Below are positions 1 to 34,490 of a stretch of 34,490 nucleotides of DNA, piece after piece. The notes beneath the pieces are model-generated. The model made no database searches and was not told the DNA's origin. It saw only the letters and a program-made list of their open reading frames with translations. The translations under genes were made by a program, and so were the position numbers. Source of the stretch: an uncultured Clostridium sp. (lineage in GTDB: Bacteria; Bacillota; Clostridia; TANB77; CAG-508); assembly GCA_946497905.1 (NCBI GenBank), contig CAMMMI010000004.1:1-34490 (forward strand), read 5' to 3'. Position 1 is the first letter of the stretch, and each line of letters begins with the position of its first letter.

Positions 1-994
1 TATATTCTTCTCTTTCTTTTTCAAGTATTTTTGCTAATATTCGTATGCTAAATATCTTTTCTTCTAATGCTAATTTTTCGTTTCTTTTTGTGTATTCTTC
101 TTGCAATAATTCTTTGTTGTTTATAGTTTCATCAATTTTTTTTATTTGTTTTGTTATTTCTATTTTCTTAGTTGTTACATTTTGTATGAATTCTTTATTA
201 TCTTTAACATATTCTAACTCTTTTTCTACTTTTTCTTTTGTTTCTAACATTTTTTTCTTTATTTTTGTATCATATTTTATATCTAATAAGATAGATAGTA
301 TTTTTAAATTTTCTACTAAAATACTTTTGTTTTCTTTACCATATTCTTCTTCTAATTTATTTTGAAATAATTCCATATAGTCTATAATATATTCGTCATT
401 TGTTATCCAATTATTTAGCAATTTATATCCTACTAAAATTCGTAAGTTTTGATAAATTAAGTTATGTGTTACACTTTCTATTTCCCCTGATATTGTTGTC
501 CAAGAGTAGCCATTAAAGTCTCTTAATGGTTCTACTGTATTTATATTATTTCCTACATTTATTAGGTCTGATAATGTTTTATTTATTAAAAAATATTTGT
601 CTTTTATTATTTTGTCTTGTTTACTTATTTTTTCTATACAATATAATATTTTCCTTTCTATTGGATAACATATTATTTTTTTTATCTTTTTTTCTACTAG
701 AAATGTTTTGTCTTTCATTATTTTGCTTTCTTCTGAGTTAGGTCTTACAAGTTTTATTGTATCACAATTATTTTTTATATCTTTTAGTAGTTTTTCTATA
801 AATTCTTCTTTTGTTTCTACATTTTGTTTTACTTTTTCATAATCTTTATAAGCAGTTTCGATTTTGTATAGAATTGATAAAAGATTGCTTTTTGTGTTTT
901 CATCAAAAGGCTTTTTTTCTAATATTTCTTCTAATTCATTATTATAGTTTTTCTTTACTATCTTTTCTAAGATTTTATCTGTTTTCTTTTGCAA
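1..994 (-). CDS. Hypothetical coiled-coil-rich protein, C-terminus beyond window
   Basis: The ORF track misses this gene because it runs off the left edge. The minus strand is open from a TTG at 994 to position 1 (about 331 codons). A good ribosome site (GAGGAG, 8 nt spacer) precedes the TTG, which is why this start was chosen. The product begins MQKKTDKILEKIVKK and is rich in Lys, Glu and Ile. A central segment reading DFNGYSWTTISGEIE, then NLIYQNLRILVGYKLL, looks like a folded core. The visible C-terminal third (many K/E heptads) looks like a coiled coil. No signal peptide or membrane segment is seen. I do not recognise the family and assign no function. It lies downstream of ftsK on the same strand after a gap of about 110 nt, so it could be the last gene of that unit. 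Confidence 0.75.
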   Translation of the reverse strand, partial: MQKKTDKILEKIVKKNYNNELEEILEKKPFDENTKSNLLSILYKIETAYKDYEKVKQNVETKEEFIEKLLKDIKNNCDTIKLVRPNSEESKIMKDKTFLVEKKIKKIICYPIERKILYCIEKISKQDKIIKDKYFLINKTLSDLINVGNNINTVEPLRDFNGYSWTTISGEIESVTHNLIYQNLRILVGYKLLNNWITNDEYIIDYMELFQNKLEEEYGKENKSILVENLKILSILLDIKYDTKIKKKMLETKEKVEKELEYVKDNKEFIQNVTTKKIEITKQIKKIDETINNKELLQEEYTKRNEKLALEEKIFSIRILAKILEKEREEY

Positions 995-1106
995 AACTTG
1001 CTTCTCCTCTCAAATAGGAATGTTTTTGTATAATAAAATATTCTACTTAAAGAAAATTTTTCAATTTTTCTTATTTGTCATTAAGTTTAACCTTATTTTT
1101 TTCTTT

Positions 1107-3551
1107 TTAAACTTCTTGTTTCATCTCTGTTCCCATTTTTAATTCATTTAATCTTTCTAATGTCATTAATACTTCTCTTGGTTTGCTTCCTTGATATCCT
1201 GATATTACTCCTCTTTCTTCCATTTGATCTATAATTCTTCCTGCCCTTGCGTAACCAACTTTAAATCTTCTTTGTATAAATGATGTTGATGCTTGTCCTG
1301 TTTCTACAACTGTTTGTATTGCATCCATTAAAAATGGGTCTGTTTCGTCATCTTCTGATTCTTGTGCTATTTCTTTATCTGTTTTATTGCTATTTTCAAT
1401 GCTTTCTAAAATATCTTCACTATATGTAGCTGTTCCATTTGATTTTATAAAATCTACTATTTTTTCTACTTCTTCATCTGAAACAAAAGCTCCTTGCACT
1501 CTTGATGGTTTTGGTGCTCCTGCTGGGAAGAAAAGCATGTCTCCTTTTCCTAATAATTTCTCCGCTCCAACACCATCTAGTATTGTTCTTGAGTCTACTT
1601 GTGATGATACTGCAAATGCTATTCTTGATGGTACATTTGCTTTTATTAATCCTGTTATTACATCTACTGATGGTCTTTGTGTTGCAATTACTAAGTGCAT
1701 TCCAGCTGCTCTTGCCTTTTGCGCTAACCTACATATTGATTCTTCAACTTCTTTTGCTGCTACCATCATCAAATCTGCTAACTCATCTATTATTATTACT
1801 ATTTGTGGTAGTTTTCCAGTTTCTTCGTCTTTTTCTATTGCCTTATTATATCCTGCTAAATCTCTTACACCTTTGCTTGCAAATAGGTTATATCTATTAT
1901 CCATTTCTTGTACTGCCCAAGCCAATGCCCCTGCTGCTTTTCTTGGATCTGTTACAACAGGTATTAGTAAATGAGGGATTCCATTATATACTGAAAGTTC
2001 TACTACTTTTGGATCTACCATAACTAATTTTACTTCACTTGGTTTGCTTTTATATACAATACTTGTAATAATTGTGTTTATACATACACTTTTTCCTGAA
2101 CCGGTTGATCCTGCAATTAATACATGTGGCATTTTTGCAATATCTGCCAATTGTATATTTCCTGCAACATCTTTTCCAAGTGCTATTGTTAATTTTGATT
2201 TATTATTTCTAAACTCTTCGCTATCTAATACTTCTCTTAAATGTACTGCCTCTTTTTCTTTGTTTGGAACTTCTATTCCTACTGCTTGTTTTCCTGGTAT
2301 TGGTGCTTCTATTCTTATTGTTTCTGCTGCTAAATTTAATGCTATATCATCAGCTAAGTTCGCTATTTTACTAACTCTTACACCTTCTGCTGGTTTTAAT
2401 TCATAACGTGTAATTGCTGGCCCTACTGACACATTTTCGACTTTTGCTGAGACTCCAAAACTATATAATGTTTTTTGCAATTTTGTTGCTGTATCTGTCA
2501 ATAGCTTTGCTCCTCCTTTTAATGCTTTTTTTGATGCTTTACTTAGAATTTCTATTGGAGGATATTCATAATGTTCATCTTCCACTACCATTGCATGTTG
2601 TAATTGCAAAACTTCTTTTTTCTTTTCTTCTTTTTTTTCTTCTTCTTGTTTGAATAATTCGTTTTCATTTCCAGAATTATGTGCTGTTTGTTTAAATATG
2701 TTATCTTCAATAACATCTGGTTGTACTGAATTTTTCTTAGATTTTTTTGTTAATGGCTCTAAATCTTCTCCAGAATGATCATATTTTTTCAATGGCACGC
2801 TTTCTTCTGCTCCATCTACAATTCTACCGCCAAAATTAATTTTTATTTGATTTTCCATTTCATTTCTTTCAAGTTTTTCTTGTTCTTTTCTAGCTAATCT
2901 TTCTTCTCTTTCTCTTTTCCTTCTTTGTGCTGGTGTTTCTGTTATTTGTTCTGCTTGCTGTTTTCTTCTTTCTTCTTTTAATTCTAATCTTTCTTCTTTT
3001 TTCTCTTCGATTTTTTCGACTATTCTATTTATTATATCTGACATACTAATTCCAAATGTGAACACAAATAACACAACTGCAATACCTGCACAAAATACTA
3101 TAGCTCCTATATCTCCTAACAATTTTGCAAGTGGTATTGCTCCAACTGCTCCTATTGCTCCTCCACCTTTACTCTGACTTCCTAAGTAGTATGCATCTTT
3201 TACAACTTCTGATAATTCTTTAGTAGATTGTAATTCTCCTGTTGATGTTTGTATTACACTAAAAACAACTGACAAGCTTATTAAAAATATTATGTACTGA
3301 ATCATTTTTGATTTTAGTTCATCTCTACCATCACATGCTAATTTTATTGCAATAATAAATATACCTACTGGTAAAACATATTGCATTATTCCTAGCATTC
3401 CACCTAATATTTCATTTAATTTTGAACCTATTACCCCTGATTTTGTATATATTAAAACTGCTAATAATACACTTAGTATTATTAGTGTTACTATTGCTAT
3501 ATCAATTTTTGAAGCTTGTGTTTTCTTTTTGTATCTTCTTTTTCTTGCCAT
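1107..3551 (-). CDS. ftsK: DNA translocase FtsK/SpoIIIE family
   Basis: Septum-located, ATP-driven DNA pump that moves chromosomal DNA through closing division or sporulation septa. The layout is typical. Four hydrophobic segments lie in the first 170 residues, followed by a charged Lys/Glu linker (about 180-330). The motor follows, with Walker A GSTGSGKS near residue 485 and Walker [13 protein letters not shown]-terminal winged-helix gamma domain ([25 protein letters not shown]) reads DNA polarity. The ORF track starts 17 codons upstream, but AAAGGA stands well placed before the ATG at 3551 ([10 protein letters not shown]), so I use that start; length is then 814 aa, normal for the family. 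Sequence alone does not separate FtsK from SpoIIIE duty. In many Clostridia one protein serves both. Confidence 0.95.
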
Positions 3552-3627
3552 TTTAACCATCCTTTCATTCTGTAACGATTTTATGTGATATATATTTTTC
3601 ATTTTTATTTATTGTTTCCTATTGTAT

Positions 3628-3682
3628 AAAAAAGTCAGCTTCAAAAGTCTTTGTTTTCATTGACTTCTGACATCTGACTTTT
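3628..3682 (-). terminator. Rho-independent terminator after the rsmD/coiled-coil unit
   Basis: On the minus strand, 5 nt after the stop of the 3688-4191 gene, AAAAGTCAG pairs with CTGACTTTT. An inner stem (TCAGAAGTC with GACTTTTGA, one G-U) closes a loop of about 12 nt. A T-run follows. It separates this unit from ftsK downstream. Confidence 0.75.
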
Positions 3683-3687
3683 GAGTT

Positions 3688-4191
3688 TTATTTCAATTCT
3701 TTTCTACTGTTTTGTATTGTCTTTATTGTGTCTTCTAAAGATATTTCCATTAACTTTAACGCTTCATTCATATTTGTTTCTAGTTTACTTAATGTTTCTT
3801 GTAATACATCTTCTGTATTTCCTAAGATACTGTCTGCATATTCTTTTGTTCCTCTTGATATTTCTCTTGACATTTCATTTGCTGTTTCTATTATTTCTGT
3901 TTTTTGGTCATATGCTTTTCTTGTTATTTCATGTTCATCTATCATTGCTATTATTCTGTTTTCTGCTTCTTTAACTATTCCATCAGCTTCTTTTTGGGCT
4001 TCAACTAATATTCGTTGTCTTTCTTCTTTTACCCATTTAGCTTGCTTTAATTCGTCTGGAAGTTTTATTCTTATTTCTTTTATTAAATCTAACATTTCTT
4101 CTTTATCTACAATACTCTTTCCTGAAAATGGTAGATTTCTGCTTCTTTCTAATAAATCTTCTAAAGTTTCTAATAATGTAAATATTTCCAT
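3688..4191 (-). CDS. Coiled-coil protein, ATPase subunit b/H-like
   Basis: Soluble, almost wholly helical protein of 167 residues. The N-terminus (MEIFTLLETLEDLLERSRNLPFSGKSIVDKEEML) is followed by a long amphipathic stretch rich in Glu, Lys and Ala (ILVEAQKEADGIVKEAENRI), resembling the stalk helices of F- or V-type ATPase subunits. Automatic annotation often labels such clostridial proteins 'ATPase', but there is no Walker motif. DivIVA is another similar-looking family. It starts behind AAAGGGG and follows rsmD by only 18 nt on the same strand, so the two are probably one transcript ending at the terminator 3628-3682. In many Clostridia this gene sits between rsmD and coaD. No coaD is present here; ftsK follows instead. 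Function is unknown; a scaffolding role is only a guess. Confidence 0.75.
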   Translation of the reverse strand: MEIFTLLETLEDLLERSRNLPFSGKSIVDKEEMLDLIKEIRIKLPDELKQAKWVKEERQRILVEAQKEADGIVKEAENRIIAMIDEHEITRKAYDQKTEIIETANEMSREISRGTKEYADSILGNTEDVLQETLSKLETNMNEALKLMEISLEDTIKTIQNSRKELK

Positions 4192-4209
4192 GGTTTTACC
4201 CCTTTCAAA

Positions 4210-4767
4210 TTATATATCTTTTTTACCCAAAAAGATAAGTTTTACTCTTCCATATTCTCTAATATCTTTTATTTGTATTTCTATTTCTTTTAATAGATTT
4301 AGTATTTCTTCTGTGTTATCTGTTTCTATTATAATTATTCCTTGTTCATTTAATAATTCTTTATCTAATATCATTTTTATTGCTTTATATGCGTAATTAG
4401 TCCTATATGGTGGGTCTATGTAAACAATGTCTAGCGGATCTTTTATATGTTTTTCTAATATTATTTTATAGTCATATGGCAACAATTCTATTTGTTCTCT
4501 TAGATGTGTTTTTTCTATATTCTTTTCTATTATTTTAATAGCTTGTTTAGAATTTTCTCCTAAAATAGCTTTTTTTGCTCCTCTGCTTACTGCTTCTAGC
4601 CCTATTGCCCCACTTCCTGAAAATAAATCTAAAAATACACAATTAGGTATTTCATTTTGTATTATATTAAATAAAGCTTCTTTTATTCTATCTAAAGTAG
4701 GTCTTGTATTATTTCCTTCTAATGTATATAGTTTTGTTCCTCTAGCCTTTCCACTTATTATCCTCAT
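4210..4767 (-). CDS. rsmD: 16S rRNA (guanine966-N2)-methyltransferase RsmD
   Basis: S-adenosylmethionine-dependent enzyme that methylates N2 of G966 in 16S rRNA during 30S assembly; cytoplasmic. Family marks in order: N-terminal MRIISGKARGTKL; NTRPTLDRIKEALFNI, the characteristic RPT..R.rEalFniL block; SAM-binding motif I FLDLFSGSGAIGLEA; and catalytic motif IV YIDPPY. Length of 185 residues is normal. The ATG at 4767 is preceded by AAGGAAAGG. It is the first gene of a two-gene unit with the coiled-coil protein. Confidence 0.95.
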   Translation of the reverse strand: MRIISGKARGTKLYTLEGNNTRPTLDRIKEALFNIIQNEIPNCVFLDLFSGSGAIGLEAVSRGAKKAILGENSKQAIKIIEKNIEKTHLREQIELLPYDYKIILEKHIKDPLDIVYIDPPYRTNYAYKAIKMILDKELLNEQGIIIIETDNTEEILNLLKEIEIQIKDIREYGRVKLIFLGKKDI

Positions 4768-4901
4768 ATTAACCTTTCCTTGATATTATTATTTTATTCT
4801 TTTTTTTTATAATGTCAATAGTATTAATAAAATTGTAATATACATTTAACAGTTCTGTAATATACTTCTATTTTTGTAATATATTTCTACAAAATATACA
4901 A

Positions 4902-4928
4902 AAAACTATCTGTATTAGAGATAGTTTC
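4902..4928 (-). terminator. Rho-independent terminator after divIVA
   Basis: Downstream of the divIVA stop on the minus strand, AAACTATCT and AGATAGTTT form a perfect 9-bp stem with a loop of about 8 nt. A T-run (TTTTTT) follows. Confidence 0.8.
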
Positions 4929-4942
4929 TTTAGTAAAATATA

Positions 4943-5395
4943 TTAATCTTCTTTGTTTACATCTTTTAATAGTTCTAATTGTGAAATCAATAAAGATTCC
5001 ATTTTTGCTTTATATATATCAAATTGTTTTTTTACATCTTCTAGTTCTTTGTTTTTATTCATAATTTGATTTTCTAATTCTTTTACTTGTGTTTGTGCAT
5101 TTCCTCTAGCTTCGTTTAGGATTTGTTCTGCTTGTTGTTTTGCTACATTTTTTACATCTTCTGCTGTTTTCTGTGCCATAACCAATGTATTTTGCAATGT
5201 TTCTTCTATTGTTTTGTAGTGTTCTAAGCTTTTAGATAATTCTTCAACTTTTGTTTTTTGTTCGCTATTTTCTTTATATAATCTAGTATAATCAACAGTT
5301 AAATCATCTAAAAAATCATCTACTTCTTCTACACTGTAACCATTCATCATTTGTTTAGAGAATTTTTTGTTTTCTATATCTAATGGTGTTATCAT
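4943..5395 (-). CDS. divIVA: DivIVA domain protein
   Basis: Membrane-curvature-sensing scaffold that gathers at poles and septa and positions division, growth or sporulation proteins. The N-terminal lipid-binding module is clear: ITPLDIENKKFSKQMMNGYSVEEVDDFLDDL, the family's conserved opening. A long coiled coil follows (about residues 35-140) with several alanine/glutamine heptads. At 150 residues it is on the short side of the family. It starts at an ATG behind AGGAGG. It lies just after sepF on the same strand, a classic division-cluster order, but the sepF terminator (5449-5472) falls between them. Transcription may therefore partly restart or read through. Confidence 0.93.
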   Translation of the reverse strand: MITPLDIENKKFSKQMMNGYSVEEVDDFLDDLTVDYTRLYKENSEQKTKVEELSKSLEHYKTIEETLQNTLVMAQKTAEDVKNVAKQQAEQILNEARGNAQTQVKELENQIMNKNKELEDVKKQFDIYKAKMESLLISQLELLKDVNKED

Positions 5396-5448
5396 CTTTT
5401 CCTCCTTATATAGTTAGATACTGCTTTTTTACTCGCAATAATTATAGA

Positions 5449-5472
5449 GAAAAAAAGGGCGTCCCTTTTTCC
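5449..5472 (-). terminator. Rho-independent terminator directly after sepF (repeated type)
   Basis: AAAAAGGG and CCCTTTTT form an 8-bp stem with a 3-nt loop, followed by a T-run on the minus strand. It begins right at the sepF stop codon (TAG then GGAAAA...). Almost the same sequence, also starting at a TAG stop, follows the secF-like gene at 11695-11715. Confidence 0.85.
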
Positions 5473-5955
5473 CTAATTTATCCCGTTATTTTTTAACCAA
5501 GAAACTGATAATTTGTTTTTTATTTCTTCTCTTGCCATTTCATTTGTTATTTCATAATTTGATGGTGCTACTAAAAATATAGAGTTTGATACTTTTTGAA
5601 TATATCCATCTAAGGCATATACTCCACCACTAATAAAGTCTACTATTCTTCTTGCTACTTCTTTGTTTACATATTCTAAATTAACAATTACAGATTTTTT
5701 TTCTTTTAAGAAAGAACATATTTCATCTGATTGTTCAAATGTTGTTGGTTGTGATATTACCATTTTTATAGCATTTGTTTGTTGTTGTGGCATTGAAACT
5801 ACTTTATTATTATTGTTTTTTCTTCCAAATCTTCTTTTATCTTCTTCTTCCTCTTCTTCTTCATAATCATATACATTTTCTTCTTCATATTCATCTGGTT
5901 CTGCTGAATCCATTCCAAATAAATCCCAAACTTTATTCATTAAAGCTCCTGACAT
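5473..5955 (-). CDS. sepF: Cell division protein SepF
   Basis: Anchors FtsZ filaments to the membrane and bundles them at the septum. The N-terminus (MSGALMNKVWDLFGMD) contains the short amphipathic membrane-binding helix. Next comes an acidic linker with a run of Glu/Asp (about residues 20-40) and a basic patch. The C-terminal SepF domain spans roughly 70-155: PTTFEQSDEICSFLKEKKSVIVNLEYV, then RIVDFISGGVYALDGYIQKVSNSIFLVAP, the family core. Length of 160 residues is normal. The first ATG follows AGGAGG. M6 also has a GGAG just upstream, so two starts 15 nt apart are possible. A sigma-A-like promoter lies about 45 nt upstream. Confidence 0.95.
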   Translation of the reverse strand: MSGALMNKVWDLFGMDSAEPDEYEEENVYDYEEEEEEEDKRRFGRKNNNNKVVSMPQQQTNAIKMVISQPTTFEQSDEICSFLKEKKSVIVNLEYVNKEVARRIVDFISGGVYALDGYIQKVSNSIFLVAPSNYEITNEMAREEIKNKLSVSWLKNNGIN

Positions 5956-5999
5956 AAAAAAACCCTCCTAAAATTCATTCATTTGTTTTCGTTGTACTA

Positions 6000-6028
6000 A
6001 GTATCTACTTTTTTTGCTATATTGTCAA
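6000..6028 (-). promoter_or_regulatory. Sigma-A-type promoter of sepF
   Basis: On the minus strand TTGACA (6023-6028) is followed after exactly 17 nt by GATACT (6000-6005), a 5/6 match to TATAAT. The distance to the sepF start leaves a short leader holding the AGGAGG site. Confidence 0.7.
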
Positions 6029-6090
6029 TACTTTTTTAAAATGTAATAATATTTTAATATTATTGTAATATTTTTGTAATATTTCTTTTA

Positions 6091-6276
6091 TTTTTATTCT
6101 CTTTGCAAGGACTAGTATATATATTATATTTTTCGCTATCCCAACACTTTAAATATTCTAATAAAATCAGCTCCCACGGGACTGTCGCTGATTTAATAAG
6201 AATATTTATCGTGTCGGTCCCCACAAAATCGCTTAAAATATAATATATATACTAGTCCTTGCATGGTGAATAAAAA
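6091..6276. repeat. Large nested palindrome, possible MITE-like element or structured RNA
   Basis: Fills the 339-nt gap between sepF and the hlyD-like gene. The outermost arms TTTTTATTC/GAATAAAAA (6091-6099, 6268-6276) are separated by a 4-nt bubble from a perfect 29-bp pair (6104-6132 with 6235-6263, starting TGCAAGGACTAGT). After an asymmetric internal loop comes a second stem of about 22 bp with two mismatches (about 6150-6205, ending AAATCAGC/GCTGATTT). The apical loop contains GGGAC, which is complementary to GTCCC in the internal loop, so a pseudoknot is possible. It begins 19 nt after the hlyD stop and could also end that transcript. No ORF of note lies inside it. Confidence 0.85.
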
Positions 6277-6294
6277 TTAATATTTTATGCGTTT

Positions 6295-7668
6295 TTACTC
6301 TACTTTACTTAAATCTGGATTTAAAACTATTTCATCATATAATGATATTTTTTTGTAATTTGCTATTTCTTCATTTGTAAAACCTAGTTCTTTTAATTCT
6401 TCACTTTCATATGATTCTACTATAGAATAGTTTTCTCCTTCTTTCGTTACTTTTACTAAAATTTTATTTAAATATCCTGCTCTTTTTCTTACAACATAAT
6501 TTAAATCATTTTCTTTTACTATTGCTTGATTTGGTACTTTTAGTCCTTGTTCATCCCACCAGATTAAATCAAATGATATTTTTCTATAATTTATTAATTC
6601 TTGTATTCCTTTTTCTATTTTTAACATTAATAATATATCTTCTTCACTATCATTTGCTATATTTACAATTTCTGCTGATACTTCTTCATTATTAGATAGT
6701 CTAACTTTTATTTTATCTCCTACTCTAGCTTGTTTAGCATTTTCCGAATTTGATATTGTAGCTATGTAACATACAAAATTATCTATTATTTTTCCACATT
6801 CTTCACTTGTTGCTACTACTTTTCCTGTTTGTAGATTTAGATTTTCTAAATATTCTTTACTTAATTCACTAAAACAGTCTGGTGTTAATGTTTCTTCTAG
6901 CCCATCAACTTTATATGATACTATTCCACTTTTAGGTGCATTTACATATTCTGCTCCTGAGTTAAGCTGACTTTCGTATGTTTTTCTTTGCTCTATTAAT
7001 TGTTTTAAATATGAACCTTGGGGACTGTTTTCTCCTGCTATCTTAGCTTTTTTACTAACCAAATCATCTATCTCTTTTTTATATTCTTCTAATTTATTAA
7101 CATCTTTTATTTGATTTATATATTGCATTTTTTCATCTATTTGATTTTCTAAAAGTTTTATATCTGTATCAGAATTTACATACCCTTTATCTTGTCCCAT
7201 TACTTCTTGTATTTTTGTGTCAAGTTCCTGTATGTTCTTTTTTAGATTTTCTTCATTATTACTATAATATCTAAAAATGGCTTCATTTTTTCCTGCTTTT
7301 TCTCCTTCTAATTTTATTTGTTCCATTCCATTTTTGTAATTTGTACCTCTTACTACTTGTTCATCTCTTATTACATACCCTATGTCTGTTTCTTCTTGAT
7401 ATAATTTCCCCTCTTCTACTGTAAAAGTATCTGTTGGTTGTTTTATTAATAAATATAATGTATATATAATATAACATAATATTAGTGCTAAAACTATGTA
7501 TAAAACCATCTTTTTCTTTAGAGTTTTTGATGTTTTTTCCTGTTTATTTTCTATTTTTGTATCATTGGGCAATATTTCTTTACTTTTTATCTGCACTTCA
7601 TTAACTTGCTGTTTCTGTCTTTTTGTTTGTTTTCTGTTTCTTGACTTCTCTTGTTTTTCTTTTTTCAA
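6295..7668 (-). CDS. HlyD-family-like membrane adaptor protein
   Basis: A very basic cytoplasmic N-terminus (1-52, Lys/Arg/Gln-rich) precedes one membrane segment (VLYIVLALILCYIIYTLYLLI, about 54-74). The rest lies outside the cell: a beta-sandwich beginning (GYVIRDEQVV), a coiled-coil hairpin (about 130-235), the second half of a lipoyl-type sandwich (VNAPKSGIVSYKVDGLEETL), then beta-rich domains (DKIKVRLSNNEEV...). This order matches HlyD/membrane-fusion proteins, which in Gram-positives often lie near sepF under that name with no known export partner. The start is a TTG overlapping the miaA stop by 4 nt (TTGA) with GGAGGG ahead, so translation is probably coupled. What it exports or senses is unknown. 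Confidence 0.8.
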   Translation of the reverse strand: MKKEKQEKSRNRKQTKRQKQQVNEVQIKSKEILPNDTKIENKQEKTSKTLKKKMVLYIVLALILCYIIYTLYLLIKQPTDTFTVEEGKLYQEETDIGYVIRDEQVVRGTNYKNGMEQIKLEGEKAGKNEAIFRYYSNNEENLKKNIQELDTKIQEVMGQDKGYVNSDTDIKLLENQIDEKMQYINQIKDVNKLEEYKKEIDDLVSKKAKIAGENSPQGSYLKQLIEQRKTYESQLNSGAEYVNAPKSGIVSYKVDGLEETLTPDCFSELSKEYLENLNLQTGKVVATSEECGKIIDNFVCYIATISNSENAKQARVGDKIKVRLSNNEEVSAEIVNIANDSEEDILLMLKIEKGIQELINYRKISFDLIWWDEQGLKVPNQAIVKENDLNYVVRKRAGYLNKILVKVTKEGENYSIVESYESEELKELGFTNEEIANYKKISLYDEIVLNPDLSKVE

Positions 7669-8585
7669 CTTATTCCCTCCAAAATAATTTTTATATTATT
7701 TTGTAAATTCTCTCTTCCCTTTATCCATATTGTTTGCTTATTTTTTCTAAACCATGTTAGTTGTCTTTTTGCATATCTTCTTGTTTCCATTTTTATTTTT
7801 TCGATCATTTCATCTTTTGTAAGTTTCCCTTCTAAATATTCCACAACTTCTTTATATCCTAATCCTTGCATTGCTGTTGGGAACTCTTTATATTTTTCTA
7901 ATATATTTTTTACTTCTTCTATTAAACCTTGTTGTATCATTATATCTACTCTTTTGTTTATTCTATTATATAATTCTTCTCTATCCCAATCTATAGCATA
8001 TACATGATAGTCATATTCCACTTCTTTTTTTCTTGATTCAATTTCTTGCTGTGTTTTGTTTTTCCCTGTCATATGATATATTTCTAATATCCTTAAAATC
8101 CTTTTTTTATCATTTGGACTTATTTTTTCTATTGCTTGTGGATCTATTTCTTTGGCTTTTTTGTATAAATATTCTAATCCTTTTTCTTTCACATTTTTTT
8201 CTAATTCTTTTCTATAATTTTTATCAAATTTTATATCTTGATATTCTATTTCATAAATCAAGCTATCTATATATAATCCTGTTCCACCAACTACTATTGG
8301 AGTTTTTCCCTTGCTTATAATTTCCTTTATTGCTTTTTTTGCATCTTTTTTATAATCTGCTACACTATATCTTTCATTAGGTGAAATAAAATCTATTAAA
8401 TAATGCTTTATTCCTTGCATTTCTTCTTGTGTTGGCTTTGCTGTTCCTATATTCATATCTTTGTAAATTTGCATAGAATCACAAGAAACTATTTCTCCAT
8501 TTATTTTTTTTGCTAGTTCTATAGATAATGATGTTTTTCCTGAAGCTGTTGGCCCACATATAACTATGACTTTTTCTTTACTCAT
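7665..8585 (-). CDS. miaA: tRNA dimethylallyltransferase MiaA
   Basis: Transfers a dimethylallyl group to N6 of A37 in tRNAs that read codons starting with U; cytoplasmic. Visible marks: P-loop ICGPTASGKTSLSIELA at the N-terminus, SCDSMQIYKDMNIGTAKPT (substrate and catalytic Asp block), GTGLYIDSL, and the C-terminal TRRYAKRQLTWFRKN signature. The ORF track begins 7 codons earlier, but AAGGAAAATAAAA precedes the ATG at 8585 (MSKEKVIVICG) and nothing precedes the longer start, so I use 8585 (306 aa, normal size). It belongs to a mutL, membrane protein, miaA, hlyD-like unit; mutL-miaA neighbourhood is widespread in bacteria. Confidence 0.96.
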   Translation of the reverse strand: MSKEKVIVICGPTASGKTSLSIELAKKINGEIVSCDSMQIYKDMNIGTAKPTQEEMQGIKHYLIDFISPNERYSVADYKKDAKKAIKEIISKGKTPIVVGGTGLYIDSLIYEIEYQDIKFDKNYRKELEKNVKEKGLEYLYKKAKEIDPQAIEKISPNDKKRILRILEIYHMTGKNKTQQEIESRKKEVEYDYHVYAIDWDREELYNRINKRVDIMIQQGLIEEVKNILEKYKEFPTAMQGLGYKEVVEYLEGKLTKDEMIEKIKMETRRYAKRQLTWFRKNKQTIWIKGRENLQNNIKIILEGIS

Positions 8586-8637
8586 TTTTATTTTCCTTAT
8601 CCTCATATTATTTATTTTTTTAGCTATTTATAACAAT

Positions 8638-9096
8638 TTAATATTGGAATTGTACCATATTTTCTACATTTTTTTGAGTTTCATAAACATTTATAATACC
8701 TTTTTGTATATCTTTTAAATATCCACTTTCCATTATTAAGCATAATACAAGAACAACTATAATAACCATTATTCTTTTGCTTACCTGATTTTTTTCTATA
8801 TCCTCATCATTAATCCTACTTAATAATTTTGATATATATGGTAATACGATTAATGAATTTAATCCTGCAAATATTAGAATTAGCATATTACCTATATCTT
8901 TTTCCATTTCAGGATTCTCATATGTTATTCCTGTTTTTGATATATTAAATGTTATCATTGTTATTATATACATTACTATTAATCCTACAATTGTATAAAT
9001 AATTTTTTTACCATGTTCTATTCCACTTAAATTATGCCATGTCCATGCAAGTACTATTAAATATATTATTATTGTTGTAATTATTATTAATAACAT
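8638..9096 (-). CDS. Small integral membrane protein, unknown function
   Basis: 152 residues with about four hydrophobic segments: LLIIITTIIIYLIVLAWTW (2-20), IIYTIVGLIVMYIITMITF, MLILIFAGLNSLIVLPYI, and IMVIIVVLVLCLIMESGYL. A short polar C-tail of about 25 residues follows. No family was recognised and there is no catalytic motif. It starts at an ATG behind AAGGAG, 20 nt after mutL, and is followed after 52 nt by miaA. It is therefore very likely co-transcribed with the DNA-repair and tRNA genes, without an obvious functional link to them. Confidence 0.8.
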   Translation of the reverse strand: MLLIIITTIIIYLIVLAWTWHNLSGIEHGKKIIYTIVGLIVMYIITMITFNISKTGITYENPEMEKDIGNMLILIFAGLNSLIVLPYISKLLSRINDEDIEKNQVSKRIMVIIVVLVLCLIMESGYLKDIQKGIINVYETQKNVENMVQFQY

Positions 9097-9116
9097 TTTT
9101 TACTCCTTACATTAAA

Positions 9117-11546
9117 TTATTTTCTTGCAAATTTTCTTTCTATATCATATTTTGACATTTTTATTGCTGTTGGTCTTCCGTGTGGACATGTGAATGGGTT
9201 TGGTAATTCTAATAGCTTACTCATTAAACTATCCACTTCTTGTACTGTTAGTGCCATATTTGCTTTTACTGCTGCTTTACATGCTACTGTTGCTATGAAT
9301 TTTTCTTCTTTTTCTTGTTTTGCTGTCCTTGCTACTGTATTTATTTCATCTAATGTTTCCAGAAATAGTTCTTTTGTGTCTAAATCTATACATACTGTTG
9401 GCACTCCTGTTAGTTTTATTGTGTTTTCTCCAAATTCTTCTAGACTAAATCCTGCTTGTTTAAACATGTCAAAATTGTCTTTTGCTATTTCCATTTCTTT
9501 ATGTGTTAGTGTTATTATATCTGGTAATAATAACATTTGAGAATCTTTTGAATTATCACTATAATAATTTTTCTTTACTTTTTCGTACATAATTCTTTCA
9601 TGTGCTGCATGTTGATCTAATATGTACATTTCTTTATCTATTTCTAATATTATGTATGTTTTAAATACTATTCCTATAAATTTATATGTTGGTTTTTGAT
9701 ATTTTTCTTCTTTTTCAAATACTGATATATTATTTTTTACTATATCAATTGCATTTGCTCTTTTTTCTTTTTGTTCGTCTGTTTCTTTTTCTTCTTGAAT
9801 TGGTTTTCTTCCAAATAATTTTGCATACATTTCATCAAAATTTTCTGATACTACTTTTGGATTATTATTTAGTTCTTCCATTTTTTGTTTTATTTCTTTG
9901 AATTCCTGCTTTATCTCTGGATTTTCTATTTCTTCTATTTTTTTATTTTGTTCTTCTAATCTTTCTTCCGCTTTCTTCTTTTCTTCTTCAGTTAACTCAC
10001 TATTCTGCTCTAATTGGATATTTTGATTATCTGAATTTTGTTCTTTATTTTCGCTATAATCTATTTCATTTGTTTTCGTATCTTCTATTTTATTTTCATT
10101 TTTTAATTCTTCTTTATTAGTATTTTCTATTTGATTACTTTCTTTTTTGATGTCATAGTTATATTTTTCTGACTCCTCTTTTAATGAAACTGGTTCTATA
10201 TTTTTTTCTTTTAATTCTTGCTCTATTTTTTCTTTCATTTGTCTTAACTTATTTAATACATCTGATGTATCTATTGGCTGACCTATATTAGATTTTAAAT
10301 TGTCTTGCGTATTAGTTTCTGTCTTTTGATTATATACATCTTCTAAAATATTATTTGTTTTTATTCTACTTTCTTCTTCTGTATATTCTTCTATCTGTCT
10401 CTCATTTTGCTTTCTAAATCCAAACAATCCGCTTGAATTATTTTCTTTTTTAGATTCTTTTAGATTTCTCAATCTTTCGTCAAAAGTTAGTGTTCTATTA
10501 TTAACAAAATCATTAGTTTGTTCTTTTTCTAGTTTGTTTTCACTATTTGCTACTAACTCAGTTTTTAATAATGTGTCTTTTATTGCATGATATATTGATT
10601 GAAATATCTTATTTTCTTCTTCAAATCTAACTTCTAATTTAGCAGGATGGACATTTACATCAACTTTTGCTGGGTTAACTTCTAAATTTAATACAACAAA
10701 TCCAAATTTCCCAATTGGAATTAATCCTTTATATGCCTGTTCTGTTGCTGATGTAAGAATCTTGTCTTTTATATATCTTTTATTTACAAAAAATAACTGA
10801 TTAGATCTATTTGATCTTGCTATTTCTGGTTTTCCTACAACTCCAAAAATTTTTATATCTTCATATTTGTAGTCTACTTCCATAACAGCATTTGAAATAT
10901 CTTTTCCATATATGCTATATATTACTGTTTTTAAATCTCCATTTCCATTTGTTTGTATAACTGTTTTTCCTGTATTTATTAACTTAAATGCTATATTAGG
11001 ATTAACTAATGCAATTCTTGTTATTACATCTTCAATATATCCTGATTCTGTATAATCCTTTTTTAAGAATTTATATCTTACTGGTGTATTAAAAAATAAA
11101 TTTTTTACTGTTATTGATGTTCCTGTTGGGCATCCTGCTTCTTCTTTATTTAAAATATTTCCCGCTTCTACTACAACTCTGTATCCTATATCTTGTGTAC
11201 TTGTTTTTGATACTAATTCAACATTGCTAATTGCTGCTATACTTGCTAAAGCTTCTCCTCTAAATCCCATAGAAGTTACACTATTTAGATCATCTGCACT
11301 TCTAATTTTACTTGTAGCATGTCTTTCAAATGCAATTTCTAAATCATCTTGTGCTATCCCTTTACCATTATCAGTAACCTTTATGTATGATATTCCTCCA
11401 TTTTTTATTTCTACTGTTATGTTTGTAGCTCCTGCATCTATTGAATTTTCTACCATTTCTTTTATAACAGATGCTGGCCTTTCTATAACCTCACCAGCTG
11501 CTATTTTATTTATTGTTAATTCATCTAATAATACTATATTCCCCAT
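9117..11546 (-). CDS. mutL: DNA mismatch repair protein MutL (endonuclease type)
   Basis: Links mismatch recognition by MutS to strand nicking. The N-terminal GHKL ATPase is intact: ENSIDAG (Bergerat N-box), DNGKGI, GFRGEALASI, and VDVNVHPAKLEVRF closing the transducer domain at about residue 320. The C-terminal endonuclease has the metal motif DQHAAHERIMYE and the partners ACKAAVKAN and CPHGRPT, so it should nick DNA itself, as in bacteria lacking MutH. At 809 residues it is about 150-190 longer than usual. The excess is a low-complexity Glu/Lys/Asn/Gln linker at roughly 340-610. The ATG follows AAAGGAATGG with a long spacer; an ATG inside that site reads ATG-GAA-TAA, so it cannot be the start. 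Confidence 0.97.
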   Translation of the reverse strand: MGNIVLLDELTINKIAAGEVIERPASVIKEMVENSIDAGATNITVEIKNGGISYIKVTDNGKGIAQDDLEIAFERHATSKIRSADDLNSVTSMGFRGEALASIAAISNVELVSKTSTQDIGYRVVVEAGNILNKEEAGCPTGTSITVKNLFFNTPVRYKFLKKDYTESGYIEDVITRIALVNPNIAFKLINTGKTVIQTNGNGDLKTVIYSIYGKDISNAVMEVDYKYEDIKIFGVVGKPEIARSNRSNQLFFVNKRYIKDKILTSATEQAYKGLIPIGKFGFVVLNLEVNPAKVDVNVHPAKLEVRFEEENKIFQSIYHAIKDTLLKTELVANSENKLEKEQTNDFVNNRTLTFDERLRNLKESKKENNSSGLFGFRKQNERQIEEYTEEESRIKTNNILEDVYNQKTETNTQDNLKSNIGQPIDTSDVLNKLRQMKEKIEQELKEKNIEPVSLKEESEKYNYDIKKESNQIENTNKEELKNENKIEDTKTNEIDYSENKEQNSDNQNIQLEQNSELTEEEKKKAEERLEEQNKKIEEIENPEIKQEFKEIKQKMEELNNNPKVVSENFDEMYAKLFGRKPIQEEKETDEQKEKRANAIDIVKNNISVFEKEEKYQKPTYKFIGIVFKTYIILEIDKEMYILDQHAAHERIMYEKVKKNYYSDNSKDSQMLLLPDIITLTHKEMEIAKDNFDMFKQAGFSLEEFGENTIKLTGVPTVCIDLDTKELFLETLDEINTVARTAKQEKEEKFIATVACKAAVKANMALTVQEVDSLMSKLLELPNPFTCPHGRPTAIKMSKYDIERKFARK

Positions 11547-11590
11547 TTTTATTCCATTCCTTTCCTAGCATTTGTTAGAGCGAAGCGATG

Positions 11591-11694
11591 TTCTTGAATA
11601 GGAAACAATATGAAACTTTAAGTTACTTAGGCTCAAAGTGAAAATAAACAATTTTTATTTTCAAAAGAAAAATCGAGTTTTTCCTATTCAAGAA
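11591..11694. repeat. Nested inverted repeat between the secF-like gene and mutL
   Basis: Perfect 15-bp arms TTCTTGAATAGGAAA (11591-11605) and its complement (11680-11694) enclose a second 9-bp hairpin, GAAAATAAA/TTTATTTTC (11640-11648, 11654-11662). The right arm abuts the T-run of the secF terminator, so terminator and palindrome form one compound structure. No protein is encoded in this 169-nt gap. Confidence 0.8.
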
Positions 11695-11715
11695 AAAAAG
11701 GGCGTCCCCTTTTCC
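11695..11715 (-). terminator. Rho-independent terminator directly after the secF-like gene (repeated type)
   Basis: AAAAGGG and CCCTTTT pair with a 4-nt loop, and a T-run follows on the minus strand. The stop codon TAG is immediately followed by GGAAAAGGGGACGCCC. Apart from one base this matches the end of sepF. Confidence 0.8.
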
Positions 11716-12342
11716 CTATTTTTCAAATTTTGTTGTTATTCCTATTAGTGTAAGCATATATACTATTAATACTAATGGTATAGTTAACCTTCCTATTGGT
11801 ATTCTTGTTATTGCTATTATACTTAACAATACTAATTGTGTTAGAATACATATTACTATTGTTTTTAATATTACTTTTAATGGATTTAGTTTATAGTATT
11901 TTATTGCCATATAGATTATTATTATAACTGTTGCTATAATAAATGGTGCTATATATGGTTTTATTATGTCTCTTCCTCTTGTATGTGGAATTGTTAATAT
12001 TTCTGTACTTTCTGCTAATAATTCTGTTCCATATTTTTCGTTTACTTTTTCTACTATGCTATTTCTTTGTTCTTCTGTTATTTCTTTTGCTATAATACAT
12101 ACTGTGTCTTTATATAATTCTACTTTTTGTATTATTACTTTTTGATTTTGTAATATTTCATCTGTAATACTTTTTATATCTGATATTTCGAATTCTTTTT
12201 CTAAATTTAATTCTATTTTTTGTGTTTTCTCATACCTTAAATCAAAATTTAGTCCTATATTTGCTGTTACTATTATCCCTGCTATTATTACTAATATTAA
12301 AATTATAATAAGTATTTTATTTTTTGTTGTTAAATTTTTCAT
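11716..12342 (-). CDS. Truncated, divergent SecF-like membrane protein
   Basis: Likely descended from SecF, the smaller half of the SecDF complex that helps complete protein export using the proton gradient. An N-terminal membrane segment (ILIIILILVIIAGIIVTANI) is followed by a small external domain of the P4 type (GLNFDLRYEKTQKIELNLEKEF...NQKVIIQKVELYKDTV...). Three further hydrophobic segments end at residue 208. Normal SecF has six segments and about 300 residues. Here the last two are missing, as is the conserved segment-4 motif with Asp and Arg (ND.IVVFDR.RE), replaced by LTLIGITTKFEK. The secD-like gene lies just upstream. The track start is a GTG without ribosome site; I prefer the ATG at 12342 (MKNLTTKNK), with 12351 also possible. 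Confidence 0.6.
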   Translation of the reverse strand: MKNLTTKNKILIIILILVIIAGIIVTANIGLNFDLRYEKTQKIELNLEKEFEISDIKSITDEILQNQKVIIQKVELYKDTVCIIAKEITEEQRNSIVEKVNEKYGTELLAESTEILTIPHTRGRDIIKPYIAPFIIATVIIIIYMAIKYYKLNPLKVILKTIVICILTQLVLLSIIAITRIPIGRLTIPLVLIVYMLTLIGITTKFEK

Positions 12343-12375
12343 TTTTACCATCTTTCCTTTCTTAGGCACAAATCT

Positions 12376-12499
12376 GGTTGGAAAAGAATTAAATTTTGGC
12401 TAGGCAAACGAGTTTGAAATTTATGAGGCGTACTTTTTGTACGTTGATTAAATTTCAAATGAAGTTTAACGACGCCAAAATTGTAATTATTTTTCAACC
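12376..12499. repeat. Nested palindromic intergenic repeat between secD-like and secF-like genes
   Basis: Imperfect outer arms (12376-12400 and 12474-12499, about 22 of 26 matching, GGTTG...ATTTTGGC) enclose a perfect TTTGAAATTT/AAATTTCAAA pair (12413-12422, 12450-12459). At the tip is a CGTAC-TTTTT-GTACG hairpin (12429-12443). It resembles dispersed palindromic elements of low-GC Firmicutes more than a terminator, because no T-run follows. On the minus strand it begins right after AAAGGATTGAGGTAAAA, which looks like a ribosome site cut off from its gene. Confidence 0.75.
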
Positions 12500-12574
12500 T
12501 TTTACCTCAATCCTTTCATGCAGATAATTCGGTTCTTCATCTTTTCATTTTTTATATTATGTTTATTTTATGTC

Positions 12575-14023
12575 TTACCTATTTTCAATTATTTTAAATA
12601 TATTTTTTGTTATAATATAATTATATATCGCCATTAGTAATATTCCCCAGAACATTACCATTCCAAAGCTACTAATAGGTGTCCAATTTATAAATGTAAA
12701 TGTAATTACTGTTATACAAATTGGTATTATTCTTATAAAGAATTTTTTATTTGTTTCTTTGTTTATTTGGTCTATTTCTTTGTCTTTTTCTTTCTTTATT
12801 TTTGATAATATACTATTAATAAATATATAATTTAATATTAGTATTAATCCTATTCCAAATAGTCCTTCTATTGATAATATTACATTTGTATATCTTATAA
12901 CTAATAAGAATAATGAAGCTAATCCAACATATGAAAATACTCCTAATATTCCTAATGTTTTAAATCTTATTATTAATATTATTAATGCTACCGCTACAAT
13001 TGCTAATACTACATATTGTACTATTTGTAATTGTTCATCTGTTATATCTGAAAAAATATATTCATTTCCTTCTAAACTATATTTTAATGGCATATTTCCA
13101 CAATCTAAAACTATTGCCATTCCACTAGCTTTTTGCACATTTTCAGTTAATGATTTTTCATCTGATGTAGCTTGTCCTACTGTTAATTGTAAAGTTCCTG
13201 TTCTTAATGGTTCATCAAAACTTGTTGTCATTATTTCTTCATCATCTATCATCATTGTTATTTCTTTTGCTTGTTCTTCGCTTTCTGATGATGTATCATC
13301 TGCTGCTGAATTTTCGTCTGTAGTATTTTCATCTGCTGTTGTATTATCTGTATTTTCTTCATCTTCTTCAGTTTTGTAATTTGTACTTATTTCTTCTAGT
13401 TTTTTAGCTCCATCTTTTGTAAATTCTATACTTAGGTATATAGATGTTCCAGCTGTTCCTGTAGATGAAGTTGATCCATACATTACATCTACTTTCTTTA
13501 TATCATTATTATCCATTAATACTTCTTGTGTTTGGCTATCTACTATTTCAAATTTTCCCATTGATGTCAGACTACTTATAACAAAATCTGTATCGTCATT
13601 ATCTGTTAATTCTATAACAATATCTCCATTTGTTTCATCTAATTTTATTGTATAGTTATTTACTTTTAATTCTTGTAATCTTTTTTCTATTATTCTTTTT
13701 GAAGTTTCGTAATTTTCTTTATTTAATGTTTCATCTTTATTGTATGGCTCTTCTTCTTTTGTATAACCTTTTTGTGTAAGTTCCTCATCTGTAAGATCTT
13801 CTGCATCTTTTACTTCTTTTCCTTCTCCATCTTTTATTACAGTTCTTGTCCCACTATCTAATTTTAATCTTATTACTCTTGCACCTTCTAAATCCATTGC
13901 ATATGAATATTCTTTTACTTTATCTTCCATTCTATTTTGTGTATGAACATATACACCAAAAAAAGCTATCATTGTTATTAATATAATTGTTAATATAAAT
14001 GTAATAATTTTAATTTTTTTCAT
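12575..14023 (-). CDS. secD: Divergent SecD-like protein translocase subunit
   Basis: SecD-type membrane protein thought to act after SecYEG in export. One N-terminal segment (IITFILTIILITMIAFFGVYV) precedes a large external region with the SecD P1 pattern: YAMDLEGARVIRLKLD, then YETSKRIIEKRLQELKVNNYTI and DIVIELTD. A Glu/Asp/Thr/Ser-rich acidic insert lies at about 217-250. The end of the external part is GQATSDEKSLTENVQKASG. Five C-terminal segments follow from about 333. The family's segment-4 motif with the essential Asp (GMAVDANVLIFERI) reads GIGLILILNYIFINSILSKI here, with no acidic residue. Length of 482 is normal. The ATG follows GGAGG. Assignment is good; proton-driven activity is doubtful. 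Confidence 0.75.
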   Translation of the reverse strand: MKKIKIITFILTIILITMIAFFGVYVHTQNRMEDKVKEYSYAMDLEGARVIRLKLDSGTRTVIKDGEGKEVKDAEDLTDEELTQKGYTKEEEPYNKDETLNKENYETSKRIIEKRLQELKVNNYTIKLDETNGDIVIELTDNDDTDFVISSLTSMGKFEIVDSQTQEVLMDNNDIKKVDVMYGSTSSTGTAGTSIYLSIEFTKDGAKKLEEISTNYKTEEDEENTDNTTADENTTDENSAADDTSSESEEQAKEITMMIDDEEIMTTSFDEPLRTGTLQLTVGQATSDEKSLTENVQKASGMAIVLDCGNMPLKYSLEGNEYIFSDITDEQLQIVQYVVLAIVAVALIILIIRFKTLGILGVFSYVGLASLFLLVIRYTNVILSIEGLFGIGLILILNYIFINSILSKIKKEKDKEIDQINKETNKKFFIRIIPICITVITFTFINWTPISSFGMVMFWGILLMAIYNYIITKNIFKIIENR

Positions 14024-14039
14024 TTTTTAATTCCTCCGT

Positions 14040-14699
14040 TTATAATAATTTTGTACCATTTATAACTAATTCAAACCATATTTTTAAATATTTTGCGGCA
14101 TATTTACTCATCATTGTTCTATCCATAAATATTTCAAAATAGTCCAGTACGGGACATAATTTTGTATCTATTGTTAGATTTAATAATATTTTTCTTTCTT
14201 CAACATTTAAATCTAATTCTGCATTTGTTACTGCATAATTTACTCTATCATGAATATCAAATGTTGAAAGATTTTTGTTTGTAACCCTGTCTCTATGAAC
14301 ATCAGATTTATCAGCAAGTATTATAGCTGCTGAAATATCACTTACCGCTGTTCCTGTATTTTCATCATGATTACCTATTGCCATCATTATTTCTGTTCTT
14401 TCTTCGACTGGCATTCCCATATCTTTTAATATGTTGTATGCAAGTATTGCTCCACTATGAGCATGGTCAGTTCTATTTACAGAGTTTCCGATATCATGTA
14501 AATATCCAGCTATTTTTGCAAGTTCTACCGTTCTTTCTGGATAACCCAACTTTTCTAAAATGTCTCCTGCTCTCTTTGATACTATTGATATATGTCTATG
14601 GCTGTGTTCTGTATAGCCTAAGCCATCTAATTGCTTTTGTGCACCTTTTATTAGTGCTTCAACTTCTTCATTCTTTCTCACTTCTTGTAAAGTTATCAT
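14040..14699 (-). CDS. HD-domain phosphohydrolase
   Basis: Metal-dependent phosphohydrolase of the HD superfamily, cytoplasmic, substrate unknown. The metal-binding set is complete: H36 (EHSHRHI), H68-D69 (GYLHDIGN), H111-D112 (GNHDENTG) and D130 (ADKSDVHRDR). The stretch after it (FDIHDRVNYAV) fits the same family. At 219 residues it is a stand-alone domain with no sensor or nucleotide-synthase partner, so it is not a RelA/SpoT protein. The ATG follows AGGAGG. It ends upstream of the secD-like gene with 16 nt between them, so the two probably share a transcript; HD proteins of this type are common neighbours of secDF in Clostridia. Confidence 0.88.
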   Translation of the reverse strand: MITLQEVRKNEEVEALIKGAQKQLDGLGYTEHSHRHISIVSKRAGDILEKLGYPERTVELAKIAGYLHDIGNSVNRTDHAHSGAILAYNILKDMGMPVEERTEIMMAIGNHDENTGTAVSDISAAIILADKSDVHRDRVTNKNLSTFDIHDRVNYAVTNAELDLNVEERKILLNLTIDTKLCPVLDYFEIFMDRTMMSKYAAKYLKIWFELVINGTKLL

Positions 14700-14784
14700 T
14701 TTGGCCTCCTTGTTTTTGTCTTTCTAAATTTTATATTAAAAATAAAAAAATATCAACTACTTTTTTAAAAAATATTAAAATAAT

Positions 14785-14830
14785 AAAGGACTATTATTTG
14801 TATATCTATATTACAAATCTTAGTCCTTTT
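14785..14830 (-). terminator. Terminator of the TasA/SipW operon
   Basis: Shortly after the last operon gene on the minus strand, AAAGGACTA pairs with TAGTCCTTT. An inner ATTTGTA/TACAAAT stem sits inside, and a T-rich tail follows. Confidence 0.8.
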
Positions 14831-14838
14831 ATAAATGT

Positions 14839-15435
14839 TTATTCTTCACCAATCACATAAATATCAAAATTATATTTATTTATATTTTTTCCATCTTTAG
14901 TATCTTCAAAATCATCTATATTATTCGTACTATATTCCCACCTCCAGTTTATTCTTATATTTTTTTGATTATTAGCTTTTATATTCCCTACTAATACTTT
15001 TTCTAATTCTTCCAATGATGAATATTTAGTATCATCATTTTCTATATAAAATATTAAGTTTTTAGGTTTTGTATTTTTACTCACAAATCTTATTCTATAT
15101 TTAGAATTTTTATTTGATTTTAATATTACGTTAAAAAATCCTTCTGTACCTGGTGCAATCAATTCCTTTACCAGAGTTTTGGGATTAATTGTATTTGTTA
15201 AATTTACATTTTTCATTTGTAGATTATTGTATTTTACATCAAATATATATGTTTCTCCTTCAAAATGTTCAATATCACTTGTAATTTGATTATTTTTATC
15301 TGAATTACTAAATATTTTAAAGAATATAAAATCATCTTGAAATGTGCTTATAATATTAGACTTTTTCATAAATATAAACAATATTATCCCTATTATTACT
15401 AATATTATTATGATTATTAATTTTTTCTTTTTCAT
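14839..15435 (-). CDS. Camelysin/TasA-like anchored or secreted protein
   Basis: 198 residues with a basic start (MKKKK) and one hydrophobic segment (LIIIIILVIIGIILFIFM). A beta-rich extracellular part follows: GETYIFDVKYNNLQMKNVNLTNTI, LIAPGTEGFFNVILKSNKNSKYRIRFV, KNLIFYIENDDTKYSSLEELEKVL, and WRWEYSTNN near the end. The same succession (iAPGTEG-F.iv, KpqNL-f.y, s..eLe, WkWaYe) occurs in the TasA-like protein at 16428-17015, so the two are paralogues. The track start is 16 codons longer, but CTAGGAG stands before the ATG at 15435. Probably a structural matrix or surface protein handled by the neighbouring SipW-type peptidase; last gene of the operon. Confidence 0.72.
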   Translation of the reverse strand: MKKKKLIIIIILVIIGIILFIFMKKSNIISTFQDDFIFFKIFSNSDKNNQITSDIEHFEGETYIFDVKYNNLQMKNVNLTNTINPKTLVKELIAPGTEGFFNVILKSNKNSKYRIRFVSKNTKPKNLIFYIENDDTKYSSLEELEKVLVGNIKANNQKNIRINWRWEYSTNNIDDFEDTKDGKNINKYNFDIYVIGEE

Positions 15436-15469
15436 GTTTTCTCCTAGTTTTTGTGATGTTTCTATAATA

Positions 15470-15976
15470 TTAAATATGCTCATTTTGTTCTGAATGAACC
15501 TTTATTTGTACATCTTGTATTATTTCTTCTGTAGAGGTAGATTTTGTTTTATCATAGATTATTTCTAACCTATAGTTTTGTTCTTCTTTTTGATTTTTGG
15601 TTAATTGTATTTCTTGTGTTTTATTATTCAATAGTGGTATTTCTTGATTGTTTTTATACATTTTAAATGATATAGTTTCATCATATTTTGAAATAATCTC
15701 TATCCAATATTTTAATTCTATTTGATTTACTTGGTTTTCTTCATTATAGTTTTTTACTTTAAAATCATAATATCCTGTATTTTTTATTGTAGTTATATCT
15801 ATAGTTGGATTATTTTCTACTATAATTATTGGTTTTGCAATTTGTGTTGTTGTATTTACTTTAACATTTGTCATTCCTTTACCTATACTATAACCTGTAA
15901 AAAATAAAAGAATTACTATTATTGTTACTATTATTAATGTTATTGTTTTTCCATTTTTTATTTTTATTAATCTCAT
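15470..15976 (-). CDS. Membrane-anchored protein of the SipW/TasA locus
   Basis: 168 residues. A short basic N-terminus (MRLIKIKNGK) is followed by one hydrophobic segment (TITLIIVTIIVILLFFTGYSIGKGM), then an external beta-sandwich-like part. Its pattern (YYDFKVKNYNEENQVNQIELKYWIEII, then SFKMYKNNQEIPL) is typical of small Ig-like proteins encoded beside SipW peptidases in Clostridia. The track start is 10 codons upstream; I use the ATG at 15976 because GGAG lies 6 nt before it. It sits between sipW and the camelysin-like gene (34 nt to the latter start). A role as minor fibre component or assembly factor is inferred from position only. Confidence 0.65.
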   Translation of the reverse strand: MRLIKIKNGKTITLIIVTIIVILLFFTGYSIGKGMTNVKVNTTTQIAKPIIIVENNPTIDITTIKNTGYYDFKVKNYNEENQVNQIELKYWIEIISKYDETISFKMYKNNQEIPLLNNKTQEIQLTKNQKEEQNYRLEIIYDKTKSTSTEEIIQDVQIKVHSEQNEHI

Positions 15977-16015
15977 CCACTTCTCCTTTTCTATCAGACT
16001 TATCAATAAGTTACA

Positions 16016-16435
16016 TTAGAATTGTATTTTCATTATAACTTTTCCTAATATTTGTGAATATGTAACTTTTTTCTCATCTTTTGTATTATTATTATCTCCT
16101 TTCGTATAAAATTCATTTTCACATTTTTCTATAATTCTATGTGTTATGAAGTTTCCGCTTTCGTCTACAAAAGTAACTATATCTCCTATACTATATTCTT
16201 TTTCCTTTTTTATAATTATGATATCATTTTTCTTAAATTCTGGTATCATGCTATTGGATTCGATTTTAAGAATTTGTATTCCAAATGGACTGATATTAAT
16301 ATTTTCTGAAAAAAGACTTAGATATATGATTATAAAAATAGAGAATAAAATAAAAATAAATAATATATTATATAATGTTTTTTCCATTTTGATTTTATTA
16401 ATTTTTGTATTCATTTGTATTTTTTTATTATGCAT
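16016..16435 (-). CDS. sipW: Signal peptidase I, SipW (Ser-His) type
   Basis: Membrane serine protease that removes signal peptides from a small set of exported proteins, such as TasA. One membrane segment (LYNILFIFILFSIFIIIYLSLF, about 21-42) precedes the catalytic part. The nucleophile is Ser62 in ESNSMIPEF and the general base is His99 in GNFITHRIIEK, where ordinary bacterial signal peptidases have Lys. YTKGDNNNTKD carries the supporting Asp region. At 139 residues it is short and ends at GKVIMKIQF without a second membrane segment. The ATG overlaps the end of the upstream TasA-like gene by 8 nt, and no clear ribosome site is seen, so translational coupling is likely. Confidence 0.88.
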   Translation of the reverse strand: MHNKKIQMNTKINKIKMEKTLYNILFIFILFSIFIIIYLSLFSENINISPFGIQILKIESNSMIPEFKKNDIIIIKKEKEYSIGDIVTFVDESGNFITHRIIEKCENEFYTKGDNNNTKDEKKVTYSQILGKVIMKIQF

Positions 16436-17015
16436 TTGGCATTACTTGTGTACCTGAAACTATTACATTAAATGTATAATTATTTATATCAATAGCATTT
16501 TGTGTATCTATTTGATCATTGGCTTTAATCTCCTCTGCATTTGACCCTATTTCATATGCCCATTTCCATTTTATATTTAATGTTTTTGTTTTTTCTTGGT
16601 CATTTGCATTTATAGTACCTTTTAGGTCTTCTTGCAATTCTGTAATAGAATTATATTCTTTTTCATTATATATAAATTTTAGATTTTGTGGTTTAGTACT
16701 TTCATTTTCAAATTTTATTGTATAATTAATTCCCACATCTGAACCAGTTCCATCAACTACTATTTTAAATGTTCCTTCTGTTCCTGGTGCTATTTTATTA
16801 TCAATTAAAGTTTCATTATTACATGTAGAGGCTAAATTTATTGTTTGAACTTCTTCATCTTGTCCATTTACTTTAAAACTCCATCTTGCTACTTCTGCAA
16901 TTCCTTCACCTCTTACTTCTGTTATATATTTTGAAAATGTTTGTCCTCCTATAAATGACAATACTAGTGCTATTAAAATAGCTAATAATAATATAATTTT
17001 TTTGCTTTTACTCAA
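16428..17015 (-). CDS. TasA/CalY-like secreted protein
   Basis: Likely main substrate of the adjoining SipW-type peptidase and a matrix-fibre or camelysin-like protein. The signal region has the TasA style: basic MSKSKK, hydrophobic IILLLAILIALVLSFIGG, then QTFSKYITEVRGEGIAEVARWSFKVNG. The mature part is a beta-sandwich: KIAPGTEGTFKIVVDGTGSDVGINYTIKF, KPQNLKFIYNEKEYNSITELQEDL, and LNIKWKWAYEIG. Length of 195 fits the family. The start is a TTG behind AAGGAGG. It is the first gene of a four-gene operon (this gene, sipW, the 15470 gene, the 14839 gene) served by the promoter at 17156-17184. Confidence 0.82.
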   Translation of the reverse strand: MSKSKKIILLLAILIALVLSFIGGQTFSKYITEVRGEGIAEVARWSFKVNGQDEEVQTINLASTCNNETLIDNKIAPGTEGTFKIVVDGTGSDVGINYTIKFENESTKPQNLKFIYNEKEYNSITELQEDLKGTINANDQEKTKTLNIKWKWAYEIGSNAEEIKANDQIDTQNAIDINNYTFNVIVSGTQVMPNA

Positions 17016-17155
17016 ATATACATTCCTCCTTATTATTAAATTTTCTTTTTTGATTTTTTAAGACTTTAAATTTTTTGTGTAGTATAAAAACTACTATTTG
17101 AATAAAAAATTATGACTATAAATAAATTTATAGAATAATGTGAAAATGTAATTAG

Positions 17156-17184
17156 ATTATAAATTCTATTTCGAATTTTGTCAA
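17156..17184 (-). promoter_or_regulatory. Consensus sigma-A promoter of the TasA/SipW operon
   Basis: Minus strand TTGACA (17179-17184), exactly 17 nt, TATAAT (17156-17161): all twelve bases are consensus. The leader to the TTG start is roughly 130 nt. The rest of the 315-nt gap 17016-17330 is AT-rich and holds no gene I can support. Confidence 0.85.
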
Positions 17185-17226
17185 CATAATTCAAAATAAT
17201 TTTTTCATTTTTCATCGCAAAATTCG
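17172..17226. promoter_or_regulatory. Inverted repeat overlapping the TasA-operon promoter, possible operator
   Basis: CGAATTTTG at 17172-17180 and its exact complement CAAAATTCG at 17218-17226 are separated by 37 nt. The first copy overlaps the -35 box and spacer and the second lies upstream of the promoter. This spacing would suit a repressor binding two sites, but nothing identifies the regulator. Confidence 0.4.
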
Positions 17227-17330
17227 ACAAATCATATTTTACGCAAACATATTATTTGTACAAATATATATTAATATATTTATTTTTGTGGCATTAAAAC
17301 CTTTAATTATGTAACTAGAATTTTACTATT

Positions 17331-18326
17331 TTATAAATTATTTATTTGCTCTTTTGTCAATCCTGTTATCTTTATAATAAAATCTATATCTAGCTTTTCT
17401 TCTAACATTTTTTTAGCTATATTTATTTTTTCTTCTAACATTCCTTCAGTTTTTCCTTCCATTCTTCCTTTTTTTATTTCTCTAAGCCTGTCTCTTCTTA
17501 ATACTTCTTTTGCATGCATCATTTTATCTCCTCCTTTTTCTTCTTTTATATATCTTTCTTTTAACTTTTCTAAAGACTTTTTGCTCATTTCATCTTCTAA
17601 TAAATAATCAACTATTTCTAAAAATTGCTTCTTCTTTTCTTTTTTATTTAAATTTTCATATATTTCTTCTATTGTTTCCATTATTTCTTCTGTATTTTTC
17701 ATTCTTTCAATTATAGATATCTTTGATATAAATAGATCGTCTTTGATTGCTTTTTCTCTATCTCTTATATCTATTAAGTTATATCCTGTTATTGCTTCCA
17801 CTTTTTCTATACTTTCAAATTCTACTTGTATTTCTGATATTTCCTGCTCTGCATTCCATACTTTCTCTCCTGTATATATGACTATAGGTACTACTCTTGG
17901 TATTCCTACTTTTTCAATCTTTCCTTTTATATTTTTAATTCTTCCTCTTATTATTTCCATACTGTACTCTAATATCCTATATGCCATATTTTTATCTACT
18001 TTCGTTTGATGTTCAATTAAGAAAAATATTTCTTTTCCTTTTATTTTATATACTATATCTGCTAAACGTTCTTCATATATTTTTGTTATATATTTTGTTT
18101 CGTATCTTTCCAAATCATTTTGATATATTTTTGTTTTTGGTTTTAGATATGTATTAATTATTTTTGACACTTCTTTTTTATCAGCTAATATTCCTCTAAA
18201 AATTTTGTCGTGCTTATTATGACTACTTTTAGTTATGTAACTTTCTTCATTTTCTCTTAATACATATATATTTGCTTCTAATAATTTATAGATTTTTAGA
18301 TAATCTTTTAATGTATATATTATCAA
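17331..18326 (-). CDS. Rpn family PD-(D/E)XK nuclease/putative transposase
   Basis: Recombination-promoting nuclease family (formerly 'transposase_31'), thought to cut DNA and promote RecA-independent recombination. Marks in order: HNKHDKIFRGILADKKEVSKIINTYL, the family opening; then RLADIVYKIKGKEIFFLIEHQTKVDKNMAYRILEY, with Asp, Glu and Gln of the PD-(D/E)XK fold; then VVPIVIYTG. The C-terminal third is charged and helical, ending with the family tail NIAKKMLEEKLDIDFIIKITGLTKEQINNL. Length of 331 fits. The TTG start is behind AAGGAGG. It stands alone between the TasA operon promoter and the TIGR04086 gene. Such genes are common and often numerous in gut Clostridia; no inverted terminal repeats are visible around it. 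Confidence 0.88.
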   Translation of the reverse strand: MIIYTLKDYLKIYKLLEANIYVLRENEESYITKSSHNKHDKIFRGILADKKEVSKIINTYLKPKTKIYQNDLERYETKYITKIYEERLADIVYKIKGKEIFFLIEHQTKVDKNMAYRILEYSMEIIRGRIKNIKGKIEKVGIPRVVPIVIYTGEKVWNAEQEISEIQVEFESIEKVEAITGYNLIDIRDREKAIKDDLFISKISIIERMKNTEEIMETIEEIYENLNKKEKKKQFLEIVDYLLEDEMSKKSLEKLKERYIKEEKGGDKMMHAKEVLRRDRLREIKKGRMEGKTEGMLEEKINIAKKMLEEKLDIDFIIKITGLTKEQINNL

Positions 18327-18589
18327 ATTTTACTTCCTCCTTATTATATTTATATTTTTATTATAAAGCAACATTTAATTATTAGTAAATATTTCTTTTT
18401 TCTACCTCCTTTACATGTTTTTCTCTTATTTCCTTGTTTTTCCTTATTTTGAAAATTTTTTAGAATTTTTTAATGATTTTAAAATATAGTTGAAATAAAA
18501 TAGTTAAGTTACATAATTTATAAATTTATAACATCTTTTCTTTTAAATGTCAAATTTTATTTTCAGAAAGGAATTGAGAAAATTCCCTC

Positions 18590-18979
18590 CTACTTTCTGT
18601 TATTAACTCCTAATATTCCTCCCAGTATCCCAAAAACCATACCTACTGTTATCATTATAATACTTTGTGCTGTTAATCCAAATTTCCAATTAAGAATACT
18701 TGATATAAGATATATAATTAGCATATATGCTCCACCTATTATTGCACCATTTATTAGTCCATTCTTTTTTATTTTTATATTTACTATTGAACTTCCTATT
18801 AATATACTTAATGCTGTTATAATAATTATTACTGGATTTATTGTTTTTTCTTCTACTTGTGTATATGTTAATATTAATGCAAATATGACTAATAGTATTA
18901 ATGTTGTAACAAGTGATATTCCTATCCCTTTTAATATTTGTATAATTGTTTTATTCTCTTCCATTTTATATGCTTGCAT
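18590..18979 (-). CDS. TIGR04086 family membrane protein
   Basis: 129 residues in four hydrophobic segments: GISLVTTLILLVIFALILTY, PVIIIITALSILIGSSIV, GAIIGGAYMLIIYLISSIL and SIIMITVGMVFGILGGILGVN. The closing GILGGILGVN is the recognisable signature of this clostridial family (related to B. subtilis YrzE), whose biochemical role is unknown. An ATG at 18979 follows GAGGAATTAAAG; M6 is an alternative. In other Clostridia this gene often stands near yajC and secDF, which here lie 5 kb away. Confidence 0.78.
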   Translation of the reverse strand: MQAYKMEENKTIIQILKGIGISLVTTLILLVIFALILTYTQVEEKTINPVIIIITALSILIGSSIVNIKIKKNGLINGAIIGGAYMLIIYLISSILNWKFGLTAQSIIMITVGMVFGILGGILGVNNRK

Positions 18980-19028
18980 AACTTTAATTCCTCTTTTCTC
19001 TTTTTTTATTTAATTAATGTATATTTAA

Positions 19029-19062
19029 TAAAAAAAGAAATAGAACTTATATCTCTATTTCT
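19029..19062 (-). terminator. Rho-independent terminator overlapping the birA 3' end
   Basis: On the minus strand AAAGAAATAGA, which still belongs to the last birA codons, pairs with TCTATTTCT across a loop of about 9 nt. Seven T follow. Confidence 0.75.
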
Positions 19063-19640
19063 TTTTTTATTTCTTTTTCTAATATTTCTATTATTTTTAT
19101 TATTATATCTTCTCTTGAGAATTCTTTTTTAAATTCTTTTTTTAAAGATGTTGCAATTTCTATTGTTTCTTTATTAAAATTTTCTTCATTAACATTTAAG
19201 CCTATTCCTATGATTAGGTTATTAATTTTTCCTCCTATTGTACTAGTTTTTGTTAAAATTCCACATATTTTTTTATTGTTTAATATCAAATCATTAGGTT
19301 CTTTTATTGATAACTCAATATTATATAACTCGTAAATTGCCTTTTTTATGCATTCTGCTATTTTTATTGTTATTCCTTCTAATTTTTTTAACTGACATTT
19401 TGGTTTTAATATTATTGTCATTGCTATGTTTTTTCCTGTTCCTGTGTACCATATTCTTCCTTTTGTTCCTATCCCATTTGTTTGTATTTCTGCTATTATT
19501 ATTTTTCCATTTTTTTTTGGATTATTTGCTATTTTTTGTGCGTATATATTTGTTGAATCTATTTCTTCAAAATATTCTATTTGTTTTCCTATTATATTTG
19601 TATTTGCTTTTTTTATTTTTTCTATATTCAATTTTATCAT
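19047..19640 (-). CDS. birA: Biotin-[acetyl-CoA-carboxylase] ligase, minimal form
   Basis: Activates biotin with ATP and attaches it to the carrier lysine of biotin enzymes; cytoplasmic. Catalytic-domain marks: EEIDSTNIYAQ, GIGTKGRIWYTGTGKNIAMTIIL (adenylate loop, usually GRGR.W), KEPNDLILNNKKICGILTKTS (usually KWPNDI....KlaGIL.E), and IGIGLNVNEE. About 200 residues cover only the ligase domain. The N-terminal DNA-binding domain of regulatory BirA and most of the C-terminal SH3-like domain are absent, so it should not act as a repressor. The start is uncertain: ATG at 19649, ATG at 19640 or TTG at 19631, with GGGAAGG best spaced for the last. Confidence 0.88.
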   Translation of the reverse strand: MIKLNIEKIKKANTNIIGKQIEYFEEIDSTNIYAQKIANNPKKNGKIIIAEIQTNGIGTKGRIWYTGTGKNIAMTIILKPKCQLKKLEGITIKIAECIKKAIYELYNIELSIKEPNDLILNNKKICGILTKTSTIGGKINNLIIGIGLNVNEENFNKETIEIATSLKKEFKKEFSREDIIIKIIEILEKEIKKEIEI

Positions 19641-19736
19641 CCTTCCCATATCCCAGATTGTATTTAGCTATTTTTTATTTAGATTATATAATCAATCTCT
19701 ATTCTTGCCAATAGTTTTTTGAAAAATATTTTTTGG

Positions 19737-19765
19737 TTGACAAAATATGTAAATGCGTCTATAAT
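19737..19765 (+). promoter_or_regulatory. Consensus sigma-A promoter of the 450-aa surface protein gene
   Basis: TTGACA (19737-19742), 17 nt, TATAAT (19760-19765), a full consensus match, preceded by an A/T-rich UP-like stretch. Its first ten bases (TTGACAAAAT) equal those of the TasA-operon promoter. The expected leader is about 110 nt. Confidence 0.88.
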
Positions 19766-19826
19766 GTAATTGTATTTTTATTCATTTTTTTATTCTTTAT
19801 TAATCCAATTATCAAAATTAAATAAG

Positions 19827-19856
19827 TCAAAATTAAAATTTAAATATTAATTTTGA
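19827..19856 (+). promoter_or_regulatory. Leader hairpin of the surface protein mRNA
   Basis: TCAAAATTAA (19827-19836) and TTAATTTTGA (19847-19856) form a perfect 10-bp stem with a 10-nt loop. It lies between the promoter and the AAGGAGGT ribosome site. There is no T-run, so it is not a terminator; a role in mRNA stability or translation is possible. Confidence 0.4.
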
Positions 19857-19883
19857 TTAACTATATTTACAAGGAGGTCTTTA

Positions 19884-21236
19884 TTGAAAGCTAAAAAATT
19901 TATTTTTATTATTTTGATGGGCATTTTGATTGTCTTTATGTCATTTTTTTCAAATTGCGTTTTTTCCAAATATGTTATTGATTCACAAAATCTAGTTGCA
20001 AAAATTGATATTGATAGATGCCCTCCAAAAATTCAGTTAATAAGTATTGAAAATACTAATAAAAATTATGAAAGTTATGCAAATAAAAATCATGTAATAA
20101 CATTAAAATTTAAAGTTACCGAGAAAAATATTTCTATTAATAATTTTAATTCAAATTATATAAAATTTAAATTAAATGAAAATATTATTTCCCCAAATTC
20201 TGTAAAAATTAATTTATTATCACATATTAATGATGAAATGATTTATACAATTACTTTATCAGGAATAAATGGAAATGGTATTCTTAAAGTATATTTTCCA
20301 GAAGGTGTTATTGTAGATAAATCAAATCAAAAATCAAAAGAAGAAACTTTTAATACTAATATAAAAATTGATAATATCTCACCTGTTACTATTTTTAAAG
20401 AAAGTCTTTTATCTAATGGTAAGTCTTTAGCTAAAATTTCTTGTGATGAATCTATTAGACCAATAAGTGGGTGGAGTATGACAAATAATAATTTAGAATT
20501 GTCTAAAGAATTTAGTAATACCATTTATTATCCAATTACTGTAACTGATTTTGCTCAAAATTCTTCTATAGTATATGTTGATATAAAAAATGCTGATTTT
20601 ATAAAATTAAATTATGGTATTTTTTATAATCATAATAAATTAGAATTAGTGCCTGCTAATAGTATTTCTGGTAAAGATATTATTTCGTCAAATTCGATTT
20701 ATAAGATTGAAAGTTTATTTTTTAATTACGAAAATTCTTTAAATCCTTATTTACTACAAGGAAGAGCTTTTGTTTATACTCATTGGGGTGATGGTGCTAG
20801 AAGTCGTTGTAAATATACTGAAACACCTTATTATCACGGCTATAATCCTTCTGGAAATGAGTGGATGGATAATTCTTCTAATACTTCTTGCTTTCTTTCT
20901 GGAAAAAAATATATTCAATTTGGTGGTAGTGGCTTAAATTATAAAAATGCTATTGCAGCAAATGTTAATAAGCCAATTCCTGAAAATATTTCTTCTCAAT
21001 ATTTATATGGTATTTCTTCTATTGCTTTTTCTTTGAAAGAGTATTCTGAATATTCTATTGTTTATCAAGCTTATATAAAAAATATTGGCTGGCTAGCTTG
21101 TGCTAGTGATGGTCAAGAGTTACTTTATGCTTATGATAAACCTTTTAGTGCTTTTCGTATGAATTTAGTCCCTAAATCAGAAAAACAGTATTTAATTGAT
21201 TTTTGGAATAAAGATATTGGAACTAGTAATATATAA
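19884..21236 (+). CDS. Secreted surface protein with SipW-type signal region and ChW-like C-terminus
   Basis: 450 residues. The signal region (KAKKFIFIILMGILIVFMSFFSNCVFSKYVIDSQNLVAKIDID) has the F-SKYv...vA layout of the TasA-like protein nearby, so it may also be cleaved by the SipW-type peptidase. An Ig/cadherin-like beta domain follows (CPPKIQLISIENTN to KIDNISPVTIF, about 46-165), then another beta-rich part. A region with several Trp/Tyr/Cys lies at about 300-350 (YTHWGDGARSRCKY, NEWMDNSSNTSCFLSG). The end (YSIVYQAYIKNIGWLACASDGQELLYAY...FRMNLVP) resembles a clostridial ChW repeat. TTG start behind AAGGAGGT. It is one of only two main plus-strand genes, with its own promoter and terminator. 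Function is unknown; adhesin or enzyme are both open. Confidence 0.75.
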   Translation: MKAKKFIFIILMGILIVFMSFFSNCVFSKYVIDSQNLVAKIDIDRCPPKIQLISIENTNKNYESYANKNHVITLKFKVTEKNISINNFNSNYIKFKLNENIISPNSVKINLLSHINDEMIYTITLSGINGNGILKVYFPEGVIVDKSNQKSKEETFNTNIKIDNISPVTIFKESLLSNGKSLAKISCDESIRPISGWSMTNNNLELSKEFSNTIYYPITVTDFAQNSSIVYVDIKNADFIKLNYGIFYNHNKLELVPANSISGKDIISSNSIYKIESLFFNYENSLNPYLLQGRAFVYTHWGDGARSRCKYTETPYYHGYNPSGNEWMDNSSNTSCFLSGKKYIQFGGSGLNYKNAIAANVNKPIPENISSQYLYGISSIAFSLKEYSEYSIVYQAYIKNIGWLACASDGQELLYAYDKPFSAFRMNLVPKSEKQYLIDFWNKDIGTSNI

Positions 21237-21267
21237 TCATAAGAAACTGTCCTGTCATATAAGCTCC

Positions 21268-21309
21268 AAAATAATCCAGCTATAAATTTAATTTTAGCTG
21301 GATTATTTT
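21268..21309. terminator. Bidirectional Rho-independent terminator
   Basis: Perfect 14-bp stem AAAATAATCCAGCT/AGCTGGATTATTTT with a 14-nt loop and A/T-runs on both sides. It lies between the convergent surface-protein gene (+) and the M23 gene (-) and can serve both. Confidence 0.9.
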
Positions 21310-21365
21310 CAAAACTTATTTTTATTATAAAAAATAACAAATTTTTCTATAACATAATTATTAAA

Positions 21366-22034
21366 CTATTTATAATTTTGATTTATCATATATCCTTCTT
21401 TTCCGTTTACTCTTATACGAACTTTATCCCACGTATATCCATCTGCTTGAGCAACACTTGCTTGTAATACATAAAGTGTTGTATTAGGGATATATAATGT
21501 TTTTTCACTACTACTTGTTGTTGGCTCATTTCTTAAATTAGTATTTTTTGCTAAAGTTTTCATTTCTCCTGTATTATTATTTGTACTATCAATTTGATAA
21601 TTTTCACTATTATAACTTCCTACTTTATTTGGTATTCCCATATAATCTGCTGGATTTGAGTTATCTGCATATTTGTTACTTGCATTTCTTATTTCAAAGT
21701 GTAAGTGTTTTCCTGTTACTTTTCCTGTTGCACCCATAACTCCTAATTTTGTTAATCTATTTATATTTTGATTTACTTTAACATCAATTCTTGATAAATG
21801 ACAAAACCAATGATATTTTCCATCTGGTGCTTTTACTACTATAAAATTACCGTAATCTTTATCATTTGTTCCTATTCTTGTTACTATCCCATCACATGTT
21901 CCATATATTGTATCACTTCCTGTCATATCTATTCCTGTATGCCAACCTGCTATCCATTCTGTTCCTTGTCTTTTGTATTCGCATGTTACATTAAAATTCC
22001 CTGTTAATGGTAAATTTGTTGCCATATTATTCAC
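21366..22034 (-). CDS. M23 peptidase with C-terminal SH3-like domain, lysin-like
   Basis: Zinc endopeptidase that cleaves peptidoglycan cross-bridges. The M23/LytM domain (about 10-130) has all four metal or catalytic sites: H32 and D36 in GWHTGIDMTG, H80 in the WFCHLSRIDV loop, and HLHFEIR. A linker of about 25 residues precedes a bacterial SH3 domain (TLAKNTNLRNEPTTSSSEKTLYIPNT...VRIRVNGKEGYMINQ), which binds cell wall. No signal peptide or membrane segment exists, unlike host autolysins; this organisation suits a phage-type endolysin, although no holin or other phage gene lies nearby. The GTG at 22034 is preceded by AAGGAAGGA; an ATG three codons later is possible. An AAGGTC/GACCTT hairpin lies just upstream. 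Confidence 0.88.
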   Translation of the reverse strand: MNNMATNLPLTGNFNVTCEYKRQGTEWIAGWHTGIDMTGSDTIYGTCDGIVTRIGTNDKDYGNFIVVKAPDGKYHWFCHLSRIDVKVNQNINRLTKLGVMGATGKVTGKHLHFEIRNASNKYADNSNPADYMGIPNKVGSYNSENYQIDSTNNNTGEMKTLAKNTNLRNEPTTSSSEKTLYIPNTTLYVLQASVAQADGYTWDKVRIRVNGKEGYMINQNYK

Positions 22035-22045
22035 ATTCCTTCCTT

Positions 22046-22070
22046 AAGGTCAAAATATATTATAGACCTT
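22046..22070 (-). promoter_or_regulatory. Small hairpin before the M23 gene
   Basis: AAGGTC and GACCTT, 13 nt apart, sit directly before the AAGGAAGGA ribosome site. It could hide the site or act as an operator; it is short, so the evidence is weak. Confidence 0.3.
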
Positions 22071-22140
22071 ATATATAATATGACTTTTTCAATTATTTTG
22101 TTATGATATCTCTATTAGGTTTTTTTATAGCTATGTGGGT

Positions 22141-23841
22141 CTAATTTTCAATCAATTCTAAATTTGCTTGTCTTTTTATTTTATTTGTAGTAGTTTTTAT
22201 TAATGGTTCTTCTGAAATGATAAAACCTCTAATAGCTTTATATTTTGGCATAATTTTATTAATTTCTTTTATTTTATCTGATATAACTTTATAAATCTCA
22301 TCATCTGTTTTTACTTTATATGCTTCATTCATAATTTCTCTGTCAAATATAATTTTAGCATTTATTTTTATATCTTCTTTATCATCTGATTGTTGTTTTC
22401 CAAAAATAAAGGATTCTTTAACACCTTCTATTTTATTTATTAGACTTTCCATTTCTTCTGGGAATATATTTTTACCATTTTTCAAAACAATTACACTTTT
22501 CTTTCTTCCACAGATAAATATATAACCATCTTCATCAATTTTTGCTAAATCTCCTGTATGAAACCATCCTCCTTCTTCCATTACTTCTTTTGTTGCTTCT
22601 TCATTCTCATAATATCCAAGCATAACATTTGGTCCTTTTACAGTAAGTTCTCCCATTCCTTCTTCATTTGGATCATCTATTCTTGCTTCAATATGTGGAA
22701 GTGGCTTACCTATTGAACCTACTCTGAAATTTTCGTCTGTTTCTACTCCTATTACTGGAGAAGTTTCAGTTAATCCATACCCTTGACACAAATTAATTCC
22801 CCAATCTCTAAATGCATATTCTACTTCTTTATCTAATGCAGCTGCACCACTAACAAATAGTTTTATACTTCCACCAAATATATTATGAATATCTTTAAAA
22901 ATCTCTTTCTTTTCTGCCATTGATTTATCTCTATTTTCTTCCATTAGTTTTTTTACAATTTCTAACTTTCCTTGTTTTTCAAGATTTTTTAAAATTGTTT
23001 TATACATACTCTCATAAATTGCTGGCACAAATGAAGCAAAAGTTATTTTATATTCATTCAAGTTTTCTACAATATGTCTTATACCTTCACAGAAAGACCT
23101 TTGTGCTCCTATGTATAAAGAGTAAAGCATTCCAACTGTACATTCAAAAACATGATGTAATGGTAAAAATGATAATATTCTATCACTTGAATCTATTGTA
23201 AGTACAGATGCAAAATCCATTACATTTGATACCAAATTCTTATGTGATAAAGCTACAACTTTGGATTTTGATGTTGTTCCAGATGTAAATAGCATTATAT
23301 TCATTTCTTCTGGATTTATTTTTGCTTCTAAAAATTCTTTATTTCCTTCTTCTAATAATTTTTTTCCTTTTTCTATTAATTCTTTTTCTGAATAAATTCC
23401 TTCATCATGTATATCTGTGTCCATTGATATTAAATGTTTTAATTTATTCTTTTCACTGAATCTTATCTTTTTTATTGTTTCTTCATATTTTTTAGAATAA
23501 AAAATTGCTTCTACATCTGATCTCTCTATTAATTCTTCTAGTTCATTATCTGGAAGCGATCTATCTAATGGAACTACTATTCCTGTCCCACATACAATTG
23601 ATAAATATGCAAGTTCCCATTCATATCTATTTTCTCCAATAACAGCTATTCTTTTTCCCTTAAGTCCTAAACTAATTAGAGCTGTTCCTAAACAATTTAT
23701 CATGTCTCTTATTTCTTTGTGAGTATATTCTTTATATTTACCCTCTTCTAATTTTATTTTATACCCTGGTCTATCTCCATATAGTTTTCCTGTTTTTTCT
23801 AACATATCTTTTAAGTCTGTTACTTGTATAATGTTTTTCAT
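22141..23841 (-). CDS. AMP-binding long-chain fatty acid-CoA ligase
   Basis: Adenylate-forming enzyme that activates a fatty acid with ATP and passes it to CoA. Signature motifs in order: P-loop-like MLFTSGTTSKSKVV, LPLHHVFECTVGML, GYGLTETSPVIG, GWFHTGDLAKIDEDGYIFICGRKKSVIVLKNGKNIFPEE, and TTTNKIKRQANL near the end carrying the catalytic Lys. About 565 residues is normal for bacterial long-chain acyl-CoA synthetases. The chain length preferred cannot be read from sequence. The track start is four codons upstream; the ATG at 23841 (MKNIIQ) is similarly plausible, since GGGAATG provides a ribosome site for either. It stands alone, with no obvious lipid genes around it. Confidence 0.88.
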   Translation of the reverse strand: MKNIIQVTDLKDMLEKTGKLYGDRPGYKIKLEEGKYKEYTHKEIRDMINCLGTALISLGLKGKRIAVIGENRYEWELAYLSIVCGTGIVVPLDRSLPDNELEELIERSDVEAIFYSKKYEETIKKIRFSEKNKLKHLISMDTDIHDEGIYSEKELIEKGKKLLEEGNKEFLEAKINPEEMNIMLFTSGTTSKSKVVALSHKNLVSNVMDFASVLTIDSSDRILSFLPLHHVFECTVGMLYSLYIGAQRSFCEGIRHIVENLNEYKITFASFVPAIYESMYKTILKNLEKQGKLEIVKKLMEENRDKSMAEKKEIFKDIHNIFGGSIKLFVSGAAALDKEVEYAFRDWGINLCQGYGLTETSPVIGVETDENFRVGSIGKPLPHIEARIDDPNEEGMGELTVKGPNVMLGYYENEEATKEVMEEGGWFHTGDLAKIDEDGYIFICGRKKSVIVLKNGKNIFPEEMESLINKIEGVKESFIFGKQQSDDKEDIKINAKIIFDREIMNEAYKVKTDDEIYKVISDKIKEINKIMPKYKAIRGFIISEEPLIKTTTNKIKRQANLELIEN

Positions 23842-24015
23842 TTTTTTTCTCATTCCCTTCTTATACTTTTTTATTTAGTGCTTTTTGTCTAGCATATTAT
23901 ACTACTTCTTTATTTTACTTTCAATAACTGACCACATGTTATTATATGATTGTATTTTCAAATAATACATTTTCAATACTTGCCATTGCTAAATTTGCAT
24001 AATTTAAATTTGTTT

Positions 24016-24198
24016 CTATACAACTAACATTTCTTTAAGTTGTATATTTTTTTGTTTGTAATTTTCTAAATTTATATTATTTATTTTTTCGTTTTCTTCA
24101 AGTTCTTTTAATAAATTTTTTATATCAAACCATTTCCATTCACTATGTTTAGTTGGTTCTAAATTTTTTACCCCTCTATCTTTAATACTAATTTCCAC
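24016..24198 (-). pseudogene. C-terminal fragment of a Nudix hydrolase
   Basis: A 60-residue ORF beginning at a GTG behind AGGTG. Its first half (VKNLEPTKHSEWKWFDIKNLLKEL) matches the end of many small Nudix enzymes (EP.KH.eW.WFdi..LP), but the Nudix box and everything before it are missing. It lies 18 nt after the YdcF-type gene and in the same frame, with two stops between. It is best read as a remnant left by deletion. A tiny functional protein is less likely. Confidence 0.5.
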
Positions 24199-24216
24199 TA
24201 TTTTAACACCTATCTA

Positions 24217-24906
24217 CTATAATATTTTATTCAATTCTGTTTCAATATTTTTCTTATCGCCTTCATCATGTTCATTTTTTAAAATGAATTTGTTATATCC
24301 TTTTTTTACTAATATCTTATAAGTACTCCATACTTCTTGAGGAATATCCATTTTAATTTGCCAACCCTTTTTATAAAACATTTCCATTCTTTGTATGTCT
24401 CCAACTAAAACATTAACCCATTCATTTCCGTTTTTCTTATAATAGTCTTCACAACTAACATTTTCCGAATGAACAATAACTTCATATTCTGGCATTATTT
24501 TCTTAAATGCTGCATAAGCTCTTTTTTCATCATAAGGTTTACATACAACTATACATGATTTTATATTTAATTTTTCTTTTTCTATTAATCTTTTAGAAAA
24601 TCTAAAATTATCTCCTGTATTTGTAGATTCTTTCTCTAAATATATATCTTCTCTTGGAACACCTTTTGACATAGCAATTTTTGTGAATTTTTCTGCCTCT
24701 GTCTCATTCCATAATTTATATGTAATTTTCCCTAAACCTCCTGAAAATATTATTTTGTTAGCATACCCACTTAAATATAGTTCTGACGAAATATTAGCCA
24801 CATTTATATCCATTGCTCCCAATCCAATAATACAATCTGAATGTTTGAGTTCGTGATGCATTTTCATATAATTCCATAAAATTTGAATTAACTCTATATC
24901 TTCCAT
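24217..24906 (-). CDS. YdcF/SanA family (DUF218) protein
   Basis: 229 residues. The family core is visible: DCIIGLGAMDINVANISSELYLSGYANKIIFSGG, then TEAEKFTKIAMSKGVPREDIYLEKESTNTGDNFRFSKRLI, and CIVVCKPYDEKRAYAAFKKI. Family members bind or act on S-adenosylmethionine-like or cell-envelope substrates, but the reaction is unknown. No membrane segment is present, so this is a soluble form, as in YdcF and unlike SanA or ElyC. The ATG at 24906 follows AAGGAGATG. It is probably transcribed alone. Confidence 0.82.
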   Translation of the reverse strand: MEDIELIQILWNYMKMHHELKHSDCIIGLGAMDINVANISSELYLSGYANKIIFSGGLGKITYKLWNETEAEKFTKIAMSKGVPREDIYLEKESTNTGDNFRFSKRLIEKEKLNIKSCIVVCKPYDEKRAYAAFKKIMPEYEVIVHSENVSCEDYYKKNGNEWVNVLVGDIQRMEMFYKKGWQIKMDIPQEVWSTYKILVKKGYNKFILKNEHDEGDKKNIETELNKIL

Positions 24907-25030
24907 AAAGTCATCTCCTTTTCTTATCTATTATAGTTAAAATTTTTCCGTAATATTTCTTTTTAGCTTCCTTAGCTATTAATATTTTATCACCTTTTCA
25001 ATAATTTCCCCTACTACTAGTTCCATTTTT

Positions 25031-25867
25031 CTAAAATTTATCTACATCTACTCCTAATTTTTTAAAGTTTTCGTTAACTTTAGTCATATCTCTATACATA
25101 CCTTGTTTTAGTTCGAATTTGTAGTCTTCTTTTTCAATATTTAACATTTCATCTTCTAATTCCCTATCAATATCATAAGGCACTTTTATAAACTGAAATG
25201 AAATACCTAACGAATACTCTTTATTGCTATATTCCCCTTCAATTATTAGATAATTACTTTTCGTAGTCTCTAAGACATTACTATCTTTGTTTTTATTTCT
25301 TACAACATCGAAAGAATTTCCTACACTTCCTACATTTATTATGGTTTTATTATATATTTTATCCATATATGGATGATGAATATGACCATATATTACAATA
25401 TCTGCAATCTCCTGTGATTGTGTATTTTTACTTGGCAAAAACATTTGATATTTAGTTTCAATGCTATCCACATTTAATATTGGTCTATTATTAACAATAG
25501 GTGTTGCATGAAATAACCTGACTAAACTTCCACTCATATAAAATTCATAACAAAATGGTAAGTTTAATAAATATTCTCTATCTTGTTTACTTATTAATGA
25601 TTGATTCCATTTTATTCTTTTTTGCTCTTGTTCTAGCATTTTCCCTATATTTTTGTGTTCCATTGAAAAGTAACTATCCGTATTTCCTTGCAATACTACA
25701 TTACATTTTTTCTTTATCAATTCTATACATTGTTTAGAATGTACTCCTTTTGCTATTATATCGCCTAAACATATGATTTTGTCTACTCTTCTTTTTTCTA
25801 TATCTTCTATTGTTGCTTTTAAAGCTTCTATATTTCCATGTATATCTGAAATAATTGCTATTTTCAT
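25031..25867 (-). CDS. Calcineurin-like metallophosphoesterase
   Basis: Two-metal phosphoesterase, cytoplasmic. Motifs: SDIHGN at the N-terminus (MKIAIISDIHGNIEAL), ICLGDIIAKG, QGNTD, and YGHIHHPYMDK, followed by INVGSVGNSFD, all as in the YfcE/Icc-like group. The region from about 190 on adds a beta-strand extension and a helical tail. Length of 278 is usual for the clostridial 'metallophosphoesterase family protein'. The substrate is unknown. The ORF track begins at a GTG three codons upstream; GGAGTG before the ATG at 25867 supports the shorter form. Confidence 0.88.
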   Translation of the reverse strand: MKIAIISDIHGNIEALKATIEDIEKRRVDKIICLGDIIAKGVHSKQCIELIKKKCNVVLQGNTDSYFSMEHKNIGKMLEQEQKRIKWNQSLISKQDREYLLNLPFCYEFYMSGSLVRLFHATPIVNNRPILNVDSIETKYQMFLPSKNTQSQEIADIVIYGHIHHPYMDKIYNKTIINVGSVGNSFDVVRNKNKDSNVLETTKSNYLIIEGEYSNKEYSLGISFQFIKVPYDIDRELEDEMLNIEKEDYKFELKQGMYRDMTKVNENFKKLGVDVDKF

Positions 25868-26115
25868 CTCACACACTCCAGTTTTTATTTTAGTAAATTT
25901 CTATATAATAATATAAGTTATTTTTTGTGTTTTTTTAGATTTAGTCCATCTTCCATATTTATTTTTGTTGGTATAATATCATATAAGAATCTTCATCATA
26001 ATTATATGATTATTTTAACACAGCATTATAAATCTTACAATAACTAAAAATCATAAAATATGATTAATATGTTATAGTTTTCATAATTGATATTTTTGTA
26101 TTTTTCTTCATGACC

Positions 26116-26307
26116 TCATATTATTATATTATTTTTCTGTACAACAAAAATACCCTCTAAAACATATACTTTATATTTTATATGCCTTAAAAGGTATGAT
26201 TGGATAATACTTGTGTTTAATTCTGGAACATTTAATTTTCCTGATGCTTTTTCTATATCCTTAACAAATTCTACTTTTAAATTATAATCTTCTACATGTA
26301 CTGGAAA
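26116..26307 (-). pseudogene. Possible degraded coding remnant in a 0.48-kb gap
   Basis: The gap 25868-26350 holds no intact gene. On the minus strand, 63 codons stay open between two stops and read like real protein (VEDYNLKVEFVKDIEKASG, LNVPELNTSIIQSYLLRHIKY). There is no start codon at the beginning and no ribosome site. I do not recognise the parent family. The rest of the gap is AT-rich non-coding sequence. Confidence 0.3.
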
Positions 26308-26350
26308 TTATTTATTATTTACGTTATTGTAAAATATATGTATTAATATA

Positions 26351-26968
26351 TTATATTTTTATTTTATATTTTTTAAAATCCTCTAGTAATTTTTTAGTTC
26401 CATATTTTTCTCTGTTTAAAACATGTCCTTTCATGCCAAGTTTTTGTCCTGCAACTATATTTTCTTTTCTGTCATCTATAAAAAAACATTCTTCGGGATT
26501 AATTTTACACTTTTCAAATAATTTTATATAAATTTCTTTATTTGGTTTCATAAAATGTTCTAATGCTGAAATAATATATCCATCAAAATATTTATCTATA
26601 TATCTTTTTTTCATATCCTCATAAACAGAAACATGTGTGTTGGATAGAGCATATATGTTGTATCCATTTTCTTTTAATTTCATAACTATTTCACAAATAT
26701 CATCATTCAAAATTTGATACTCTTGAAAATGATATATAATATTTTTACATGTATTTTTTAATTTCTCTGGCAATTTTTCCTGTAAAATGTTTGTAGCCTC
26801 TTTTCTTGTGATAGTTCCATTATCTAAGTCCTGCCACTCTTTAGATTTATATATATTATTTATTAGTAATTCTATATCTTTTTCATTATTAGTAAAATTC
26901 CTTAATATGATTTTAGGATTCCATGTAAGTAAAACTCCTCCAAAATCGAAAATTATATTTTTTATCAC
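26351..26968 (-). CDS. HAD-superfamily hydrolase, subfamily IA
   Basis: Phosphatase-like hydrolase with a nucleophilic Asp. Motif I is IIFDFGGVLL, where the second Asp is replaced by Gly as in YihX-like and epoxide-hydrolase N-domain relatives. Motif II is YALSNTH, motif III the Lys of HFMKPNKEIY, and motif IV FFIDDRKENI. A helical cap lies between I and II. Length of 205 is normal. The start is a GTG within GTGA overlapping the stop of the upstream Nudix gene by 4 nt, with AAAGGAG ahead, so the two are translationally coupled. The substrate is unknown; the pairing with a Nudix enzyme suggests small nucleotide or sugar phosphates, but that is inference. Confidence 0.88.
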   Translation of the reverse strand: MIKNIIFDFGGVLLTWNPKIILRNFTNNEKDIELLINNIYKSKEWQDLDNGTITRKEATNILQEKLPEKLKNTCKNIIYHFQEYQILNDDICEIVMKLKENGYNIYALSNTHVSVYEDMKKRYIDKYFDGYIISALEHFMKPNKEIYIKLFEKCKINPEECFFIDDRKENIVAGQKLGMKGHVLNREKYGTKKLLEDFKKYKIKI

Positions 26969-27720
26969 TTTTTTACTCCTTTAATATCCAATTGTAATAA
27001 TGGTAATAAATACGGTCTTCTGGGATTATTTAGATTTTCTAATTCTTCCACTGCATTATCCTTTTTTAAGAAATGCAATTTTTCAAATTCTATATCTTCT
27101 CCATTTTGTTTTAATTTGTTTTTATATTTATTATATCTTTTTTCCAATTGTTCTGCTGTAATTAGAAGTATTCCTTTCATCATAGGAGCATATGAATGCC
27201 TTCTTCCTTCTGGTATTTCCAAATATTTAATTTTATATTCTCGTACTATAGACTCATCAAATAAATTGATATTAAGTTCTTCTTTCAATTCTCTTGCTAT
27301 ATTGTTAATTATATCTACTTTTCCATCTTGCTTAATATCATTTTGATCTAAATTTCCTCCACTAATTTGTAACCCTTTTGGATAAGAAGTTGTTTTATTC
27401 ATTTCTCCTATTACATAATATCCATCTTTTGTTTCTAATAATATTCCACAATTTAAATTATAACATGCATATTCTCCTTCTATCCCAACTCTTTCATCAT
27501 ATAAATAGTGTGAATAATTAGTTTTTTGAATAGTTATTTTTATTTTTTCTGATAATTCTTCGAATTTAGTTACACTATATACTTCTCCATTAAACAAATG
27601 TGGATTTTCTTTTATTTGTTCTTTCCAAAAGTTTTCTATCTTCATTTGCAATTTTTGAGGCAATTCTAATTTTTGATTATCTTTTTTCACTTCAATTTTT
27701 TTACTTAATTCCATTACCAT
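26965..27720 (-). CDS. Nudix hydrolase, long form
   Basis: Hydrolase of nucleoside diphosphates linked to another group X. A helical N-terminal part (1-75) precedes the Nudix fold. GLQISGGNLDQND...NNIARELKEELNINLF carries the REL-KEEL core of the Nudix box, but the stretch between the GG and the helix is longer than the usual G-x5-E-x7 spacing. Conserved EGEYACYNLNCGILLETKDGYYVIGEMN fits the preceding strands. At 251 residues it is larger than MutT-type enzymes, and its substrate cannot be guessed. The ATG follows AAAGGAAG; M3 is an alternative. It is coupled to the HAD gene downstream. Confidence 0.8.
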   Translation of the reverse strand: MVMELSKKIEVKKDNQKLELPQKLQMKIENFWKEQIKENPHLFNGEVYSVTKFEELSEKIKITIQKTNYSHYLYDERVGIEGEYACYNLNCGILLETKDGYYVIGEMNKTTSYPKGLQISGGNLDQNDIKQDGKVDIINNIARELKEELNINLFDESIVREYKIKYLEIPEGRRHSYAPMMKGILLITAEQLEKRYNKYKNKLKQNGEDIEFEKLHFLKKDNAVEELENLNNPRRPYLLPLLQLDIKGVKK

Positions 27721-27764
27721 ACTCTTACTTCCTTTTCTGGTCTATTTTATATTCTTTATCTGCT

Positions 27765-28166
27765 TTATCTTTCCCCTCCAACTGAAGGATGACTAGTTTG
27801 TCTAGTTTTTACTTTTTCAACTATATATTCTTTTAAAGTTTCTAATTCTTCATTAAACCTAACTCTAACATTCATTTCTCTCATTGGTAATAGAGAGTCT
27901 AACATTTGTCCAGTATAACTAGCATGAATTAAATCTTTTTCATTAATATTTTCCCAATAAGCATTATTCAATTCATATCTTAATACTTTTAATTGTATTG
28001 GCTTGTCTTTAACATCTTTACAATTTTCATAACTTTTTATTGCTGGCAAAACACGATCTAAAAATCTATCATTTAAAGCACTTCTCTTAAGCTCCTTTTT
28101 GTATCCTCTATTTGCTTTTATTAGTCTATCAACATCACTAAAAGAGAACTCTTCTTCAAATGTCAT
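27765..28166 (-). CDS. Hypothetical helical protein, possibly N-terminally truncated
   Basis: 133 residues, charged and helical (DVDRLIKANRGYKKELKRSALNDRFLDRVLPAIKSYENCKD), without membrane segments or a motif I know. The ATG at 28166 has only a poor ribosome site (GG). The frame stays open for 15 more codons upstream (reading IEEFQRLVDIIGK) to a stop that overlaps the end of the broken Nudix gene. These upstream codons read like real protein, so the ORF may be the surviving end of a longer gene joined by deletion to that Nudix fragment. It could still be translated by coupling. Confidence 0.55.
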   Translation of the reverse strand: MTFEEEFSFSDVDRLIKANRGYKKELKRSALNDRFLDRVLPAIKSYENCKDVKDKPIQLKVLRYELNNAYWENINEKDLIHASYTGQMLDSLLPMREMNVRVRFNEELETLKEYIVEKVKTRQTSHPSVGGER

Positions 28167-28200
28167 TTTACCAATTATATCAACTAATCTTTGAAATTCT

Positions 28201-28557
28201 TCAATATACAGTTAATATTTCTAGTCCATATATTCCGTCACTTAATAACTTTAAGTTATTAAGTTCTGTTTCCTCTTCCGCTTCTTTTAATGCAACATAC
28301 AATAAGTCACTATTTCCATCAGCATGTCCACCCGTCCATGCCCATGATTTATAAATATTATGATAAATCATCAATACTTTAGTTCTATCTTTGTTTATTA
28401 TCCAATTAGATACTGTGAAATGACACATTTTATTTTTTCTTGTTAATACGTCTTCAAATTTATCTATATATTCAAGCATTAGTTCTTTATCACTTGTTTC
28501 TTGTTCATTATATGGTATATATTTTTCGATTTGTTCTTTTAATTTCAAAATTTCCAT
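28201..28557 (-). pseudogene. Nudix hydrolase lacking its C-terminal third
   Basis: 118 residues. The first part is a normal clostridial Nudix protein: MEILKLKEQIEKYIPYNEQE, DVLTRKNKMCHFTVSNWIINKDRTKVLMIYHNIYKSWAWTGGHADG, then ALKEAEEETEL (the Nudix-box helix with its EE-TE core) and GIYGLEILTVY. Relatives go on for about 60 residues after ILTV with a conserved HLHLNVTYL stretch; here a stop follows at once. The next bases belong to the frame of the hypothetical gene at 27765. Truncation by deletion is the simplest reading. The N-terminal half might still be made, since GAAAGG precedes its ATG. Confidence 0.65.
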
Positions 28558-28609
28558 CTACCTTTCTTTCTAATTTTTTATTAATTCTAAACCTTTTATA
28601 TATCTCTCT

Positions 28610-29101
28610 TTATTCTATCAATCCTCCTGTACAATGAAGTTCATAAATTAATTTATTATCCTTATATATCTGTTCTATTCCATCAAAATTTTCAATTGTT
28701 CCTGTAGTTTCAAATGTATAAACATATTCATTATTCTCAAATTGACTTATCCCTCTAACAGGAATAACACTTTTATCTTCTCCTACTTTCATAAGGGCTG
28801 GTCTTAATGCATTATCCATTGTTTCCTCTCCAAGTGTATCGTCAAATGTAACTCCATAATAGTTCATTCCCCATACTGGTTTATTACTATCACAATATAC
28901 CATTTCTTCTCCCATAAATTTAGTACCACCAAAATATGTATCATGATATATATATTTTTTGTTATTTATTTTTTCTTCATAATGATAGTCTGATGAACCT
29001 ATTCTGCTTGATTTTGTTTTTTCTATTGTACTATTGGCATAAGTTGACTTCTTTGCTTTAATTAAAAAATCAATAAATGTGTTATTTATCATATTTTCCA
29101 T
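28610..29101 (-). CDS. DUF5680 domain protein
   Basis: 163 residues with the family pattern SSRIGSSDYHYEEKINNKKYIYHDTYFGGTKFMGEEMVYCDSNKPVWGMNYYG. This is a small beta-rich domain found alone or after a DNA-binding helix-turn-helix domain; here there is no such domain. The biochemical role is unknown. The ATG at 29101 follows GGAGG. It is preceded after 30 nt by a cupin gene on the same strand, and the two may form an operon. Confidence 0.8.
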   Translation of the reverse strand: MENMINNTFIDFLIKAKKSTYANSTIEKTKSSRIGSSDYHYEEKINNKKYIYHDTYFGGTKFMGEEMVYCDSNKPVWGMNYYGVTFDDTLGEETMDNALRPALMKVGEDKSVIPVRGISQFENNEYVYTFETTGTIENFDGIEQIYKDNKLIYELHCTGGLIE

Positions 29102-29131
29102 GTTAATTATCCTCCAATTTCACCGTTATAT

Positions 29132-29476
29132 TTAATCTATTAACTTATATTGTTCTGCTGACCATGCTGGTGTACATGCCATAGATATTACACAATATTC
29201 AGTATCATAATAATATTTTTCATTAGGCTCTATTAAAATAGAATCACCTTTTGAAAATTCAATCCTTTTATTTTCAAAATTTAATGTTCCTTTACCTTCT
29301 ATAACATATATTAATTCTTTACTTACAAGATTTACTCCATATCCACAATCTGGATATCTCCCATTAATTGTTGCTATTCCTAAATCTATTTCTTTATCAT
29401 TAAATGAATATTCCAATGTTTTACATTTATCACTATTCTTTCCTTTTAAGGCATTATCATATTTAATAATTTCCAT
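29132..29476 (-). CDS. Small cupin-domain protein
   Basis: 114 residues forming one cupin barrel: GIATINGRYPDCGYGVNLVSKELIYVIEGKGTLNFENKRIEFSKGDSILIEPNEKYYYD. The usual metal-binding histidines of cupin motif 1 (HxH) are missing, so it may bind a small ligand without metal rather than act as a dioxygenase. The ATG follows GGAG. It is the first gene of a likely pair with DUF5680 and the last intact gene before the island boundary. Confidence 0.78.
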   Translation of the reverse strand: MEIIKYDNALKGKNSDKCKTLEYSFNDKEIDLGIATINGRYPDCGYGVNLVSKELIYVIEGKGTLNFENKRIEFSKGDSILIEPNEKYYYDTEYCVISMACTPAWSAEQYKLID

Positions 29477-29593
29477 TTTTTATTAGCTCCATTCTTTAAA
29501 TTTTGCAACATAATGTTACAATTTTCATATTTTCTCATTTATATCATAAAATTGCTATAAATACAATTAATTTCTAGATTTTATTATTCAATG

Positions 29594-29625
29594 CAAAAAA
29601 TAACAGATAATTTCTTATCTGCTAT
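29594..29625 (-). terminator. Rho-independent terminator following the tRNA-Gln remnant
   Basis: On the minus strand ATAGCAGATAA, loop GAAA, TTATCTGTTAT (one G-U), then TTTTTT. It sits 6 nt after the tRNA 3' end, as expected for the original tRNA gene's own terminator. Confidence 0.85.
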
Positions 29626-29630
29626 CTATA

Positions 29631-29673
29631 GCTAGGCTGGCTAAATTCGAACCAGCGCATGGCACAGTCAAAG
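29631..29673 (-). pseudogene. 3' fragment of tRNA-Gln(UUG), attachment-site remnant
   Basis: On the minus strand the bases read, in order: anticodon loop CTTTGAC (UUG anticodon), 3' anticodon strand TGTGC, variable loop CATGC, T-stem GCTGG, T-loop TTCGAAT, T-stem TTAGC, acceptor CAGCCTA and discriminator G. Each part has exact tRNA length. The acceptor ends in A72, fitting the weak U1-A72 pair typical of tRNA-Gln. The 5' half (acceptor, D-arm, 5' anticodon strand) is absent. The second T-stem strand has two changes (TT where CC is needed for full pairing), so this copy is decayed. Such 3' stubs are left where an element has integrated into a tRNA gene. Confidence 0.75.
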
Positions 29674-29690
29674 TTTTTGAATTTGACTGT
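29664..29690. other. Putative att core: 9-bp inverted repeat around a 9-nt spacer
   Basis: ACAGTCAAA (29664-29672), 9 nt, TTTGACTGT (29682-29690): perfect arms. The left arm lies in the anticodon stem and loop of the tRNA-Gln stub, and the homology to tRNA stops at the spacer. This is the layout of a tyrosine-recombinase core site using the anticodon loop. The integrase itself is not in the window. Confidence 0.6.
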
Positions 29691-29936
29691 TTTATACTAT
29701 TTTTTATTTATGTTTAACATTTGATAAAATGCCTATTTTTAAGCAAATTTTAAAATTATTTTTAATGTTTTTTGATTTAATAATGTTTATCAATTTTTGA
29801 ATTTTTTAGAGATTTTGTTAGACCTAAAAAATATTTAATAAATAACAGTAGTTTATCTCATGATATTTTTAATATTGTATATTTTTATAAATTTTGCACA
29901 AAATAATATCGCATTTGAGATTTTTTCTCATTTTTA

Positions 29937-29964
29937 TTGACTTTTTAATAAAAATTCATATAAT
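29937..29964 (+). promoter_or_regulatory. Sigma-A-type promoter of the ATPase/rloB pair
   Basis: TTGACT (29937-29942), 16 nt, TATAAT (29959-29964), a short leader, then AGGAG. The stretch from 29691 to the promoter is AT-rich, and I see no gene or clear structure in it. Confidence 0.75.
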
Positions 29965-29986
29965 ACTATTATAGGAGATGAGAACA

Positions 29987-31228
29987 ATGTTAATAAAATT
30001 TAATTTTAAAAACTTCAAATCTTTTAAAAATGAAAATTGTTTAGATATGGAAGCAGCCTCTATTAAAGAACATGAGTATAATACAATTAATATTAAAGAT
30101 AAAAAATACTTAAAGGTTGCTGCTATTTATGGTGCAAATGCAAGTGGAAAAACTAATGTATTAGAAGCATTTGAATTTATGAAGGAAAAATTAATGATTA
30201 GTGATGACACAAATATGAACAGTTCTGAAATAGACAACTATTACAACTTTTCTTTTGATGAAAAAACTAGAAATGAACCAATTGCATTAGAAGTTACTTT
30301 TTTAGCCGAAAACAAAAAAATATATCAGTATGGATTTGAGATAAAGAATAAAGTCATTGATTCTGAATGGTTATATGTTAAAAAAGTAAACAAATCCACC
30401 CCTATTTTTGATAGAGATGAAAATAAAGTCAGATTTAATAAATCTTATAAAGCTAAAATAAACAAATTTGATGTTGACTCTAACTCTTTGTTTTTGAGCC
30501 TATATCGAAAAATAGAAAAAGATAATGAAGATTTTAAAAGTGTTTATAATTGGTTTTTAAATAGCTATTACTTAGATTTAAGAAATCCTAAATTTGAAAA
30601 TAGAATTAATCATTTAATCTCTTCAAAAATTATTAATGATAAAGAATACAAAAAAAGATTAGTTGAGTTTATAAAAGTATTTGATTTAGGCATTGATGAT
30701 ATAGAAGTAAAAACAAGAGATATAAAAGATATTAATAATGGTGCACTTTCAAGAATAGAATTAAAAGCTGTCCATAAAAATGAAAATGGAGAGAAAACAC
30801 TTTTACCTTTTTCATTAGAATCAAAAGGAACTTTAAAAATGTTTTATTTATATAACTTTATAATGGATGCGTTAGAAGATGGAAGTAGACTATTTATTGA
30901 TGAATTAGATGCTAAACTACACCCTCTTTTAACAAGATATATTATTAATTTATTTCATGATAAAGAAAAAAATCTTGGTAATGGCCAGTTGATTTATACA
31001 ACACATGATATAACAAATTTAAATAAAGAAACTTTTAGAAGAGATGAAATTTGGTTTACTGAAAAAGATAACTATGGTGTTTCTGAATTATTTTCTCTAT
31101 CTGATTATAAAATTGACAATACCAAAGTTAGAAATGATGCAACTTATAATAAGGATTATATAACTGGAAGATATGGTGCTATTCCAGTATTTGAAGAATT
31201 TAATATAAAAACCAATGAGAAATCATGA
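29987..31228 (+). CDS. AAA family ATPase, AbiLi/RloA-like
   Basis: SMC-like P-loop ATPase of the kind that pairs with a TOPRIM nuclease in anti-phage (abortive infection) systems such as AbiL/RloAB. N-terminal IKFNFKNFKSFKNENCLDME is the usual opening. Walker A is IYGANASGKTNVLEAF at about residue 48. Signature-like LPFSLESKGTLKMFYL precedes Walker B RLFIDELDAKLHPLLT, followed by the histidine switch IYTTHD. Length of 413 is normal and all ATPase motifs look intact. AGGAG precedes the ATG at 29987 (MLIKFNFKN); the track start lies three codons upstream inside that site. It overlaps rloB by 14 nt. As the partner has an early stop, the pair may now be inactive. Confidence 0.85.
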   Translation: MLIKFNFKNFKSFKNENCLDMEAASIKEHEYNTINIKDKKYLKVAAIYGANASGKTNVLEAFEFMKEKLMISDDTNMNSSEIDNYYNFSFDEKTRNEPIALEVTFLAENKKIYQYGFEIKNKVIDSEWLYVKKVNKSTPIFDRDENKVRFNKSYKAKINKFDVDSNSLFLSLYRKIEKDNEDFKSVYNWFLNSYYLDLRNPKFENRINHLISSKIINDKEYKKRLVEFIKVFDLGIDDIEVKTRDIKDINNGALSRIELKAVHKNENGEKTLLPFSLESKGTLKMFYLYNFIMDALEDGSRLFIDELDAKLHPLLTRYIINLFHDKEKNLGNGQLIYTTHDITNLNKETFRRDEIWFTEKDNYGVSELFSLSDYKIDNTKVRNDATYNKDYITGRYGAIPVFEEFNIKTNEKS

Positions 31229-31853
31229 TAAAAGCAGAAATAAGGTAGCTTCTAAAAAATTAGCCCCACCTAACTACCTTATTATCTGTGAAGGCAAAGA
31301 AACATGGCCTAATTATTTTAACGGTTTAAAACAAAAGATAAATAAAAAATTTGGAGATAGAATCAGTATTATACCTGCTATAAAAATAAAAGGTACTGGC
31401 TTAAATACTGAAAGTTTAGTTAAATATGCAAAACAGTAAATAAATAAATCTCCCAAAGTTTACGGACAAGTTTGGGTAGTATTTGATAAAGATGATTATA
31501 GTGATGAGCAATTTGATAATGCAATAAAATTAAATGAATATAATTCTGCTTGGTCTAATCCAAATTTTGAAATTTGGTTATTATCACATTTTAAAAAAAT
31601 TACTACTCCCCTATCAAAAAATAATACTTCAAAAGAACTAAAGAAAGAATTTCATAATGCTGATTTAGGTAGTTATTCTAAAGATGATAAAAAAATTTTC
31701 GAGAAGGTAACAAAAGATAATAGATTAGAAAGTGCTATTAAAAACTCTAAAGAAATATATGAAGAATTTACTTGCATTTCTTCTAATGCAAGTAAAAATC
31801 CTTGCACTACAGTTTTTATGTTAGTGGAAGATTTGAGTGAATATTTGAAATGA
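31215..31853 (+). pseudogene. rloB: RloB-like TOPRIM protein interrupted by an in-frame TAA
   Basis: The first 74 codons give LAPPNYLIICEGKETWPNYFNGLKQKI, carrying the TOPRIM Glu. A TAA then stands at 31437-31439. The same frame continues without shift for 137 more codons with the rest of the family: VYGQVWVVFDKDDYSDEQF (the TOPRIM DxD region), SAWSNPNFEIWLLSHF, and SSNASKNPCTTVFMLVEDL, ending at a TGA. Total length (about 211 residues) equals a complete RloB. One base change from CAA, GAA or AAA would explain the stop. The two TOPRIM acid clusters fall on opposite sides of it, so a truncated protein should be inactive. Read-through or a sequencing error are the alternatives. Confidence 0.8.
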
Positions 31854-31864
31854 AAGGGTATTTT

Positions 31865-31888
31865 GCACCTCGTATGAGGTGTTTTTTT
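31865..31888 (+). terminator. Rho-independent terminator after rloB
   Basis: CACCTC, loop GTAT, GAGGTG, then seven T, 12 nt past the distal rloB stop. Confidence 0.9.
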
Positions 31889-31917
31889 ATTTTAATTTTA
31901 TGAAAGGAGCTGATTTT

Positions 31918-32004
31918 ATGCTAATTCCAAACGAATTATATAACCTATTACAAAAATTAAATATATCTTTAAATACATTTTCTTTCAAACTTTCGATATG
32001 CTAA
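31918..32004 (+). CDS. Tiny ORF (28 aa), probable 5' stub of a lost gene
   Basis: An ATG with an excellent ribosome site (AAAGGAG, 8 nt spacer) opens a 28-residue frame, MLIPNELYNLLQKLNISLN and a short tail. The good start and abrupt end suggest the beginning of a longer gene cut off by rearrangement. A real microprotein cannot be excluded. It meets another tiny ORF tail to tail. Confidence 0.4.
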   Translation: MLIPNELYNLLQKLNISLNTFSFKLSIC

Positions 32005-32072
32005 TTCACACATGCATTTAAAGCTCTTTGTTTTACTAATTCTTCAATTTCTTCTAAACCTTTATTTTCCAT
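32001..32072 (-). CDS. Tiny ORF (23 aa) resembling the start of the subtilase gene
   Basis: The frame MENKGLEEIEELVKQRALNACVN follows the S8-like gene by 21 nt. Its opening MENKGLEE closely matches MENQKGLEEF, the start of that upstream gene. It looks like the stub of a duplicated copy, truncated at the same point where the plus-strand stub ends (shared bases 32001-32004). The ribosome site is weak. Confidence 0.35.
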   Translation of the reverse strand: MENKGLEEIEELVKQRALNACVN

Positions 32073-32093
32073 TCTAAATCTATCTTTCTACAA

Positions 32094-34469
32094 TTATTTT
32101 GAAACTTGTTCCCTTTTCTCTGCTTTTTGTTTTTGATATTGCTTTATTTCATGAATCACATTATTTATTTCTTGTAATCCTATTTCTTGTGTGTCATGTT
32201 CGCTTGTAGTTGGTGTTACTGAATTTTGTTCATTGTTTTCTTGTACTTCTTGAGATTCTATAACTTGCTTTTTCCTTTCATTAATTTCTTTACAAATTTC
32301 TTCTGCATCTACATACATCATCCCTTCTGGATTTAATCTTTTAGGATTTTTTACAACATTAATAAATTCATCATATCTTATAGAAGAATCTATTTGTCTT
32401 GCTAATAAAAATAGCCCTGCTATTTGAGGTATTGCATAACTAGAACCACAAAGACTGCCATTATACTTATATATTGGTTTTCCATCTTCTCCCATATGTA
32501 TATTAGTCCTTCCTGTAGCTGGTAATATTACTGTACTAGGAATATTTTTTATTACTTTATTAGTCCTACTATTTTTATCACTTTCTTTATTACTTATTGT
32601 TTTTAGTAATTCATCTAATAACACTACTTCACCATTATTACTAGTTCTTCCCCATGAGAAATCCTTCCAAAATTTGCTGGAATCTAACAGAGTACATCCT
32701 TTTTTCTCCAATTTATCTAACATTTTTTGACCTTCTCTTGATGTTTGTATATCAGCTGATATACAAATTATATCTGGTTTAATATCGCTTTCTACAATAT
32801 ATTCTAACATCATTTCTTTAGCTTCTTCCCATGATATATTACCAACACTAAATATATACATTTCTGTTTCTGGAGCCACTCCACACTCACTACCTGCAAC
32901 TAAACAAGCTGTTGTATTTCCATGTGAGCCATCCATATATTTTTCTTCATACTCTTTGCGAAAATCATTTTTTTTATCTCTTTCGAATATAATATTTGCA
33001 ACAATTTCCCCATTTCTATCTTTTTCTAGTACAATATGCTTAACAACTCTGCCTTCAAATTCACTTATTGAACTATTAAAATATCTATCAAGTATAGCAA
33101 TAGTAGTTCCTTTTCCGTTAATTCCATTTTCGTGAAGACCTTTTTTTGCCTTAACATTAGAAAATTTTTTGCCTTGCTCTAAAAGTTTTTCTGGATGAAA
33201 TCTCTTTATTTGTTCATCTGAAAAAATAGTTTTACTATCGAATGTTAATCTTCTAAAATTTTCTGGTGATAGACTACTCATATCTATTTTAGATACATCT
33301 TCTCCACATATTCCTTCAAGAATAAATGATAAATCATTTTCTGTATTTCTACTGGTAATCCCTCCAGCTATTTTTTCGAATTTTTGCTCTATATATTTAT
33401 CATCAATATGGATTGCTCTTACTTGCTCAATACCCAATAGTTCTCTTGACATTCCTTCAGCAAATTCTAATACATTGTTATATGGCTTCACACTACTTTG
33501 AACAGTTTTCAAAAAATCGATATTTTGTATTTTTTCTGCAAATTCTTTTCCGTAAATTTCTTCAATTAGTGGTATATCTCTTTGTATTTCACTTATAACA
33601 TTTTCTAATTGCTGTGTATTATTTCTATTTTTATACATAAGAACATAAGGATATATCATTCCTCTTATTTTTATAATTCCCATATCTTCTTTTGAAAAAT
33701 GTTCTGTTCCGTTCCATGTCTTTTCGTTTGCCTCTGTATGTAGGAGTTCATTATCTTTAATTCCTAACTCTTGTAAATCTTCTGTTTTAAGCGTTCTATC
33801 TTTATATGGTATTTTCCCTGAATGAAATATACTTTGAAAGCAATTTGAATGATTTGCTATGTCTATTCCCATTTCTCCATTTGCCAATAATTCAATAATA
33901 GTATGTTTTAAATGTGAATCTAATTCTCTTTGCATTGGATTTTTAAAGTTTTCTTTACTCTTTGGTGGTATGTCTGCGTGCATTTTTTCATGAAATAGTA
34001 TTACACTTTCTATACCTTCTGTATATTCCATTCCAAACATTTCTTCAAACTCTTTTTCATCTATTGGAATGGTAAATTGTACTGCAAACTCTCCATTATT
34101 ATTTTTATCTGATAAACAACAAGGCTCTGCACTAAATAATTCTGGTGTAAATGGCATATATATAATTTTTTTAACATTAGTATTACCTATAATGTTCTCT
34201 GCATTTTCTTTATAATCTTGTGTTTGCCCTATAAATCTTTGTTGCATTTCATTTGAGTATTCTTCATTCATTTGTTCTACTTCTTTAAAAAAGTCTGTAT
34301 TCAATAAATTTTCCATTGCTACTGCCATTTCTGGATTTGCCTCTTGTATTTCTTTCATATTAGTTTGTGCAAAACTAGCAATATATTCTCCATATTCAGC
34401 CCACATATTTTTTTCTTCAGCATTATTTTTAAAAGTATTAAATTCTTCTAGACCTTTTTGGTTTTCCAT
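32094..34469 (-). CDS. Large protein with HEXXH-containing N-half and divergent subtilisin-like (S8) C-half
   Basis: 791 residues, no signal peptide or membrane segment. The N-half is not a family I know but holds VILFHEKMHADIP, an HEXXH zinc-peptidase motif (H160, E161, H164). RELDSHLKHTIIELLANGEMG follows, whose E182 lies 18 residues on, a possible third ligand. The C-half is S8-like: Asp461 in GKGTTIAILDRY, His516 in DGSHGNTTACLVAG, Ser677 in GSLCGSSYAIPQIAG. The Asn of the oxyanion hole is not obvious (KKGCTLLDSSKF stands there). A Gln/Glu/Lys-rich tail ends it. The ATG lacks a ribosome site, and an in-frame TAA stands 21 nt upstream at the window edge. It could be a cytoplasmic defence or toxin-like protease, or one for peptide maturation; neither is shown. 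Confidence 0.78.
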   Translation of the reverse strand: MENQKGLEEFNTFKNNAEEKNMWAEYGEYIASFAQTNMKEIQEANPEMAVAMENLLNTDFFKEVEQMNEEYSNEMQQRFIGQTQDYKENAENIIGNTNVKKIIYMPFTPELFSAEPCCLSDKNNNGEFAVQFTIPIDEKEFEEMFGMEYTEGIESVILFHEKMHADIPPKSKENFKNPMQRELDSHLKHTIIELLANGEMGIDIANHSNCFQSIFHSGKIPYKDRTLKTEDLQELGIKDNELLHTEANEKTWNGTEHFSKEDMGIIKIRGMIYPYVLMYKNRNNTQQLENVISEIQRDIPLIEEIYGKEFAEKIQNIDFLKTVQSSVKPYNNVLEFAEGMSRELLGIEQVRAIHIDDKYIEQKFEKIAGGITSRNTENDLSFILEGICGEDVSKIDMSSLSPENFRRLTFDSKTIFSDEQIKRFHPEKLLEQGKKFSNVKAKKGLHENGINGKGTTIAILDRYFNSSISEFEGRVVKHIVLEKDRNGEIVANIIFERDKKNDFRKEYEEKYMDGSHGNTTACLVAGSECGVAPETEMYIFSVGNISWEEAKEMMLEYIVESDIKPDIICISADIQTSREGQKMLDKLEKKGCTLLDSSKFWKDFSWGRTSNNGEVVLLDELLKTISNKESDKNSRTNKVIKNIPSTVILPATGRTNIHMGEDGKPIYKYNGSLCGSSYAIPQIAGLFLLARQIDSSIRYDEFINVVKNPKRLNPEGMMYVDAEEICKEINERKKQVIESQEVQENNEQNSVTPTTSEHDTQEIGLQEINNVIHEIKQYQKQKAEKREQVSK

Positions 34470-34490
34470 AATTATTTTTTTGATGGTTTA

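Follow-up and report, generated by a model that had tools for sequence, protein, structure and literature searches.

The window, which is the whole stretch of DNA that was analysed, is 34,490 nt long and constitutes an entire contig. Its features of concern here are a gene for a two-part, protease-like fusion protein running off the contig end and an AbiL-type neighbour on the other strand (Table 1). The preliminary description of this DNA had given the product of the fusion gene as 791 residues; the ORF of 791 codons is present, but it is incomplete at its 5′ end. Because the window is a whole contig, a homologue (95% identical) in locus L003 has 68 extra N-terminal residues, and a matching start of the fusion gene is present at the end of a second contig from this genome (C122, locus L121), the ORF was judged to be truncated, and from these alignments the true protein is predicted to begin ~68 residues before the readable start. 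On C122, the start of the fusion gene is found 18 bp downstream of a gene for a helical protein of ~150 aa, referred to here as SP. The ends of the window and of C122 show no exact overlap and were left unjoined. The missing N-terminus likewise shows no signal peptide, in agreement with the earlier statement that the protein has no secretion signal.

Table 1. Positions of the fusion gene, its parts and its AbiL-type neighbour in the window.
Feature	Position	Strand	Remark
Fusion gene, readable part, 791 codons	32094..34469	(-)	5′-truncated by the contig end
Open frame running on to the contig edge	34470..34490	(-)	True start and SP gene predicted on contig C122
Metallopeptidase-like body (readable residues 1-352)	33414..34469	(-)	Homologues in 7/211 genus genomes; stand-alone in L004, L005, L247, L252
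HEKMH motif, residues 160-164	33978..33992	(-)	Invariant as HEK(M/L)H
Glu182, possible third metal ligand	33924..33926	(-)	Invariant in homologues
Subtilase half, ~residues 355-735, between metallo body and tail	32265..33407	(-)	Pfam S8 4.4e-5; PDB profile 3.2e-9
Predicted catalytic Asp461	33087..33089	(-)	Invariant in alignment A11
Predicted catalytic His516	32922..32924	(-)	Invariant in alignment A11
Predicted catalytic Ser677	32439..32441	(-)	Invariant in alignment A11
C-terminal tail type A (VTPTT.EHDTQEIGLQEINNVIHEIKQ..QK..EQVSK)	32097..32258	(-)	Also on unrelated L005:7709-10135 and L032:4909-7410 beside SP-A
AbiL-type neighbour (AAA_21/AbiLi protein plus RloB-like gene interrupted by an in-frame stop)	29978..31439	(+)	Judged unrelated to the finding

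The N-terminal half contains an HEXXH motif with a Glu 18 residues further on, exactly as had been described, and this exceeds the chance expectation, as an HEXXH arises by chance in ~0.9% of comparable proteins (0.64 in 72 after shuffling). The HEXXH with a downstream Glu is the pattern of zincin/gluzincin metallopeptidases, and HEK(M/L)H-x17-E was found to be invariant in 8/8 aligned homologues and in L247 too, so that both elements are kept in every homologue covering them. Profile searches with this half gave no Pfam family and no meaningful PDB match, and its AlphaFold model, built on a shallow alignment, was unusable (mean pLDDT 48.8, and 20-35 around the HEXXH). Since no family was recognisable and the model failed for the N-terminal half, the metal site is proposed as a putative one at the level of sequence. 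Locus L253, taken up as a metallo homologue through a weak order-level match, was rejected as it is a type IV secretion system (T4SS) locus.

The divergent subtilisin with a complete Asp/His/Ser set that had been proposed for the C-terminal half was recovered with the residues as given. The score with PF00082 was 23.4 bits, above the curated cut-off of 21.8, and D461, H516 and S677 stand in the order of the peptidase S8 triad and are invariant in all the sequences of alignment A11, which comprises five subtilase-type sequences, stand-alone ones among them; the stand-alone subtilase of L225 retains the triad too. Where the subtilisin oxyanion Asn aligns (TLLDSSKFWKDFSWGR), no Asn is conserved, the alignment being weak there. 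The motif ATGRTN was rejected as the oxyanion Asn site because the PDB alignment puts that site elsewhere, and L224 was rejected as a subtilase relative because it does not share the triad. Subtilases had been described as usually secreted; an unsecreted one is nevertheless no oddity in itself, since intracellular serine proteases are its closest relatives of solved structure, one of them being the best PDB profile match. The intracellular subtilisins (S8, ISP; PDB 7y6m, 7xr8) have in common with the subtilase half the Asp/His/Ser set and the lack of a signal peptide, but the window subtilase is very divergent, with 30-35% identity even inside its own group, has a metallo body joined to it on one side and a tail on the other, and has no conserved Asn where, in a weak alignment, the oxyanion Asn is placed.

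When all 211 genomes of the genus were examined, the metallo body was found in 7 and its fusion to a subtilase in 2 only, namely the genome of the window and that of L003 (G383); viral contigs and plasmids yielded no close relatives of the fusion. Each half also occurs alone as a complete gene, the metallo half in L004, L005, L252 and L247, always adjoining an SP gene, and the subtilase half in L038, L039, L040 and L225, with an SP gene adjacent in all but L039, beside which no SP was found. In L004, L005 and L252 the metallo body leads directly into the same tail as in the window protein. Since the metallo body meets this tail with no subtilase between, and related subtilases occur alone, the subtilase module looks, from these arrangements, to have been inserted between metallo body and tail. 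The fusion junction is common to two genomes, which argues against an assembly chimera. Thus, the earlier picture of an HEXXH protein fused to an unsecreted subtilase on a variable island is supported, albeit for a rare fusion, and its suggestion that one half activates the other finds no support because either half is complete alone elsewhere.

The final ~50 residues of the window protein form a detachable tail that recurs on otherwise unrelated proteins, every one of which adjoins an SP of ~150 aa. Across 69 SP-partner pairs, tail type was found to co-vary with SP type where the bodies are unrelated (r 0.316; 0.000 ± 0.033 when permuted, with 0/2000 permutations reaching the observed value), and the median SP similarity was 0.65 in tail-similar and 0.27 in tail-dissimilar pairs. 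The correlation persisted in SP-first units, in which the body lies between SP and tail (r 0.441, 0/2000 permutations), and when units of opposing gene order were compared (r 0.247, 0/2000 permutations), which indicates that linkage does not explain the match. Natural swaps were observed as well: the metallo bodies of L003-L005 and L252, beside SP-A, carry tail A, and those of L247 and L037 (the latter a frameshifted copy), beside SP-C, carry tail C. Similarly, two GH10 bodies with a similarity of 0.70 have SPs and tails with similarities of 0.18 and 0.17, respectively, and the subtilase of L225 bears the tail of its own SP class. A search for a motif common to all tails gave a weak Gibbs signal (516 versus 446-467 in shuffles) with none standing out. 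These comparisons show that the tail type of a partner is matched to the SP type independently of enzyme body and gene order.

By simple distance rules, a partner was assigned to 72 of 117 distinct SPs, some of the remainder being without full context. HEXXH is present in 16 of these 72 partners as compared with 0.64 expected from shuffled sequences, and the recognised domains include S8 subtilases, GH10, GNAT, amidoligase and HopA1-like domains on proteins of up to 860 aa. An N-terminal hydrophobic segment was seen in 0/69 partners, and no Pfam match to an LXG/WXG100 N-terminal domain was obtained for the window protein or the 60 partners scanned. Enzyme-like proteins of these gut bacteria, unrelated to one another and numbering dozens, bear tails matched to the adjacent SP. 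Signal-free GH10 partners of SP are encoded at L033 (6033-7751) and L230 (1848-3479), which is unusual for cytoplasmic proteins; the usual substrates of GH10 enzymes (xylans) lie outside bacterial cells.

The SP family is lineage-restricted. It was detected in 53 of the 59 genomes sampled from the genus (as many as 14 copies per genome), in 12/15 order members listed in a class sample of 293 genomes together with 1 other genome of that sample, and in no further genome of a phylum sample of 399. Searches of Pfam and NCBIfam returned nothing significant for SP, a fold search against PDB and viral libraries gave no match below E 1, no close relatives of SP-A were found among phages, and no description of the family was found in the literature searched. 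The predicted structure (pLDDT 81) is all-helical and consists of a helical domain at residues 4-102 (pLDDT mostly >90), a disordered linker and a separate C-terminal helix at 136-148. This last helix is amphipathic in 115/117 members, with a mean net charge of +4.4, and shows a pattern suggestive of membrane binding.

The reading that we place first, at roughly even chances, is that SP serves as a cognate tail-binding, membrane-docking adaptor for the delivery of modular cargo, the window gene encoding one such effector-like cargo. SP would bind the tail of its cognate partner, its basic amphipathic C-terminal helix would bring the cargo to the membrane, and the cargo would then be delivered, most likely out of the cell; the exporter, which is the weakest step, may be a T4SS, either the one encoded by the chromosome in this genus or one belonging to a mobile element. 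An adaptor of this kind best explains the SP-tail match, the amphipathic helix, the lack of N-terminal hydrophobic segments and the enzyme domains of the partners taken together. For the window protein, the putative insertion of the subtilase between metallo body and tail A suggests that both halves would travel as one cargo and that neither would regulate the other.

An unlikely alternative, yet the most serious one, is that SP is an antitoxin or a folding chaperone and, by way of the tail, keeps its toxic partner inactive, the pairs acting inside the cell. The tight two-gene units occurring in either order and the location of many pairs on mobile elements, an inovirus-like contig among them, would suit such a role. 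There is also precedent in the toxin-antitoxin-chaperone (TAC) modules, in which a C-terminal tail (ChAD), itself transferable, is recognised by a chaperone dedicated to it, much as a tail goes with a dedicated small protein here (PMC5105189, PMC6377645). SP, however, does not resemble SecB (neither Pfam nor PDB gave a match), and its tails sit on large enzyme-like proteins, GH10 with its extracellular substrates included; moreover, an antitoxin would have no need of a conserved amphipathic membrane-type helix, and no match to a defence library was obtained. We regard it as improbable that SP anchors enzymes unrelated to one another at the inner side of the cell membrane, where they would do housekeeping or sporulation work with no export; the near-universal basic helix and the partners lacking an export signal agree with this, but the extreme variability of the partners and the patchy occurrence of bodies such as the metallo body fit conflict-type cargo better.

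The defence role proposed earlier drew on the neighbouring AbiL-type pair. The RloB-like gene (31215-31853, plus strand) has an in-frame stop at 31437-31439 with the frame open beyond, the AbiL-type AAA protein being intact; owing to this stop the pair is probably broken, or else the assembly is in error. Next to the same fusion in L003, a mere 133-bp remnant of the AAA gene is left. PADLOC gave no match to the L003 fusion protein and a trivial one to SP (GajA, 14.7 bits), and the NCBIfam match of the protein to the anti-phage peptidase IteS reached 10 bits, the cut-off being 900. With no defence-family match and an interrupted RloB gene, a defence effector beside an AbiL system is unsupported, and a self-regulating double protease for anti-phage defence is very improbable, for although both catalytic sets are conserved and an AbiLi gene is adjacent, the halves are found separately as complete SP partners and their fusion is confined to two genomes. 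Elsewhere in the window, a YhgA-like transposase-family gene (PF04754; 17331-18326, minus strand) lies in otherwise ordinary chromosome.

With SP taken as a delivery adaptor, a possible export machinery was found in the window's own genome, where a chromosomal T4SS-like locus (L267; G000:C24:6000-19447) contains tandem VirB2-type pilins, PrgI-like, VirB4 and VirB6-like proteins and a wall-hydrolase protein; no coupling protein was seen near it. The locus also encodes a 1062-aa protein combining lysozyme, C39-like, M15 and beta-lactamase-like domains. The pilin family occurs in 56/59 genomes of the genus, and in the class sample SP was found in 13 genomes, this VirB4 in 13 and both in 10. Within the order the two are not associated beyond their shared presence. 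The chromosomal VirB4 was not found in the SP genomes G346, G045 and G354, G013 has SP with no pilin match, and G181 and G049 have the apparatus and no SP. Both SP and VirB4 occur mainly within a single order, and three of the genomes with SP lack VirB4, so that the T4SS is a candidate exporter only; since some genomes have SP with no VirB4 or pilin match and others have the apparatus with no SP, its role in exporting the cargo is hypothetical. The wider proposal of an undescribed delivery pathway in one gut Clostridia order, in which many classes of SP, each recognising its matching tail, feed a large repertoire of horizontally moving enzymes to a secretion apparatus, which might be a chromosomal T4SS with no coupling protein, is tentative and on balance doubtful.

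SP units were also seen on mobile elements. An ICE-like locus (L005, 126-18269) has PrgI- and VirB4-like genes with several SP-partner units adjacent, together with a Sel1-repeat-like protein and a GNAT protein. An inovirus-like contig with a Zot-like ATPase (L202, IMGVR_UViG_3300010278_000095) encodes an HELIH protein and SP at 672-2296 and was the only viral-type relative found, through its SP; from its gene content, the SP system appears to travel on this filamentous-phage-like element.

Several known systems resemble parts of this arrangement. In type III secretion, class I chaperones are small dedicated proteins encoded beside a variable effector, as SP is, but SP consists wholly of helices, one of them membrane-type, belongs to a monoderm lineage and probably recognises the C-terminus. 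The T4SS effector TfcB of Stenotrophomonas has a glycosyl hydrolase body followed by a C-terminal sorting region (PMC11253643), an architecture shared by SP partners, whose tails differ in that they form numerous classes, every class having its own matched SP alongside, and whose transport is postulated. The LXG effectors of type VIIb secretion in Bacillota likewise have polymorphic bodies with small helical targeting factors encoded alongside (PMC9600955); in the SP system the common part is C-terminal and one SP stands in place of two, and no T7SS components were seen at SP-partner loci. The wider SP-tail system is new and worth testing. If the adaptor reading is true, uncultured and abundant gut Clostridia would harbour a set of effectors so far overlooked and traceable through their position next to SP genes, the tail would be a testable address label, and a monoderm lineage would possess a cognate adaptor-tail code unrelated to type III, VI and VII chaperones.

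Directly 3′ of some SP genes (L005, L032, L103, L122 and L168) lies an ORF of ~40-50 codons, which in L005, L032 and L103 has a common M.DKKTEQM.EYL-like sequence and is possibly a third component.
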